Shown piece after piece: positions 1 through 64,000 of a stretch of DNA of 64,000 nucleotides. This DNA is from an uncultured Gemmatimonadota bacterium (GTDB lineage: Bacteria; Gemmatimonadota; Gemmatimonadetes; Gemmatimonadales; Gemmatimonadaceae). The notes below the pieces were generated by a model. That model ran no database searches, was not told the origin of the DNA, and saw nothing but the letters and a program-made list of their open reading frames with translations. The DNA is taken from contig CADEDA010000005.1 in NCBI GenBank assembly GCA_902825965.1, forward strand, positions 65,409 through 129,408, in the 5' to 3' direction. Position numbers and translations under genes: made by a program. Each line of letters starts with the position of its first letter. Position 1 is the first letter of the stretch.

Positions 1-1181
1 TGCTCGCGGGTGCTGAGCGAGTCGTTGGTGTGCGTGCCCTTGAGCTTCGCCACGCAGCCGATGTCGCCGGGGAACAGCCGCGCGACGTCGAGCCGTTCCT
101 TGCCCTGCGGCACCGCGAGGTGGGCGATCTTCTCCGGGACACCGCGCGTCGCGTTGAACACCTCCGCCCCGTTCTCCAGCACGCCGCTGAAGGTTCGGAA
201 GTACGAGACCTCGCCCACGTGCGTCTCGCTCGTCGTCTTGAACACCAGCGCCGTGAGCGGCGCGTCCGTCCGCGGGTGGATCTCCACCACCCGGTCGCCC
301 TCGGCGCCCTTGAGCGCGTGGATCTCCTCCATCTCGTACGCACTGGGCATCAGCTGGACGAGCAGGTCGAGCAGCGTCCGCACGCCCCAGGTGAGCTGCG
401 ACGAGCAGGCCAGCAGCGGGAACAGCTCGGCGCGCTTCATCGCTTCCTTCATCGCGCGCATCTCGTCGTCGCCCGGGATCTCCTCGCCCGCGAAGAACCG
501 CTCCAGCAGCGCGTCGTCGGTGGAGGCCACCGCCTCCACCAGCTCGGCGTGGTACCGCTCGAACCGCGCGCGCTCGGACTCGGGGATCGGCCCTTCCTCG
601 AACTCGCCGGCTTTGGTCCCGGGCTTGAAGAGGTGGGCCTTCTTGGTGAAGAGGTTGATCACGCCGCGGAACTGCGCGCCTGCGCCGATCGGGATCTCCA
701 CCGGCACGACCTTCGTGGTGAGCTTTGCCTTGATCGCCGCGTAGGCGGCGTCGAAGTCGGCGTGCTCCTTGTCCATCATCGCGACCACGAAGAGCACCGG
801 GTCCTGCCGCTTGATCGCTTCGCGGAACATCCGCTCGGTGCCGACCTCCACCCCTCCCGTGGCGCCGACGGTGACCAGTGCACCGTCGGCCGCGACGAGC
901 CCGGCGATCGCGTCGCCGGCGAAGTCCGCATAGCCGGGGGTATCGAGGAGGTTGAGCTTGGTGTCCCGCCATTCGGCGTGGGCGACGCCGAGGGAGATGG
1001 AATAGCCGTGGGCGGTCTCCTCAGGCGACGTGTCGGTCAACGTCGTCCCGTCCTTTATCGAGCCATGGCGTCGAGACGCCCCAGAAACGAAAGCGAGCGC
1101 GTCGACCAGTGTGGTCTTCCCGCTCGCTCCATGGCCCACCACCGCGATGTTCCGGATCGCCTCGCTCTTGTACTCCCGCAT
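1..1181 (-). CDS. EF-G-like translational GTPase, N-terminal part (3' end lies outside the window)
   Basis: The first ~393 codons of an elongation-factor-G-type GTPase are present; the gene leaves the window at base 1. It starts at ATG 1181, with a GGAGGAG ribosome site a few bases upstream. The P-loop reads GHGASGKTT near residues 17-25 and switch II reads DTPGYADF, followed later by an NxxD-type MMDKEHAD motif and a domain II region. Both signature loops differ from canonical EF-G (GHIDAGKTT, DTPGHVDF) and resemble EF-G-2/EF-G-like paralogs. The His of the DTPGH motif, which is catalytic in canonical factors, is Tyr here. It is therefore more likely an accessory translation or ribosome-associated GTPase than the only translocase. 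Whether a canonical fusA exists elsewhere cannot be seen. Confidence 0.88.
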   Translation of the reverse strand, partial: MREYKSEAIRNIAVVGHGASGKTTLVDALAFVSGASRRHGSIKDGTTLTDTSPEETAHGYSISLGVAHAEWRDTKLNLLDTPGYADFAGDAIAGLVAADGALVTVGATGGVEVGTERMFREAIKRQDPVLFVVAMMDKEHADFDAAYAAIKAKLTTKVVPVEIPIGAGAQFRGVINLFTKKAHLFKPGTKAGEFEEGPIPESERARFERYHAELVEAVASTDDALLERFFAGEEIPGDDEMRAMKEAMKRAELFPLLACSSQLTWGVRTLLDLLVQLMPSAYEMEEIHALKGAEGDRVVEIHPRTDAPLTALVFKTTSETHVGEVSYFRTFSGVLENGAEVFNATRGVPEKIAHLAVPQGKERLDVARLFPGDIGCVAKLKGTHTNDSLSTRE

Positions 1182-1257
1182 GGGACACACTCCTCCGGCC
1201 TCCGGCCGGCGTCACTGGGGAGTACAGGTTGGCGACGGGACTCAGGAGCGACAAGAA

Positions 1258-1291
1258 GGGGGAAGCCGCAACATGTGTGCGGTCTTCCCCC
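1258..1291 (-). terminator. Hairpin terminator between an unknown gene and the EF-G-like gene
   Basis: A GGGGGAAG/CCGCA stem pairs with TGCGG/CTTCCCCC across a short loop. It lies just downstream of the leftward gene ending at 1355. Read on the minus strand it is followed by a T-rich TTCTTGT stretch, which fits intrinsic termination before the EF-G-like gene. Confidence 0.6.
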
Positions 1292-1354
1292 TCTTGGGTT
1301 CGCGCCAGTGCGCGAACAGCGGTCGCACGCCCAGGCGTGCTCCCCGCGGTCCTG

Positions 1355-1906
1355 CTACTCCTCGTCGAAGTCCCCGCCGTCGGCTTCGCGCATCGCCGTC
1401 AGCGTGTCCGAGCCGCGGGCGGGTCCCGCCACCGCGAGCTGGAAGCTGAGCGCACGGCGCGTGCCCTCGGGCCACTCCGGCATCAGCAGTCCGGCCAGCA
1501 AGCGACGGATCGCCTGGCCGCCCTCGGCCAGCAGGTCGCCCGCCGTCTCCTTGAGCACCGTCAGCGGGATCACCAGGTCCTGCCGGATGAGCTCGCCGGT
1601 GCGACGATCCGTCCAGGCCGCATCCCCGACGGCGCCGGTGGTCTCGGTCACGTGCAGCTCCCGCAGCGCGTTGGGCCCGTGTGCCGAGCGGCGGGACTCG
1701 ACGGCGGCGGCGAGGGCGAGGGCGAGTGACTCCGGCGTGGGCATGCCGTAGAGCGTCACGACGTCGCGCGACGGCGACTCGAGCGTCTCGGGCGACGCCA
1801 CCGAACTCACCCGCGCGATCGACGGGGATCCCCCCGCCTGCTCCCACTCCACCATCACGTCCATCATCGTCCCGCCCATCCTTCGGTTCAGTGAATCGTG
1901 CGACAT
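1355..1906 (-). CDS. Acidic protein of unknown function
   Basis: I do not recognise a family. The longest form is 183 residues starting at ATG 1906. An internal Met-Met pair (about residues 14-15), preceded by AAGGA at a reasonable distance, may be the true start. The protein is soluble, with no membrane segment, and ends in an acidic DGGDFDEE tail. A central stretch (RRTGELIRQDLVIPLTVLKETAG) looks like a well-packed amphipathic domain. It is followed by a strong hairpin terminator and sits upstream of, and in line with, the EF-G-like gene. The acidic C-terminus and normal codon use argue for a real gene. Confidence 0.6.
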   Translation of the reverse strand: MSHDSLNRRMGGTMMDVMVEWEQAGGSPSIARVSSVASPETLESPSRDVVTLYGMPTPESLALALAAAVESRRSAHGPNALRELHVTETTGAVGDAAWTDRRTGELIRQDLVIPLTVLKETAGDLLAEGGQAIRRLLAGLLMPEWPEGTRRALSFQLAVAGPARGSDTLTAMREADGGDFDEE

Positions 1907-2076
1907 CCGTCTTCGACCGTTCTACCTCTACTCGTTGAACAGTGTCACAACAGTTGGCGGCGAGCAGCAGGTCGTCGACAAGTGTTTCATCGTCGTGACC
2001 GTCGGATGATGGAGCTCACACCCGCCCGACGACCTGCCCTCACCATAGATGCGCGATCCGGCTTAACCTTTCCGCG

Positions 2077-3897
2077 ATGCGGTCGTCGTTCAGGCATATG
2101 CGCCCTTCCCGCCTCGCCCTCCTCACGGCCTTCGGCCTCAGCGCCAGCTGCGGTGGCACACCGCGCGTCGCGCCAGAGCCGATGGCGACGATGTCTCCTT
2201 CGAGTATCGGTCCCGGCGTCCGCGAACAGACTGCCGACGAACAAGTCGCGCAGGTCCTCAGCCGCCTGACCTTCGGCGCACGCCCCGGCGATGTCGCTCG
2301 CGTGCGGGCGATGGGCGTCGATGCCTTCATCGCCCAACAACTGCAACCCGAGCGGATCGCCGACGCACGTCTCGAGGGCTGGATCGACCAGTTCGAGACG
2401 CTCGGCCTCAGCTACCGGGAGTTGCAAAAGTTGTACCCACGCCCCGCCGAGGCCCTGCAGCGGCTCAATCCGGAGAACCGTAACTCGTTGACTGCCAAGG
2501 ACTCCGCCGAGCTGCGAAAGACCGTCGAGGGCTACCGCAAGGTCACCACAGAGGTGATGGCCGCGCGCATCGGACGGGCGCTCATCACGGAGCGCCAGCT
2601 CGACGAAGTGATGACCGATTTCTGGCTGAATCACTTCTCGGTGTTCCAAGGCAAAGCGGTCCCGATGCGCTACACGATCGCCGAATACGAGAACCGCACC
2701 ATCCGCCCGCGTGCGCTCGGCAAGTTCCGCGATCTGCTCGGCGCCGTGGCCAAGAGTCCGGCGATGCTCTTCTATCTCGACAACTGGCAGAGCGCCGCCG
2801 ACAGCGGGCGTCCCCGCACCGAGACACCGCGCCTGGCGAACCAGCGCAATCGCGGCCTGAACGAGAACTACGGGCGCGAACTGCTCGAGCTCCACACCCT
2901 CGGCGTGGACGGCGGGTACACGCAACAGGATGTGATCAACGTCGCACGCGCGCTCACCGGGTGGACCTTCCTGCCCCAGGCCCCGAATCCGCAGCAGCTG
3001 CGGCAGCTGGCCGCCGGCGCGGACCGGCCGGCGGGACGCGCGGCCGGGCGCGGGCTGCGCGGAGCGCGCGCGCAGCAGCGCGCCGAGCAGGCCATCGCCG
3101 CGCGGATCCCCGAGCCCGGCGTCTTCTATTTCAATCCGGCCGTGCACGACGCCGGCGAGAAGCAGGTGCTCGGCCAGAGCCTGCGCGCCGGCCGTGGCAT
3201 CGAGGACGGCGAGCAGGTGCTGGACATCGTCGCGCGGCATCCCGCCACCGCCCGGCACATCGCGTTCAAACTGTGCCGACGCTTCGTGAGCGATGCGCCG
3301 CCGGAGGACCTCGTCGACCGCGCGGCGGCCGTCTTCACGCGCACCGACGGCGACATCCGTGAAGTCGTGCGGACGATCATCACGAGTCCCGAGTTCTTCT
3401 CGTCGCGTGCGTTCCGCGCCAAGCTCAAGACGCCGTTCGAGGTGGTGGTGAGCGCATTGCGCGCCCTCGATGCCGCCCCCGATCGCAGCCAACGCACCGC
3501 GCAGGCCGTCGCGCAGCTCGGGCAGCCGATCTACGGCCGCCAGACGCCGGACGGCTGGCCCGATGTGGCGGACGAGTGGATGGGCGCGTCGGCCATCCTC
3601 AATCGCATCAACTTCGGGCTGGCGGTCGGTGCGAACCGGCTGCCGGGCGCCCGCGCGACCGCCTTTCCCGGTGCCGACGCCCTGCGCTCGGCCAGCCGCG
3701 AAGCCCAGGTCGATGGCGTGATCGCGGCCTTCCTCGGCGGACGCGTGTCGCCCGAGACCCGCGAGATCCTCCTCACCGGCAGGAACCCGCTGCAGCGCGG
3801 CAGCCCCACCGACGGCGAGCGCGAGATCCCGCCGCTCCAGGGACTCGCCCAACTCGTGGGACTCGCGATCGGGTCACCCGAGTTCCAGCGTCGCTGA
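2077..3897 (+). CDS. DUF1800 family lipoprotein
   Basis: A 606-residue DUF1800 protein. The second Met (base 2098) gives a cleaner lipoprotein signal, with a hydrophobic run ending LSASC and the Cys about 18 residues from that start, so 2098 is my preferred start. Family hallmarks are visible: a DFWLNHF motif in the first third, LLGAVAKSPAMLFYLDN, and NENYGRELLELHTLG before a YTQQDV segment. A Pro/Gly/Arg-rich low-complexity insert lies in the middle (about residues 310-340). DUF1800 and DUF1501 genes are widely found side by side, as here (next gene 27 bases downstream), and the pair is presumed to act in the envelope. Its biochemical role is unknown. Confidence 0.9.
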   Translation: MRSSFRHMRPSRLALLTAFGLSASCGGTPRVAPEPMATMSPSSIGPGVREQTADEQVAQVLSRLTFGARPGDVARVRAMGVDAFIAQQLQPERIADARLEGWIDQFETLGLSYRELQKLYPRPAEALQRLNPENRNSLTAKDSAELRKTVEGYRKVTTEVMAARIGRALITERQLDEVMTDFWLNHFSVFQGKAVPMRYTIAEYENRTIRPRALGKFRDLLGAVAKSPAMLFYLDNWQSAADSGRPRTETPRLANQRNRGLNENYGRELLELHTLGVDGGYTQQDVINVARALTGWTFLPQAPNPQQLRQLAAGADRPAGRAAGRGLRGARAQQRAEQAIAARIPEPGVFYFNPAVHDAGEKQVLGQSLRAGRGIEDGEQVLDIVARHPATARHIAFKLCRRFVSDAPPEDLVDRAAAVFTRTDGDIREVVRTIITSPEFFSSRAFRAKLKTPFEVVVSALRALDAAPDRSQRTAQAVAQLGQPIYGRQTPDGWPDVADEWMGASAILNRINFGLAVGANRLPGARATAFPGADALRSASREAQVDGVIAAFLGGRVSPETREILLTGRNPLQRGSPTDGEREIPPLQGLAQLVGLAIGSPEFQRR

Positions 3898-3924
3898 CCT
3901 CCGCCCTCCTCCTTCGCCTCCCTC

Positions 3925-5202
3925 ATGTCCAGCCGCCGCACGTTCATCCGCTCGGGCGCCCTCGCGTTGGTGACCATGGGCCTCTCCCCGTCCTTCCTGC
4001 GCCGCGCCGTCTACGGGCTCGAGTTGCCCAAGGCCGCCAAGGGCAAGGTGCTGATCTGCCTCTTCCAGCGCGGGGCGGCGGACGCACTCAATGTGCTCGT
4101 GCCGCACGGGGACGCCGAGTACTATCGCCTGCGCCCGAACATCGGGATCGCGCGTCCGGCACGGAGCGCGGGGGCGGCGGGGGCCATCGACCTCGACGGG
4201 TTCTTCGGCCTGCACCCCGCGCTGTCGCCGCTCAAGCCGCTGTGGGACCGCGGCATGCTCGCACCGATCCACGCCGTCGGCAGTCCGAGCGCCACGCGTT
4301 CGCACTTCGATGCGCAGGACTACATGGAGAGCGGGACCCCGGACAACAAGGGCACGCGCGACGGCTGGCTGAATCGCTATCTCGCGACCTGCGGGACCTG
4401 CGAGGCCGGTGCGGCCGCACCGACGGGTGCGGCCGCGGCCACGCCGTTCCGTGCCGTGGCGATGTCGGCACAGACACCACGGATCCTGCAGGGGCCGGCG
4501 CCGGCCGTCGCGATGACGTCGATCGATGCGTTCACCGTGCGCAGTGCCGGTGGCGTGAGCGACCGGCTCGAGGCGCTGTACCGCACCGGCTCCGCGGACC
4601 TCGTGCACGCGACGGGCGCCGAGACCTTCGATGCCGTGAAGCGGCTGCGCGAGGCCGATCCGCAACGCTACGCGCCGGCCAATGGCGCGGAGTATCCGCG
4701 CAGCGAGTTCGGGCAGCGACTGCGCCAGATCGCGCAGCTGGTGAAGGCGGACGTCGGCCTGGAGATCGCGTTCGCCGATGTCGGCGGCTGGGACACGCAC
4801 ATCAACCAGGGCGCGGCCACCGGGCAATTGGCGAACCGACTCACGGACTTCGGCGCGGCGATCGCGGCGCTGGTGACCGACCTCGGCGACCGCATGGATG
4901 ACGTGGTGATCCTGACCATGTCGGAGTTCGGCCGGATGGCGCGGCAGAACGGCAACGGGGGCACCGACCACGGCCATGCAGGATCGATGTTCGTGATCGG
5001 CGGTCGCGTGCAGGGGCAGCGCGTACACGGCCGCTGGCCCGGCCTCGCGCGGGAGCAGTTGTACGAAGGCCGCGACCTCGCGCTCACCACGGACTTCCGC
5101 AGCGTCTTCCACGAGGTTGCGACGCGACATCTCGGGGCACGAGACGTCGACGTGCTGTTCCCCGGATTCACGTCCGCCGCCGCGGTAGGTGTATTGGGTT
5201 AG
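3925..5202 (+). CDS. DUF1501 family protein, TAT-exported
   Basis: A 425-residue DUF1501 protein (sulfatase/alkaline-phosphatase-like fold in some descriptions of the family). The N-terminus SSRRTFIRSGALALV is a twin-arginine signal followed by a hydrophobic stretch, so it is probably exported folded. Conserved segments include GGWDTHINQG, LTMSEFGRMARQNGNGGTDHGHAGSMFVIGG and the C-terminal DFRSVFHEV. The His/Asp-rich TDHGHAG segment looks like a metal site. It follows the DUF1800 gene with a short gap and is almost certainly co-transcribed with it. No substrate can be inferred. Confidence 0.9.
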   Translation: MSSRRTFIRSGALALVTMGLSPSFLRRAVYGLELPKAAKGKVLICLFQRGAADALNVLVPHGDAEYYRLRPNIGIARPARSAGAAGAIDLDGFFGLHPALSPLKPLWDRGMLAPIHAVGSPSATRSHFDAQDYMESGTPDNKGTRDGWLNRYLATCGTCEAGAAAPTGAAAATPFRAVAMSAQTPRILQGPAPAVAMTSIDAFTVRSAGGVSDRLEALYRTGSADLVHATGAETFDAVKRLREADPQRYAPANGAEYPRSEFGQRLRQIAQLVKADVGLEIAFADVGGWDTHINQGAATGQLANRLTDFGAAIAALVTDLGDRMDDVVILTMSEFGRMARQNGNGGTDHGHAGSMFVIGGRVQGQRVHGRWPGLAREQLYEGRDLALTTDFRSVFHEVATRHLGARDVDVLFPGFTSAAAVGVLG

Positions 5203-5243
5203 CGGTACGGTGTGATATCGACGACTGCGTCGTCGATGCGCCG

Positions 5244-6371
5244 GTGATTATGCTTCCGGCGATGTCCCCCCGTGCTCCCGTCCGGATCTCGCGACGCCTG
5301 CTGTGCCCGCGGCGCCCGCTGCCGCTGCGCCCGCTGCCGCTGCGCCCGCTGCCGCTGCGGCGCCTGCCGCGTGTGCTACGTGCAGCTGTGCTCGTCGCGG
5401 GTTGTGCCGGCGCGCCGGTGCTGGCGCAGGGTCAAACGCGTGCAGGCAGCAGTGCAGGCACCAGTGCCAGCTCCAAGACCAGCCCCCAGACGGCGGCAGC
5501 GGGTACAGCGACGGCGCCGCGCGCGCCGAACCGCATGGGCGTGATCCCTGTGCTCGAGTATCACCTGATCGGGGAACGCGAGAGCCGGTGGTCGCGCCAC
5601 TGGCAGCGGTTCGCAAAGGACTTGGAACTCCTGCACGCGCGCGGCTACCGACCGATCACCGTGCGGCAACTCGTGCGCAAGCAGGTTGACGTGGGCGCCG
5701 GGCTCTCCCCGGTGGTGATCACGTTCGATGACGCGTCGCCGGGGCAGTTCCGCTACGTGCAGCGCGGCGACTCCCTGGTGGTGGACCCGACGTCGGCGGT
5801 GGGTGTCTGGGAGGCGTTCGCGGCCAAGCATCCGGAGTGGCGTGGGCGCGGCGTGTTCTGCGTGCTTCCCGGTGCGAGCGAGGGACATGCCTTCTTCGGC
5901 GACAAGGGCATCCAGGGGCAGCAGACGTCGTGGCGGCACCGGAAGATCGCGCATCTGGTGAAGACGGGACACGAGATCTGCAATCACACGCTCTGGCACG
6001 CGAACCTGTCGAGGATGAGCGACGCTGTGGTGCAGGAACAGATCGCTCGGGCACAGCTGGCGGTGGATTCGGCGGTGGGCGGTTACCCGGTGCGCACGAT
6101 GGCGCTTCCGTTGGGCATGTGGCCGAAGAACCGGTCGCTGCTCACCGCCGGCTCATGGCGCGACGCGAAATCCGGGAAAGAGCATCGTTATAGTATTGAT
6201 GCTGTCCTTATGGTGGCTGGTGGACCGTCGAAGAGTCCATTCGATCCAGAGTTCAATCCGCTCAAGATTCCGCGAGTCCAGGTCTTCGGCAACGAGCTGG
6301 AGTCATTGCTCGATCAACTAGACCGTCGGGGCTTGCGTTTCGTGTCTCATGGCACAAGTTCTGCCAAGTAA
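5244..6371 (+). CDS. Exported polysaccharide deacetylase (NodB domain, CE4)
   Basis: A 375-residue protein with a NodB/CE4 domain from about residue 97 to the end. The metal-binding motifs are TFDD (about residues 160-163) and NHTLWH (His 248 and 252), as expected for de-N-acetylation of a cell-wall or capsular glycan. The N-terminus carries an Arg/Pro/Leu repeat (RPLPL three times, from three 15-base repeats) before a hydrophobic stretch ending at ALAQ-type residues (VLAQG), so the exact start among the GTG and two nearby ATG codons is uncertain. An Ala/Ser/Thr-rich linker precedes the domain. The last ~190 bases are less G+C-rich than their surroundings. It probably acts in the periplasm or at the cell surface. 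Confidence 0.85.
   Translation: MIMLPAMSPRAPVRISRRLLCPRRPLPLRPLPLRPLPLRRLPRVLRAAVLVAGCAGAPVLAQGQTRAGSSAGTSASSKTSPQTAAAGTATAPRAPNRMGVIPVLEYHLIGERESRWSRHWQRFAKDLELLHARGYRPITVRQLVRKQVDVGAGLSPVVITFDDASPGQFRYVQRGDSLVVDPTSAVGVWEAFAAKHPEWRGRGVFCVLPGASEGHAFFGDKGIQGQQTSWRHRKIAHLVKTGHEICNHTLWHANLSRMSDAVVQEQIARAQLAVDSAVGGYPVRTMALPLGMWPKNRSLLTAGSWRDAKSGKEHRYSIDAVLMVAGGPSKSPFDPEFNPLKIPRVQVFGNELESLLDQLDRRGLRFVSHGTSSAK
5313..5357 (+). repeat. Three in-frame 15-base repeats
   Basis: The unit CGCCCGCTGCCGCTG occurs three times in tandem inside the signal-peptide region of the deacetylase gene. Because 15 is a multiple of three, gain or loss of a copy would keep the reading frame and change only the length of the basic N-terminal region. 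Confidence 0.8.
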
Positions 6372-6455
6372 GGGTCGAATAGTGTCAGCTTGTAACGTGA
6401 AACGTTGTCTTGTGCGTCTTGGCTGACGAGGCTGCTGGGAACTGAAGGAGACTGA

Positions 6456-7724
6456 ATGCCGATCCGCCGTCCACGTGGTCCAAAGCCCGTCCTGCGTCAC
6501 CTGGCCTTCCTGGAGCTCATGGCTTCGGCGGAGGAAGGCAGCGCGTTGTATCAGGGTTCGCATGCCTCGCTGCTCACGCTTCGCCTACTCGACCATTGGG
6601 TTGCGTTGGGGTCGGAGCTCGCCGACGTCGCGGCGACGGCGCATCGGGCCGCGCGCGAGGCCGTGACCGCGATCAGCCAGGACGTCGAGTGGCGCAGCGG
6701 TCTGGCGTCGGTGGTCGATGCGATCGAGGCGATCCAGGAGCCGGATCCGCAGCCGGTGCTGCCGCGCGTCTACGCGTTGGCGATGCTGCTGGAGCAGCGC
6801 GGCCTGCTGGCCGCCGCGGGTGACGTGTATGCGACCGTCGCGCGCTACGTGGATTCCGCCGCGCATCTCGACCTCGCCTACGACGCGCACATGCGCCATG
6901 GCTACTGCCTGCGCCACGCGGGCGAGTTCGACTGGGCGGATCAGGCGTACGCGAACGCCGGCATGCTCGCCGCGCGCGACCGTGATCGGGTGCGCGTGGT
7001 GCTCTCGCGCCTGGGTCGTGCGAAGGTGGTCTGGGACCGCGGCAACCTGCCGGCGGCGGACGCCGCGATCCACGAGCTGCTGACCGAGGCCGAGACGCTC
7101 GATTCCGCCGCCACGACGGCGCTGATCCTGCACGACCGGGCCGGCCTCGCGTGGCTGCGCAACGACCGGACGAGCGCCATCCGCTGGGTGTTCGAGGCCT
7201 TCAACCGATCGCCCGACGAGTACGACCGCGAACGTATGCTCGGCGACCTGGCCGGCTTCCTCGGCGCGATCGGTGCGTACGCGCCGGCCAAGACCGCGCT
7301 CCGGCTGCTCGAGGTCCGAGCACGGACCGCCGGGGGTCGCTGGAGTGCGCGCATCAACTTGATGGAGATCGCGTACCGCATGAAGAACACGGTCGCATTC
7401 GAGTCCTACCGTCGCGAGCTGGCGCAGGAACCGCTGCCGCCGGCCGTGCGGGCGAACCTGCTGCTGGAGATCGGGCGCGGGCTCATCGAGTTCGAGTCCT
7501 ACGCAGACGCGCGAACCGCGCTGCTGGAAGCAGCGCGGTTCGCGTCCACGAACGGGTTCAACCAGAACTCCTTCAAGGCTGAGGCCGAGCTCGAGCGACT
7601 GGATCGTCTCGAGAAGGGTCAGCGGACCGAGGAGACCACGCGTACCGCTCCGGCCGAGGTCCCGGCCGACATCGATGCGATCCTCAACGAACTGCTGAGC
7701 CGCGCGATGGCGGAAGCGAGCTGA
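6456..7724 (+). CDS. TPR-type helical repeat protein of unknown function
   Basis: A 422-residue, probably all-helical cytoplasmic protein starting at ATG 6456 behind a good AAGGAG site. From about residue 95 onward it shows repeated TPR-like helix pairs, e.g. LDLAYDAHMRHGYCLRHAGEFDWADQAY and the GLIEFESYADARTALLEAARFAS segment near the C-terminus. No DNA-binding domain, signal peptide or membrane segment is evident. Downstream and convergent lies a 39-residue secreted peptide gene, then an AraC-type regulator. A TPR protein beside a small exported peptide and a regulator recalls peptide-sensing (Rap/Phr-like) logic, but no sequence feature here proves peptide binding. Confidence 0.75.
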   Translation: MPIRRPRGPKPVLRHLAFLELMASAEEGSALYQGSHASLLTLRLLDHWVALGSELADVAATAHRAAREAVTAISQDVEWRSGLASVVDAIEAIQEPDPQPVLPRVYALAMLLEQRGLLAAAGDVYATVARYVDSAAHLDLAYDAHMRHGYCLRHAGEFDWADQAYANAGMLAARDRDRVRVVLSRLGRAKVVWDRGNLPAADAAIHELLTEAETLDSAATTALILHDRAGLAWLRNDRTSAIRWVFEAFNRSPDEYDRERMLGDLAGFLGAIGAYAPAKTALRLLEVRARTAGGRWSARINLMEIAYRMKNTVAFESYRRELAQEPLPPAVRANLLLEIGRGLIEFESYADARTALLEAARFASTNGFNQNSFKAEAELERLDRLEKGQRTEETTRTAPAEVPADIDAILNELLSRAMAEAS

Positions 7725-7745
7725 GGACCGGCGGGAGCTCCGACC

Positions 7746-7865
7746 TCAGATCTTGGAGACCTGGATGTCCTGCGACGGGGCCGGGCCGGTCGGGTTGGTG
7801 CAGGCAGCGGTCGACAGCACAGCGAAGGTCAGGACGAGGGCGAAGACGAGGCGGGCGTTGCGCAT
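7746..7865 (-). CDS. 39-residue secreted or lipid-anchored peptide
   Basis: Starts at ATG 7865 with GGAG about a dozen bases upstream and ends at TGA 7746-7748. The product MRNARLVFALVLTFAVLSTAAC followed by a 17-residue polar tail rich in Pro/Thr/Gln is nearly all signal peptide: two Arg, a 14-residue hydrophobic core and Ser-Thr-Ala-Ala-Cys. The Cys suggests a lipobox, though position -3 is Thr rather than Leu/Val, so signal peptidase I cleavage is also possible. It is divergent from the AraC-type gene and shares with it an AT-rich region containing a direct repeat. A role as a secreted signal or small lipoprotein is inference. A length of 39 residues makes a chance ORF possible, but the textbook signal layout and position support it. 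Confidence 0.6.
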   Translation of the reverse strand: MRNARLVFALVLTFAVLSTAACTNPTGPAPSQDIQVSKI

Positions 7866-7934
7866 TGGGTAGTGCTCCGGGTGAGTGGTCAGGGGTGGTG
7901 TCAGCAAGCTAGGCGCGGTCTGCGTAGCGATAAG

Positions 7935-7969
7935 TCCGTATTTGCGTCTCTATATTCCGTATTTGTGTC
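7935..7969 (+). promoter_or_regulatory. Direct-repeat operator candidate upstream of the AraC-type gene
   Basis: Two near-identical 14-base copies, TCCGTATTTGCGTC (7935-7948) and TCCGTATTTGTGTC (7956-7969), are 21 bases apart, i.e. two helical turns on the same face. This is the typical layout of AraC/XylS-family operators. The repeats flank TATATT (7951-7956), a good -10 candidate, in the only AT-rich stretch nearby. They lie between the small peptide gene (leftward) and the AraC-type regulator gene (rightward), so they could control one or both. Confidence 0.6.
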
Positions 7970-8002
7970 AGGTGTCATTCTTTTAGCCACGAGATCGCGT
8001 CG

Positions 8003-8815
8003 ATGATCGTCGCTGCCTGTGTCGAACCGCAGAAGCTCACGCGCCTTCGCGGAGCGGTTGGGGAATCCCACCGCCTTCACGTCGCACTCGATTGGCAGCA
8101 CGCCGACTCCATCATCCGCCGGCAGCCGGTGGACGTGATGGTGGTCGACCCGCAGTTCGGGTCATCCGAACCGCGCACGGACGCGATTCGCGCCCTCCGT
8201 TCCCAGTTTCGGTCGGTTCCGTTCGTGGTTTACTCCGTCCTTGCGGCCCAGACGCTGAAGCCCCTGGTGGAGCTCGGTCGGGATGGGATGGAGCAGCTGG
8301 TCCTCTACGGCGTGGACGACGATCCGCGCCAGCTCCGGCGCATGCTCGAGCGGCAGCCCGGCGTGGCGCTCGCCGAGAAGCTCATCTCCCGCTTGCGGGT
8401 CCGTTTGCGCGGGCTGCCGGCCGACGTCTCACGTGCCGTCGAGCGCGTGATCCACACGCCGGCGGCGTTCAAGGGGGTGCCCGACCTCGCGGCCGCCGCG
8501 AACGTCTCGCGCCGCACGATCTACCGGGAGTGCGAACGGGCGAGCCTCGCCTCGCCGCGCGAGATCATCGCTGGCGCCCGCGTGCTCCGTGCCTACGCCT
8601 TCCTGCGCGAGTCGGACTACTCGATCGAGGACGTGGCCGAGCATCTGCGGTTCTCGAGTCCGCACCACCTGACCAAGACCATGCGCTGGGCCTGCGGCAT
8701 GACGACGGCGCGGGCACGCGACCGGATCGCGCCGGATGAGTTCGTGTCGCTCCTCTGTGAGCGGCTGCTGCCGATGCCGAATGCCACGTCCCGCGCACTC
8801 GATGCCGACCTCTGA
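8003..8815 (+). CDS. AraC-type transcription regulator with receiver-like N-terminal domain
   Basis: 270 residues. The N-terminal ~115 residues have a receiver-like pattern (VMVVDP with one Asp, later VPFVVYSVL and LVLYGVDDD) but lack the full acidic pocket and the conserved Lys, so it is probably a pseudo-receiver. The C-terminal ~100 residues carry two helix-turn-helix units: LAAAANVSRRTIYRECERA and YSIEDVAEHLRFSSPHHLTKTMRWACGM. The second matches the AraC C-terminal helix pattern. It starts downstream of a direct-repeat operator candidate that may be its own target, and its 3' end overlaps the next gene by 14 bases, which implies translational coupling to a response regulator. Confidence 0.82.
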   Translation: MIVAACVEPQKLTRLRGAVGESHRLHVALDWQHADSIIRRQPVDVMVVDPQFGSSEPRTDAIRALRSQFRSVPFVVYSVLAAQTLKPLVELGRDGMEQLVLYGVDDDPRQLRRMLERQPGVALAEKLISRLRVRLRGLPADVSRAVERVIHTPAAFKGVPDLAAAANVSRRTIYRECERASLASPREIIAGARVLRAYAFLRESDYSIEDVAEHLRFSSPHHLTKTMRWACGMTTARARDRIAPDEFVSLLCERLLPMPNATSRALDADL

Positions 8816-9206
8816 CGCGGCGCGACCGCGGATCCTGCTGCTCGACGATGACGCGGCGGTCGCCAAGGCACTGGCGGCCGTGCTCTCGCGGGCGGGATAC
8901 GCAGTCACCGTGGCGGGCCATGCACGCGAGGCCGAGGAGTTGTTGGCCGAGCGATTCGATGCGTTGATCCTCGACCTGCGGATGCCAGGGATGCGCGGCG
9001 ACGCGTTCTACTTCCTGGCGAGCGTGCGCCAGCCCTGGCTCAAGCACCGCTCGCTGTTCATCACGGGTGACATCACCGCGCAGGCCGAGGAGATCGTGGC
9101 GGCGACGGGCTGTGCGCTGCTGCACAAGCCGTTCAAGGGCGAGGACCTCGTGCTGGCGCTGCTGCCGATGGCCCCGCTCGCCCCGCGCATCGAGCGCACG
9201 GGCTGA
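8802..9206 (+). CDS. Single-domain response regulator (CheY-like)
   Basis: 134 residues, starting at ATG 8802 inside the end of the AraC-type gene. It is a complete receiver: acidic pocket DDD at residues 15-17, phospho-acceptor Asp58 in LILDLRMPGM, Thr88 in FITGD and Lys109 in LHKPF. There is no output domain, so it must act by protein contact or as a phosphate relay. The nearest possible partner is the kinase-less dimerisation protein at 9879. The pseudo-receiver regulator encoded just upstream is another. Confidence 0.9.
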   Translation: MPTSDAARPRILLLDDDAAVAKALAAVLSRAGYAVTVAGHAREAEELLAERFDALILDLRMPGMRGDAFYFLASVRQPWLKHRSLFITGDITAQAEEIVAATGCALLHKPFKGEDLVLALLPMAPLAPRIERTG

Positions 9207-9223
9207 CCTGGCGCGCTAGGCGC

Positions 9224-9832
9224 TCAGGACTTCCACTTCCGCAGCGTCCCGAGTGCGCTCGCCAAGGCGCGGCGCTCGTCGTCGCTGCTGGCGTCGGCCA
9301 AGAGCATCTCGTAGGTCCCCAGCGCCAGCTTGAGCGCCACCGGGTCGTTCTCGGCGCTGGCCACGCTGGTCGCGTTGTCGGCGAGGGCGGCGTGGGCGAG
9401 CTTGTCGTCGGGGAATCGCGTGGTCACCTGCTGCCAGCGCGACATGCGTCCGCGTGGCGACGACTCGGTGAGTGCCCAGAGGTGCCAGGCGGCGCGATTG
9501 GCCGGATCCGCGGCCAAGGCGCGTCCGGCGATGTCGCCGACCACGTCCGGCCCGCGCCCGGTCAGCCAATAGGCGTTGGCGAGCGCGACCAGCGCAGCGG
9601 CGTTGTCGGGGTCACGTTCGACCACGCGCTCGTAGACGGGGCCGGCCACCTCATGCATCTCACGATACGGCTCGACGGCGGCGATCAGCTCGGCGGCGCC
9701 ATCGGCCGTCGCGGGTGTGTCGGCACAGACGGCGTCGAGCCGCGCCAGCAGCTTGGGAATGTCGGCGTCGGACCGATACTCCTTCACGATGGCTGCCACG
9801 GCAGCCCGCGCATCTCGTGCGGATCGAACCAT
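9224..9832 (-). CDS. TPR-like protein of unknown function
   Basis: 202 residues starting at ATG 9832. TPR-like helices are visible (AGPVYERVVERDPDNAAALVALANAY; later GRALAADPANRAAWHLWALTES), suggesting three or more repeats acting as a protein-binding scaffold. There is no signal peptide or membrane segment. It is convergent with the response regulator (18-base gap) and divergent from a mini histidine-kinase-like gene; its ATG lies within the palindrome CCATGG, which also contains a possible ATG for that gene. Confidence 0.75.
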   Translation of the reverse strand: MVRSARDARAAVAAIVKEYRSDADIPKLLARLDAVCADTPATADGAAELIAAVEPYREMHEVAGPVYERVVERDPDNAAALVALANAYWLTGRGPDVVGDIAGRALAADPANRAAWHLWALTESSPRGRMSRWQQVTTRFPDDKLAHAALADNATSVASAENDPVALKLALGTYEMLLADASSDDERRALASALGTLRKWKS

Positions 9833-9878
9833 GGCAGTAAGCTATCGGGTCGTGTGGACCCGTGGCACCGGAGAAGTC

Positions 9879-10073
9879 TTGGACACCCCCCCAGAGAAGA
9901 AGGGGCTGCAACACAGCCTCAACAACCCGCTCGCCGCACTGCTGGCGGAGCTGCAGCTCCTCGAGATGGAGGACCTGCAGCCGGACCATCGGGAGTCGGT
10001 GGAGCGGGCGCTCACGCTCACCCGGCGGCTCATCCAGATCGTCCGCGAGCGCGTTCCGCCGCACCAGATTTGA
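9879..10073 (+). CDS. Stand-alone histidine-kinase dimerisation/phosphotransfer (DHp) domain
   Basis: 64 residues if translated from TTG 9879, which has GGAG five bases upstream; an upstream in-frame ATG (9831) would give 80 residues. The sequence LQHSLNNPLAALLAELQLLE (His12) matches the H-box of HisKA-type kinases with the H-x-L-N-N-P variant, followed by a second helix (HRESVERALTLTRRLIQIVRER) as in a DHp hairpin. There is no ATP-binding (HATPase_c) domain, and the gene ends before rho. It could accept and pass on phosphate (Spo0B/ChpT-like) or act as a dimerisation partner. It lies ~700 bases from the single-domain receiver gene. The start choice and function are inferences. Confidence 0.65.
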   Translation: MDTPPEKKGLQHSLNNPLAALLAELQLLEMEDLQPDHRESVERALTLTRRLIQIVRERVPPHQI

Positions 10074-10083
10074 ACGCATAGGG

Positions 10084-10112
10084 TTGCGCGCCCGTCCGGA
10101 CGAGGACATACT
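10084..10112 (+). promoter_or_regulatory. Possible housekeeping promoter for rho
   Basis: TTGCGC (10084-10089) and CATACT (10107-10112) are separated by 17 bases in the 231-base gap upstream of rho. If used, the transcript would have a leader of about 190 bases. Rho genes are often autoregulated through such leaders, but no specific element is recognisable here. Confidence 0.3.
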
Positions 10113-10304
10113 GTTCGTACCGCGTCACGATGAGGCCTGTGCCCATCGGACGACTGCGCCCTCAGACGCTCCCCCGCCGCGCCCCTGCGCGGCGCTCCCC
10201 GACCCGCTGGGTCGGCTCGGCTGGAATCTCCGGACGCTCGCTTCACATCGCTGGATTGCGGTCTTCGCATCCGCCACGACCCCTGTGGTCCCACACCCGT
10301 TTGC

Positions 10305-11876
10305 ATGACTGAACGTCGCCGTCCGCCCCGCCGTGGGCGTGGAACGCGTGCTCGTGCGGAAAACGCACCTGACGCCACGCTCGAAGCCGATCCGTATCTC
10401 GACAGCAGCGCCCCTGCGGCCAGTGCCGCGACAGAGCCGTCGGCGCCACCGCCGCCAATGGCTGAAAGTGTGCCAACGTCGTCGGAGGCCCCGCCGGAGA
10501 ATGCCGAGGCGGCGAGCAACGGCCCGAGCGCGAACGGCAGTGGCCGCGACGCACAGAACGGACACCGTCCATGGCAGGAGCGCGGAGACCGACCGGAGCG
10601 CGGTGGCCGCGGACGACGGGGACGACGCCAGCGCGGGCGTGGCAGGGGACGCGACGACCGCGGCGACCGTCCGGAGCGCAATGAGCGCGGAGACCGTCCG
10701 CACAACCAACACGATCGGCATGATCCGCGGGACGCCGGCCCGCCGGTGATCCTGGTGGTGGATGGAGAGGCCACCGGCTGGTTCGACCCCGCACGCGACG
10801 CGGGCTTCATCCGCCGCGCCGAGTACAGCTACCTGAACGAACCCGGCGATGCCTGGGTCCCGCCGCATCTGGTGCGGCAGTTCGGCCTCCGCCGCGGCGA
10901 CCTGCTCGCCGCCCGCACGGGCCATGACCATCGCGGTCGCATGTCCGTGGCCGAACTGGTCTCCGTCAACGGCCTGCCGCCCGATGCCGACCTGCGGCGC
11001 ACCGACTTCCAGTCCCTGACGGCGTCGTATCCCGACCGTCGCCTCACGCTCGAGACGGGACGCCCCGCCAAAGGTGGCCCCGAGTTGACGCGTCGCGCCA
11101 TCGACCTCATCGCCCCGATCGGGTTCGGGCAGCGCGCCCTCATCGTGGCCCCGGCGCGCGCCGGCAAGACGATGCTGATGCAGGCGATCACCGAAGGCAT
11201 CGCGATCAACCACCCGACGGCGACGCTGCTCATCCTGCTCGTCGACGAGCGCCCCGAGGAAGTGAGCGAGGCGATCTCGTGGGGGGTGGGCGAGGTGATC
11301 GCGTCGAGCTTCGACCAACCCGCCAAGCGGCACGTCGAAGTGGTGGAGATGGTCATCGAGCGCTCGCGTCGCCTGGTCGAACAGGGCAAGGACGTGATCA
11401 TCGTGCTCGACTCGCTGACCCGCATGGCCCGCGCGTTCAACACCGCCGAGCGCGGCACCGGACGCACCCTCTCCGGCGGTCTCGACACCTCGGCGATGGC
11501 CAAGCCCAAGGCGTTCTTCGGCTCGGCGCGCAACATCCTGCCGCAGCACGGTGGCGGCTCGCTCACGATCATCGCGACGGCGCTCGTGGAGACCGGGTCG
11601 CGGATGGACGACGTGATCTTCGAGGAGTTCAAGGGCACGGGCAACTGCGAGATCAAGCTCGACCGGTCACTCGCGGAGAAGCGCATCTTCCCCGCGTTCG
11701 ACATCGCGACCTCGGGCACCCGCCGCGAGGAGAAGCTGTACAAGGCCGAGCAGATCGACGCGATCTACACGCTGCGGCGGGGGCTGCAGCAGATGCCGCC
11801 GCAGGCGGCGATGGAGTGGCTCATCAAGCGTATCGCGGGCACCACGTCCAACGACGCGCTGTTGGCCGGCCTCTAG
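10305..11876 (+). CDS. rho: Transcription termination factor Rho
   Basis: 523 residues. The conserved RNA-binding and ATPase parts start near residue 147. The Walker A segment is VAPARAGKTM (about 281-290; usual form APPKAGKT), Walker B is IIVLDSLTRMARAFN, and the secondary-site loop is GGLDTSAMAKPKAFFGSARN. The first ~146 residues are disordered, first Ala/Pro/Ser-rich and then Arg/Gly/Asp-rich with RGDRPER repeats. They replace the short helical N-domain of E. coli Rho. Such basic Arg/Gly-rich insertions occur in Rho of high-G+C bacteria and are thought to add RNA affinity. A hairpin terminator follows directly. Confidence 0.96.
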   Translation: MTERRRPPRRGRGTRARAENAPDATLEADPYLDSSAPAASAATEPSAPPPPMAESVPTSSEAPPENAEAASNGPSANGSGRDAQNGHRPWQERGDRPERGGRGRRGRRQRGRGRGRDDRGDRPERNERGDRPHNQHDRHDPRDAGPPVILVVDGEATGWFDPARDAGFIRRAEYSYLNEPGDAWVPPHLVRQFGLRRGDLLAARTGHDHRGRMSVAELVSVNGLPPDADLRRTDFQSLTASYPDRRLTLETGRPAKGGPELTRRAIDLIAPIGFGQRALIVAPARAGKTMLMQAITEGIAINHPTATLLILLVDERPEEVSEAISWGVGEVIASSFDQPAKRHVEVVEMVIERSRRLVEQGKDVIIVLDSLTRMARAFNTAERGTGRTLSGGLDTSAMAKPKAFFGSARNILPQHGGGSLTIIATALVETGSRMDDVIFEEFKGTGNCEIKLDRSLAEKRIFPAFDIATSGTRREEKLYKAEQIDAIYTLRRGLQQMPPQAAMEWLIKRIAGTTSNDALLAGL

Positions 11877-11906
11877 CCCCGCACACGCGAAGGTGCCGTG
11901 CAGACT

Positions 11907-11936
11907 GCGAAGGCCGCCCGCCCGGGCGGCCTTCGC
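11907..11936 (+). terminator. Strong hairpin after rho (bidirectional)
   Basis: A near-perfect inverted repeat, GCGAAGGCCGCCCG against CGGGCGGCCTTCGC, sits between the ends of the converging rho and FkbM genes. It has no long U-run on either side, so termination would rest on stem strength. Its symmetry lets it serve both strands. Confidence 0.7.
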
Positions 11937-11970
11937 CGTTCGCACCGGAGCGCCAGGCGGGGCGTGACAC

Positions 11971-12825
11971 TCACAGGGGCTCGAGCAGCACGTCCTGCGT
12001 GCCGTCGACCGGATGCGGCAGCGGCACGAAGGCCCTGTGCTGCGGATCCCACTTGCGGATGCGGTACTGCATGTGCTCCGCCCACGCGACGACATCGGCG
12101 AAGCGATGGCCGAAGGTGCTCAACCAATACGCCTCGAACTCGCCGAAGATCAGCGGTCGCGTGCCGCGGATGAACGCCTCGGCGCCCCGGAGCATCAGCA
12201 GTTCGGCACCCTCGATGTCGAGCTTCATCAGGTCGCAGCGTCGCAGGCCGTGCGCGGCGGTCCAGTCATCGAGGCGAATCACGGGCACGCGAAGGTGCGA
12301 CGCGCCCGCGCCGGTCACGAGCGCGGCGGTCCCGCTGCCGGCGCCGGTCTCGGCCGACTTGAGCCACATGCCCAACTCGCCCGCCGTGTCGCCGAGTGCG
12401 ATGGGCGCCACTTCCACTTGGGCGCGCACCGCATTGGCGTCGAGGGCCCACTCGAGACGCGCACGGTTGCCGGGCACCGGCTCGAAGGCGACCACGCGAC
12501 CACCACCGGCCGCGAGCCGTCGGGCGAGCGGCACGGTCCACCAGCCGATGTTGGCGCCGACGTCGAACACGACGGCGTCCGCGGGGACCATCTCCAGCAA
12601 CCGGTCGCGCACGTCGTCGTCGGCCTCACCGAGCCAGTAGGCGAGGGCTTCGGCCTCATCCCGCAGGTCCCAGCGCGCGCGGGAGCCGTCGCGCATGGTC
12701 ACCTCGCGCAGCGCCTCGCCCGGCGGCAGTCCGAGCCGGCGGTGCAGCACGCGCGCGAGGCGCCCCTTGCCGCGGAACGCCGGCAGGTGCCGCGTGATCG
12801 TCGCGAGGCGGTCGTAGGTGCTCAC
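11971..12825 (-). CDS. FkbM family methyltransferase
   Basis: 284 residues with a class I SAM-binding fold: FDVGANIGWWTVPLA (motif I, about residues 87-101), VVAFEPVPGNRARLEWAL (motif II), and the FkbM-typical KLDIEGAELLMLRGAE block followed by PLIFGEFEAYW. FkbM enzymes are typically O-methyltransferases for glycans or polyketides. It is the last gene of a leftward group after the M20 peptidase (34-base gap) and a GT39-like transferase. The group suggests envelope glycan or lipid decoration, but the substrate is unknown. Confidence 0.9.
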   Translation of the reverse strand: MSTYDRLATITRHLPAFRGKGRLARVLHRRLGLPPGEALREVTMRDGSRARWDLRDEAEALAYWLGEADDDVRDRLLEMVPADAVVFDVGANIGWWTVPLARRLAAGGGRVVAFEPVPGNRARLEWALDANAVRAQVEVAPIALGDTAGELGMWLKSAETGAGSGTAALVTGAGASHLRVPVIRLDDWTAAHGLRRCDLMKLDIEGAELLMLRGAEAFIRGTRPLIFGEFEAYWLSTFGHRFADVVAWAEHMQYRIRKWDPQHRAFVPLPHPVDGTQDVLLEPL

Positions 12826-12859
12826 CGAGATGCCGTGCGAGGGGACGCGTGGCGGGCGC

Positions 12860-14245
12860 TCACGCGCCTGCCGCCGCGAGTTCGTCCCAGAGCGCCGCGA
12901 TGGCGCGCATGCCGCGACGGAAGTTGTCCTGGCTGATCCATTCGTCGGGCGCGTGGGCGTTCTCGCCCGGCAATCCGAACCCGACGAGCAGGATCGGGGC
13001 GCCGAGCAGACGGGCGAAGTCGTTCACCACCGGGATCGAACCGCCCTCCCCGGTGATCACCGGGGCGCGCCCGAACGCCGCGGTGAGCGCCCGTGCGGCC
13101 GCCTCGTAGAGCGGGCCCGCGAGATCGGCGCGCCAGGCCTGTCCGCCGTGCAGGGCACGCACCGTGACGGTCACGCCGGCGGGTGCGACGGCCCGCACGT
13201 GCGATTCCAGCAACCGATGCACCACCGCCGGGTCCTGATCCGGCACCAGTCGGCAACTGACCTTGGCCATGGCCGTGCCGGGCAGGACCGTCTTGGCGCC
13301 TTCGCCGGTGTAGCCGGAGAGCATGCCGTTCACTTCGCAGGTGGGCCGTGTCCACAAGCGCTCGAGTGTGCTGTAGCCGGGTTCGCCGCCGAGCGACGCG
13401 ACGCCGAGCTGCCGCATGAAGTCGGGTTCGTCGAAGGGCAGGCGGCGCATCCCGTCACGCACGGCGTCGGGGAACGGGCGCACCGCGTCGTAGAAGCCCG
13501 GGATGGCGACGCGCCCCGTGGCGTCGTGGAACGTGGCGAGGATGCGGGCCAGGGCCATCGCCGGATTGACGACCGCGCCGCCGTACATGCCCGAGTGCAG
13601 GTCGGAGGCAGGGCCGGTGACGTCGATCTGGAAGTACGCGAGGCCGCGCAGCGAGGAGAGGATGCTCGGGATCCCCGGCGCGAACATCGTGGAGTCGGAG
13701 ATCACCACGGCATCGCAGGCGAGGCGCTGCCGGTGCTGCTCCACGAACGGGGCGAGGTGTTCGGAGCCCACCTCCTCCTCGCCCTCGGCGAGCACGATCA
13801 CGTTCACGGGCAACGTCCCGCGTGCGGCGAGGTGCGCCTCGAGTGCGGCGACGTGCAGCCACAGCTGGCCCTTGTCGTCGACGCTGCCGCGGGCGTAGAT
13901 GTTGCCGTCGCGGAGCGTCGGTTCGAACGCCGGCGTGGTCCACAGCTCCAGCGGCTCCGGGGGCTGCACGTCGTAGTGCCCGTACACGAGCACGGTCGGC
14001 GCGCCCGGCTGCGCCTGGCGCCACTCGGCGAGCACCACCGGGTGCCCGGCGGTGGGGATGGTCTGCGTGGCGAATCCGATGCGGGCGAGGTGGCCGTGGA
14101 GCCACGAGGCCGCGGCGGCGACATCGGCGCGGTGCTCCGACCGCGCGCTCACGCTCGGGATGCGGAGGAAGGCGAAGAGGTCGTCGTGCAGTCGCTGGTC
14201 GTGGTGATCGAACCAGGCAGCGAGCGCGGGATCCAGTGTGGTCAT
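12860..14245 (-). CDS. M20 family metallopeptidase (dipeptidase-like)
   Basis: 461 residues from ATG 14245. That ATG overlaps the stop of the upstream GT39-like gene by four bases (ATGA), which decides the start. The zinc-site motifs are GHYDVQP (His90, Asp92), SVDDKGQ (Asp123-124) and the catalytic EGEEEVGSE (155-161). The dimerisation lid domain occupies the middle, and a conserved His lies near the C-terminus (GENAHAPDEW). This is the M20 dipeptidase/carnosinase-like subgroup, which hydrolyses short peptides. No signal peptide is seen, so it is probably cytoplasmic. Confidence 0.92.
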   Translation of the reverse strand: MTTLDPALAAWFDHHDQRLHDDLFAFLRIPSVSARSEHRADVAAAASWLHGHLARIGFATQTIPTAGHPVVLAEWRQAQPGAPTVLVYGHYDVQPPEPLELWTTPAFEPTLRDGNIYARGSVDDKGQLWLHVAALEAHLAARGTLPVNVIVLAEGEEEVGSEHLAPFVEQHRQRLACDAVVISDSTMFAPGIPSILSSLRGLAYFQIDVTGPASDLHSGMYGGAVVNPAMALARILATFHDATGRVAIPGFYDAVRPFPDAVRDGMRRLPFDEPDFMRQLGVASLGGEPGYSTLERLWTRPTCEVNGMLSGYTGEGAKTVLPGTAMAKVSCRLVPDQDPAVVHRLLESHVRAVAPAGVTVTVRALHGGQAWRADLAGPLYEAAARALTAAFGRAPVITGEGGSIPVVNDFARLLGAPILLVGFGLPGENAHAPDEWISQDNFRRGMRAIAALWDELAAAGA

Positions 14246-15777
14246 GGGCGACGCGGGTCGGTGGAGTCGGCGGGCCAGGTGCCGCGCCAACCGGTGAGCG
14301 TCCAGAGGCGGCGGCGGCCGACTTCCTCACCGCCGCGCCGGAGCGGGATCACGGCAGACGAATCGATCGCGGTGAAGTGGCCGTCGAGCCGGCGGATGGG
14401 GCCTGGCAGTCCGCCTTGGCGCGGGATCTCGAGCAGCAGGAGCAGGTCGTCACCGACGCGCGCGCGATCGGTGAAGCGCGACCAGAGGTCATACTGGTTG
14501 CGGCGCCCGCCGAGGTTGAGGGCGGTGACGCTGTCGTGCCCCGGGAGGTGCAGTGCGAGCATCGCCGCGTCCTGGTAGCGATTGGCGGCGAGGTGGGCCG
14601 CCGGACGGAGCGCGCGGGCGGAATCGAGCTGCCGCGCCATCGCGTCCCAGCCGTAGGCCAGCGACACCTGGTCGCGGCGGGCGGGCAGCGGCAGGATGGG
14701 ATGGACCACGTGCAGGAGCAGGACGACGGTCAATCCACCCGCGAGTGCGACGCCGCGCCACTCCCAGACGGAACGCGAGACGGTGCGCGAGGCCGCAAGG
14801 ACGATGATGGCCGGGATCCAGGCGATGGCCGGCCAGTTGGGCTCGACGTTGCGCCGCGTGGCGCTGTACACGAAGAACAGCGCGCAGAAGCTCGCAATGG
14901 TCGCCAAGGCGAATCGCCGCTCCTCGCGCGGCGTGCCGAGTGCACGTCGCACGGCGGCGATCAGGAGGCCGAAGAGGATGGGCGTGACCAGGGCCAGCTG
15001 GCCGCCAACGAGGTTCAGCTCGCGTTGCAGCAGTGACTCGCGCGCGGAGGAGCCGAGGCCGTGGCCGATCTGGAAGCGGAACGCGATCCAGTCGTGCGCC
15101 GCGTTCCACCACAGCACGGGCAGCATCACGAGCGACGCGAGCAGCACGGCGAGATACGGGCCGGGCTCTCGGAACCGCGCGCGCAGCGGCGCGTGCCAGA
15201 GCAGCGCGAGCAGCAGGGCGAAGGGGACGAAGACCCCGGTGAACTTCGACGCCATCGCCGCGCCGATCGCGAGGCCGCCGACGAGCCACCAGCGGGTGGC
15301 CGCGGCACTGCCGACCGGCGCGCCCAAGGCGCGCACCACGGCGTAGAGTGTCCAGCTGATCGCGGTCAGCAGGGGGGCATCGGGTGTGGCGAGGATCAAC
15401 CCGGCCGCCGCCATGGGCACCACCGCGAACGTGTAGGCCGCGTAGCGCGCCGCGCGGGCCCCGGCGAGCTCCCAGGCGGTGAGGGCGATCGCCAATCCCG
15501 CGGTGCTGCTCGCGAGGATGGGCAGGATCCGGACGCCGATGGGGCTGTCCCCGAACAGCGCCGTGCCGCCAGCGATGAGCAGCGCGATCATCGGCGGATG
15601 GTCGAAGTAGCCGCCGGCGAGCCGGCGCGACCATTCCCAGTAGTAGGCTTCGTCGGGGAAGAGCGGGACACTGGCGCCCAGGGCAAGCCGCAGCACGGCC
15701 GACACGGCGAGCACGATCATCGCCTGGCGTGCGAAGGTCCGTTCGTCCTCGATGGGCGGCAGCGGCGCGGTCGTCAC
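14242..15777 (-). CDS. GT39/ArnT-like membrane glycosyltransferase
   Basis: About 511 residues from GTG 15777 (an alternative ATG lies 18 codons in, at 15723). It is a polytopic membrane protein with roughly 10-12 hydrophobic helices. The N-terminal [27 protein letters not shown] block is the acidic-residue signature of the dolichyl/undecaprenyl-phosphate-sugar-using GT-C superfamily. The C-terminal ~150 residues form a soluble, probably periplasmic domain. It would move a sugar from a lipid carrier to lipid A, a protein or another glycan; the acceptor is unknown. Its stop overlaps the M20 gene start (ATGA). Confidence 0.88.
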
Positions 15778-15834
15778 GGGAGCGGAGACTCGGCAGGGCG
15801 AAGGGGGAGCACGTCGAGTAGACTGAATGTAACC

Positions 15835-17860
<2,026 letters not shown>

Positions 17861-17886
<26 letters not shown>

Positions 17887-18052
17887 TCTGCGCGCAGTTG
17901 TCGCAGATGAGCTTGCACTTGCGCCAGGTGAGCGTGGTCGCGCCGCAGTAGTCGCAGCTCTCCACCGGCGGCGCGCTGGGTTCCGCTGCCGTGGGCGCGG
18001 GCTGGACGAGATAGCCGTGGAACGGCTCCTTGGGCGGCATGCGGCACTTCAT
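17861..18052 (-). CDS. Small Cys-rich (zinc-ribbon-like) protein coupled to cydB
   Basis: 63 residues. ATG 18052 overlaps the cydB stop as ATGA, so it is translationally coupled to the bd oxidase. The C-terminal half holds Cys pairs CDYC (33, 36) and CDNC (50, 53), plus Cys46 and Cys60, a likely zinc ribbon or other metal-binding knuckle; the N-terminal half is Pro-rich. There is no membrane helix, so it is not a CydX/CydS-type subunit. I infer a role in oxidase assembly or metal/redox sensing only from its position. Its 3' end lies inside the end of the convergent DUF255 gene. Confidence 0.75.
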
Positions 18053-19128
18053 CTCGGGTCTCCTGACTCCGTGTCCGTGCTGCTGCGGTACTCGGCCGTA
18101 TCCACGCGCTCGAACGCCGAGCGATGGTCGCCCTTGAAGAGGCGGAAGAGGAACCAGAGCGACGGCACGAGCACCAGCGTCCCACCGACGAGCCCGTAGC
18201 TCACGAGGCGCAGGGTGACCTCGGGCGCCGCGGCACTCGTGATGGAGTGCACGCCGGGGACCATCCACGGATACTGCACCAGCGCCCAGCCCCAGACGAT
18301 GCCGCTCACCTGCAGGACCGCGGCCGCGCGCGCGAGGTGGTAGCGACGGGTCCAGAGTGCCGCGATGGCCGTGAGTGCCGCGACCGCCGTGACCAGCTGC
18401 AGCGGCAGCGCGAGCCGCCGCGTGAAGAGGGCGTCGGTGAGCTGCGAGACCGTCTCGCGCCCGGCGAGCAGCGTGGCGATGGCACAGACCGCGACCGCCG
18501 CCGCGGCGGCGAGTGCGCGCCGGCGGAAATCCTCCTGCAGCGCCTGGGTCTCGGCCTCGATGGTGAGGTAGACCGCGGCGAGGAATGCGAAGATGGCGAG
18601 CGTGAAGGCCCCGAGCGCGAGCGCGAAGGGCGTGAGCCACGGCGCGACGAAGCGCTCCGCGAAGGTCGCCGTCGCCGGCACCTCGAGCGCCCCCGAGACC
18701 AGCGCGCCGACGCTGAGGCCCAGGACGAACGGTGTGACGGTGCTCGTGATGGAGAAGATGCGCCCCCACCAACGCTGCACCGGCGAGTCGGTGGAGTCGT
18801 ACGCGCGGAAGGTGAAGGCGGAGCCGCGCAGCACGATCCCGATGAGCATGAGCACCAGCGGGATATGCAGCGCGACCGAGAGCGTCGCGTAGACGGCCGG
18901 GAAACAGGTGAACAGCAGGACCACCACGAGGATGATCCACACGTGGTTCGCTTCCCAGATGGGGCCGATCCCATGGGCGATGGTGTCGCGCTGGGCCTCC
19001 TTGCGCGGCCCCGTCGCGAGCAGGTCCCAGACCCCGGCCCCGAAGTCAGCACCGCCCAGCACGACGTAGGCGTTCAACGCGAGCATCGTGGCGCCGGCGA
19101 GCAGGTGCGGCAGCAGTGGCTCCGGCAT
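18049..19128 (-). CDS. cydB: Cytochrome bd-type quinol oxidase subunit II
   Basis: 359 residues with about eight or nine membrane helices. The N-terminus carries the CydB signature (YVVLGGADFGAGVWDL) and the GPIWEANHVWIILVVV block. With CydA it forms a terminal oxidase that reduces O2 to water using quinol. The start ATG 19128 lies one base past the cydA stop codon, and the gene overlaps the downstream Cys-rich mini-gene by four bases, so the three are one translational unit. Confidence 0.95.
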   Translation of the reverse strand: MPEPLLPHLLAGATMLALNAYVVLGGADFGAGVWDLLATGPRKEAQRDTIAHGIGPIWEANHVWIILVVVLLFTCFPAVYATLSVALHIPLVLMLIGIVLRGSAFTFRAYDSTDSPVQRWWGRIFSITSTVTPFVLGLSVGALVSGALEVPATATFAERFVAPWLTPFALALGAFTLAIFAFLAAVYLTIEAETQALQEDFRRRALAAAAAVAVCAIATLLAGRETVSQLTDALFTRRLALPLQLVTAVAALTAIAALWTRRYHLARAAAVLQVSGIVWGWALVQYPWMVPGVHSITSAAAPEVTLRLVSYGLVGGTLVLVPSLWFLFRLFKGDHRSAFERVDTAEYRSSTDTESGDPR

Positions 19129-19129
19129 C

Positions 19130-20428
19130 TCAGGCGCTCCGCGTGCGGATGATCTGCGACCAGAGCAGCCAGGCCACGATCACCCCGAGGAAGAGATAGA
19201 GCAGCGTGAACGCGATGAACGGCACCACGAGTCCGGGCATCGGCGTGACGGCATCCGGTGTGCGCATCACGCCCTGGATGATCCAGGGCTGGCGGCCGAC
19301 CTCGGTGACCACCCAACCTGCCTCGACGGCGATGAACCCGGCGGGTGTGAGCAGCGCCAGCAGCGTGAGCAATCGCGGGGCGTCGGCGGGTGCGCGACGG
19401 CGCACCCAGAGCAGCAGCACCCACGCCGCGGCCAACGCCATGAGACTCCCCAAGCCGACCATGATCTGGAAGGCGACGTGGGTGACGGCGACCGGCGGCC
19501 AGTCCTCCTCGGGCCATTCCTCGAGCCCCTTCACCTCGGCGTCGAAGTCCCCGAAGGCGAGGAACGAGAGCGCCTTGGGGATCTCGAGCGCGTACCGAGT
19601 CTCGCGCGTGGCCTCGTCCGGGAGTCCGCCGATGCGCAGCGCGGCGCCGCGTGCGGTGCGGAAGTGGCCTTCGAGTGCGGCGAGCTTCACCGGCTGGGAC
19701 TGGGCCACGAACTTCGCACTGAGATCCCCACTGACGACCTGCAGCAAGGCGGACGGCACCGCGACCCAGAGCGCGACCGTGAGCGCGGCGCGGTGGAAGG
19801 GGCTGCTGCGGTCCTTGCGCAGCATCCATGCATGGATGCCGGCGACCGCGAAGCCCGTGGTCGCGAAGGCCGCGAGCGTCATGTGCACGGCCTGCGGGAT
19901 CGCCGCGGGGTTCAGCATCGCCGCGATGGGGTCGACGGCGACCGGCTTTCCATCGGCCATCGTGAAGCCGGTGGGACTGTTCATCCACGCGTTCGCGAAG
20001 ACGACGAACACACCCGACACGGTGCCGCTGACGGCGACGGCGACGCCGGCCCACCAATGGGCGCGGGCGCTGAGTCGGGTCCACCCGTAGAGGTAGACCC
20101 CGAGGAAGATCGCCTCGGTGAAGAACGCGAAGCCCTCGAGCGAGAACGGCATCCCGATGATGGGCCCCGCGTACTCCATGAACGTGGGCCAGAGCAGTCC
20201 CAGCTCGAACGACAGCACCGTGCCGCTCACCGCCCCCACCGCGAAGAGGATCGCCGTGCCCTTGCTCCAGCGCTTGGCGAGGTCGAGCCAGACCGGCTGC
20301 CGCGTCCGGATCCACTGCCGCTCGGCGAGGACCATGAGCAGCGGCATGCCGATCCCCATCACCGCGAAGATGATGTGGAAGGCGAGCGACATCGCCATCT
20401 GGGCACGGGCGGCGAGCAGGTCTTCCAA
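19130..20428 (-). CDS. cydA: Cytochrome bd-type quinol oxidase subunit I, short Q-loop type
   Basis: 432 residues from a TTG start at 20428. The upstream bases are pyrimidine-rich on this strand and give no clear ribosome site, and ATG 20398 is an alternative. Heme-region features include FHIIFAVMGIGMP near the N-terminus, LSFELGLLWPTFMEYAG, PFSLEGFAFFTEAIFLG, AVHMTLAAFATTG and EVGRQPWIIQG. The protein is about 90 residues shorter than E. coli CydA and lacks the long Q-loop, which places it with the CioA/short-Q-loop group, often described as cyanide-insensitive. It follows nadC by 61 bases. Confidence 0.93.
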   Translation of the reverse strand: MEDLLAARAQMAMSLAFHIIFAVMGIGMPLLMVLAERQWIRTRQPVWLDLAKRWSKGTAILFAVGAVSGTVLSFELGLLWPTFMEYAGPIIGMPFSLEGFAFFTEAIFLGVYLYGWTRLSARAHWWAGVAVAVSGTVSGVFVVFANAWMNSPTGFTMADGKPVAVDPIAAMLNPAAIPQAVHMTLAAFATTGFAVAGIHAWMLRKDRSSPFHRAALTVALWVAVPSALLQVVSGDLSAKFVAQSQPVKLAALEGHFRTARGAALRIGGLPDEATRETRYALEIPKALSFLAFGDFDAEVKGLEEWPEEDWPPVAVTHVAFQIMVGLGSLMALAAAWVLLLWVRRRAPADAPRLLTLLALLTPAGFIAVEAGWVVTEVGRQPWIIQGVMRTPDAVTPMPGLVVPFIAFTLLYLFLGVIVAWLLWSQIIRTRSA

Positions 20429-20453
20429 CGGCAGAGGGGAGAAGGGAGGTGGG
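20427..20453 (+). repeat. G-rich intergenic motif shared with the 3' side of the CNT gene
   Basis: AACGGCAGAGGGGAG followed by AAGGGAGGTGGGAG lies between nadC and cydA. The first 15 bases recur exactly at 29601-29615 after the nucleoside transporter gene, where the G-runs are longer. On the transcribed strand of cydA the tract is read as C/T-rich. Confidence 0.6.
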
Positions 20454-20489
20454 AGACCGCGACCGAACGGATGCGCCTACATCACCCGA

Positions 20490-21350
20490 TCAATCGAAAT
20501 CGAGCGCGAGGTCGAGACTCGGGGCCGAGTGCGTGAGCGCCCCCACACTGATGCGGTCGACGCCGGTCTCGGCGATCGCCCGCACCGTGCCGAGCGTGAC
20601 GCCCCCGGAGGCTTCCGTCCAGCAGTGGCCTTTCGCGTACTGAACGCATTCGCGCAGCGCCGGGTTCGACATGTTGTCGAGCAGCAGCGCGTCGGCGCCG
20701 GCGCCGATCGCCGTGCGGGCCTGTTCGACGGTGTCACACTCCACCTGGACCAGCAGGCCGCGGGGCGCGAAGGCGCGCACGCGGGTGATGGCGAGGGCCA
20801 CATCGCCATCGCAGGCCGCGATGTGATTGTCCTTGATGAGCACGGCATCGGAGAGGTCGCGGCGGTGGTTGCGCCCGCCGCCGCAGGTGACCGCGTACTT
20901 CTCGAGGTCGCGCCATCCCGGCGTGGTCTTGCGCGTGTCCACGATGTAGGCGCCGGTCCCGGCGACCGCGGCCACGTACTGCGCGGTGAGCGTCGCGATG
21001 CCGGAGAGCCGTTGCACGAAGTTGAGCGCGACGCGCTCCGCGCTGAGCAGGGCGCGCGCCGGCCCGCGGATCTCGAGCAGTGTCTCGCCGGCACCCAGCG
21101 CGGCCCCATCCTCGCGTGACGCGCGGAGCACCACCGACGGGTCGAGCACCTGGAACGCCGTGCGCGCGAGCGGCAATCCGGCCAGCCGTCCAGTCCCGCG
21201 CGCCACCAGGCGCGCGCGGCGCTGCACGTCCGCGGGCACGGTGCCCAGCGTGGTCACATCCGCGAACGCGCGATCCTCGTCGAGTGCCGCGTGCACCAGC
21301 GCGACCAGTGCCTCGTGTTCGAGCGGGAAGCGCGGCGCGCGGACGGTCAT
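20490..21350 (-). CDS. nadC: Nicotinate-nucleotide pyrophosphorylase (carboxylating)
   Basis: 286 residues. Converts quinolinate and PRPP to nicotinate mononucleotide in de novo NAD synthesis. Conserved segments include LLEIRGPARALLSAERVALNFVQRLSGIAT, VDTRKTTPGWRDLEKYAV and GGGRNHRRDLSDAVLIKDNH, then a C-terminal IDRISVGALTHSAPSLD. The ATG at 21350 overlaps the nadA stop by four bases, so nadA-nadC are translationally coupled. Confidence 0.96.
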   Translation of the reverse strand: MTVRAPRFPLEHEALVALVHAALDEDRAFADVTTLGTVPADVQRRARLVARGTGRLAGLPLARTAFQVLDPSVVLRASREDGAALGAGETLLEIRGPARALLSAERVALNFVQRLSGIATLTAQYVAAVAGTGAYIVDTRKTTPGWRDLEKYAVTCGGGRNHRRDLSDAVLIKDNHIAACDGDVALAITRVRAFAPRGLLVQVECDTVEQARTAIGAGADALLLDNMSNPALRECVQYAKGHCWTEASGGVTLGTVRAIAETGVDRISVGALTHSAPSLDLALDFD

Positions 21351-22363
21351 TCGCCGGGATCCACCCCGGGCGACGCAGGCACCGGTGCCCCGCCGCCGAT
21401 CGCGACCATGCGCTCGATGGAGCGTCGCGCGCGGGCCGCGACATCCGCCGGCACCGTGATGCGGTGCTCGAGATGCTCGAGGGCGCTGAGCACCTTGGGC
21501 AGCGTGGTGACCTTCATGTAGGCGCAGGACGCGCGCTCGTTCGCCGCGTGGAAGGTCTTGCCCGGATACGCCTTCTGGAGGCGATGCAGGATGCCGACCT
21601 CGGTGGCCACGATGAAGGTGTCGTTGGGCGAGATGCCGGGCCGCTTGATCATCCCTTCGGTGGAGAGGATGTGCACCCCCTCCGGATCGACATCACCCGC
21701 GCTCACGGCCTCGACGACACTGGTCGCGCAGCCGCATTCCGGGTGGATGAGGAACTCGGCCTCGGGGTGCAGCTTGCGCTGCAGGCGGATGTTCTCGGGA
21801 TCGATGCCCGCGTGCACATGGCACTCGCCCATCCACACGTGGATGTTCTCGCGCCCGGTCACACGGCGCACGTGCGCGCCGAGGAACATGTCGGGGAGGA
21901 AGAGGATCGGCGACTCGGCCGGGATCGCGTTGACGACCTCGACCGCGTTGCCCGACGTGCAGCAGTAGTCGCTCTCGGCCTTCACGTCGGCCGTCGTGTT
22001 GACGTAGGCGACGACGACCGCACCCGGGTGTTCCGACTTCCACTGCCGCAGTTGGGCCGCGTCGATGGTCGCGGCCAGGGAGCAGCCCGCCGCGAGATCG
22101 GGGAGCAGCACCGTTTTCTGCGGCGAGAGGATCGCGGCCGTCTCGGCCATGAAATGCACCCCGCAGAAGACGATGACTTCGGCGTCTGTGCGGGCGGCTT
22201 CGCGGGAGAGACCGAGGGAATCGCCGACGTAGTCGGCGACATCCTGCACCTCGGGCCGTTCGTAGTTGTGCGCGAGGATGACGGCGCGGCGGTCCTTGGC
22301 GAGCGCCTTGATGCGGCGCTGCAGTTCGGCGACCGCGGACGGGCTGGCGGCGGGGGTGGGCAT
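21347..22363 (-). CDS. nadA: Quinolinate synthase
   Basis: 338 residues from ATG 22363; longer in-frame extensions run into the divergent copper gene and lack coding character. It makes quinolinate from iminoaspartate and dihydroxyacetone phosphate with a [4Fe-4S] cluster. The cluster ligands are probably Cys94 (DLAAGCSLA), Cys181 (MGECHVHAGI) and Cys280 (ANERASCAYM), spaced as in the family. AHNYERPEVQDVADYVGDSL near the N-terminus is typical. Its partner nadB is ~4 kb away beyond the copper cluster. Confidence 0.96.
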   Translation of the reverse strand: MPTPAASPSAVAELQRRIKALAKDRRAVILAHNYERPEVQDVADYVGDSLGLSREAARTDAEVIVFCGVHFMAETAAILSPQKTVLLPDLAAGCSLAATIDAAQLRQWKSEHPGAVVVAYVNTTADVKAESDYCCTSGNAVEVVNAIPAESPILFLPDMFLGAHVRRVTGRENIHVWMGECHVHAGIDPENIRLQRKLHPEAEFLIHPECGCATSVVEAVSAGDVDPEGVHILSTEGMIKRPGISPNDTFIVATEVGILHRLQKAYPGKTFHAANERASCAYMKVTTLPKVLSALEHLEHRITVPADVAARARRSIERMVAIGGGAPVPASPGVDPGE

Positions 22364-22385
22364 CGCCCGAAAGATAGCGGCCGGA

Positions 22386-22415
22386 TTGTCCCCGTGGGCG
22401 GTTGTGGGGTATGCT
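22386..22415 (+). promoter_or_regulatory. Candidate promoter of the copper cluster, possibly leaderless
   Basis: TTGTCC (22386-22391) and TATGCT (22410-22415) are 18 bases apart. The ATG of the first gene begins at 22422, six bases after the -10-like element. If this promoter is used, the mRNA would start at or next to the start codon. No purine-rich ribosome site is present in the few bases before that ATG. Confidence 0.4.
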
Positions 22416-22421
22416 ATTCCC

Positions 22422-22823
22422 ATGCTCCGTCGGCTCCGAACCGGCTTCGCCTTGTTGGGCGCGATGTGGACCCTGGTGTCCACCACGTCGCCCGTGCCGC
22501 TGCATTCGTGTGCGGCGATCACGGCGAGCGACGTCGGGAGCGACATCGCAAGTGACCTTGCAGGCGACGTCGCGGGCGAGCACGCGCACCACGGCGGGCC
22601 GACGGCCCCCGCAACACCGTCGGCGCCGGCCGACGAATGCGACTGCGTGGACTGCGGCTGCGCAGCGCCCACGTTCGCGCGCCCGTCCGCCGAGACGGTG
22701 GTGGTCGAGGCGGCCGCGTGGCCGGCGGAGCTCCGGCCGCGCGCAGTGGCGATCAGTGCCCCACGGACGGACGTCGCGTTCCGGCTCCCCTTCGCCAACG
22801 GTCCCCCGACGTCGATCGGCTGA
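22422..22823 (+). CDS. Exported Cys/His-rich protein (DUF2946-like) heading the copper cluster
   Basis: 133 residues from ATG 22422. It has a basic N-terminus and hydrophobic signal (LRTGFALLGAMWTLVS), a His cluster (GEHAHHGG) and a dense Cys block ECDCVDCGC near residue 73, ending LPFANGPPTS. A short exported protein with a C-x-C-x-x-C-x-C block and a conserved Pro/Gly tail beside copper genes resembles the loosely defined DUF2946 group; I cannot confirm membership. A periplasmic or membrane-bound copper carrier is the natural guess. The next gene, MbnP-like, starts ~105 bases downstream on the same strand. Confidence 0.65.
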   Translation: MLRRLRTGFALLGAMWTLVSTTSPVPLHSCAAITASDVGSDIASDLAGDVAGEHAHHGGPTAPATPSAPADECDCVDCGCAAPTFARPSAETVVVEAAAWPAELRPRAVAISAPRTDVAFRLPFANGPPTSIG

Positions 22824-22929
22824 TGTCCGCGCGCTGAGGCGCGCGCTTCCGTCACCGCCGGCACGGGCAGTACTCGCCGGCGCGGGCCGCATCCTGCGCC
22901 CGCCGATCAACCATTCCGAGGGTCCACCA

Positions 22930-23832
22930 ATGCATCACCATCCGTTCGCGCGCCGGCTCGCTGCCGGTGCGCTCGCGCTCACGCCGCTCCTCGCCGTGTT
23001 CCCGCTCACCGGGGCCGCGCGCCGCGAGCCGCCGCGTCAGCCCATCACCATCACCTTCGCAGCCGTGGTCGGCGAGCAGCCCTTCGCCTGCGGGCAGCGC
23101 TACGCCGACATCGGCACGGCCAAGAGCAGCATCACGCCGTCCGAGTTCCGCATGTTCATCTCTGACGTGCGGCTCCTGACCGCCGACGGCAAGGCGGTGC
23201 CGCTCGCGCTGGAGCAGGACGGGATGTGGCAGTCCGACGGTCTGGCGATGCTCGACTTCGAGGACGGCACCGGGCCCTGCAGCAACGGTACGCGCGAGCG
23301 GCGCACCACCATCGTGGGCGACGCCCCGGCCGGGACCTACACCGGCATCACGTTCAGCATCGGCGTGCCGTTCGAGCGCAACCATCGCGACCTCGCCACG
23401 CAGCCCGCACCGCTCTCGGTGACGCGCATGTTCTGGGCGTGGAACTCGGGGCACAAGTTCGTCCGCCTCGATGCGCGCACGGAGACGGGCAAGAACTGGG
23501 TGCTCCACCTCGGCAGCACCGGCTGCATGCCGAACGAGAGCGCGACGGCGCCGCCGGCCCAGTGTGCGAACGGCAATCGCGTGACGGTGCGGTTCGACCG
23601 CTTCGACGCCGCGCGCGACGTGGTGCTGGCGGACGTCGCCGCACTGTACGCCGACAGCAACCTCGAGGAGAACCAGCCGCGCACGGCGGCGGGCTGCATG
23701 TCCGGGCCCACCGACGGCGACTGCCAGGCGATCTTCGCGAAGCTCGGCCTGCCGTTCAACGGCTCGCCCGCGGGCCCGCAGCGGTTCCTCCGCGTGCAGG
23801 CGGGGGGCCTGCGCACGGTGCGCACCCCGTGA
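22930..23832 (+). CDS. mbnP: MbnP-type copper-binding protein (metallo-mystery pair, four-Cys motif family)
   Basis: 300 residues with an exported N-terminus (His-His-His then a hydrophobic run ending at GAARRE). Family marks: [36 protein letters not shown], and the diagnostic [15 protein letters not shown] block (Trp169, Trp171). Cysteines lie at 54, 117, 199, 212, 256 and 265, enough for the family disulfides. By established family knowledge a Trp of MbnP is oxidised to kynurenine by MbnH and helps form a copper site. The stop overlaps the mbnH GTG by four bases (GTGA). No methanobactin precursor or biosynthesis genes are near, so this is the stand-alone form of the pair. Confidence 0.9.
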
Positions 23833-25010
23833 GACCCCGCACCGCTGTGCGCGGCGGCATCGCCGCCGCGCTCGCCCTCGTGATCGGCTTCGGACTGCTC
23901 GGCGCGGCCACACCGCGCGCTGAATGGCGCTGGGAGCTGCCGCCGGGCTTCCCCGTGCCGCGGGTGCCGGCCGACAACCCGATGACCGTCGAGAAGGTGA
24001 CGCTGGGGCGCCATCTGTTCTACGACACGCGGCTCTCGGGCAACCAGACCTTCGCCTGCGCCAGTTGCCACATCCAATCTCGTGCCTTCGCCGATGCGAG
24101 ACCGCGCGGCGTGGGTTCGACCGGCGCGGTACACCCGCGCGGCTCGATGTCGCTCGCCAACGTCGCGTACAGCCCGGCGCTCACCTGGGTGAACCCCAAC
24201 ATGAAGTCGCTCGAGCAGCAGGCGCTGGTGCCGATGTTCGGCGAGGAGCCGGTGGAGCTGGGCCTCGCCGGCAAGGAGCAGGAGCTGTACGCCCGACTGC
24301 GTGCCGACGCGCGGTATCGAGCGATGTTCGCATCGGCGTTCGGGGCCGAGCCGGAGCCGATCACGCTGCAGAACATCACGCGGGCGATCGCGAGCTTCCA
24401 GCGTACGCTCATCTCGGGGCGCTCCCCGTACGACCGCGCGGCGCACGGGGACCCGTCGGCGATGTCGGTCGAGGCGAAGCGCGGCGAGCAGCTGTTCTTC
24501 TCCGAGCGACTCGAGTGCTTCCACTGCCACGGCGGATTCAACTTCACGGGCACCGTGGACCACGCGGGGCGCGCGTTCGCGGAGGTGGAGTTCCACAACA
24601 CCGGGCTGTACAACATCGGCGGCCGCGGGGGCTTCCCCAAGGAGAACCCCGGCCTGATGGACTTCACGCAGCGCCCCGATGACGAGGGCAAGATGAAGGC
24701 GCCGACCCTGCGGAACGTCGCGCTCACCGCACCGTACATGCACGACGGCAGCATTCCCACGCTGGAGGGCGTGATCGAACATTACGCCGCCGGGGGGCGT
24801 ACCATCTCCAGTGGCCCGCACGCCGGCGACGGCAGCCGGAACCCGAACAAGAGCGAGTTCATCAACGGATTCGAACTGACGGCGCGCGAGCGACTGGACC
24901 TCGTCGCCTTCCTGCACAGCCTCACCGACAGCAGCTTCCTCACCGACCCGCGGTTCTCCGATCCGTGGCTCGACACCCTACCGCGGCGCGGCGCACGCCG
25001 TCCGCGCTGA
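23829..25010 (+). CDS. mbnH: MbnH-type di-heme enzyme (MauG/BCCP superfamily)
   Basis: 393 residues from GTG 23829, fixed by its overlap with the mbnP stop. A hydrophobic signal ([17 protein letters not shown]) is followed by two c-type heme sites: CASCH (Cys77, Cys80, His81) and CFHCH (Cys230, Cys233, His234). Other di-heme peroxidase-family segments are [38 protein letters not shown] and the Trp-containing N-terminal [10 protein letters not shown]. In the characterised family member the enzyme reaches a high-valent di-heme state that oxidises a Trp in MbnP. It is periplasmic and, as its MbnP partner is adjacent, almost certainly its modifying enzyme. Confidence 0.92.
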
Positions 25011-25022
25011 CCTGGAGCACCC

Positions 25023-25430
25023 GTGACCACCATGCTCAAGACCCTGCGTGTCCCGCTCGCCGCCCTCTCGGCGATCGTCCTCCTCACCGCCGCGTCGGTC
25101 GGCACCGCCGATGCCGCCCGCCGCCACACGCGCCTGCTGAAGAGCTGGCCGATGGCGGACTCGACCATCAGCGAGTCGCCGATGGAGATCAAGCTCTGGT
25201 TCAGCGAGAAGATCGAGCTGGGGCCGAGCAAGATCGAGCTGCTCGACGCGGCGAAGAAGCCGATCCCCGTGTCGAACCTCACGCGCGATGACGCGCAGAA
25301 GGATGCGCCGGTGGTGGGACGGCTCGTCACCAACCTCGCGGACGGCGCCTATGCCGTGCGCTGGACGGCCGCCTCGAAGGACGGCCACCCGGTGCGCGGG
25401 ACGTTCTTCTTCACCGTCAAGTCGAAATAG
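25023..25430 (+). CDS. copC: CopC-type periplasmic copper-binding protein
   Basis: 135 residues from GTG 25023, 12 bases after mbnH. A signal peptide (about residues 1-31) precedes a CopC Ig-like domain: the near-N-terminal His35 (HTRLLKSWPMADSTI), LWFSEKIELG, and the C-terminal AASKDGHPVRGTFFFTV with the conserved Asp and His. These residues make the Cu(II) site in CopC proteins; no Met-rich Cu(I) loop is seen. It probably passes copper to, or works with, CopD encoded next. Confidence 0.92.
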   Translation: MTTMLKTLRVPLAALSAIVLLTAASVGTADAARRHTRLLKSWPMADSTISESPMEIKLWFSEKIELGPSKIELLDAAKKPIPVSNLTRDDAQKDAPVVGRLVTNLADGAYAVRWTAASKDGHPVRGTFFFTVKSK

Positions 25431-25451
25431 CGGTTCCGCTGGCTGCGGCGA

Positions 25452-25491
25452 GGCGCGGGGGATGCGTAGATTGGACGCGCTCCCCCGCGCC
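25452..25491 (+). terminator. Hairpin between copC and copD
   Basis: GGCGCGGGGG (25452-25461) pairs with CCCCCGCGCC (25482-25491), and the loop contains a second small GCGT/ACGC stem. A T-rich TTCGTCGTT follows. It could end most transcripts after copC or attenuate copD within the cluster. Confidence 0.5.
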
Positions 25492-25520
25492 TTCGTCGTT
25501 CCCCCCGATCGGTCGCCGCT

Positions 25521-26390
25521 GTGATCGCGTTCGCGAACATCCTGCTGTTCACCGGATTGACCATCGCCGTGGGGGCGCTGGTGCTCCGGTACCTGCTGCT
25601 CACGCGCAGCGGACTCACCGTCTCCGAACGCGCGCCGGCGGCGCGCCACGCGGCCGGTGGCGGTGCGATCGGCATGGCACTGGTGCTGCTCGCCGCACCG
25701 ATCCGTGCCGCCGTGCAGGTGCAGGCGTTCGCCGAGCCCGGCGAGCCCTGGTTGCCCGTGCTCGTGACCATCCTCGACACGGGCCTCGGCAAGGCGCTGC
25801 AGTTGCAGGCGATCTGGTCCGCCACCGCGCTCATGGCGTTCTCCGTCGCGCGCATGGGCCGCCAGCGCGGGTGGTCGGCGGCGGCGATCTCGGTGCTGAT
25901 CTGCTCCCTCACGCCGGCGCTCGGCGGGCATCCCGCGGCGGCCGAGCAACCGATCGCGGCGATGACCGCTGCGACCGTACACGTGCTCTCCGCCGGCGCA
26001 TGGATCGGCGGGCTGTTCCACCTGTACCGCGCCGCGGGTGCCGCGAGCGAGGTGACGCTGACCAAGCTGCTGCAGGCGTTCCATGGCGTCGCGCTCGGCG
26101 CCGCCGTGGCGCTGACGCTCACCGGGCTCTATCACACCTGGACGCTGCTGCCCGCACCGAGCGCGCTGTGGACGTCCACGTGGGGCCGGTTGCTGGTGGC
26201 CAAGATGCTCGCCCTCGGCGGCGTGCTGTGGCTCGGCTACCGCCACTGGAAGGGGAGCGAGCAGGCGGTAGCGAGCGGGAATCGCGAAACGCTGCGCGGG
26301 AGCATGCGGACGGAGCTGCTCTTTGCGTTGGTGGTGTTGGTGGTGACTGGTGTGCTCACCAGCGTGGGACCACCGGAAGGGCAGATGTGA
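25521..26390 (+). CDS. copD: CopD-type copper membrane protein
   Basis: 289 residues from GTG 25521 with about eight hydrophobic helices. CopD-domain features are the His-bearing helix TVHVLSAGAWIGGLFHLYR, AFHGVALGAAVALTLTGLYHTWTLL, and the Lys/Leu helix GRLLVAKMLALGGVLWLGYRHW. CopD is thought to import copper across the inner membrane together with CopC. It is the last gene of the copper cluster and faces nadB. Confidence 0.88.
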   Translation: MIAFANILLFTGLTIAVGALVLRYLLLTRSGLTVSERAPAARHAAGGGAIGMALVLLAAPIRAAVQVQAFAEPGEPWLPVLVTILDTGLGKALQLQAIWSATALMAFSVARMGRQRGWSAAAISVLICSLTPALGGHPAAAEQPIAAMTAATVHVLSAGAWIGGLFHLYRAAGAASEVTLTKLLQAFHGVALGAAVALTLTGLYHTWTLLPAPSALWTSTWGRLLVAKMLALGGVLWLGYRHWKGSEQAVASGNRETLRGSMRTELLFALVVLVVTGVLTSVGPPEGQM

Positions 26391-26393
26391 GAA

Positions 26394-26433
26394 GTGAGGT
26401 GTGAGGTGTGAGGTGTGAGGTGTGAGGTGTGAG
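26394..26433 (+). repeat. Tandem 7-base repeat (GTGAGGT) between copD and nadB
   Basis: Five full copies plus a partial one of GTGAGGT lie just after copD. A reverse-complementary CCTCACACCT at 26451-26460 could pair with any of the repeats, giving alternative hairpins between two converging genes. It may serve as a terminator for both. The copy number is likely to be unstable. Confidence 0.75.
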
Positions 26434-26480
26434 AGGGGCGTGACGCTTCGCCTCACACCTACGACCTTCCACTCCCCACC

Positions 26481-27992
26481 TCACCACTCAAGGTGTCTTC
26501 CCTTCCAGGCGGTACTCGGCTTGGGGAAGTCGCTCCGATAGTGCCCGCCGCGTGACTCGCGGCGCTTGAGCGCGGCTTGCGCGATGAGCAGGGCCGTGTC
26601 GACCATGTTCAGTTCCTCGGTCGCGCCGGGCGTGAGGCGCGCACGGATCTGCTCGAGAGCACGCTTGGCCAGGCGGAGCCCACTCGCGTCGCGCGAGATG
26701 CCCACGTGCTCCCACATGATGCGACGGATGTCCTCGGCAGCCACCTGTGCGGCGCCGCGGTCCCGCAGCGGCGTGGCACGCCAGTCGCCGCGCCGCGGCA
26801 CCCGCGGCAGGCGTGGTTGGTTCACCGCGTCGCGGGCGACCCGCTCGGCGAACACCAGTCCTTCGAGCAGCGAGTTGCTCGCCAGGCGGTTCGCGCCGTG
26901 CACCCCGGTGCGCGAGACCTCACCGCAGGCATACAGCCGGTCGAGCGTCGAGCGACCGGCGAGGTCGGTGATGATCCCGCCCATCATGTAGTGCGCCGCC
27001 GGCGTGACCGGGATGAGATCCCTGCGCGGGTCGATGCCGCGTGCGAGGCAGAGACGCAGGATGCCCGGGAACCGCTTGGCGAAGGTGCGGCGCAGCTTGC
27101 GGGCGTCGAGGTACACGCGGCTCCCCGCCATCTGTTCGCGGAAGATCTCCCGCGCGACGATGTCGCGCGGCGCGAGTTCGGCCAGCTTGTGCCGCGTGCG
27201 CATGAAGCGCGTGCCGCGCTCGTTCAGCAGCACCGCCCCCTCGCCGCGCACCGCCTCCGAGATCAGCGCGAGCGGATTCTCCACCGTCTCCAGCGCCGTC
27301 GGGTGGAACTGCACGAACTCCATGTCGGCGAGCCGCGCGCCCGCGCGGTGGGCGATCGCATAGCCGTCTCCCGTGGCGACCAACGGGTTGGTGGTGTGGC
27401 GGTAGAGCTGCCCGCAGCCCCCGGTCGCGAGGATGGTCGCGTCGGCGATGATCTCCACCGCCTTGCCGGCGACGTTCGCGCGGACACCCACGCAGCGCCC
27501 CTTGTCCACGATGAGGTCCAGGGCACGCGCCGTCTCGAGCACCTCGATGTTCTCGCGCTCCGTGACCCGATGGATCAGCGCGCGCGCGACCTCCGCCCCG
27601 GTCTGGTCGCCCTTCGCGTGCACGATGCGCTTGCGCGAGTGTGCAGCCTCGCGCCCCAGCGTGAACTTGCCGCGCTCGTCGGTGTCGAAACGCGCGCCGG
27701 CGGAGGCGAGCTCGCGCACCCGCTCGGGGCCCTCGGCCACGAGCACCTCGACCGCGGCGGCATCACAGAGCGCCGCCCCGGCGGCGAGTGTGTCGCTCTT
27801 GTGCAGGTCGGGCGAGTCCCCGGCCCCGAGCGCGGCGGCGATCCCACCCTGTGCGTACGCGGTCGCCGAGTCCTTCAGGGTCCGCTTGGTCATCACGACG
27901 ACGTCGCCGTGGTCCGAGGCGCGCCACGCGGACTGGAGCCCCGCGATCCCCGAGCCGATGACGAGGAAGCGGGTACGGATGCGGTCTGGCAT
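26481..27992 (-). CDS. nadB: L-aspartate oxidase
   Basis: About 503 residues from ATG 27992 (a GTG/ATG four codons upstream is also possible). FAD-dependent first step of de novo NAD synthesis, producing iminoaspartate for NadA. Visible motifs: N-terminal FLVIGSGIAGLQSAW, the TKRTLKDSATAYAQGGIAAAL substrate segment, DMEFVQFHPTAL, TPAAHYMMGGIITDLAGRS and the GANRLASNSLLEGLVF flavin block. It lies apart from nadA-nadC, on the same strand but beyond the copper cluster. Confidence 0.95.
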   Translation of the reverse strand: MPDRIRTRFLVIGSGIAGLQSAWRASDHGDVVVMTKRTLKDSATAYAQGGIAAALGAGDSPDLHKSDTLAAGAALCDAAAVEVLVAEGPERVRELASAGARFDTDERGKFTLGREAAHSRKRIVHAKGDQTGAEVARALIHRVTERENIEVLETARALDLIVDKGRCVGVRANVAGKAVEIIADATILATGGCGQLYRHTTNPLVATGDGYAIAHRAGARLADMEFVQFHPTALETVENPLALISEAVRGEGAVLLNERGTRFMRTRHKLAELAPRDIVAREIFREQMAGSRVYLDARKLRRTFAKRFPGILRLCLARGIDPRRDLIPVTPAAHYMMGGIITDLAGRSTLDRLYACGEVSRTGVHGANRLASNSLLEGLVFAERVARDAVNQPRLPRVPRRGDWRATPLRDRGAAQVAAEDIRRIMWEHVGISRDASGLRLAKRALEQIRARLTPGATEELNMVDTALLIAQAALKRRESRGGHYRSDFPKPSTAWKGRHLEW

Positions 27993-28023
27993 GCCTGCAA
28001 TCAATGGGGGGCGCTGCGCCGCC

Positions 28024-28062
28024 GCGAGTGGTGGCCGCGAGTGGTGGCCGCGAGTCGTGGCC
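28024..28062 (+). repeat. Three tandem 13-base repeats upstream of nadB
   Basis: GCGAGTGGTGGCC occurs twice exactly and once with one change (GCGAGTCGTGGCC) in the 180-base gap between the divergent nadB and CNT genes. It may be a regulatory repeat or a simple slippage product. No known operator is recognised. Confidence 0.75.
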
Positions 28063-28171
28063 CCGCATGGGCCCCATCCAGCGCGAGTAGCGGACGCCCC
28101 ACGGCTACCTGTAGCTTCTCCCCGTTCCCCACTCCCTGCCGCGAGCGCTGCGGCTCCCCCGGAGGATCCTG

Positions 28172-29602
28172 ATGCTCGTCACCGCCGGACTGACCGTCCT
28201 GCTGCAGAACCAGACCGCCGCCGAGCGCCTCGCGCAGGCACAGGCGGGCCTCGACATCCCGCTGGGCCAGCGGCTGATCGGCCTGATCGGCATCGCGACG
28301 ATGGTGGGCCTCGCCTACCTGATGTCGTACAACCGCAAGGCGATCAACTGGAAACTCGTCGGCGCGGGCTTCGGGTTGCAGGCACTGTTCGGCATCGTGG
28401 TGCTCAAGACCGAGTCGGGCCGCCTGGTGTTCCAGAAGGTGGGTGACATGATCACCGGACTCCTGGGCTTCCAGGAGCAGGGTGCGCGCTTCGTGTTCGG
28501 CAACCTCGTGCAGTCCACGGTGCCGGTGACCGGCGGTGGCGCTGCCGAAGGCATGGTCGCACAGACCGGCGCGTACTTCGCCTTCAACGTGCTGCCGACC
28601 ATCATCTTCTTCTCGGCGCTGATGTCGGTGCTGTACTACCTCGGCATCATGCAGCTGATCGTGAAGGGCCTCGCGTTCGTGATGCAGAAGTCCCTGGGCA
28701 CCTCCGGGGCGGAGACCCTGTCGGCGTCAGGCAACATCTTCCTCGGCCAGACCGAGGCGCCGCTGCTCATCAAGCCGTTCGTCGGCAAGATGACGCGCTC
28801 CGAGCTGAACACCGTGATGATCGGCGGCTTCGCGACCGTCGCGGGCGGCGTGCTCGCGGCCTACGTGGGCATGCTCTCCGGGTTCTTCCCCGGCATCGCC
28901 GCGCACCTGCTCGCGGCGAGCGTGATGAACGCACCGGCGGGGCTCGCACTCTCCAAGATCATCCTCCCGGAGACCGAGACACCGGAGACGGCCGCAGGCG
29001 TGAAGGCGGCCGAGTCGGTGGTGGATCGCCCGCCCAACATGGGTGGCTGGCGCGCACGACTGCTCACCTCCGACACGTCCGACAACAGCGTGATCGAGGC
29101 GGCCGCGAACGGCGCCGGGCAGGGTGTGCAGCTCGCCATCAACGTCGCGGCGATGCTCATGGCGTTCGTCGCGCTCATGGCGCTGCTCAACGCGATGCTC
29201 GGTGGCTTCGGCAACATGGTGGGCATCGAGGGCCTGAGCCTGCAGTCCATCCTCGGCTTCGTGCTCCGCCCGCTCGCCTGGGTGATGGGTGTGCCGTGGC
29301 AGGATACGCCGTACGTGGGCAGCCTGATCGGCCTCAAGGCGTCGCTCAACGAGTTCGTCGCCTACGCGCAGTTCGCCACCGACTTGGGCGGCAACCAGGT
29401 GCTCGAACCGCGCAGCGCGATCATCCTGACGTATGCCTTGCTGGGCTTCGCGAACTTCTCGTCGATCGCCATCCAGATCGGCGGCATCGGCGGTCTGGCG
29501 CCCGAACGGCGGAAGGACATCGCCGCGCTCGGCCTGCGGGCGATGGTGGCGGGCAACCTCGCAGCGTTCACATCGGCGTCGCTGGCGGGGATGCTCGTGT
29601 AA
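28172..29602 (+). CDS. CNT family concentrative nucleoside transporter
   Basis: 476 residues, ATG 28172 preceded by GGAGGATCCTG. Polytopic. The core shows the CNT signatures GQTEAPLLIKPFVGKMTRSEL and FVAYAQFATDLGG...LTYALLGFANFSSIAIQIGGIGGLAPERR. The N-terminal ~40 residues before the first conserved helix are longer than minimal. It is expected to take up nucleosides using a sodium or proton gradient. A G-rich tract and a hairpin terminator follow. Confidence 0.93.
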   Translation: MLVTAGLTVLLQNQTAAERLAQAQAGLDIPLGQRLIGLIGIATMVGLAYLMSYNRKAINWKLVGAGFGLQALFGIVVLKTESGRLVFQKVGDMITGLLGFQEQGARFVFGNLVQSTVPVTGGGAAEGMVAQTGAYFAFNVLPTIIFFSALMSVLYYLGIMQLIVKGLAFVMQKSLGTSGAETLSASGNIFLGQTEAPLLIKPFVGKMTRSELNTVMIGGFATVAGGVLAAYVGMLSGFFPGIAAHLLAASVMNAPAGLALSKIILPETETPETAAGVKAAESVVDRPPNMGGWRARLLTSDTSDNSVIEAAANGAGQGVQLAINVAAMLMAFVALMALLNAMLGGFGNMVGIEGLSLQSILGFVLRPLAWVMGVPWQDTPYVGSLIGLKASLNEFVAYAQFATDLGGNQVLEPRSAIILTYALLGFANFSSIAIQIGGIGGLAPERRKDIAALGLRAMVAGNLAAFTSASLAGMLV

Positions 29603-29609
29603 CGGCAGA

Positions 29610-29633
29610 GGGGAGGTGGGAGGTGGGAGGGGG
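29610..29633 (+). other. G-quadruplex-prone tract after the CNT gene
   Basis: Four runs of at least three G (GGGG, GGG, GGG, GGGGG) are separated by loops AGGT, AGGT and A, meeting the usual G-quadruplex rule. The tract is on the transcribed-sense strand, so the mRNA could fold. The last G-run overlaps the terminator hairpin stem. Confidence 0.6.
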
Positions 29634-29652
29634 CCGCCTGTGCAGGCGGCCC
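29631..29652 (+). terminator. Hairpin terminator of the CNT gene
   Basis: GGGCCGCCT pairs with AGGCGGCCC around a GTGC loop, followed by TTCTCGTTT. It lies ~28 bases after the stop codon and before the convergent mlaD end. Confidence 0.75.
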
Positions 29653-29698
29653 TTCTCGTTTCACACCTCCTGCCCTCTGGTGCCTGTAGAACGCCCCC

Positions 29699-30709
29699 TT
29701 AGAACACCCGTAGCGCGAAGTACCGTTTCGGGTCCTTCTTGAAGTCCTGGATCAACACGCGCAGGTCCACCAGCAAGGAATCGCTGTTCCTATAGAGGCT
29801 GGGGTCGTTGACGAGCAGGCCGAGAGAGCCTTCACCGCGGTCGACCTTGCCGAGCACGCCGTCGGCCTTCGTGATCACACTCTTCAGCGATTGCTCGGTG
29901 GACATCAATGAGGCGCTGAGTGCGTTCAGCCGATCGGTGGCCTGGCGCAGGTTCGCCGACGCGCGTTCGGTCTCGGCCACGATGCGGCCGATCTCACCCA
30001 TCGCGGTGGCACTGTCGGCGCGGCCGGCGGTGCGGCGCAGCGCTTCGGTGGTGCTGGCGAGGTCGGCGGCGCCGGCGCGCACGTGGATCGCGATGGAGTC
30101 GAGGTTCCGCGACTGCACCCGCACCGCGCGGGCGAGGTCGTTGGAGAGCACGCTGAAGTTGCGGATGGACGCCCGCAGCTCCAGTGCCGCACTGTCATTG
30201 AACGCCGTACGCACGCGTTCGGCGACCGAGGCCACGTTGTTGGCGATGCCGCCGGCGTAGGTCGTGAGCTGCGCGATGTCCGGCAGCACCGCGCCGGGCA
30301 GCGCGTTGGGCGGCGCGCCGGCGTTGTCGGCGAGTTGCGTGGCCACGTCGCGGATGCTCGGCGCGGCGTCGCGCGCCGTGATCAGCGCCTGCCACTCGCC
30401 GAACAGCGTGGACGCCTGGATGAGTACCACCGGATCCTTGGGCAGCGCGATGCCTTCGTCGAGGTCCATCTCGGCGACCACCCAGCCCTGGTCGGCGAGC
30501 TCGATCGCCTTCACGCGCCCCGCGCGCACGCCGCGGATCACCACCGCATTGCCCACCTGCATGTTGCCCACGTCGCGGAAGCGCGCCGTGATGCCCTGGC
30601 GCTTCTCGCCGAGGTCGGCCTCCTGGAGGAAGAGTGTCGCGGCGACGATGCCGATCATCGTGGCGACGATCACCGCGCCCACCAGCCAGTCGTTCGAACG
30701 GTGTTTCAC
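29699..30709 (-). CDS. mlaD: MCE/MlaD-type substrate-binding lipid transport protein
   Basis: 336 residues from GTG 30709, which overlaps the mlaE stop (GTGA). One N-terminal membrane helix (WLVGAVIVATMIGIVAATLF), then a single MCE domain (about 38-115; GITARFRDVGNMQVGNAVVIRGVRAGRV), then a long helical region with repeated heptad-like stretches (about 150-310). It forms the periplasmic part of an ABC-type phospholipid transporter. No MlaF ATPase gene lies with it. Confidence 0.9.
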   Translation of the reverse strand: MKHRSNDWLVGAVIVATMIGIVAATLFLQEADLGEKRQGITARFRDVGNMQVGNAVVIRGVRAGRVKAIELADQGWVVAEMDLDEGIALPKDPVVLIQASTLFGEWQALITARDAAPSIRDVATQLADNAGAPPNALPGAVLPDIAQLTTYAGGIANNVASVAERVRTAFNDSAALELRASIRNFSVLSNDLARAVRVQSRNLDSIAIHVRAGAADLASTTEALRRTAGRADSATAMGEIGRIVAETERASANLRQATDRLNALSASLMSTEQSLKSVITKADGVLGKVDRGEGSLGLLVNDPSLYRNSDSLLVDLRVLIQDFKKDPKRYFALRVF

Positions 30710-31482
30710 TTGGCCCTCCCGAGAAGCCAGACCATCGCCCAGAAGGCGTCGAGTACGAGGATCATCACGGCGGATTGCACCACGGCGCTGGTGGCCGCGG
30801 CACCGACACCCTGTGCGCCACCGCGCGCACGCAGGCCGTTCACGCAGCCGAGCACGGTGACCGCGAAACCGAAGCTCGCGGACTTCACCAGCCCATAGCG
30901 CACGTCGAAGGCGTCGAAGAACCAGCGGGCACCCTTCAGGAACTCCGCCGACGAGAGATCGAGCAGCAGCAGCGAGGCCGCCCAGCCGGCGCCCAGTCCC
31001 ACGAACATCGCGACGCCCACCACCACCGGGAACATGATGATGCCGGCGAGGATGCGCGGGGTGACGAGGTAGGCGGTGGGATTGTAGGCCAGCGTCTCGA
31101 GCGCGTCCACCTGCTCGGTGACGCGCATGGTGCCGAGTTCGGCGGCGATGTTCGCACCCACGCGGCCGGCGAGGGCGAGACCGGTGAGCACGGGAGCCAG
31201 CTCCATCATGACCGTCTTCTGCACCAGCGTGCCCACGAGGTAACGCGGCACCGCGTTGGTGAAGCTGTAGCTGGCGAGCAGGGCGAGCACGACGCCCGTG
31301 AACAGGGCGATGAGGATGCCGATGGGCAGCGAGTCCACGCCGAGCTTGCGGGCCTGCTGCGAGAGGTTCGGCCACCAGGTGGAGACGTCGCGAAGCGAAC
31401 GGGTGGCCTCGAGTGTGAGGTTCCCCGCCGCGCCGAAGGACTCCAGCGATCCGCGTGCGACCCGTCCGATGGTCTCGAGCAT
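30706..31482 (-). CDS. mlaE: MlaE-type ABC transporter permease
   Basis: 258 residues, five or six helices. MlaE-family features: PIGILIALFTGVVLALLASYSFTN, ELAPVLTGLALAGRVGANIAAELGTMRVTEQVDALETL, and NPTAYLVTPRILAGIIMFPVV. The EQVDALETLAYNP coupling helix would dock an MlaF-type ATPase. It is coupled to mlaD by a four-base overlap and is divergent from the MFS gene. Confidence 0.93.
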   Translation of the reverse strand: MLETIGRVARGSLESFGAAGNLTLEATRSLRDVSTWWPNLSQQARKLGVDSLPIGILIALFTGVVLALLASYSFTNAVPRYLVGTLVQKTVMMELAPVLTGLALAGRVGANIAAELGTMRVTEQVDALETLAYNPTAYLVTPRILAGIIMFPVVVGVAMFVGLGAGWAASLLLLDLSSAEFLKGARWFFDAFDVRYGLVKSASFGFAVTVLGCVNGLRARGGAQGVGAAATSAVVQSAVMILVLDAFWAMVWLLGRAK

Positions 31483-31646
31483 GGGTCGAAGTTACGGCAG
31501 CGCGGGGCCCGGCCCCAGAGGGCAGCCCTCACAACGCGTCGGGCGGCCCCCGACGTTCGGTGCTTCGCCGGTTATCTTTGTGTCGCACCGCACTCTGTCG
31601 ACATGCTGTCCGAGAGGATCGGCTCCTGGGAAAACTCGTCGTCCTG

Positions 31647-32867
31647 ATGGTCACCGCGTTCCTGGACATGGTGGGGCTCCTCATGGTGCTCCCCTTGCTC
31701 CCGTTCTACGCGAAGAAGCTCATCGGGCAGGGACCGCTGTGGCGGTTCTTCGACTCGCTCGGCATGGGCGGCGAGGGCACCGTGATCGCGTTGCTCGTCT
31801 CGAGTTATGCGGTGGCGCAGCTGGTGAGCGCGCCCACGTGGGGGCGGGTGTCGGACCGCTTCGGACGGCGTCCGGCCTTGTTGATCGGCATGGCGGCGAG
31901 CGGTGTGGCGTACCTCGTGTTCGCGTTCGCGAACTCGCTCGAGGTGCTGTTCCTGTCGCGCATCGTGCAGGGGGCGGGCGGCGGCACGGTGGGCGTGATC
32001 CAGGCGTATGTGGCGGACGCCACCGAGCCCAAGGACCGCGCGAAGACGCTGGGCTGGCTCTCGGCCGCCACCAATGCCGGCGTGGCGATCGGCCCCGTGC
32101 TCGGCTCGGCCTCGGCGGCGTGGGGACTGGCCGCACCCGGGCTGCTCGCCGCGGCGCTCACGCTGGTGACCATGGCATTCGCGTTCAAGTACCTGAGCGA
32201 GTCCAACGAGCGGGTGGGCGCCAAGACCGGCGAGCATCCGGCGGTGCGCCGGTCGGGCACGGCGCTCAAGCGTGTGCTGTCGCACCCCGGCGAGCCGGCA
32301 TCGCGGATGATCTGGATGTACGCGGTGGGCATGGGCGCGTTCCAGGGGACCAACGCGATCCTCGCGCTGTTCCTCGCGAGCCGCTTCGCGATCGACGAGC
32401 GCAGCATCGGCTACGTGTTCGCGTACATCGGTGTGCTGTCGGTGGTGCTGCGCGCCGTGTTCCTCGGTCCGGCCGTGGAGCGGTACGGCGAGGCGAAGCT
32501 CTCGCGCTACGGCCAGAGCCTGCTGGCGCTCGGCATGCTGCTGATCGCGTTCTCGACGAACTACGCGATGCTGGCGGTGGCGATCGGCCTGGTGCCGCTG
32601 GGCACGGCGTTCACGTTCCCGTGCACGACGGCGATGCTGTCACAGGTGATCCCGAACCATGAGCGCGGGCTGTACATGGGCGTGCAGCAGACCTTCGGCG
32701 GGCTCGCGCGGGTGGTGGCGCCGCTGTGGGCGGGGTTCGCGTTCGACTACCTGGGGCATGGGGTGCCGTACATGACGGGGGCGGCGCTGGCGGCGGGGTC
32801 GATTGTGTTCGGGTTGGGGATTGAGGCGCACTTGCCGCGGCGGAAAGAGGCGGTACACGGCAAGTAG
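31647..32867 (+). CDS. Major facilitator superfamily transporter (DHA1/TetA-like)
   Basis: About 406 residues if the start is ATG 31647. This ATG falls within the first predicted helix (KLVVLMVTAFLDMVGLLMVLPLLPFY), so a non-AUG start a few codons upstream is possible. Twelve helices are expected. The loop 2-3 motif A is GRVSDRFGRRPALLIG; helix 4 carries RIVQGAGGGTVGVIQAYVAD, and the helix 5 region is NAGVAIGPVLGS, all typical of drug:H+ antiporters. The substrate cannot be inferred. It is divergent from mlaE. Confidence 0.85.
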   Translation: MVTAFLDMVGLLMVLPLLPFYAKKLIGQGPLWRFFDSLGMGGEGTVIALLVSSYAVAQLVSAPTWGRVSDRFGRRPALLIGMAASGVAYLVFAFANSLEVLFLSRIVQGAGGGTVGVIQAYVADATEPKDRAKTLGWLSAATNAGVAIGPVLGSASAAWGLAAPGLLAAALTLVTMAFAFKYLSESNERVGAKTGEHPAVRRSGTALKRVLSHPGEPASRMIWMYAVGMGAFQGTNAILALFLASRFAIDERSIGYVFAYIGVLSVVLRAVFLGPAVERYGEAKLSRYGQSLLALGMLLIAFSTNYAMLAVAIGLVPLGTAFTFPCTTAMLSQVIPNHERGLYMGVQQTFGGLARVVAPLWAGFAFDYLGHGVPYMTGAALAAGSIVFGLGIEAHLPRRKEAVHGK

Positions 32868-33745
32868 CCGCGAGCGCCGGCGAGGATCTGCGTTTCGCGA
32901 TGAGACTCGCTTCGGGTCGGGCCGAGCGCTGAAGGCTCCATAAGTGCCATTACGGCATTCATGCTGCGGACCATCTGGCCGTGTGCATCTATTTGCCCGA
33001 GAGCCGCGACCTCGGAGCACGCGTGGGTCGTTCTCGAACCGGTGCGTGCGCGCCCCTTTCGCTGTGCGAGACATCCTGCGACTGTGCTCTCGCTTGCCTC
33101 CGTATCCGCCCGCGCGACCATCACACCGGTTGAGATGCGACGGCTCTCGACTCATCGCGAGGGAAGCGCGTCGATGACGCACACTTCGCCATCGACAATC
33201 GCCGGCTCGACGTACTCACGAGCGGGTGCGCCGGCGGGAGCGATGCTGGGAACGGCGACTCCTGAGCCCGGTTGGCTCTGCCCCCGCTTCGTCGGGCGCG
33301 CGACAGTGCATCGGCCGCCCCTATCCTCTGTGTGCTTGGGGCGAATCTCATGGCGTCATGAGACAGGACGGGCACTGGATTGCGCATCCGAACGCCGTCG
33401 AATCACCCTCGCGACCCAGCGTCGCACCATCGCTCGAACTGGCGCTCCAGCCTCAGACCGATCGCGCCTCGGCATTCATGCCGACTCCTCGTGCTCCCGC
33501 ACCACTGCCGACTTCGCACACGCGTGGCCGAGCGCTCCGGCAAGCAACGAGGCCTTCCCCAGACGCTGCATGTCTGTCAGGCCTGGCGCACTCCCCGAGA
33601 GCCAGAGGACTCTCCACGCGGCGTTATCCGCATACCCATCCAGCGCAGCCGCACCATGAGCGTCCCGCCACGCCACTACTACTTCGCTAGCTGCGTCAGG
33701 CGACGCCGAGGTTCACCGTGAAGACAAGTAGCCCGCGCGCCGACG
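32868..33745. other. 878-base gene-poor stretch
   Basis: I see no recognisable gene. Composition and codon pattern are more mixed than in the flanks. Several short ORFs exist, the best on the minus strand: 33476-33676 (66 codons, e.g. DGYADNAAWRVLWLSG), and an unstarted frame ending near 33140 with REYVEPAIVDGEVCVIDALPSR, which looks protein-like but has a stop upstream and no start. No transposase, tRNA or convincing attC site was found. Decayed gene remnants are the likeliest explanation. Confidence 0.4.
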
Positions 33746-35077
33746 TCACCCCCCTCCCCCCGCCTTCGCCCGCTCGAACTCCCCCGTCCGCCCCGTCGTC
33801 GCCGGATGCCGGGACATGCTCGCATCCTCCGTCTCCGTGATCAACCGCACCCCGCGCTCCCAGAACAGATAGTTGTACGCCCATTGCAGCATCACGCTGA
33901 GCCGGTTGCGGAAGCCCACCAGGTACATGATGTGGATGAACAGCCAGAACACCCACGCCAACGTACCGGTCAACTTCACCTTGCCGCCGCCGAGTGACGC
34001 GATCGCCTTGTGGCGCCCGATCGTCGCGAGCTCGCCCTTGTTGAGGTACCGGAACGCGAGGGTCGGCTCCCCGCGCAGTTGCCGCAGGATGTTCTTCGCC
34101 GCATGGGCGCCCATCTGGTTCGCCGCCGGCGCCACCGCCGGCACCGGGACCTCGCCCTGCCATGGCACGGCCGCGAGGTCGCCCACCACGAACACCCGCT
34201 GGTCACCTGGCACCGACAGGTCGGGGTCGAGCAGCACCCGACCCGTGCGCTCCAGCGGCGTTGCCAACGCCTTGCCCAGCGGCGACGCCGCGTTGCCGGC
34301 GGCCCAGAACACCGACTGCGATCGGATGCGGTCCGCGCCGATCGACACACCGTCCTCGTCGATGCCGGTGACGATCGCGTTGAGGCGCACCTCCACGCCC
34401 AGCCGCTCGAGGTCGCGCGTGGCGCGCTCCGAGAGCGACTCCGGGAAGCTCGGCAGGATGCGCGGACCACCCTCCAGCAGGATCACCCGCACACTCGCCG
34501 TGTCGATCCGGCGGAAGTCCGGCCGGAACGCGCGCTTGCACATCTCCGGCAACACACCGGCCAGCTCCACGCCGGTGGGCCCGCCCCCGACGATCACGAA
34601 GGTCAGCAGCGCCGCACGCGCCACCGGATCCTCCTCCCACTCGGCGCGCTCGAACGCCAGCAGGAAGCGCTTCCGGATGCGACGCGCGTCCTCGATGCTC
34701 TTCAGGCCCGGCGCCCACTTCTCCCACTCGGGATGCGAGAAGTACGAGTGCCGCGTCCCGCTCGCCACCACGAGATAGTCATAGTGGATGGGATCGGGCT
34801 CCCCGACCACGCGGATGGCCCGCGAGCGCCGGTCGATGGTCTCCACGGTCCCGAGCAGCGTGGTCACGTTCTTCTGCTTCCGCAGCACCCAGCGGATGGG
34901 AGCGGTGATCTCGCTCGGCGCCAGCGAGGTGGTCGCCACCTGGTACAGCAACGGCTGGAACAGGTGATGGTTGGTGCGGTCGATGAGCAGGACCTCGACG
35001 TCGGAGCCGCCGAGGGCACGCGCGGCGCTCAGGCCGCCGAAGCCTCCTCCGATGATGACGACACGCGTGCGAGCCAC
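33746..35077 (-). CDS. ndh: Type II NADH dehydrogenase (NDH-2)
   Basis: 443 residues. FAD-binding VVIIGGGFGGLSAARAL at the N-terminus, NAD-binding FVIVGGGPTGVELAGVL in the middle, and FVVGDLAAVP near the FAD C-terminal site. NHHLFQPLLYQVAT is typical of NDH-2, as is the C-terminal membrane-anchoring part WVFWLFIHIMYLVGFRNRL. It oxidises NADH and reduces quinone without pumping protons, and could feed the cydAB oxidase. The start ATG 35077 is 7 bases after the stop of the upstream PIG-L gene. Confidence 0.93.
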   Translation of the reverse strand: MARTRVVIIGGGFGGLSAARALGGSDVEVLLIDRTNHHLFQPLLYQVATTSLAPSEITAPIRWVLRKQKNVTTLLGTVETIDRRSRAIRVVGEPDPIHYDYLVVASGTRHSYFSHPEWEKWAPGLKSIEDARRIRKRFLLAFERAEWEEDPVARAALLTFVIVGGGPTGVELAGVLPEMCKRAFRPDFRRIDTASVRVILLEGGPRILPSFPESLSERATRDLERLGVEVRLNAIVTGIDEDGVSIGADRIRSQSVFWAAGNAASPLGKALATPLERTGRVLLDPDLSVPGDQRVFVVGDLAAVPWQGEVPVPAVAPAANQMGAHAAKNILRQLRGEPTLAFRYLNKGELATIGRHKAIASLGGGKVKLTGTLAWVFWLFIHIMYLVGFRNRLSVMLQWAYNYLFWERGVRLITETEDASMSRHPATTGRTGEFERAKAGGGG

Positions 35078-35083
35078 AGGACC

Positions 35084-37747
35084 TTACTGCGGGGGCAGCC
35101 CCGCGGAGAGAAGGTTCACGAACAACCGCAGCCCGCCTTCGACCCCGGCGGGGATCTGCCGGAACAGGGCCAGCGACGTGTAGATGTAGCGGCCCTTGCC
35201 CAGCGTCGCGTCGAGGATCGCCCCGCGGTTCTCGGGCTCGTCGGGATCGTTGAGCGCGATCGGCGTGCGGTACCGCGAATCGATGGTGCTGGGCATGTAC
35301 AACGCGCGCTCCTGCACCCACTCGGCCCAATCCTGCGCAGCGATGCGATTGGGCCAGGTGAGCAGCCGCGAGCCCGGCTCCAGCACCTTCACCGGCGCCC
35401 CCTCGAGGGTGACGCGGGCCGCCGGACGCGTGTGCCCGATGGGGAACGGCATCATGCCGGGCTGCGCCATCTCGAACTGCCCGTACTGCACGACCATGGT
35501 CCCGCCACCACGCACCCACTCGAACAAACGGGGGTTGAGGGCCGCCAGTTCCGGCGCCCGCTCATACTCGCGCGGACCGATCACGACCGCGGTGAAGCGG
35601 GCGAGGTCGACCAGCGGCAGCTCCTCGGGGGTGAGGTAGGTGGTCGGGATGCCGATCTCGCGCAACGCCTGCGCCGTGCCATCCGGCTGCGTGGCGACGT
35701 ACGCGACGCTGAGCGCACGCGGCACCTGGATCTCCACCGCGTGCACATAACTCGCCGACGAGCGGTACAGCCGCAGTGGCGGGATGTGCGGGTAGTTCAC
35801 CTCGCGGTAACCCTCGGCGAACAGCGCCGCATCGGACGTGGCACCCACGCCGAACGCGTGACGGCCCGCGGGCAGCGCTCCCTTGAGGTTGATGAACAAC
35901 TCGCGCGATTCCCCGGCCTTGAGCGTGATGGAATCCGGCACGCCGTCCACTCGCGCCCCGGCGGGCAGGAGGTACTTGAACGTGAGCGCCTTGTCGCTGC
36001 TGGTGTGTGACTTCACGCTCAACCGGATGCGCTGGTCGATGGGCGTGTTGGCCCGACGCCACTGGAGCCCGCGGTCGAGCGTCAGCGTCACCGGCGGCAC
36101 ACCGCCGGCCGGCCGCCATTGCTCGCCGAGCACGGGGTCGGCGAACCGGTACGACACCTCGCCGACGGGCAGCGAGACGGCGACCTCGCCGAGTTGCAGC
36201 CAGATGGTCGCATCCGAGAGCCGGCGCTGGTCCTCGGCGAGCGATACGCTCGGCGCGAGCTGCGCGGTCGCCCCGTAGCTCACCTGGGCCACGCCGTTGA
36301 CCGGCGAGCGTGTGTCGGGGAAGAGCGGCTTGCCGTCGCGGCCGCCGATCCACCAGGGACGATGGTCCACGAGCCCCATCATCTGGCGCGCCACGGTCGC
36401 ACTCGAATCCGGCGGCAGGGTCAGGGCCTCGAAGGGGCGGCGTGGCGCATTGGTGAGCGCGAGGTCGTCCCAGCGGATGCTCTGCTTGCCGCGATTGTGC
36501 ACGGTGACGCGCGCCATCATCGAATCGCCGAACGCGAGCAGCTCCCGCTCCGCCGTCACCTCCACGGCGATGCCGGCGGCGGTCATGAGCGCCTGCTTGC
36601 TGCGCGCGATCATGCGGTCCAGCGTGGCATCGAGGTCGAGCTCCTCGGCCGTGCACTCCACCATCGTGGCCGGACCGCTGAGCTCGCGACGCACGGCACC
36701 CCAGCCGCAGCGCTTCGCCATGCCGCGCGCGAACTCGAGCGAGCTCACGGCGTGGGCGAGCGAGTCCACCACGGTCTCCGGTCGCCGCAGGTCGAGTTGG
36801 CGCCGGACCCAATCGAGCCGGGCGACACTGCGCTCGAGCACGGCGCGGTTCTGGGGCACCACCGATGCCACGCGTGCGAGGCTGGTGTCGATCCCGTCGA
36901 ACAGCGAACGCTCCTGCTCGGCGGGGGTGTCGGCGTTCACGCGGCTGTGTTCGCGCGTGAGCCGCGACATCACCACGCCCCGCCGCTCCAGCCCGCCCTG
37001 CCCCTGCGAGCGATGGGCGGAACGGCTCACCGCCGCCAGTTCCGCGGGACTGCGGCCGAGCACCGGGTCGTACTGCCCCACGTTCATCGTGAGCGTGGGC
37101 GCGAGGCTGCGCGCCCAGGCACCGCGGTAGAACTTGCTCGCGGTCCAGGCGTGCCCATGGAGGCGCACGGGGAATCGCAGGGTGTCGCCCGAGGCGTCGT
37201 AGCCGTCGCGGGCGAGCAGTCCCGCCGCCTCATGATGTCCGTGCCCGTCGGCGCGGGTGCCGGACCACACGCCCACGATCACGTGCGGACGGTACGCGCG
37301 GATGACACGCACGACGTCGGTGGTGAGCGCCTCACGGTCCCACTGCTGGAAGGTCTCGGCGGCGTGCTTGGAGAACCCGAAGTCGTAGGCGCGCGAGAAG
37401 AACTGTTGCCCGCCGTCGATGGCCCGCGCGGCGAGCAACTCGGCGGTGCGGATGGCGCCGAGGGGCTCGCCGAGTTCGGTGCCGATGATGTTCTGGCCGC
37501 CGTCGCCGCGCGTGAGCGAGAGGTAGGCGGTGTGTACCCGATGCTGCCGGGCCAGCCAGGCGATGAGCTGCGTGTCCTCATCGTCGGGGTGCGCACCGAT
37601 GATGAGCACGCGGGCATTGACGGGCAGTCCCCGTACCTGCTGCTCCAACGCGGCCGCGCCGCGTTCCTGCCCGAAGGCGGCGCGCGGCGCGGCGAGAAGG
37701 AGCAGGCAGGCGAGGAGCGTCCGGACCAGACGCTGCGACGACATCAC
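35084..37747 (-). CDS. Large exported PIG-L (LmbE) family deacetylase
   Basis: 887 residues, far larger than a minimal PIG-L enzyme (~230). It has a signal peptide ending AAFGQ. The PIG-L zinc motif AHPDDE lies at residues 52-57 and GHGHHEAAG at about 170. Residues ~300-890 form additional beta-rich domains (e.g. NPQ-type NEW3-like segment AGESRELFINLKGALPAGRHAF) and a C-terminal part with TGPREYE-like GPREYERAPELAALNPRLFEWVRGGG. It probably de-N-acetylates an extracytoplasmic glycan or glycolipid. Its 3' end abuts ndh. Confidence 0.85.
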   Translation of the reverse strand: MMSSQRLVRTLLACLLLLAAPRAAFGQERGAAALEQQVRGLPVNARVLIIGAHPDDEDTQLIAWLARQHRVHTAYLSLTRGDGGQNIIGTELGEPLGAIRTAELLAARAIDGGQQFFSRAYDFGFSKHAAETFQQWDREALTTDVVRVIRAYRPHVIVGVWSGTRADGHGHHEAAGLLARDGYDASGDTLRFPVRLHGHAWTASKFYRGAWARSLAPTLTMNVGQYDPVLGRSPAELAAVSRSAHRSQGQGGLERRGVVMSRLTREHSRVNADTPAEQERSLFDGIDTSLARVASVVPQNRAVLERSVARLDWVRRQLDLRRPETVVDSLAHAVSSLEFARGMAKRCGWGAVRRELSGPATMVECTAEELDLDATLDRMIARSKQALMTAAGIAVEVTAERELLAFGDSMMARVTVHNRGKQSIRWDDLALTNAPRRPFEALTLPPDSSATVARQMMGLVDHRPWWIGGRDGKPLFPDTRSPVNGVAQVSYGATAQLAPSVSLAEDQRRLSDATIWLQLGEVAVSLPVGEVSYRFADPVLGEQWRPAGGVPPVTLTLDRGLQWRRANTPIDQRIRLSVKSHTSSDKALTFKYLLPAGARVDGVPDSITLKAGESRELFINLKGALPAGRHAFGVGATSDAALFAEGYREVNYPHIPPLRLYRSSASYVHAVEIQVPRALSVAYVATQPDGTAQALREIGIPTTYLTPEELPLVDLARFTAVVIGPREYERAPELAALNPRLFEWVRGGGTMVVQYGQFEMAQPGMMPFPIGHTRPAARVTLEGAPVKVLEPGSRLLTWPNRIAAQDWAEWVQERALYMPSTIDSRYRTPIALNDPDEPENRGAILDATLGKGRYIYTSLALFRQIPAGVEGGLRLFVNLLSAGLPPQ

Positions 37748-37757
37748 GACTCCACGC

Positions 37758-40571
37758 TCAAGGGGTCACACGGGCCATGGAACCTTGGCTGCGCCGCCCG
37801 GCCGGCTTGGCCGACTCCTGCAGCGCCTCTTCGACGATCCGCGCCTGTTCCGCTGCGTGGTCCGCCGGGTAGCCCTCGGCCGGGCTCGCCCGCTCGGGCC
37901 GCCCGTAGTACTTGATGACGAGGGCGTTGCCGGTGGAGACGCGCAGCCGCGGCGCGACGAAGCTCCAGGCGCCCTGGTTCTTCGGCTCTTCCTGCACCCA
38001 GGCCACCTCGTCGATCTCCGGGTAGCTGTCGACGACCTTGGCGATCATCTCGTGCGGCCACGGATACAACTCCTCCACCCGCACCACCGCGACGTTCTTC
38101 GGGATGCCCTTCGCGAGCAGGTCGTAGTAGACCTTGCCCGTGCAGAACACGAGGCGCCGCACCTTGGCGCGCTTGCTCGCGCCCTGCGGGTCGTCGATCA
38201 CCGGCTGGAACACCGTGCCGTCGGCGAGGTCCTTCACGTGGGACGCCGCCTGTGCGAGCCGCAGCAGCGACTTTGGCTGCATGAGCACGAGTGGACGCCG
38301 CCGCTTGAGCAGCGCCTGCCGGCGGAGGATATGGAAGTACTGGGCCGGCGTGCTGGGGTACGCGACGCGGAGGTTGCCCTCGGCGCAGAGCTGCAGGAAG
38401 CGCTCCAGCCGCGCACTCGAATGTTCGGGGCCCTGGCCCTCGTACCCGTGCGGCAGCAGCAGCACGAGTCCCGAGTCCTGCGCCCACTTGGCGCGGTCGG
38501 CGGCGAGGAACTGGTCGATGATGGGCTGCGCGACGTTCGCGAAGTCGCCGAACTGCCCCTCCCACAGCGTGAGCGTGTCGGGCGCGGCCACGCTGTAGCC
38601 GTACTCGAAGCCCATCACCGCGGTCTCGGAGAGCGCGGAGTTGTACGCCTCGAACGCCGCCGTCACGCCCGGCAGGTTGGCGAGCGGGGCGTACTTCCGC
38701 GCCGTCTGCACGTCGTTGAGCACGGCGTGGCGGTGCGAGAAGGTGCCGCGTTCGACATCCTGGCCCGAGATGCGGATGTTGATGCCGTCGGTGAGGATCG
38801 ACGCGAACGCCAGTGCCTCGGCGTGACCCCAGTCGATGCCGCCGGCCGCGCCCATCGCCTCGCGACGGCGCTCGAGCTGCTTGGCGAGCCGCGGGTGCGG
38901 CGTGAAGTCCGCGGGGTACGTGAGCATCGCCTCGTTGACCTTCACGAGCTCGGCCTCGGGGACGGCCGAGAAGACCATGGCGTCCGCGGGTTCGGCGGGC
39001 TCGCTGTGGTGCCCGGCGTCCTTCACATCCTTGGTCGCGTCGAACACCGCCTGGTACCGCGCGGCGACCTCGGCGTCGAGGGCATCGACCTCGCCCTTGG
39101 CGACGATGCCTTCGCGCTCGAGCCGTGCGCCCCACACCTGGCGCGGCGTGGGGTGCGCGCGGACCCGCTCATAGACCAGCGGCTGCGTGAAGTTGGGTTC
39201 GTCGCCCTCGTTGTGGCCCCAGCGGCGGTAGCCGACGAGGTCGATGAGGAAGTCCTTGCTGAAGCGCTCGCGGTAGGCCATCGCGATGCGCATCGCGATG
39301 ATCGCGGCCTCGGCGTCGTCGGCGTTCACGTGGATGATCGGCACCTCGAACCCCTTGGCGACGTCGCTCGCGTAGCGCGTGGAGCGTGCGTCGATGGGGT
39401 CGGTGGTGAAGCCGATCTGGTTGTTGGCGATGATGTGGATCGTCCCGCCGACGCGGTACGCACGGAGGCGCGAGAGGTTCATCGTCTCGGGGACGATGCC
39501 CTCGCCGGGGAACGCCGCGTCGCCGTGGATGACCACGGGCACGACATCCTGTTCGCGCCGCACGCGGCGGTCCGCCGTCCGCTGCAGTGCCCGGGCCCGT
39601 CCCTGCAGCACCGGGTTCACCACCTCGAGGTGGCTGGGGTTGGGCACCAGCGACACGGTGATCTCGCCGCTCGACGTCTGCGTGCGGCCTTCGAAGCCCA
39701 GATGGTACTTCACGTCGCCCGTGGACGAGCCGGCGAGGTGGTCGTGCCGTCCCTGGAACTCGGCGAAGATCTGCTCGGTCGGCTTGCGCAGCACGTGGTT
39801 GAGCACGCTCACGCGACCGCGGTGCGCCATCGCGATGGCCACGTGGTGCGCGCCGCTGGCCGCGCCGCGTTCGATCGCGGTGTCGAGCAGCGGCACGAGC
39901 GCGTCCGTGCCCTCGATGGAGAACCGCTTGTACCCCACGAAGGCGCGTCCGAGGAACCGCTCGAAGCCGTCCACCTCAGTGAGGCGGCGCAGCACCGCCT
40001 TCTTCTCCTCCACCGTGAGCGGCGCCGTGAGCTTCTCCTCGGTGAACAGCCGCCGGAACCAGGCGCGTTCCTCCTCCGAGGCAAGGTGCCCGACCTCGAC
40101 CGCGAGGTTGGTGCAGTAGCGCTTCTTGAGGCGTTCGGCGACGTCGCGGCCGGTGGCCAAGTGCGGGAAGCCGAGTGAGGCGCCGGTGACGAGGTCCAGG
40201 TCGGCGTCCACGAGTCCGTAGAACTCGAGCGTCAGCTCCGGTGCCCCCGGTGGCGGTTCGCCCAGCGGGTCGAGTTGCACGGCCATGTGGCCGTAGGTGC
40301 GGATCGCGGTGGTGTAGCGGGCGATGCCGGCCACCTTGGCGGCGAAGACGGGGTCGTCGCCGGCCGCCGCGCGCAGCGGCGCCGCCGTCCCCACGGGGGC
40401 CGCCGGTGCGATGCCGGCGGCGATGCCGGCGGCGATGCCGGCGGCCTGCTCGGCGAAGCGGAAGAACTGTCTCCAGGACTCGTCGACGGACTGCGGATCC
40501 CGGCGGTATGCCTCGAACTGCTCGGCAGCGTAGGCGTCGTTGAAGACGCTCGCGATGGGCTCGGTGGACAT
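37758..40571 (-). CDS. sucA: 2-oxoglutarate dehydrogenase E1 component
   Basis: 937 residues, usual length for OdhA/SucA. The thiamine-dependent decarboxylase of the TCA cycle. Visible: N-terminal NDAYAAEQFEAYRRDPQSVDESWRQFF (E2-interaction segment), HRGRVSVLNHVLRKP, DVKYHLGFEG, GDAAFPGEGIVPET, NNQIGFTT and DLVGYRRWGHNEGDEP, plus C-terminal LLPHGYEGQGPEHSSARLERFLQL. A three-copy 12-base repeat near the N-terminus encodes (AGIA)-type repeats in the flexible linker. No E2 (sucB) or E3 gene is adjacent. Confidence 0.96.
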   Translation of the reverse strand: MSTEPIASVFNDAYAAEQFEAYRRDPQSVDESWRQFFRFAEQAAGIAAGIAAGIAPAAPVGTAAPLRAAAGDDPVFAAKVAGIARYTTAIRTYGHMAVQLDPLGEPPPGAPELTLEFYGLVDADLDLVTGASLGFPHLATGRDVAERLKKRYCTNLAVEVGHLASEEERAWFRRLFTEEKLTAPLTVEEKKAVLRRLTEVDGFERFLGRAFVGYKRFSIEGTDALVPLLDTAIERGAASGAHHVAIAMAHRGRVSVLNHVLRKPTEQIFAEFQGRHDHLAGSSTGDVKYHLGFEGRTQTSSGEITVSLVPNPSHLEVVNPVLQGRARALQRTADRRVRREQDVVPVVIHGDAAFPGEGIVPETMNLSRLRAYRVGGTIHIIANNQIGFTTDPIDARSTRYASDVAKGFEVPIIHVNADDAEAAIIAMRIAMAYRERFSKDFLIDLVGYRRWGHNEGDEPNFTQPLVYERVRAHPTPRQVWGARLEREGIVAKGEVDALDAEVAARYQAVFDATKDVKDAGHHSEPAEPADAMVFSAVPEAELVKVNEAMLTYPADFTPHPRLAKQLERRREAMGAAGGIDWGHAEALAFASILTDGINIRISGQDVERGTFSHRHAVLNDVQTARKYAPLANLPGVTAAFEAYNSALSETAVMGFEYGYSVAAPDTLTLWEGQFGDFANVAQPIIDQFLAADRAKWAQDSGLVLLLPHGYEGQGPEHSSARLERFLQLCAEGNLRVAYPSTPAQYFHILRRQALLKRRRPLVLMQPKSLLRLAQAASHVKDLADGTVFQPVIDDPQGASKRAKVRRLVFCTGKVYYDLLAKGIPKNVAVVRVEELYPWPHEMIAKVVDSYPEIDEVAWVQEEPKNQGAWSFVAPRLRVSTGNALVIKYYGRPERASPAEGYPADHAAEQARIVEEALQESAKPAGRRSQGSMARVTP
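40410..40445 (-). repeat. Three in-frame 12-base repeats in sucA
   Basis: Unit GATGCCGGCGGC (plus strand) three times exactly, encoding Ala-Gly-Ile-Ala repeats in the linker between the E2-binding segment and the E1 core. Loss or gain of a copy keeps the frame. Confidence 0.85.
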
Positions 40572-40591
40572 GCCACCAATCTAATCGGCGG

Positions 40592-42589
40592 TCAGCCGAT
40601 CTGGGCCAAGCGGTCGTGCAGGGCGAGGGCCGTCTGGGGGCGTCCCGCCGGGTCCTTGGAGAGCATCGCCATCACCAGCGCGTCGAGTGCGGCGGGCACA
40701 TCGGCGTTGACCTTCGCCGGATGCTCGGGCACGTCCTCGAGCAGCTTGGCGATGAGCTGGTACGGCGTCTCGGCCTGGAACGGCGGCTTGCCCGTGAGGC
40801 ACTCGTAGAGCACGCAGCCGGCGGCATAGATGTCCACGCGGTGGTCCACCTCGCCGCCCGTGACCTGCTCCGGCGCCATGTACTCCGGCGTGCCGACGAT
40901 CATGCCCTGCTGCGTGACGCCGCTCTCCGGCTTGCGCGAGGCCATCCGCGCGATGCCGAAGTCCATCACCTTGAGCACGCCGTCGGGCTCCACCACCATG
41001 TTCTGCGGCTTGATGTCGCGGTGGATCACGCCCATCTCGTGTGCGACCTCGAGGGCGCGGGCGAGCTGCTTGCCCACCGAGAGCGTGACACCCAACGGCA
41101 GCCGGCGACGCGCCTTGATGAGATCCTTGAGCGACTTGCCCTCGACGAACTCCATCGTGATGTAGTAGACGCCCGACTGCTCGCCGATGTCGTGCGTGCG
41201 CACCACGTTGCGGTGCGAGATCTTGCGCGCCAGGCGGATCTCCGAGCGGAAGCGCTCGAGGGCGGTCGGGTCCTGCGCGAGGAACTGCGAACGCAGCGTC
41301 TTGATCGCGATCACCTCGCCCAGCTCGCCATCGACGGCCTTGAACACGGTGCCCATGCCGCCCTCACCGAGGATCTCCTTCACCTCGTAGCGTCCGGCGA
41401 AGCGGCTGCCCGGCACCAGGCCGCCCACGGCGATCCGCTGCTCGGCGGTGGCCGACATCGCCTGCAGCTGCACGGTCTTGGCGCTGTCGCCCGAGGAGAG
41501 GAACTCCACCAGCGCCTGCTTCTCCTTGAGGTCGCCGAGCAGGTTGCGGAAGGCACCGGCCAGCACGCCGATCTCGTCCCCGCCGGTCTGCGGGATCTCG
41601 GTGGCGTAGTCACCGTCCGCGGCACGCTGGGCGGCCTCGGCGAGTTTGGTCACCGGCCGCGTGATGCCGCGGGCGAGCAGCAGCGAGAGCAAGCCGGCCA
41701 CGAGGATGCCGATCCCGCCCGAGAGGAGCAGCGACTGCTGCAGGCGCTGGAATCCGGCGAACTCCGCGTCGCGGTTCTTGAGCATCACGTAACCGCCGGC
41801 GGCCGTCCCGGCCGAGTTGCTGAGCACCTCGGCGAGCCCGACGTAGTGCACACCCTCGAAGTCACGCTCGACGCGCATCTCCGCCGTGGCATCGTTGGTC
41901 TCGGGCAGCGTCTCGATCGCGTCGAGCACCTGCGGCGACCGCCCGAGCGTGGAGGCGGAGATGACAGCGGCGCCCGACCCGTTGGTGGTGTGGAAGATGA
42001 TCTCGACGTCGCTCGCGGAGCGCTGCTTGAGCTCGGCCGCGAACGCGTCATCGAGCGCGCGGGCCACCAGCATGGCGCCGGCGACCTTGCCGGCTCCGTA
42101 CACCGGCACCGCTGCGACCTGGATGACCAGGCTGTCGCGCGTCACGCCGAAGCCGGTGGTCCCGTTGTCCCCGAGCGCCGACGCGATCTCCGCCGACCCC
42201 GACATGTCGACCTCGGCCGCTCCGGGCTCGTCGCTCTTGGCGATGCGGATGCCCTCGGCGTCGGTGATCTGCACCCAGATCGCGTTGAGCGAAGTGGCAG
42301 CTTCCTGCGCCTGGTCGAGCACGTCGGTCCCGACGCGCTGCTCGACGATCGCGCGGAACTGCGCGTTCTCGGCGAAGGTGGTCGCCGACTCCAGCAGGCC
42401 CTTGGCGCCGCCGGAGAGCTGCGCGTTCACGGCCTCGCGCGCCGACGCGAGCACGCGGGTCACCGACTCGTCCACGGTGCGGCTCGCCTGCTGCGCGGTG
42501 ATGGCCAGGGTCGCCCCGACGATGATCACCACCACGAGGGCGGTGCCGAGGAAGATCTTGAGCGTGAGACTGAGGCCGCGCGGCTTCAC
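40592..42589 (-). CDS. Transmembrane Ser/Thr protein kinase with HAMP domain
   Basis: 665 residues from GTG 42589 (start uncertain; no strong ribosome site). Order: membrane helix (about 11-32), periplasmic sensor of ~250 residues resembling a cache domain (repeat-like VWVQITDAEGIRIAKSD and IIFHTTNGSGAAVI), second helix (about 287-307), HAMP (about 307-360), linker, kinase (about 400-660). The kinase is intact: GEGGMG (408-413), Lys430, HRD (523-525), DFG (543-545), APE (572-574). It therefore looks like a chemoreceptor-type input wired to a Hanks-type kinase. It lies downstream of the cupredoxin-like gene, same strand, 25 bases away. Confidence 0.92.
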   Translation of the reverse strand: MKPRGLSLTLKIFLGTALVVVIIVGATLAITAQQASRTVDESVTRVLASAREAVNAQLSGGAKGLLESATTFAENAQFRAIVEQRVGTDVLDQAQEAATSLNAIWVQITDAEGIRIAKSDEPGAAEVDMSGSAEIASALGDNGTTGFGVTRDSLVIQVAAVPVYGAGKVAGAMLVARALDDAFAAELKQRSASDVEIIFHTTNGSGAAVISASTLGRSPQVLDAIETLPETNDATAEMRVERDFEGVHYVGLAEVLSNSAGTAAGGYVMLKNRDAEFAGFQRLQQSLLLSGGIGILVAGLLSLLLARGITRPVTKLAEAAQRAADGDYATEIPQTGGDEIGVLAGAFRNLLGDLKEKQALVEFLSSGDSAKTVQLQAMSATAEQRIAVGGLVPGSRFAGRYEVKEILGEGGMGTVFKAVDGELGEVIAIKTLRSQFLAQDPTALERFRSEIRLARKISHRNVVRTHDIGEQSGVYYITMEFVEGKSLKDLIKARRRLPLGVTLSVGKQLARALEVAHEMGVIHRDIKPQNMVVEPDGVLKVMDFGIARMASRKPESGVTQQGMIVGTPEYMAPEQVTGGEVDHRVDIYAAGCVLYECLTGKPPFQAETPYQLIAKLLEDVPEHPAKVNADVPAALDALVMAMLSKDPAGRPQTALALHDRLAQIG

Positions 42590-42614
42590 GTGGTTCTGGG
42601 TCGTGGGGAGTGCG

Positions 42615-43340
42615 TCAGTACCGGACCGCGCTGTTCTTGTCGTATTCCTTGCCGAACTTGTTCCGGTGCTGCGCGAACTTGAAGCCGCGCGCGTCGAGCG
42701 TCGTGGCGAGGTCGCCGAGTCCGGTGGCGGGGACCGTGACCTTCTGCGCGACCGGTGTGGCGCGCTCGTGCCAGACGTGGAGGGTGTACTCGCCGGCCGG
42801 CACCCCCGCGATGCTCCAGCGGCCGTCGTTGCCGGCCTGCGCATACCACGGCGACGGCGCGACGACGACGAAGGCCGTCATGCGCGGATGGATGTTGCAG
42901 TAGATCGGGAACGCCCCGGCCCGGCGGAACACGGCGTCCTTGGACTTGCCGGCGCCGTAGAGCCCCAGGTCGAAGGCCGCGCCCGCCGCGGTGGAGAAGA
43001 TGTTGTGGCTGAAGGGGTCCTGATTGGGGAACTCGACCTTGCTCCCCGGGGTGACCACCTGCACGTGCGGCACGAACGCCCGCCCGTTCATCGACACGGC
43101 GGCCTTGGTGGGCTTGGTCTTGGCCGCGCCGCTGTCGGCGGGGACGAGGTAGACCACGGTGGCGTTGAAGTCCGTGGTGGCCTCGCCGGGACGTTCGGTG
43201 AGGGCTACGCGTCCATTCACAGAGCCCTGTGACGCAACTGGGGCAGGTGCCGCGAGCAGCAGGGCCGCAGCCCCCAGTGCAAGCACTCGAGACCAATCGC
43301 GCCGAGAATCCCGATGTCCCGTCATTCCCCTCGTATCCAT
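42615..43340 (-). CDS. Cupredoxin-like exported protein with CarboxypepD-type C-terminal domain
   Basis: 241 residues; the first ATG (43340) and the sixth codon (43325) are both possible. A signal peptide ends near Gln38. Residues ~85-155 look like a plastocyanin/cupredoxin domain with possible type-1 copper ligands His112 (DPFSHNIFS), Cys148, His151 and Met154 (YCNIHPRM). It is followed by a short carboxypeptidase-regulatory-like beta domain (GRWSIAGVPAGEYTLHVWHE). Function could be electron transfer or metal binding in the periplasm. It precedes the HAMP kinase gene and is divergent from a porin-like gene. Confidence 0.8.
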   Translation of the reverse strand: MDTRGMTGHRDSRRDWSRVLALGAAALLLAAPAPVASQGSVNGRVALTERPGEATTDFNATVVYLVPADSGAAKTKPTKAAVSMNGRAFVPHVQVVTPGSKVEFPNQDPFSHNIFSTAAGAAFDLGLYGAGKSKDAVFRRAGAFPIYCNIHPRMTAFVVVAPSPWYAQAGNDGRWSIAGVPAGEYTLHVWHERATPVAQKVTVPATGLGDLATTLDARGFKFAQHRNKFGKEYDKNSAVRY

Positions 43341-44666
43341 GGTGAGAACGCTACCCTCCGGCGTTCGCGCGGGTCAAGCATCCTGCCCGCGTTCCTCACC
43401 GTCTGCACACTGCTGGTGATCCCGGTCACGGGCACCGCACAGACGCCGGTCAGCACCCGCGACAGCACCCGCGACAGCACCCGCGCCCGACTCGACTCCC
43501 TCGCCCGACGGCTGGAGGACGCGGAGTCGGCGATCCAGCTGCTGCGCGACCAGCTGGCGACCGAGGCGTCGAGCGGCGTCCGCACGCGCTCGCGCCTGGC
43601 GTTGGAGTTCTCCGGCCGCGTGCTCATGAACGCCTATGGGAATACGGCCCGGACCAACAACGTGGATGTGCCCGTGTTCGCCCGGCCGGACTCCGGCACC
43701 GGCCCGCAGGGCGGAGTCGCGATGGGCATCCGGCAGACGACGCTCGGCCTCGCCGTCACCGCCTCGGACGTCGCCGGCGGGAGTTTCCTCGGCGACGTGG
43801 ACGTGGACTTCTTCGGCGGACAGCTGCCGTCGAGCGGCGGACGAACCTTCCCGCTCGTGCGGCTGCGCACGGCGCGTGCGACGCTGAGTTGGAGCAAGGG
43901 CTCCGTGATGATCGGGCAGGAGCAGCCGCTCATCACCGGTCTCGACCCGGTGTCGCTCGCAGCGGTGGGGGTTCCGGGGTTCACGGCCGCGGGCAACCTC
44001 TGGCTCTGGCTGCCGCAGGTCCGGGCCGGTGTGCACAGCAGCGGCCGCCTGCGGGTGGGACTGGAGGGCGCCGTGCTCGCGCCCACGAGTGGCGATCCCA
44101 ACGGGTTGTTCGACACGCAGTTCGACGCCGCCGAGCGCACGAGCTCGCCGTACCTGCAGGGCTTGCTGCGCCTCTCGTGGGGCGACTCCGAGCGGGAGGG
44201 CAGCGTCACGTTCGGTGTGCACAGCGGACGGATCGCGAACGCGCTCGACGTCGCCAAGACGTCGGAGGCGGTGGCCGCGACCCTGCGGATCCCGGTCGGC
44301 ACGCGGCTGGAGCTGCGTGGCGAGGCGTATCAGGGCGCCGGCCTCCGCGGGCTCGGCGGCGGCGGCATCGCACAGGGCATCGGCGCAGGCGGCGAGCCGG
44401 TGCGCACCCGCGCCGGCTGGGGTCAGCTGAACGTGCAGTTCAGTCCGCGGGTCCTGTGGGGCGTGGGTGCGGGCTTCGACGATCCGCGCGACGCCCACAT
44501 CGCGGCCGGCGGGCGTGTGTACAATCGGGTCACCGAGACGCATCTCCACCTGCGCCCCGTCGGCCCCATGCTGCTCGGGCTGGAGTGGCGACAGATCGCC
44601 ACCGAGTTCACGGTGGGCTCACGCAGCAACCAACACATCAACCTCGCGCTCGGCTTCGAGTTCTGA
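43314..44666 (+). CDS. Porin-like outer-membrane beta-barrel protein
   Basis: 450 residues. A signal sequence (FLTVCTLLVIPVTGTAQ) is followed by a short helical coiled-coil stretch (RLDSLARRLEDAESAIQLLRDQL, about residues 58-80) and then alternating beta-strand sequence to a terminal Phe (LALGFEF), typical of an outer-membrane porin with a trimerising N-terminus. The family (DcaP-like or other) cannot be settled. The start at 43314 overlaps the divergent cupredoxin gene's N-terminal codons, so one of the two annotated starts is probably too far upstream. Confidence 0.75.
   Translation: MSRHSPRIHGENATLRRSRGSSILPAFLTVCTLLVIPVTGTAQTPVSTRDSTRDSTRARLDSLARRLEDAESAIQLLRDQLATEASSGVRTRSRLALEFSGRVLMNAYGNTARTNNVDVPVFARPDSGTGPQGGVAMGIRQTTLGLAVTASDVAGGSFLGDVDVDFFGGQLPSSGGRTFPLVRLRTARATLSWSKGSVMIGQEQPLITGLDPVSLAAVGVPGFTAAGNLWLWLPQVRAGVHSSGRLRVGLEGAVLAPTSGDPNGLFDTQFDAAERTSSPYLQGLLRLSWGDSEREGSVTFGVHSGRIANALDVAKTSEAVAATLRIPVGTRLELRGEAYQGAGLRGLGGGGIAQGIGAGGEPVRTRAGWGQLNVQFSPRVLWGVGAGFDDPRDAHIAAGGRVYNRVTETHLHLRPVGPMLLGLEWRQIATEFTVGSRSNQHINLALGFEF
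43451..43486 (+). repeat. Three in-frame 12-base repeats in the porin-like gene
   Basis: Unit CAGCACCCGCGA three times (the last copy differs at the end), encoding Ser-Thr-Arg-Asp repeats between the signal peptide and the coiled-coil segment. Confidence 0.85.
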
Positions 44667-45813
44667 CCTCGGCGACCACCAGCCGCACCGGGATGCCGCC
44701 GTTGTTGGTCTTGAACCGCTCGTCGAACGACAGCTGCATCTGTGACTCGAGCGCGCGGTCGGCGCTGAGCAGGCCCACCTGCCAGCCGACCGCGCGCGTC
44801 GCGAGCAGCTGACCGAAGCGCGCGAACAGGTCGCGCAGCGGCCCCTTCTCGCCGACGCGCACACCATAGGGTGGATTGGTGAGGACGAGTCCCGGCCCCT
44901 CGGGCAGCTCGAGCGCGGAGAGCGGTGCCTGTCGCCAGGTGATGTCGGCCGCGACACCCGCACGCGCGGCGTTGGCCTGTGCCGCCTCGATGGCACCCGC
45001 GTCGCGGTCGGCGCCGATGATCGCCACGCCGGCGGCGGGCCGCACCGCGGCCTGCGCGCGTTCGCGCGCCTTGGCCCAGGCGGGGGCATGCGCCTCGGGC
45101 CAGTGCTCCGCCGCGAAGCTGCGCTGCAGCCCCGGTGCGATCTGCCGGGCGCGCATCGCCGCCTCGATGGCGATGGTCCCGGAGCCGCAGAGTGGATCGA
45201 CCAAGGGCTGCGTGGCGTCCCAGCGCGCGCCGGCGAGCATCGCGGCGGCGAGGGTCTCGCGCAGCGGCGCACGGGCCACCGCGAGCCGGTACCCGCGCCG
45301 GTGCAGCAACGCCCCCGACGCGTCCGCGCTGATGGTGCAGCGGTCGTGATCGAGCCGGACGAGGAACAGCTGCGCGTCCCCATCCGCCTCGTCGTCGTCG
45401 CTCGCGGCCTGTTCGTCCCACACGGCCGTGGGCACGGCCCGGATGATGGCCGCGGCCACTCGTTCGGCCACCGCGTCCGAGTGGTAGAGCCGTGACTTGC
45501 GGCAGGTGACCCGGAGGCGGACGTGGCGCCGCGCGGCGACGAAGCGCGGCCACTCGACCTGCCGGGCCGCGCGCTCGAGCGCATGGAACGCGGTCGCGCG
45601 GAACTCCGCGAGGCGGACCACCACACGGCTGGCGATGCGCGCGTGCAGCTGGGCGCGCGCGAGGATGGCGGCGTCGGCCGTGAAGGTCGCCCCGCCGGGA
45701 ATCGCCGTGGCGGCGATGCCCAGCGCCGTCAGTTCGGCCGCGACGAGGGGTTCGAGTCCCGGCGCCGCGATGGCAAAGGCGTCGTACTCAGGCGGGCGTG
45801 GGCGCGGAGGCAC
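44638..45813 (-). CDS. THUMP-domain RNA methyltransferase (RlmL/Trm14-like)
   Basis: About 391 residues from GTG 45813. N-terminal THUMP-type segment (APGLEPLVAAELTALGI; later RLRVTCRKSRLYHSDAVAERV), then a class I methyltransferase with PLCGSGTIAIEAA (motif I), GADRDAGAIEAAQANAARAG and the N6/N2-type catalytic motif LTNPPYGVRVGEK. Such enzymes methylate guanosine or adenosine in 23S rRNA or tRNA. The 3' end overlaps the porin-like gene by 29 bases and the 5' end overlaps msrQ by 26 bases. Confidence 0.9.
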   Translation of the reverse strand: MPPRPRPPEYDAFAIAAPGLEPLVAAELTALGIAATAIPGGATFTADAAILARAQLHARIASRVVVRLAEFRATAFHALERAARQVEWPRFVAARRHVRLRVTCRKSRLYHSDAVAERVAAAIIRAVPTAVWDEQAASDDDEADGDAQLFLVRLDHDRCTISADASGALLHRRGYRLAVARAPLRETLAAAMLAGARWDATQPLVDPLCGSGTIAIEAAMRARQIAPGLQRSFAAEHWPEAHAPAWAKARERAQAAVRPAAGVAIIGADRDAGAIEAAQANAARAGVAADITWRQAPLSALELPEGPGLVLTNPPYGVRVGEKGPLRDLFARFGQLLATRAVGWQVGLLSADRALESQMQLSFDERFKTNNGGIPVRLVVAEVRTRSRARG

Positions 45814-46456
45814 GCTGCAATCTACTGCGCCGGGCCTCCCGGACCCGCCAACCGAGCAGCAGGGCCAGCACCACCGCATACACGAGCGGTTCGCGGATGT
45901 CCTTCTTCACCGCCATGAAGAAGTGCACCACCCCCAGCACCGCGATGCCGTAGACGAGCCGGTGCAGCACGCGCCAGCGCTTGCCCAGCCGCGCGATCAT
46001 GGCCTTGGTGGACGTGATCGCCAGCGGCAGCATCAGCAGGAACGCGAGCATGCCGATGGTGATGTAGGGGCGCTTGAGCAGGTCCTTCTGCACGTCGGCC
46101 CATCCGACGAATTCGCTGATGAGCAGCTGCACGTCGAGCAGCGTCCACGTGAGGAGATGCAGCGCGACGTACGCGAAGGCGTAGAGGCCGAGGCTGCGCC
46201 GATGCTTGGCCAGCCAGTTCCAGCCGGTGATGCGGCGCAGGGGCGTGATGGCGAGCGTGGCGAGCAGCAGGCGCAGCGACCACTCGCCGAGCGCATGCTC
46301 GCCGGCCTTGACGGGATCGGTGCCGAGGAACCGCGACCCGTAGAAGAGGTCGCCGATCATGGCCGCGACGTAGAGGACCGCGGGCAGCGGCGTGAGCAGG
46401 AGCAACGCCGTTGCGAAGCCGCGCGGCTCGCGCGCGAGCCCCCCGAGCGGCGGCAC
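45788..46456 (-). CDS. msrQ: Heme-binding membrane subunit of the methionine sulfoxide reductase system
   Basis: 222 residues from GTG 46456, directly abutting the msrP stop. Five or six helices; His-bearing helices AFAYVALHLLTWTLLDV and WRVLHRLVYGIAVLGVVHFFMAVK are typical of the b-heme ferric-reductase-like MsrQ. It passes electrons from quinols to periplasmic MsrP. Confidence 0.92.
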   Translation of the reverse strand: MPPLGGLAREPRGFATALLLLTPLPAVLYVAAMIGDLFYGSRFLGTDPVKAGEHALGEWSLRLLLATLAITPLRRITGWNWLAKHRRSLGLYAFAYVALHLLTWTLLDVQLLISEFVGWADVQKDLLKRPYITIGMLAFLLMLPLAITSTKAMIARLGKRWRVLHRLVYGIAVLGVVHFFMAVKKDIREPLVYAVVLALLLGWRVREARRSRLQRASAPTPA

Positions 46457-47404
46457 TCAGTAGTTCCGGACGAGGTCCATGCCCGAGTAGAGCGACGCGA
46501 CCTGGTCGGCGTATCCGTTGAACGGCAGCGTCTGCAGGCGACGGAAGCTCCCGATGCGGCGCTCGGTGGCTTGGCTCCACCGCGGGTGGTCCACGGCGGG
46601 GTTCACGTTCGCATAGAAGCCGTACTCACCGGGGTTCGCGAGCGCCCACGACGTGCGCGGCATCCGGTCGGTGAGGCGGATGCGCACGATCGACTTGATG
46701 CCCTTGAAGCCGTACTTCCACGGCACCACCAACCGCAGCGGCGCACCGTTCTGCGGGGGCAGGTCCTTCCCGTACACCCCCGTAGCCAGCAGCGTGAGCG
46801 GGTGGAGGGCCTCATCGAGGCGCAGACCTTCGTTGTACGGCCAGTCGAGCACCGGATACCGCTGGCCCGGCATCCGCTTGGGGTCGAGCAGCGTGGTGAA
46901 CTCGACGAACTTGGCCTGCGAGGTCGGCTGGGCGCGCTTGATCACGTCGGCGAGCGGGATGCCGCGCCACGGGATCACCATCGACCAGGCTTCGACGCAG
47001 CGCATCCGATAGATGCGGTCCTCCATCCGGCTCGGCTTGAGGAAGTCCTCGAGCTGATAGTCGCCGGGCTTGGCGACCATACCTTCGACCTTCACGGTCC
47101 AGGGCCTGGTCTTGAAGTCCTGCGCGTTCGCGGCCGGATCGTCCTTGCCCGTGCCGAACTCGTAGAAGTTGTTGTAACTCGTCACGTCCTCTTCGGGCGT
47201 GGGTGTGTCGTTGGGCTGGAGCCCGTACGGCGTGCCGAGCGACTTCTGCTGTCCCGGACGCCCGGCGGCGAAGGCGGCGCGGGCGAGTGTGCCGGCGGCA
47301 AGGACGCCGGCGCCGGCGAGACCGGCGGCCGCAAGGAAGCGCCGACGGTCCACGTAGACCGATTCCGGCGTGATGTCGCTGGACTGCAAGTCGTGTCGGG
47401 GCAT
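46457..47404 (-). CDS. msrP: Periplasmic methionine sulfoxide reductase catalytic subunit
   Basis: 315 residues from ATG 47404. A TAT signal ([20 protein letters not shown], Arg-Arg-Arg-Phe about 20-23) precedes the molybdopterin-binding domain, with the Mo-ligand Cys in [18 protein letters not shown]. Other family marks: [14 protein letters not shown] and [23 protein letters not shown]. It repairs oxidised methionines in periplasmic proteins and works with MsrQ encoded next. Confidence 0.95.
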
Positions 47405-47448
47405 GGAGTATCTATTGTCGGCGCCGGGATTGTGTTCCCGGAAGGTGG

Positions 47449-48315
47449 ATGGCCTATTTCTCCCTGATGAACGCCCCAGGCCCCGGGCCCGTTGCCCCAC
47501 CGACCCTCGTCATCCGGCCGGACAGCGCTCGGTCGCTCGGCCTGGTCGCGGACCTGTGGGAGTTCCGTGACCTGCTGTGGACACTCGCCGGCCGCGACCT
47601 CACACTGCGGTACCGACAGACCATCCTCGGTGTGGCCTGGGTCGCCCTGCAACCGCTGCTGGGCGCCCTCATCTTCACCTTCGTGTTCGGCACCATCGCC
47701 GGGCTGCCGAGTGACGGCGTCCCATACCTCATCTACGCGTTCACGGCGCTCGCCGGATGGGGGCTGTTCAGCGGGATCGTCACCCGCGCGAGCGGCTCGC
47801 TGGTGCAGAACAGCGGCCTCATCGCCAAGGTGTGGTTCCCGCGCGCGGTGATCCCGGGCTCGGTGGTGCCAGCGGCCGCACTGGACTTCGCGGTGGCACT
47901 CGCGCTGCTGCTCTCCCTGATGGCCTGGCACGGTGTGGGATTCTCCGCCGCGATGCTGCTCGCGCCGCTCTGGGCCGCGGCACTGGCGGCGCTGGCTCTG
48001 GGGCTCGGACTGATCGGGGCCGCACTCATGGTGCGCTTCCGCGACGTGCAGCACATCCTGCCGGTGGCGATGCAGTTGCTGCTCTACGCGAGCCCGGTGG
48101 CGTACGCCGCGGCGGTGGTGCCCGCGCGGCATCGCGACCTCTACTGGATGAACCCGGTGGCGCCGCTGCTCGAGGGCCTGCGGGCCTCGCTGCTCGGGAC
48201 GGCGATGCCGCCCGCCTGGAGCGTGTGGGCCGCACTCACCACGACGCTGCTCGCCCTCGCGCTGGGTGCCTGGGTGTTCCGCCGGCTCGAGCGGAGGTTC
48301 GCGGATGTCATCTGA
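47449..48315 (+). CDS. wzm: Polysaccharide ABC exporter permease (Wzm/TagG type)
   Basis: 288 residues from ATG 47449; ATG 47467 is an alternative. Six helices. The N-terminus has the family's [35 protein letters not shown] block and the middle carries [36 protein letters not shown] lies near the end. It exports lipid-linked polysaccharide such as O-antigen-type glycan. The stop overlaps the ATPase gene start. Confidence 0.93.
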
Positions 48316-49570
48316 GCCGCTCGCGATCGAGGCGCAGGGACTGGGCAAGCGCTACGTGATCTCCACGCGCGCGGCGGCGACGACGCTGGCCGAGCGCTTG
48401 GGACAGCTGGTCCGCGCACCGTTCGCGGCCTCCGCGGGCGAGGAGCTCTGGGCGCTGCGCGACGTGGACTTCCGCATCCCCGCGGGCTCGGCGGTGGGTG
48501 TGATCGGGCGCAACGGCGCGGGCAAGAGCACGCTCCTCAAGATCCTCTCGCGCATCACGCCGCCGACCCGCGGCGAGCTGCGGCTGCGCGGGCGCGTGGG
48601 CAGCCTGCTCGAGGTGGGCACGGGCTTCCATCCCGAACTCACGGGGCGCGAGAACATCTTCCTCAACGGCGCGATCCTCGGCATGAAGCGCCGGGAGATC
48701 GCCGCACGCTTCGACGCCATCGTCGCGTTCGCCGAGGTGGACCGCTTCCTCGAGACGCCGGTGAAGCGCTACTCCAGCGGCATGTACGTGCGTCTGGCCT
48801 TCGCCGTCGCCGCGCACCTCGAGCCCGAGATCCTCGTGGTGGACGAAGTGCTCGCCGTGGGTGACGCCGAGTTCCAGCGCAAATGCCTCGGCAAGATGGG
48901 GGAGGTCGCGGGCGGCGGGCGCACGGTGATCTTCGTGAGTCACTCGATGGCTGCGGTCTCGGCGCTCACCCAGCGGGTGCTGCTGCTCGACGGCGGGTGC
49001 TGCCGGTTCGATGGTCCCACGGCCGAGGGGATCGCGCGGTACCGTGCCCTGCAGGGCGGCGCGGAGGCGGTGCCGGCGCAGTACGTCGCGGAGGGACGAC
49101 GCGGGAACCACGTGCGCAGCGCCCGTGTGCACACCTCGGACGCGGGTGGCGTGCATCGGCATGGCCAGCCGCTGCGCGTCGAGTTCGACCTGGAGGTCCC
49201 CGAGCCCACGTCCTCGCTCTGCTTCTCGTGCAAGCTGGTCGACGCGGAGGACCGCAACATCGTGCACCTCTGGTGCTTCGCGCCCGAGGCGCGGTTCCGG
49301 CGCGAGGCCGGGCGGTACACGCTGCGCTTCGACCTGCCGCGGGCGCGGCTCTTCCAGGGGGCCTACACCCTGCGCGCCTTCCTGTCCGACCGGCGCACCA
49401 ACGCGATGTTCGACGAGTTGCACGGCCTCTGCCCGTTCGAGGTGACGATGGACGGCACGCATCGCGACGACTACGCGTGGAGCGCCGGGGACTGCACGTA
49501 CCTGGAGAGCGCGCAATGGGAGTTGCGGCGCGAGGGCGCCGAGGCGCAGCGCGGGACGGTGGCGCCGTGA
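48305..49570 (+). CDS. wzt: Polysaccharide ABC exporter ATPase with C-terminal glycan-binding domain (Wzt type)
   Basis: 421 residues from ATG 48305, overlapping wzm by 11 bases. Walker A GRNGAGKST (68-76), signature region RYSSGMYVRLAFAVAAHLEPEILVVDEVLAVGD, switch His in FVSHSMAAV. Residues ~270-410 form an extra beta-rich C-terminal domain (QPLRVEFDLEVPEPTSSLCFSCKLVD) as in O9a-type Wzt, which reads the glycan's terminal modification before export. Confidence 0.93.
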   Translation: MSSEPLAIEAQGLGKRYVISTRAAATTLAERLGQLVRAPFAASAGEELWALRDVDFRIPAGSAVGVIGRNGAGKSTLLKILSRITPPTRGELRLRGRVGSLLEVGTGFHPELTGRENIFLNGAILGMKRREIAARFDAIVAFAEVDRFLETPVKRYSSGMYVRLAFAVAAHLEPEILVVDEVLAVGDAEFQRKCLGKMGEVAGGGRTVIFVSHSMAAVSALTQRVLLLDGGCCRFDGPTAEGIARYRALQGGAEAVPAQYVAEGRRGNHVRSARVHTSDAGGVHRHGQPLRVEFDLEVPEPTSSLCFSCKLVDAEDRNIVHLWCFAPEARFRREAGRYTLRFDLPRARLFQGAYTLRAFLSDRRTNAMFDELHGLCPFEVTMDGTHRDDYAWSAGDCTYLESAQWELRREGAEAQRGTVAP

Positions 49571-50790
49571 GCCGGCCGCGCGTGCTGATCGTGAGCTTCA
49601 TCGCGGTGCCGGGGGGCGCGCACAACCTCTGGCGGCACTTCGTGCAGGACCCCGCGGTGGCGCCCGCACTCGACCTGCACCTGCTCGCGCCGTCGGAGTA
49701 TCGGGAGCGCGACCCCGAGCCGTTCCGCTCGGGCGCGGTGCAGTTCCACGCGATGACCGAACTGCTGCCACCGCCGCTCCGCACCCGCATGCTGAGCCGC
49801 CTGACGGGCACCGTGGTCCCCGAGCGGACGCGCTGGGAGACCCGACTCGCCGCCCTGGCGCCGGACCTCGTGTGGTTCAACCTCGCCGGGCTGGGCGACA
49901 TGAACTGGTGTGTGCCCGCCGGCGCGGCCTGCGCGGCGCGCGGCCTGCCGTACTGGCTCGTGCTGCAGCACGCACAGGAGGAGTACCACTTCGAGAACGA
50001 CGACCGCACCGACGCGGCACTGGGTCTGGCGCGCGGGGCCACGCGGCTCTTCACGGTGTCGGAGCGGAATCGCCGCGCGCTCGAACGCGCGCTCGGCGCG
50101 GCGCTGGGCAACACCGAGGCCGCCGTGAACGGCGTGACCGCGGAGACCCTCGCCCGCGGGGCACGCGTCGCGGCCGAGCACCCCATCCAGACCAAGGGAC
50201 CGGTACGCCTGCTGACGCTGGCGCGCTTCGACCCCACGTTCAAGGGCCAGGACCTGCTGCTCGAGGCCTTGGCGAGCCCGGAGTGGCGAACCCGCGACTG
50301 GGTGCTGACGCTGCAGGGTGGCGGCTCGCACGAACGGCTGCTGCAGCGGCTGGCGCAGAGCTACGGGTTCGACGACTCACGCGTGCGCCTGCGCCCGCAC
50401 ACGGGCGACGTGTCGTCGGCGTTCGCCGAGGCGGACCTGTTGGTGTTCCCGTCGCGTTCGGAGGGCACGCCGTTCGCCCTGGTCGAAGGCATGGCCCACG
50501 GGCGCGCGGCGGTGGTGACACCGGTGGGCGGCAACGATGAAGTGGTCGAGGAGGGCAAGACCGGTTGGGTGGCGGCGGCGGTGACCGTCGATGCGATCCG
50601 CGCCGCACTGGCCCGCGCCTGGGTCGCCCGCGCGGCCTGGCCGGCGGCCGGGTATGCGGCGCGCGAACGTGTCACGGCGCGCTACGCGCTGGGAGCCCCG
50701 CACGCGAAGCTGCTGGCGGCCGTGCGGCGCGACAGCGAACGCAACAGCGAACGCAACAGCGACCGCGGCATCCGCGTGGAGGGACGATGA
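49567..50790 (+). CDS. Glycosyltransferase family 4-like protein
   Basis: 407 residues from GTG 49567, overlapping the wzt stop (GTGA). GT-B fold with donor-site RLLTLARFDPTFKGQDLLLEAL and the acidic motif PSRSEGTPFALVEGMAHGRAAV. N-terminal half has an unusual acceptor domain (VLQHAQEEYHFEND). It ends in an Arg/Ser-rich tail (SERNSERNSDR) produced by a three-copy 12-base repeat. Coupling to wzm/wzt points to a step in assembling the exported glycan. Confidence 0.9.
   Translation: MSRPRVLIVSFIAVPGGAHNLWRHFVQDPAVAPALDLHLLAPSEYRERDPEPFRSGAVQFHAMTELLPPPLRTRMLSRLTGTVVPERTRWETRLAALAPDLVWFNLAGLGDMNWCVPAGAACAARGLPYWLVLQHAQEEYHFENDDRTDAALGLARGATRLFTVSERNRRALERALGAALGNTEAAVNGVTAETLARGARVAAEHPIQTKGPVRLLTLARFDPTFKGQDLLLEALASPEWRTRDWVLTLQGGGSHERLLQRLAQSYGFDDSRVRLRPHTGDVSSAFAEADLLVFPSRSEGTPFALVEGMAHGRAAVVTPVGGNDEVVEEGKTGWVAAAVTVDAIRAALARAWVARAAWPAAGYAARERVTARYALGAPHAKLLAAVRRDSERNSERNSDRGIRVEGR
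50731..50766 (+). repeat. Three in-frame 12-base repeats at the end of a glycosyltransferase gene
   Basis: Three 12-base units (GACAGCGAACGC, AACAGCGAACGC, AACAGCGACCGC) encode Ser-Glu-Arg-Asn repeats in the last residues of the protein, just before the sufE start. Confidence 0.85.
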
Positions 50791-51218
50791 GCGACGCGGC
50801 ACTGCCGGCATCGATCGCCAAGGTGCTCGAGCGCTTCGCGGCGATGGGGCGCGAGGAGAAGATGCAGGCGCTGGTCGGCTACGCGAAGAAGCTCGAACCG
50901 CTGCCGCCGGCGCTCGCGGCGCTCGATCGGGCCGCGTTCACCGTGCCCGAGTGCCAGACCCGCGTGGACCTCTTCCCCGAGGTGCAGGACGGCCGCATGC
51001 ACTTCTACGCCGACGTCAACGTGCGGCAGTCGCCCACCGTGGCCGCGTTCCTCGCCATCGTCTTCTCCGCCGTCAACGGACAGCCGCCGTCCGTCACGCT
51101 GGCCATCCCCGACGACTTCGTCCCGCGCATGATGCAGGGGCTCGGCCTCAGCGCCCGGGAGACCGGTCTGACGGCGATGGTGCAGCGCTTGAAGCGTCAC
51201 GCCCGCGCCGCGACCTGA
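50787..51218 (+). CDS. sufE: SufE-type cysteine desulfurase partner
   Basis: 143 residues from ATG 50787, overlapping the glycosyltransferase stop (ATGA). SufE accepts sulfur from SufS; the active-site Cys56 sits in FTVPECQTRVDLFPE. The C-terminal helical part (AIPDDFVPRMMQGLGLSARETGLTAMVQRLK) matches the family. Its coupling to glycan genes is probably positional only; no sufS or sufBCD is nearby. Confidence 0.92.
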   Translation: MSDAALPASIAKVLERFAAMGREEKMQALVGYAKKLEPLPPALAALDRAAFTVPECQTRVDLFPEVQDGRMHFYADVNVRQSPTVAAFLAIVFSAVNGQPPSVTLAIPDDFVPRMMQGLGLSARETGLTAMVQRLKRHARAAT

Positions 51219-51255
51219 CCCCGGCACTTCCCCTCCCCTCGCCCCCTTCGCTCCC

Positions 51256-51684
51256 ATGGCACAGACCTTCCGCCGCCACGCCCGCTACTACCCGCTGTTC
51301 CACTTCATCGCGTCGCCGATCACGATGCTGGTGTTCGCCTGGCAGGCGTGGCGGCTCGTGCGGGAGCCGAGCACGGCGCAGGCGATCGAGACCGTGGCAG
51401 CGTTCGCGATCGCGGCCGGGGTGTTCGCCTCCCGCGTGATGGCGCTCACCGTGCAGAACCGCGTGATCCGGCTCGAGATGCGCTTGCGGCTCAAGGAGGT
51501 CCTGCCGGCGTCGATGCACGCGCGCATCCGCGAGCTCACGGTGCGTCAGCTGGTCGCGCTGCGCTTCGCGGGGGATGCGGAGTTGCCGGGCTTGGTCGAG
51601 CGGACCCTCAAGGGGGAGTTCGCCACGCCGCGGGACATCAAGGCGGCGATCACCGACTGGCAGGCCGACTACCTGCGCGCCTGA
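51256..51684 (+). CDS. DUF6526-like membrane protein
   Basis: 142 residues. Two hydrophobic helices near the N-terminus (FHFIASPITMLVFAWQAW and AIETVAAFAIAAGVFASRVMAL), then a soluble helical tail with conserved VQNRVIRLEMRLRLKEVLP and RELTVRQLVALRFAGDAELPGLVERTL. This matches the DUF6526 pattern; function unknown. Its last 16 bases overlap the end of the convergent gene. Confidence 0.8.
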   Translation: MAQTFRRHARYYPLFHFIASPITMLVFAWQAWRLVREPSTAQAIETVAAFAIAAGVFASRVMALTVQNRVIRLEMRLRLKEVLPASMHARIRELTVRQLVALRFAGDAELPGLVERTLKGEFATPRDIKAAITDWQADYLRA

Positions 51685-52172
51685 CCCAGGAGGGCGGCGG
51701 CCCAGGAGTCGCGGGCCCGCGGCTCGAAGCGCGTGCGATAGTCGCCCACCGTCGTGAGGGTGGTGTCGAAGATGGTCGTGTCGCCGGTGACCTCCCCTTC
51801 GATCGCCATCAGCTCGAACTGGTGCCGTGAACAGCTGAGCACCATGCCCCCGGCGGCGCGGAAGTACACCAGCCCGCCGCCGACCATCGACGTGCCGATG
51901 CCTTCCTCGATGCCCTGCAGCACCCGGAAGAGCCCGTCGATGGAGCAGCCGGACGCGTCACTCGCCCGCTCGTCCACGCCGATGGCGAGGAAATGCTCGT
52001 CGCGGAACTCGCGGGCGCAGGTGAGCGGCCGGTCGTGCGCCTTCCACGTCTTGAGGAACCCATCGACCGCGGCGAGCAGGCGCGGTTCGTCGACGTCGTC
52101 GAGCGGGGCGCGCGCGGCGAAGATCCACAGGCGCGCGTCGTCAGGGAGGTCCGCGAAGGGGATGAGCGGCAT
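51669..52172 (-). CDS. Small conserved protein often mis-named "ABC transporter ATPase"
   Basis: 167 residues, soluble, no P-loop. PFADLPDDARLWIFAARAPL, FLKTWKAHDRPLTCAREFRDEHFLAIGVDE and SDASGCSIDGLFRVLQ (Ser-Gly-Cys-Ser-Ile-Asp) match a small family, common in Bacteroidota and relatives, that databases label as an ABC ATPase without evidence. The conserved Cys/Ser/Asp triad suggests an active or binding site. Function unknown. Confidence 0.75.
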   Translation of the reverse strand: MPLIPFADLPDDARLWIFAARAPLDDVDEPRLLAAVDGFLKTWKAHDRPLTCAREFRDEHFLAIGVDERASDASGCSIDGLFRVLQGIEEGIGTSMVGGGLVYFRAAGGMVLSCSRHQFELMAIEGEVTGDTTIFDTTLTTVGDYRTRFEPRARDSWAAALLGQARR

Positions 52173-52211
52173 GGAGGGGAAACTAATCGCGCCGTCCAGC
52201 GCTGCCGCGGA

Positions 52212-53690
52212 TCAGCTCGTCTCCGGGCGGCCGAACAGCAGCTGCACCAGCGGCAGGTCCGCCGGCACGGTGGCGACGTACACGTGGTCACCGGCCTGCA
52301 GCACGGTGTTGCCCTTGGGCACGAGGATGGCCCCGTCGCGCAGGATCAGCGAGATGGCGGTGGTCTCGGGGAACGGGATCTCGCTGAGCGGCACGCCCGT
52401 CACGTCGAGCGCCTCCTCGACGTAGAACGACAGCAGCTGACCCGTGAGCGGCTGCGTGGAGACGATCTCGAGCACGGCCGGTGGCGGCGGGGGCTCGTCG
52501 CTCTCGAGCCCGAGGCGGCGCAGCAACCAGGTGAGCGTCCCGCCCGAGAGCAGCACACTCACCACCACGATGAAGAACGCGAGGTCGAACAGCCGCTCCG
52601 CACCCGGCACCCCACGCAGCACGGGGAAGGTGGCGAGGATGATGGGCACCGCACCCTTGAGTCCGGCCCAGGCGATCGCCAAGCGGTCGCGCCGCGGATA
52701 GCCGAACGGGGCGAGCAGCACGCCCACCGCGAGCGGACGCGCGATGAAGACGAGGATGAGCGCGATCGCGATGCCCTGGAGCGCGACCTCGCCGAGCCGC
52801 GACGGGAACACGAGCAGGCCGAGCAGCAGGAACATGCCGATCTGGCTCAGCCAGGCGAGGGCGTCGTGCACGCGCTCGAGGCTGGCGCGGTACGGCAGCG
52901 CGGCATTACCCACCAGCAGGGCAGCACCGTACGCGGCAAGGAAGCCGCTGCCGCCCACGAGCGTGGCGACGCCGTACGTGGTGAGGGCAAGGGCCAGCGT
53001 GAGCGCGGGGTACAGCCCGGTGGCCCGCAGCCGCACCCGCGTGAGCACGAGCACACCCAGGCGCCCCATGGCCCAACCGACGAGGCCGCCCACCACGAGC
53101 TCGCGCAGCACGTCGGCGACGACCCAGCCCCAGGCCACGCCGCCGAGCCCACCGGCGACGGCCTCGGTGAGCGCGATGGTGAGCAGCACGGCGAGCGGGT
53201 CGTTGAGCCCCGACTCGAGCTCGAGGATGGACGCGACGCGCCGCTGCACGGTGATGCCGCTGCCGCGCAGCGTGCTGAAGATCGCGGCCGCGTCGGTGGA
53301 GGAGACGATGGCGCCGAGCAGGAGCGCGAGTTCCCAGGACAGCCCGAGCAGTCGCGCCGCGAGCCCGACCACGGCGCCGGTGATCAGCACCCCGAGCGTG
53401 GCGAGCGACACCGCGGGTTTCCAGTACGGCTGCACACGCGCGATCGGCGTGTTGAGGCCGCCGTCGAACAGGATCAGCACGAGCGCGATGGTGCCCACGC
53501 GGAACGCGAAGCCGTAGTCGCTGAACTGGATGCCGAGCAACCCGTCCGACCCGGCGAGCATGCCCACCGCGAGGAAGACCAGCACGGCGGGCAGCCCGCT
53601 GCGTTCCGACGCACGCGTGGAGAGCACCCCGCCGGCGAGGAGCAATCCGAAGAGGACGAGGAGGAACGCGGTGGCGGTGGGTTCTCCCAT
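52212..53690 (-). CDS. Potassium/proton antiporter (CPA1 family) with TrkA-C domain
   Basis: 492 residues from ATG 53690. Twelve or more helices; CPA1 core with ALVLILFDGGLNTPIARV, GAIVSSTDAAAIFSTLRGSGI (Asp pair region) and LAIAWAGLKGAVPIILATFPVLRG. A C-terminal TrkA-C (RCK-C) domain occupies about residues 405-480 (PEEALDVTGVPLSEIPFPETTAISLILRDG), typical of YcgO/KhaP-like antiporters gated by nucleotides. Divergent from the amidase gene. Confidence 0.9.
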   Translation of the reverse strand: MGEPTATAFLLVLFGLLLAGGVLSTRASERSGLPAVLVFLAVGMLAGSDGLLGIQFSDYGFAFRVGTIALVLILFDGGLNTPIARVQPYWKPAVSLATLGVLITGAVVGLAARLLGLSWELALLLGAIVSSTDAAAIFSTLRGSGITVQRRVASILELESGLNDPLAVLLTIALTEAVAGGLGGVAWGWVVADVLRELVVGGLVGWAMGRLGVLVLTRVRLRATGLYPALTLALALTTYGVATLVGGSGFLAAYGAALLVGNAALPYRASLERVHDALAWLSQIGMFLLLGLLVFPSRLGEVALQGIAIALILVFIARPLAVGVLLAPFGYPRRDRLAIAWAGLKGAVPIILATFPVLRGVPGAERLFDLAFFIVVVSVLLSGGTLTWLLRRLGLESDEPPPPPAVLEIVSTQPLTGQLLSFYVEEALDVTGVPLSEIPFPETTAISLILRDGAILVPKGNTVLQAGDHVYVATVPADLPLVQLLFGRPETS

Positions 53691-53769
53691 GCGCGCAATA
53701 TCGGGGCTGCCCTCGCCGCGGGACACCCCGCGTGACAGATTCGACGCGTCTTCCTCCTCCGGAGTCCTT

Positions 53770-55467
53770 GTGTCGATCGCGCTCGCCGAAGCCCGTCGTG
53801 AGTTCCTCGCCCGCTGCAGCGCCCTCGGAGTGGGCGCGACGCTCTTCCCCGGCGTGCTCTGGGCCAAGGTCGCCGCCGGGGTCGAGATCACCGACGCATC
53901 GATCGTCGCGGCGGCGGAGATCGCCGGCGTGACGTTCACGGAGGAGGAGCGCAGCATGATGCTCGCGGGCCTCAAGCGGCAGACGGCGCAGCTCGACGCC
54001 CTGCACAAGATCCCGCTCGACAACGCGGTCGCACCGGCGATCGTCTTCACGCCCCTGCCGCGGGCCGATGCGGTGCCCAGGGGCCCGCAGCGCCCCGTCC
54101 GCGCGAGTCGCGTGACCGCGACGCCGCTGCCGGCCGCCGCCGAGGGACTCGCCTACGCCCCGCTCACCGAACTCGCCGACCGCGTGCGGCGCCGGCAGGT
54201 CACCAGCGAGCAGTTGACGACGATGTACCTCGATCGGCTCGCGCGGCTCGATCCGCAACTGCTCTGCACCACCTCCCTCACGCGCGAACGGGCGTTGAAG
54301 CAGGCCCGCGAGGCCGATGCCGAGATCGCGCGTGGCCGCTACAAGGGGCCGCTGCACGGCATCCCGTGGGGCGCGAAGGACCTGCTCGCGGTGAAGGGAT
54401 ATCCCACCACCTGGGGTACGCCGCCGTACAAGGACCAGGTCCTCGACTACGATGCCACCGTCGTACAGCGGCTCGATGCCGCGGGGGCGGTGCTCATCGC
54501 CAAACTCACGCTGGGCGAACTCGCACAGGGCGACCGCTGGTACGGCGGCATGACGCGGAATCCCTGGAAGCTCGACCAGGGATCGAGTGGCTCCTCCGCG
54601 GGGCCGGCCTCCGCGACGGCGGCCGGCTGCGTCGGCTTCTCCATCGGTTCGGAGACGCTGGGCTCCATCTCGTCGCCGAGCACGCGCTGTGGTGTGACCG
54701 GCCTGCGCCCGACGTTCGGGCGCGTGCCGCGCACCGGTGCGATGGCGCTGAGCTGGACGATGGACAAGCTCGGCCCCATGACACGCTCCGTGGAGGACTG
54801 CGCGCTGGTGTTCGCCGCGATCCACGGCCCCGACCAGGTGGACCAGACGGTGCACGCCGCACCATTCAACTGGGACGGCGATGCGCCACTGCGCGGCCTG
54901 CGCGTGGGGTTCGTGCAGAGTGCGTTCGACCTGCCCGTGGACCGTGGGCACGCCACGAAACCCTTCGATGACGCCGCACTCACGGTGCTGCGCGGACTCG
55001 GCATCGACCTCATCCCCGTGGAGATCCCGGAGGCCAACTATGACGCGATGCGCGTGATCCTCACGGCCGAGGCCGGCGCGGCGTTCGATGAACTCACGCG
55101 CAGCGGGCGCGTGAACCAGTTGGTCCAGCAGAACGTCGGTGCCTGGCCCAACACGTTCCGCACGGCGCGCTTCATCCCGGCGGTGGACTACATCAACGCC
55201 AACCGCGTGCGCACGCTGGCCATCCAGCAGTGGGACGCGCTCATGCAGAAGGTGGACGTGATCGTGGCGCCCACGGGGTCGACGCAGTTGATCGCGACCA
55301 ACCTCACGGGGCATCCGGCGGTGATCCTGCCGAACGGGTTCCGCGAGGACGGCACCCCGGTCTCGCTCACCTTCCTCGGGCGGCTCTTCGGCGAGGAGGC
55401 CCTGCTGCGCGTGGCGCACGCGTACCAGAAGGCGACGCCGCATCACCTGAAGCACCCGGCGCTCTGA
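53770..55467 (+). CDS. Exported amidase (amidase-signature family)
   Basis: 565 residues from GTG 53770, five bases after GGAG. ARREFLARCSALGVGATLFPG near the N-terminus is a twin-arginine signal, so it is probably exported. A ~100-residue Ala-rich/helical spacer precedes the amidase-signature domain with the Ser-cisSer-Lys triad: Lys203 (WGAKDLLA), Ser276 (GSSGSSAGP) and Ser299 (ETLGSISSP). It is closest to Glu-tRNA(Gln) amidotransferase-like/peptide amidases by fold but is not GatA, since export and spacer differ. Substrate unknown. Confidence 0.9.
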   Translation: MSIALAEARREFLARCSALGVGATLFPGVLWAKVAAGVEITDASIVAAAEIAGVTFTEEERSMMLAGLKRQTAQLDALHKIPLDNAVAPAIVFTPLPRADAVPRGPQRPVRASRVTATPLPAAAEGLAYAPLTELADRVRRRQVTSEQLTTMYLDRLARLDPQLLCTTSLTRERALKQAREADAEIARGRYKGPLHGIPWGAKDLLAVKGYPTTWGTPPYKDQVLDYDATVVQRLDAAGAVLIAKLTLGELAQGDRWYGGMTRNPWKLDQGSSGSSAGPASATAAGCVGFSIGSETLGSISSPSTRCGVTGLRPTFGRVPRTGAMALSWTMDKLGPMTRSVEDCALVFAAIHGPDQVDQTVHAAPFNWDGDAPLRGLRVGFVQSAFDLPVDRGHATKPFDDAALTVLRGLGIDLIPVEIPEANYDAMRVILTAEAGAAFDELTRSGRVNQLVQQNVGAWPNTFRTARFIPAVDYINANRVRTLAIQQWDALMQKVDVIVAPTGSTQLIATNLTGHPAVILPNGFREDGTPVSLTFLGRLFGEEALLRVAHAYQKATPHHLKHPAL

Positions 55468-55544
55468 GGCGACGTCGGGGGGGGACGCCCGGTTCAGGCG
55501 CAGGGTCGCAGCGCCGATACTCCGGGAGTCCTCTTCCGCCGCCG

Positions 55545-56378
55545 ATGCCGACACGCCGCCGCTCCCACACTGCCCACGTGCGACTCGCGACCCGCACCGC
55601 GTCCCGCCGCGCCTCCGAGCTGCTGCTGCTCGCGCTCGCCGCAGCCGTGGTGGTGAGCATGCTCGTGCTGCGTCCGCAGCCGGTGGCGGCGCAGGACGCG
55701 GGGGGCGAGCGGTGCCGCTGCGCGGCGCCGGTGCTGCCCACGCGCTGGTCGCTGTTCCTGAGCACCGGCGGGGCCCTCACGCAGACGGACGGCCTCAACG
55801 CACTGCTCGGTGCCGCCAACTACTTCGCGGTGTCGGACGATCTCATCAGCGTGGGCGGCGGTGCCTTCACCTCCTGGGGCCCGCTGCGCCTGGGTGTCGA
55901 GCACGTGCGGATGGACGCGGGTGAGGAGAGCACGCCGGCCGGTCGCCATGCGCGTCTCGAGGCGCACTACACGGTGGCGACCGTCGGCTGGGACTTCCGA
56001 CCGCGCGGCCGCCTCAGTCTCGCGCCTGCACTGGGCGTGGGGCGCGGACTGGTGACACTCGGCGTCGGCGATCGGGCCGGCGGCGCAGCGGCGCCTACCG
56101 CACCGGCACCGACCTTCGCGGAAGTGCTCGCGACGCCCGGACGCACGAGTGCGCTCCGCGGGTCGCACTGGGTGTTCGAGCCGATGCTCGCCGCCGAGTT
56201 GTTGGTGTTGCGGCGCGCGGACGCGCGGCGCGGGATCACGGTGGGCGTGCGCGGCGGGTACCGTCTGGCGCCGAACCGCGCGGACTGGACCTATCGCGGC
56301 GTCGCGGTCACGGGCACGCCGCTGGACCAGGCGAGCGGACCGGTGCTGCGCCTCACGATCGGCGTGGGCGGTCGCTGA
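55545..56378 (+). CDS. Exported outer-membrane beta-barrel-like protein
   Basis: 277 residues from ATG 55545. A long N-region with Arg and a hydrophobic signal (LLLLALAAAVVVSMLVL) ends near VAAQD. The mature part has alternating beta strands (SLFLSTGGALTQTDGL, GPLRLGVEHVRMD, HYTVATVGWDFRPRGRLSLAPALGVG) and ends with VLRLTIGVGGR, as in small OmpW/OmpX-like barrels. Two Cys (CRC) occur just after the signal. Its last 26 bases overlap the end of the convergent glycosyltransferase gene. Confidence 0.7.
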   Translation: MPTRRRSHTAHVRLATRTASRRASELLLLALAAAVVVSMLVLRPQPVAAQDAGGERCRCAAPVLPTRWSLFLSTGGALTQTDGLNALLGAANYFAVSDDLISVGGGAFTSWGPLRLGVEHVRMDAGEESTPAGRHARLEAHYTVATVGWDFRPRGRLSLAPALGVGRGLVTLGVGDRAGGAAAPTAPAPTFAEVLATPGRTSALRGSHWVFEPMLAAELLVLRRADARRGITVGVRGGYRLAPNRADWTYRGVAVTGTPLDQASGPVLRLTIGVGGR

Positions 56379-57525
56379 CCACCGCGGCGAGGAGCTGCTC
56401 CACGCTGCGCGTCATCGCGCGCACGGAGAACCGCGCGACCGCATCGTCATAGGCCCGCTGCACCATCGCCTCGCGCAGCGCGGGCGCCATCGCCCGGAGC
56501 CGACGCACCGCATCGGCGAGCGCGACGGGATCGCCGGGCTTCACGAGCAGGCCCGTGTCACCGTCGCGGAGGATCTCACGGACACCGCCCGCGTCGGTGG
56601 CGATGACCGGACGCCGCGACAGCATCGCCTCCACCACCACGCGCCCGAACGGCTCGGCCTCCACTGCGCTGTGCACCACGGCATCCGCCGCGCGCAGGAT
56701 GGTGGGCACGTCCTGCCGCTCCCCCAGGAACTGCACCCGCGAGCCGAGCTCGAGGCCCTTCACTTGCGCGTGCAGCTTGGCGGCGTAGTCGTCCTCGCCG
56801 AAGAGCGGCGCCCCGACGATCCAGGTCTGCGTGCCGGGCAGGTCCTGCGTCGCCGCGATGACGACGTGCTGCCCCTTCCACGGGGCCAGCCGCGCCACGG
56901 CGGCGAGCACGTAGGCACCGTCCGGGGCGATCTGTCGGCGCACGGCGGCCGCGGCGGCCGGGCTCACGGCGTCGAACGCCTCGGGCGAGAGGCCGTTGTG
57001 CACCACGTGCACGAGTTCGGCGCTGCCGCCAGCCTCGATGAATGCCGCCGCCGTGGCCTGCGAGTTGGCGATGACCGCCGCGGCCCGCGCGTTCGCGAGC
57101 AGCACGGCGGCGCGGATGTTGGCCGACGAGAAGTGCGCGGTGGTCAGGATGTCCCGCAGGTGCCAGACCACGGGGCGCCGGGCGAGGAGGCCGGCCGCGG
57201 CGGCCACCACGAAGGACTTCTGCGAGTTGGCATGGATGACGTCGACATCCCGTGCGCTCTTGGCGACGCGGGTCGCGAGGCGCGCCACGTCCGTGAGTGC
57301 CCCGAGCCCCGGTGCACCCGACTCGCGCTTCACCGACGCGAGGGCACCCAGGGGTTCGATGGCGGTGGGCACGTCGCGCTTGCGCAGGGCCTCGATGAAC
57401 GGGCCGTCGCCGAGCACCATCACCTCACGCTCGCCGCGCCAGTGCGCGGCGAGGTCCAGCAGCGAGCGCTCGCCGCCGCCGAGCACGGCGCTGTGCGCCA
57501 GGAACAGCACGCGCGGCGCGCTCAT
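56353..57525 (-). CDS. Glycosyltransferase family 4 protein
   Basis: 390 residues from ATG 57525, overlapping the upstream gene's stop (ATGA). GT-B: glycine-rich GGGERSLLDLAAHW at the acceptor side, VARLAPWKGQHVVI and EAEPFGRVVVEAMLSRRPVIATDAGG at the nucleotide-sugar side (Glu-x7-Glu motif). It is the last gene of a leftward chain of glycosyltransferases and would add a sugar to a surface glycan. Confidence 0.92.
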   Translation of the reverse strand: MSAPRVLFLAHSAVLGGGERSLLDLAAHWRGEREVMVLGDGPFIEALRKRDVPTAIEPLGALASVKRESGAPGLGALTDVARLATRVAKSARDVDVIHANSQKSFVVAAAAGLLARRPVVWHLRDILTTAHFSSANIRAAVLLANARAAAVIANSQATAAAFIEAGGSAELVHVVHNGLSPEAFDAVSPAAAAAVRRQIAPDGAYVLAAVARLAPWKGQHVVIAATQDLPGTQTWIVGAPLFGEDDYAAKLHAQVKGLELGSRVQFLGERQDVPTILRAADAVVHSAVEAEPFGRVVVEAMLSRRPVIATDAGGVREILRDGDTGLLVKPGDPVALADAVRRLRAMAPALREAMVQRAYDDAVARFSVRAMTRSVEQLLAAVVSDRPRRS

Positions 57526-58718
57526 GCGGCCACCGCGCGCAGCTGGTCCGCCACCTGGGCCGCGATGGTCGTCCAGTCGAAGTGGGCGCGGGCGTGCGCC
57601 ACGCAGCGGTCGGCCGACGGCAGGCGATGGACCCCGCGCAGCGCGGCGATGAGGCCGTCGGCGATCGCGTCGGGTGTGCTGTCGCGCAGCACCAGCTGCG
57701 GATCGAGCGCGCGCACGGTCTCGGGCAGCCCGCCCACCGGCGTCACCAGCGCCGGCGTCCCCGCCGCGAGTGACTCCGGGACGATCAGTCCGAACCCCTC
57801 GAGCGCGACGGTCGGCACGACGGAAAGATCGGCGGCGCGGTACGCCAGCGCGAGGCGCTCCTCGGGCACGAAGCCGAGCAGGCGCACACAGCCGTCGAGT
57901 CCCGCGTCCGCGATCCGCGCGGCATAGGCCGCGCGCTCGGGCCCATCGCCGGCGATCATCACCTGGACCTGCGGCACGGCGGCCCGCAGGCGCGGCACGG
58001 CCGCGAGCAGACGGTCGATGCCGGTGCGCCGCACGAGCCGGCGCACGGCGAGCACCGTCGGCGCGGTTGCGGGCCAGCCGAGCGCGGCGCGGGCGTCGGC
58101 GCGGCTCGGCAGCGCGAGCATCGCGCCGACGTCCACACCGCCGGGGATCACCACGATCCGCTCGCGCGGGACGCCGTACCGCTGCTGCAGCAGCGTGGCG
58201 AAGGCCTCCGAGAGCACGATGCACCGTGCTGCGCGCCGGTACACCGTGCGCTCGAGCCGCGCGCGCCACCACGCCGACACCGCACCACGCCCCTCGGTGC
58301 GCGACTCGTCGGCCCAGGGCCCATGGAACTGCACCACCAGCGGGATGCGCGCGGCATACGGCAGCAGCGCAGCGCCGTACGGCGCGAAGTGCGAGACGAG
58401 CACATCCGGGCGGCGCGCGGCGATCGCGCGACGGACGGCGCGCCGCGCCGCGAGCACGCGCGCAACCGTGGACGCGGCCGGTGACGCGAACGACGCGATG
58501 CGCGCCGTGACCTCGCCGCCATCCTGCCGCAGCGTGCCGGGCGCCCGCGCCGCCGCTACCAGGCCCTCCACGCTCACGCCCTGCGCCGGCAGGCGTTCGG
58601 CGAGGGCCGCGAAGTAGCGATTGAGCCCGCCGGCCTCCTCGCCCTGCCAGCCGAGCCCGATCTGCAGCGTATGCAGGCGCGGTGCGCGCGCGGCGGTCGC
58701 GTCCGCGCTCACGCGCAC
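57522..58718 (-). CDS. Glycosyltransferase family 4 protein
   Basis: 398 residues. GT-B protein with GEEAGGLNRYFAALAERL in the acceptor domain, VLAVRRLVRRTGIDRLLAAV and TVALEGFGLIVPESLAAGTPALVTPVGG with the Glu-x7-Glu motif. Its start overlaps the end of the upstream gene by 10 bases and its stop overlaps the next start (ATGA). Probable polymerising or capping transferase of a surface polysaccharide. Confidence 0.92.
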   Translation of the reverse strand: MRVSADATAARAPRLHTLQIGLGWQGEEAGGLNRYFAALAERLPAQGVSVEGLVAAARAPGTLRQDGGEVTARIASFASPAASTVARVLAARRAVRRAIAARRPDVLVSHFAPYGAALLPYAARIPLVVQFHGPWADESRTEGRGAVSAWWRARLERTVYRRAARCIVLSEAFATLLQQRYGVPRERIVVIPGGVDVGAMLALPSRADARAALGWPATAPTVLAVRRLVRRTGIDRLLAAVPRLRAAVPQVQVMIAGDGPERAAYAARIADAGLDGCVRLLGFVPEERLALAYRAADLSVVPTVALEGFGLIVPESLAAGTPALVTPVGGLPETVRALDPQLVLRDSTPDAIADGLIAALRGVHRLPSADRCVAHARAHFDWTTIAAQVADQLRAVAA

Positions 58719-59824
58719 ACCTCGCGCAGCACTGCCAGGTGCTCCGCTGCGATGCGGTCCCAGGCGTAGCGCCGCGAGGATTCCAGCGCCGCGTCACTCA
58801 TCACGCGCCGGCGGCGCGCGTCATCACGCAGCGCCGTGAGATGCACGCGCAGGGCGTCGGGGCCGTAGTCGCTCAGGAACCCGTTGACGCCCGGCGTGAT
58901 GAGGTCCTCGGTGCCGTTGATCGCATGCGCGATGATCGGCAGTCCGCTGGCCGCCGCCTCGAGCGTGACCAGCGAGAAGGCCTCGTAGCGCGACGGGAAG
59001 AGCAGGACGTCCGCGCTCTGGTACCAGCGTTCGGGTTCGCGCGACATGCCCGCGAAGTGCACCTGCGCGGCCGCGCCCACCTTGGCGGCGTGCTGGCGCA
59101 TCACCTCCTGGTCCCCGGCGCCGACGACCACGAGCATCACGTCCGCGAGGCCCGCGATGGCGGAGATGGCGTCGCGCAGGCCCTTCCGCTCCCAGTCACC
59201 GCCGATGAACAGCGCGACCATCATGTCGCGCGGCACGCCGAGCTGCATGCGCAGCAGGCGTTTGTTGGTGCCGTCCACCGGACGGAACACGGCGTGGTCC
59301 ACGCCGTTGGGGATGACCGTCACCTTGGACGCGGGGACGCCGTACTCCTCCTGCAGCTCCCGACCCACGCCGGAGGAGACCGCGATGACGCGACGGAGCC
59401 GCGAAGCGCCGTACGCGCGCCGTTCGCTGGCCACGAACTGCGCCTGCACCGCCCGCTGCCAGACGCGCCGCAGCGCGCCACCGCCCCGCAGGCCCCCGAA
59501 CCGGCGCGTGAAGGCCGCTTGGCAGAACTGCGCGGTGATGACGTCCGCCTCGCGTGCCGCCGCACCGATGCTCTGCGTGAGCGTCGAGCCGAGGGCCGCG
59601 GCCCGCTGCGACGCCGCGCGGGCGAAACGCATGGTGCGAAGTACGGTGGGACCGGCGCCCGCGGCGACGCGCTCGAACCGGTGCGGCACCTCGGGCAACT
59701 CGCAGACACTCGCGATCACCCGCAGGTCGAGCACGGGCGCGAGTCGCGTGAGCACCTCGGCGGCGGCGCGTTCCTGCCCGCCCCGCCGATGCACCTCGAG
59801 CGCCACGAAACTGAGCGAGATCAC
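58709..59824 (-). CDS. Glycosyltransferase family 4 protein
   Basis: 371 residues. GT-B: EVHRRGGQERAAAEVLTRLA at the N-terminus (Gly-Gly-x-Glu-Arg motif), VIAVSSGVGRELQEEYGVP, FIGGDWERKGLRDAISAI, and SRYEAFSLVTLEAAASGLPIIAH (Glu-x7-Glu). Start ATG 59824 overlaps the stop of the upstream gene by four bases. Same leftward chain. Confidence 0.92.
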   Translation of the reverse strand: MISLSFVALEVHRRGGQERAAAEVLTRLAPVLDLRVIASVCELPEVPHRFERVAAGAGPTVLRTMRFARAASQRAAALGSTLTQSIGAAAREADVITAQFCQAAFTRRFGGLRGGGALRRVWQRAVQAQFVASERRAYGASRLRRVIAVSSGVGRELQEEYGVPASKVTVIPNGVDHAVFRPVDGTNKRLLRMQLGVPRDMMVALFIGGDWERKGLRDAISAIAGLADVMLVVVGAGDQEVMRQHAAKVGAAAQVHFAGMSREPERWYQSADVLLFPSRYEAFSLVTLEAAASGLPIIAHAINGTEDLITPGVNGFLSDYGPDALRVHLTALRDDARRRRVMSDAALESSRRYAWDRIAAEHLAVLREVCA

Positions 59825-60894
59825 GGGAGGGAAGTTCGGTAGAGGGCGAGGGTCTCGTCCACCATGCGCGAGACGTGGTAGCGGTCGAGGCCTTCCGTGG
59901 CGGCCTGCGCCAGCGCACGGCGGCGGTCGGGATCCGCGAGCAGCGCCGTGAGCGCGGTCGCGAGCGCACCCGGGTCGAGGGCAGGCACCAGCAGGCCCGC
60001 CCGCCCCCCGTCGAGCGACTCCGGCACCCCGTCCACGGCCGTCGCCACGATCGCGCAGCCGGCGGCACGCGCCTCGCCGATCACGATCGGGAACGATTCA
60101 CGCCGCGAGGCCAGCACGAACACGTCCGCCGCGCGGAGGAACGGCTGCGGATCGCGCTGGAAGCCGTGGAAGTGCACGCGGTCCGCCACAGCGCTGCGCC
60201 GCGCCTGCTCCTCGAACCGCGCACGGTCCGGTCCGTCGCCCACCAGGTGCAGCTGCACGTCCGCCCGCGCGGCCGCCACCTGCGCGAAGGCCGTGAGGAG
60301 GTCGGCGATCCCCTTCCGCTCGTTCATGCCCGCGACCGTGACGATCGCCGGCCTGGCGATGGCGGCAGGCGTGGCACGCGCGAGGGCCGGCAGCCGCGGC
60401 GAGCCGATGGTGCCGTTGAGCACCACGCGCAGCTTCGACGGGCGGACACCGCGGCGGCGCATCGTCTCGGCCACCGCCGTGCCGCAGCAGAGCACGACGT
60501 CGGCGACACCCATCACGCGCGCCGAGCGCTGGTAGACGTTGTGCACGTGCCCCACCAGCAGCGGCGGGCGGCCCCCACGCACGGCGGCCGCGAGCACCAC
60601 GCCCGTCATCATGTGGGCGTGTACGACGTCCGGCCTCCACGCGGCGAGGAGCTGCCGGAGCGCACGCGTGGCGCGCCACAGCGTGAGCGGGCGCCGCGTC
60701 TGGTCGATGCGGTGGTGCACGATGCGCCAGTCGGCGAGCCGGGACTCGAACTCCCCGCCCGCCGACGCGATCGCGACATCGTGCCCCCCGCGGGCCTGGC
60801 CCCACGCGAGATCGATCGCGGTGTTGATGATCCCGTTGCCGGTCTCGCGCACGGTGTTGAGCAGGTGCAGGATGCGGAGCGGTGCGGCGCTCAT
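59821..60894 (-). CDS. Glycosyltransferase family 4 protein
   Basis: 357 residues. Features: NTVRETGNGIINTAIDLAW (acceptor side), HAHMMTGVVLAAAVRG, VAGMNERKGIADLLTAF and SRRESFPIVIGEARAAGCAIVATAVDG. Overlaps neighbours on both sides by four bases (ATGA). The donor sugar cannot be told from sequence. Confidence 0.92.
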   Translation of the reverse strand: MSAAPLRILHLLNTVRETGNGIINTAIDLAWGQARGGHDVAIASAGGEFESRLADWRIVHHRIDQTRRPLTLWRATRALRQLLAAWRPDVVHAHMMTGVVLAAAVRGGRPPLLVGHVHNVYQRSARVMGVADVVLCCGTAVAETMRRRGVRPSKLRVVLNGTIGSPRLPALARATPAAIARPAIVTVAGMNERKGIADLLTAFAQVAAARADVQLHLVGDGPDRARFEEQARRSAVADRVHFHGFQRDPQPFLRAADVFVLASRRESFPIVIGEARAAGCAIVATAVDGVPESLDGGRAGLLVPALDPGALATALTALLADPDRRRALAQAATEGLDRYHVSRMVDETLALYRTSLP

Positions 60895-62021
60895 GGCTCC
60901 TCCTCCAGCGCCAGCTCGAGGATCGCCGCGGTGGCCGCCTCGGCGTAGCGCTCGGCGGAGAACTCCCGTGCCCGCACACGCGCGGCCAACGCGCAGCGCG
61001 CAGCGAGAGCGGGATCGTCGAGGAAACGCCGGAGCGCGGCGGCCATCGCCTGCTCGTCCGCGAACGGCACCAGCAGGCCCTGCTCCCCGTGGACGATGAG
61101 CTCCGCGGGGCCGCCCGCGGCGCCGGCGATCACCGGCTTCCCGAGCGCCATCGCTTCCACCACCACGATGCCGAAGGGTTCGCGGTCCGACGCATGCACC
61201 ACGATGTCCATCGCCTGCATCCAGCGTGGCACGTCCGCCTGGAACCCGGCGAAGTGCACGGCGTGCTCCACCCCGAGCCGCCGCGCGAGGGCGCGCAACT
61301 CATCGCCGTACGCCGGCTCCGTGTCGTGTGCACCGCCGACCACGACGAGCGTCGCGTCGGGATGCCCCGCGCGCACGGCCGGTAGCGCCGCGATCACCGT
61401 GTGCATGCCCTTCCAGCGCTGCAGGCGCCCGACGATGCCGATGAGCGGCCCCTGCGCGGGCAGGCCGAGTCGTTGCCGCAGTGCCGCGGGCGACTCGCCG
61501 CGCACGGCGTCGAATCGCTCGAGCGAGGCGCCAGGATACACGAGCCGCTGCGCCCGCGGCGGCCACACGCGCGCCTGCGCGGCCGCGACGTCCCGCGAGA
61601 GCACGAGCACCCCGCGTGCCCGGCAGAACGTGGCGATACGGTCGATCCAGTCCGGCTCCGGCAGTCCCACCTGGTACCAAGCCGCCGGGATGTCGGCGAT
61701 CCACGCCGCCGGGCCCGCGAGCAGCTGTGAGGCCGCCATCCACCCGAACACCAGTGACACTTGCCGTTCACGCGCGAGCGCCGCGATCCGCCGGATCGCC
61801 TGCCAGCGTCGCCAGAGCTCGCGGATGCGGCCCGCCTCCACGAGATGTGTCTCCACCCCGAGTGCCCGCGTCTCGGCGACCATCGGCCCGTCCTTGGTGA
61901 AGACGGCGATCCACTCCACGCCACGGCCGCGCCCGTGCTGCATGAGTTGGCGGAACATCATCTCGCCGCCGCCGAGCTGTTCGCCGAGCGGCATGACGAC
62001 GAGGACGCGCAGATCCGTCAT
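60891..62021 (-). CDS. Glycosyltransferase family 4 protein
   Basis: 376 residues from ATG 62021; the longer in-frame extension lies within the upstream gene. Features: LGEQLGGGEMMFRQLMQH, IVGRLQRWKGMHTVIAAL, VVVGGAHDTEPAYGDELRALARRLG and SDREPFGIVVVEAMALGKPVIAG. Coupled to both neighbours by four-base overlaps. Confidence 0.92.
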   Translation of the reverse strand: MTDLRVLVVMPLGEQLGGGEMMFRQLMQHGRGRGVEWIAVFTKDGPMVAETRALGVETHLVEAGRIRELWRRWQAIRRIAALARERQVSLVFGWMAASQLLAGPAAWIADIPAAWYQVGLPEPDWIDRIATFCRARGVLVLSRDVAAAQARVWPPRAQRLVYPGASLERFDAVRGESPAALRQRLGLPAQGPLIGIVGRLQRWKGMHTVIAALPAVRAGHPDATLVVVGGAHDTEPAYGDELRALARRLGVEHAVHFAGFQADVPRWMQAMDIVVHASDREPFGIVVVEAMALGKPVIAGAAGGPAELIVHGEQGLLVPFADEQAMAAALRRFLDDPALAARCALAARVRAREFSAERYAEAATAAILELALEEEP

Positions 62022-62968
62022 GCGACCCGCCGGGGATGCCGGAAGGTCTGGCGCGCCGCCGCGCGCCCCGCGCGCGCGGCCTGCCAGGCATCGCGCGCCC
62101 ACGGATGCCCCTGCAGCGCGAGCCGCAGTGCCGCGAGCACGCCCGGGTTGGACGTGGTCCCGACGGCAGCCGCGAAGCAGCGATACACGAGGCCGTACAC
62201 GCCCCGCTGATGCTCCAGCAGCAGGAGCGTCTCGTTGTGCACCGCATCCGCGAACGCCGCCGCCCCGAACGTGCCGCGATGGAACTGGTCGTCGCCCGTG
62301 CGCGGCGCCACGTGGTGTTCGACGGCGATCGCCGGGTCGTACACCAGCCGCCAACCGGCGCGGCGCATCGGCAGGCAGAGCGCCAGTTCCCAGTGCACCT
62401 GTGCCCCGCTGCCGCGCAGGCGGTCGTCGAACCCGACCTCCCGCAGCAGCTCGGCGCGGAACGCGCAGTTCACACCCTTGAGGACATCGACGTCGCGCGC
62501 CGGCCCCGCGCCGAGGTGGTGGTTCCCGATCACGCGGCCGAACCATTGCACGCGGCCCACCACAGGCGCGTCGCCGCGCTCGAGCGGCTGCCAGTCGCGC
62601 CCGCCGGCGCCGGCGATGCGCGGGTCCCGCGCGAAGGTCGCGATGAGCCGCTCGATCCAGTCCTCGCGCGGTTCGGCGTCGTCATCGGTGAGGGCGATCA
62701 GTGCCGTCGTCGCACAGCCGACGCCGTGCCGCATCGCGGCGATCACCCCCTGCGCGTGGATGGTCTCCAGCCGCACACGCACTGCCGCGTCGAACCGCAC
62801 GGCCCTGGCGGCGGCGATGGTCGCGTCGTCGCCGTGGCGCAGCACCACGATGACCTCGTCGGGTTGCCGGCGTTGTCCGTTGAGCGCTCGGAGGCATCGC
62901 GCGAGGGCCTCCGGTCGCTGCCACGCCGGGACCACGACTGCGATGGTGGCGCGCGGGGCGGGGCTCAT
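62018..62968 (-). CDS. Glycosyltransferase family 2 protein
   Basis: 316 residues from ATG 62968. GT-A fold: IAVVVPAWQRPEALARCLRALNGQ at the N-terminus, then the metal-binding Asp-rich ALTDDDAEPREDWIERLIATF. C-terminal HWELALCLPMRRAGWRLVYDPAIAVEHHVAPR resembles the GT2 acceptor region. It follows a second GT2 gene by a four-base overlap. Confidence 0.92.
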   Translation of the reverse strand: MSPAPRATIAVVVPAWQRPEALARCLRALNGQRRQPDEVIVVLRHGDDATIAAARAVRFDAAVRVRLETIHAQGVIAAMRHGVGCATTALIALTDDDAEPREDWIERLIATFARDPRIAGAGGRDWQPLERGDAPVVGRVQWFGRVIGNHHLGAGPARDVDVLKGVNCAFRAELLREVGFDDRLRGSGAQVHWELALCLPMRRAGWRLVYDPAIAVEHHVAPRTGDDQFHRGTFGAAAFADAVHNETLLLLEHQRGVYGLVYRCFAAAVGTTSNPGVLAALRLALQGHPWARDAWQAARAGRAAARQTFRHPRRVA

Positions 62969-63939
62969 CGCGGCAAGCTCCCCGGCGCCGGCGCGAACCG
63001 CTGCTGCGCGACCGCCGTCGGATCGGGCTGCGGGAACTCCGTCCGTGCCACGCGCTCCCACGCGGCGAAGTGCCACTCGACCGTTCCCAACTCGGCCAGC
63101 AACGACCCCAGGGCGCGGAGGGAGTCCGCACTCCAGGGCAGCGACCGCACGATGCCCAGGCGCAGCGACGCGACACCGCGCAGCAGCCGCCACTTGAGCG
63201 GCGCCGGCGCGCCGTGTTTCACCAAGTAGCGCACCTCGGCCGCGCGCAGCATCCCCAGCTTCACGCCGGAGGGCTGGCGACGAGGCGGGTGGTCCACCAG
63301 GGCCTCGGGCACCCACTGCATGCGCACGCCGGCGGCCTTGAGGCGTTCACGCAGGTCCTGGTCTTCCATGTGCGCGACGCGGAATCCTTCGTCGAATCCG
63401 CCGAGGGCGCGGAAGCGCGCGGCGCGCAGCGCGATGTTGCAGGACCAGAAGAGTCCGCCGCGCTCGTTGACCGGCGCGTAGAACATCGGCGTGCCGAACC
63501 CCGCCGCGCAGGTCGTGCGCCCCTCGAGGGCCTCCACCTCCGCATCGGCAGCGGCGGCACGGTCGTAGGCGGCGAGCCATTCGCGCGACGGCAGCGTGTC
63601 ATCGTCGGTGAAGGCCAACCAGCGCCCGCGCGCGGCACTCGCACCGTGATTGCGGTTCGCCGCCGGACCACGCGCCGGTCCCGGCAGCCACCGTGCCCAG
63701 GGATATGTCCTCGCGAGCAGTGCCTGCGTCGCCGGATTGCGCGCGTCATCGCTGACGATCACCTCGTAGGCCGCCGCGTCGAGCGACTGGGCGCCCGGCG
63801 CAAGGCGGTCGAGACAAGCGGTGAGCGTGGCGTGGCGATCATAGGTCGGGATCACGACCGACCAGCGCGGAGCGCCGAACGGAGCGTCGGGCGATGCGCC
63901 GAGCGGAGCGCCGAGCGGTGCGTGTGCGGCGGTGCTCAT
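62965..63939 (-). CDS. Glycosyltransferase family 2 protein
   Basis: 324 residues. A short Ala/Pro-rich lead (HAPLGAPLGASPDAPFGAP) precedes WSVVIPTYDRHATLTACLDRL. Asp-rich LAFTDDDTLPSREWLAAYD is the DxD region; ALRAARFRALGGFDEGFRVAHMEDQDLRERLKAAG (with ED acid pair) follows, typical of GT2. The C-terminal ~90 residues are extra. Start ATG 63939 overlaps the stop of the next upstream gene. Confidence 0.92.
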   Translation of the reverse strand: MSTAAHAPLGAPLGASPDAPFGAPRWSVVIPTYDRHATLTACLDRLAPGAQSLDAAAYEVIVSDDARNPATQALLARTYPWARWLPGPARGPAANRNHGASAARGRWLAFTDDDTLPSREWLAAYDRAAAADAEVEALEGRTTCAAGFGTPMFYAPVNERGGLFWSCNIALRAARFRALGGFDEGFRVAHMEDQDLRERLKAAGVRMQWVPEALVDHPPRRQPSGVKLGMLRAAEVRYLVKHGAPAPLKWRLLRGVASLRLGIVRSLPWSADSLRALGSLLAELGTVEWHFAAWERVARTEFPQPDPTAVAQQRFAPAPGSLPR

Positions 63940-64000
63940 GGGCGCGCCGCCGCGCGATGGAACATCGCCACGTACTCCGGGCCCAGCGCCGACCAGGCGA
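63936..64000 (-). CDS. C-terminal end of a further gene of the chain (5' end outside the window)
   Basis: About 21 codons ending WSALGPEYVAMFHRAAARP-stop, with the stop overlapping the next ATG as ATGA. The helical tail with Tyr-x-x-Met-Phe-His-Arg resembles the end of GT4 enzymes (YxxxYxxA-type tail), and the neighbours support a glycosyltransferase. Only the end is visible. Confidence 0.55.
   Translation of the reverse strand, partial: AWSALGPEYVAMFHRAAARP

Follow-up and report, generated by a model that had tools for sequence, protein, structure and literature searches.

A conserved, solitary histidine kinase dimerization hairpin without an ATPase domain, encoded next to rho in Gemmatimonadota

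Results

Gene content of the locus

The window, i.e. the whole stretch of 64,000 nucleotides analyzed here (contig CADEDA010000005.1 of an uncultured Gemmatimonadaceae bacterium), contains a short gene encoding a histidine kinase dimerization (DHp) domain directly upstream of a rho gene (Table 1). The original prediction of an open reading frame at 9879-10073 was confirmed as a real gene, which starts with TTG at 9879, has a stop codon ending at 10073 and encodes a product of 64 amino acids (LDTPPEKKGLQHSLNNPLAALLAELQLLEMEDLQPDHRESVERALTLTRRLIQIVRERVPPHQI). Its G+C content by codon position (0.77/0.35/0.89) is typical for a coding sequence of a GC-rich genome. Most of the orthologues from the same genus exhibit a matching TTG or GTG start behind a conserved CCGGAG, which supports TTG 9879 as the first codon; an upstream ATG at 9831, also permitted by the frame, was set aside in favor of the TTG that agrees with this conserved arrangement. 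A promoter scan of positions 9600-10500 called none, and the one terminator-like site found in this region, on the minus strand within the DHp gene, was given no weight. By inspection, the receiver-like part of the AraC-type protein is devoid of the usual acidic pair and Lys.

Table 1. Genes and features surrounding the DHp gene, in window coordinates
Feature	Coordinates	Strand	Remarks
AraC-type HTH protein	8003..8815	+	receiver-like N-terminal part by inspection; overlaps the response regulator gene; same syntenic block
Single-domain response regulator, candidate non-obligatory partner	8802..9206	+	134 aa; acidic pair, phospho-Asp, Thr and Lys present by inspection
TPR protein	9224..9832	-	divergent from the DHp gene; syntenic with DHp throughout the family
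Shine-Dalgarno-like CCGGAGA region	9869..9875	+	precedes the TTG start; GGCACCGGAG conserved in most congeneric orthologues
Solitary DHp (HisKA) protein	9879..10073	+	64 aa; phospho-acceptor His12, Ser13 at H+1, Asn16 at H+4
rho-B, divergent second Rho paralogue	10305..11876	+	directly downstream, 231 nt past the DHp stop; ~145-aa R/G/D-rich N-terminal extension

Domain content and predicted fold

HisKA (PF00512) was the single Pfam domain detected in the 64-aa protein, covering residues 9-56 (E=1.6e-8) with a score of 34.9 bits, above the curated cut-off of 26.9. The Pfam scan revealed neither HATPase_c nor an HPt profile match, the NCBIfam scan nothing beyond a weak kinase match below cut-off, and the comparison of the DHp alignment profile (A2) with PDB sequences no match at 0.01. 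There is no room for a sensor domain, and the protein stops at the hairpin, where a sensor histidine kinase would have its CA/HATPase_c domain. The original prediction of a stand-alone DHp domain without ATPase is borne out by both the HisKA-only Pfam result and the end of the reading frame after the hairpin. It had also called for a predicted helical hairpin, which AlphaFold2 modeled from 44 natural sequences as two helices spanning residues 5-29 and 35-58 (mean pLDDT 85.3), i.e. two helices rather than the four-helix chain of an HPt domain. Consistent with the PF00512 definition of two antiparallel helices, the first carries the phospho-acceptor His and the Pro at H+5 (H12 and P17). The top matches among solved structures (Foldseek) were the DHp domains of Arabidopsis ERS1 (4mtx) and then GacS (7n0e), with a probability of 1.00 and an rmsd of 0.7-0.9 A across ~53 residues; the accompanying E-values were weak (0.23), which is to be expected with a short helical query of 64 residues.

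An intact gene rather than a broken kinase

Eight genomes of the same genus encode DHp orthologues with 62-89% identity, all 62-64 aa long with a common stop position, so that the many orthologues of similar length for which the original prediction had suggested a search do exist. Pairwise dN/dS values among these orthologues were roughly 0.1-0.5, with dN well under dS in every pair. The 231 nt between the DHp stop and the rho start contain no ATPase or kinase remnant in their frames and are too short to hold an ATPase domain. Beyond the hairpin, the DHp relatives have short tails at most, and a degenerate Bergerat-fold C-terminal domain is absent. A frameshift, which orthologues continuing into an ATPase domain would have indicated, was not seen; since the hairpin is predicted and no orthologue runs on in this manner, neither of the two outcomes named beforehand as speaking against a solitary DHp domain occurred. 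Even though the gene is short, has a non-ATG start and is apparently present as a relic in one congener (L026, G010), a frameshifted or decayed kinase was rejected and a spurious reading frame is extremely improbable, considering the length and mostly also the start shared by eight congeners, the purifying selection, the conservation of the hairpin throughout an order and the downstream region without a kinase remnant. The product of 9879-10073 is a genuine and conserved DHp protein that is solitary by nature.

Distribution and architectures

GTDB 220 (one genome per species) was scanned with the DHp alignment by way of one conserved peptide pattern, which yielded 46 loci in a survey that is not exhaustive because it is based on this single pattern. 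Forty-four were ATPase-less hairpins, all from records named Gemmatimonadota except for one named 'bacterium' that matches G038 of the same order, and the remaining two were full kinases from Kapaibacterium and Pedobacter. All 44 relatives matched PF00512 at E<=0.01, with HisKA as their only domain. Within the phylum, the DHp profile matched 128 of 298 genomes at E<=1e-8, a count whose weakest matches include some ordinary kinases as well as receiver-HisKA proteins. The DHp relatives across this order of soil bacteria in the Gemmatimonadota all end after the hairpin, and none adds an ATPase domain. Several relatives within the window's family have extra N-terminal sequence, in some cases a receiver-fold domain and a long helix leading into the DHp; by inspection these fused receiver-like domains are degenerate, and two are devoid of the usual Asp. 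Such N-terminal fusions to an ATPase-less DHp were observed at L116:5548-6165, L121:1768-2406, L084:3983-4669, L090, L091, L100 and L103, and they adjoin rho-B wherever the extent of the contig allows. In the literature searched, no family of solitary DHp proteins was found.

Among the 39 HisKA proteins in the window's genome, the 64-aa protein is the only solitary short one. Of the remaining 38, all except one extend more than 140 residues beyond the HisKA match, nearly all with recognizable N or G boxes. The exception is a second ATPase-less protein of the receiver-HisKA type (G000:C4:173531-173704) with a conserved tail (...SVEYVKGQRMVD), and similar receiver-HisKA proteins were present in other genomes of the family (L020, L024 and L025). 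The best same-genome BLAST matches of the DHp protein and of the receiver encoded at 8802 share one 705-aa frame (C29); since the DHp match to C29 was barely better than the next match, this was not taken as a sign that both derive from one hybrid kinase.

Residue pattern around the phospho-acceptor histidine

The H-box with an H-x-L-N-N-P variant described in the original prediction is present; in its exact form it reads H-S-L-N-N-P, without the usual E/D right after the His. H12, P17, L18, L22, A23, E24 and Q26 are invariant in 44 sequences. The H+1 position, typically acidic in autokinase-competent HisKA domains and not part of the fold definition, is occupied by Ser13 in the 64-aa protein and by Ser, Ala, Thr, Gln, Arg or Gly in 25 of the 26 window-type sequences, whereas Asp was found in 18/18 sister-family sequences and E/D in all 37 other His-bearing HisKA domains of the window's genome (Fisher p about 1e-16 for window-type versus the latter, with relatedness of the sequences ignored). 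The Asn at H+4 is retained in 25/26 window-type and 18/18 sister-family sequences, and Asn16 thus provides the Thr/Asn expected of a DHp-type phosphatase of phosphorylated response regulators (RR~P). In four HisKA kinases, the acid at H+1 was required for autokinase and dispensable for phosphatase activity, while the Thr/Asn at H+4 was required for phosphatase and dispensable for kinase activity (PMC3510030). What is new here is that the window's family has lost the autokinase-only acid at H+1 while keeping the His and the Asn at H+4.

Linkage to rho

In the window's family, the genes are ordered TPR, REC/AraC, receiver, TPR (opposite strand), DHp and rho. In all relatives from this family with a sufficiently long contig, the DHp gene precedes rho and shares its strand, and this order persists even where the receiver and AraC genes are gone. 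In the sister families, DHp was divergent from rho in all 56 same-contig pairs (55 within 2.3 kb), as typed from the matches listed, after omission of genomes in which a contig was broken or a rho match was not listed. In the rho tree, the neighbor of DHp belongs to the divergent paralogue (Rho-B) for the window's family and to the canonical one (Rho-A) for the sister families. Either DHp moved between rho genes or the linkage arose twice; the DHp groups of the window's family and of the sister families are likely orthologous as judged from their sequences. A DHp gene linked to rho, with two different paralogues, is likewise new here.

Two rho genes, one for canonical Rho-A and one for divergent Rho-B, were present in most genomes examined through much of the phylum (window 10305-11876 and G000:C2:11810-12034), and the small-genome congeners G001, G012 and G013 have kept two rho genes and are devoid of DHp. 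In the sister families, a conserved gene for a protein of ~94 aa is located immediately 5' of DHp and divergent from rho-A (L048:3601-3882, L101:5672-5956, L108:3872-4156 and others).

The neighboring receiver as a partner

The original prediction had suggested that the DHp protein passes phosphate to the receiver encoded at 8802. This receiver is syntenic in many relatives, yet its gene lies outside the DHp transcription unit with an opposite-strand TPR gene in between, and no orthologue was found in the DHp-bearing genomes G002, G005, G011, G027 and G034, two of which are rated 100% complete. The role of a dedicated partner is therefore not upheld: with five genomes keeping DHp in the absence of a receiver orthologue, the 8802 receiver is not an obligatory partner, although it may be one partner. 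No conserved receiver gene linked to DHp across relatives was found.

Discussion

Our preferred reading, tentative as it is, considers the 64-aa protein an autokinase-dead solitary DHp that would act on phosphorylated response regulators, either as a phosphatase or sink or as a transferase. On the basis of its residues, it would probably remove or relay phosphate rather than add it. The hairpin cannot use ATP and, in members of the window's family, is also without the H+1 acid needed for HisKA autophosphorylation; two copies of it would pair into a four-helix DHp bundle. Such a dimer would dock on a phosphorylated receiver like any DHp, and the aspartyl phosphate of the receiver would either be hydrolyzed or be taken onto His12 and then returned. 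A free kinase-only residue next to a fixed His and a fixed phosphatase residue fits the expected trace of a kinase-dead phosphatase or transferase, and a phosphatase or sink would account for it no less well than the phosphate-passing role originally predicted. The loss of the acid at H+1 could also be a simple relaxation, which would be equally compatible with phosphotransfer. The Asp that the sister families keep at H+1 speaks against one role, limited to phosphatase activity, throughout the order.

The isolated DHp domains of EnvZ ('domain A') and NtrB resemble the 64-aa protein in being HisKA hairpins without a CA domain. According to PMC3510030 (citing Zhu 2000 and Kramer & Weiss 1999), such a domain is enough to dephosphorylate the cognate regulator, and in vivo it confers a phenotype of constitutive phosphatase activity. 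On the preferred reading, the 64-aa protein would be a natural counterpart of these constitutive phosphatases. The fragments were engineered from full kinases and carry the H+1 acid, in contrast to a free-standing natural gene that has lost it. Phosphatase activity is greatly raised by the CA domain (PMC3510030), and the isolated hairpin may therefore be a weak phosphatase.

Less probable, if a serious competitor, is a phosphorelay in which the receiver of a hybrid kinase would donate phosphate to His12 of the DHp dimer for transfer to a downstream receiver, in the manner of Spo0B or ChpT without their pseudo-ATPase domain. Along these lines, the protein may accept phosphate from an unlinked kinase and hand it onward. 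The invariance of His12 (44/44), the long C-terminal regions typical of hybrids in many HisKA proteins of the genome, the syntenic single-domain response regulator in many relatives and the receiver-like domain fused to DHp in several of them are all consistent with a relay, while the five DHp-bearing genomes without the syntenic receiver, the degenerate state of the fused domains and the retention of the phosphatase residue at H+4 argue against it. Spo0B (Bacillus) and ChpT (Caulobacter) have DHp-type hairpins that dimerize and carry phosphate on His without autokinase activity. Spo0B retains a degenerate form of the C-terminal Bergerat-fold domain. ChpT retains a C-terminal Bergerat-fold pseudo-ATPase domain (PMC3433190), whereas in the 64-aa protein nothing follows the hairpin. 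HPt proteins are also ATP-less His carriers of phosphorelays, but as monomeric four-helix bundles they belong to another family, of which the 64-aa protein has no Pfam match.

A rather unlikely role is that of a hetero-dimerizing modulator, in which the free hairpin would bind the DHp of full-length kinases (one or several), by pairing or docking, and thereby block or retune these kinases as RetS does with GacS. In its favor, the excised GacS DHp bound by RetS (7n0e) ranked second among the structural matches, and a free hairpin would have its dimerization face exposed. Both partners of the GacS/RetS complex are domains of large sensor kinases. Hetero-dimerization would leave the fixed phospho-acceptor His and H+4 Asn alongside a variable H+1 unexplained.

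A regulator tied to Rho, modulating Rho activity or rho expression perhaps through its phosphorylation state, appears slightly more doubtful still. Linkage to rho-B in one family and rho-A in others, i.e. to two paralogues, points in this direction, but linkage does not equal interaction, synteny across an order can last by inertia, and the small-genome congeners have two rho genes without DHp. We know of no precedent for a DHp regulator tied to Rho.

Returning to the preferred reading of an autokinase-dead DHp acting on phosphorylated regulators, stand-alone DHp domains have so far been familiar chiefly as laboratory fragments that become constitutive phosphatases. If the reading is true, the 64-aa protein would be an evolved version of this fragment experiment, and a dedicated RR~P phosphatase or transferase of very small size. 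We consider it a long shot that the free-standing, kinase-dead DHp of Gemmatimonadota, as a dedicated phosphatase or a hub for phosphate, has a functional coupling to Rho-dependent termination, with two-component phosphate flow tuning Rho or rho expression. The linkage to two rho paralogues is a concrete and testable hint at a connection between two-component signaling and transcription termination in a little-studied phylum.
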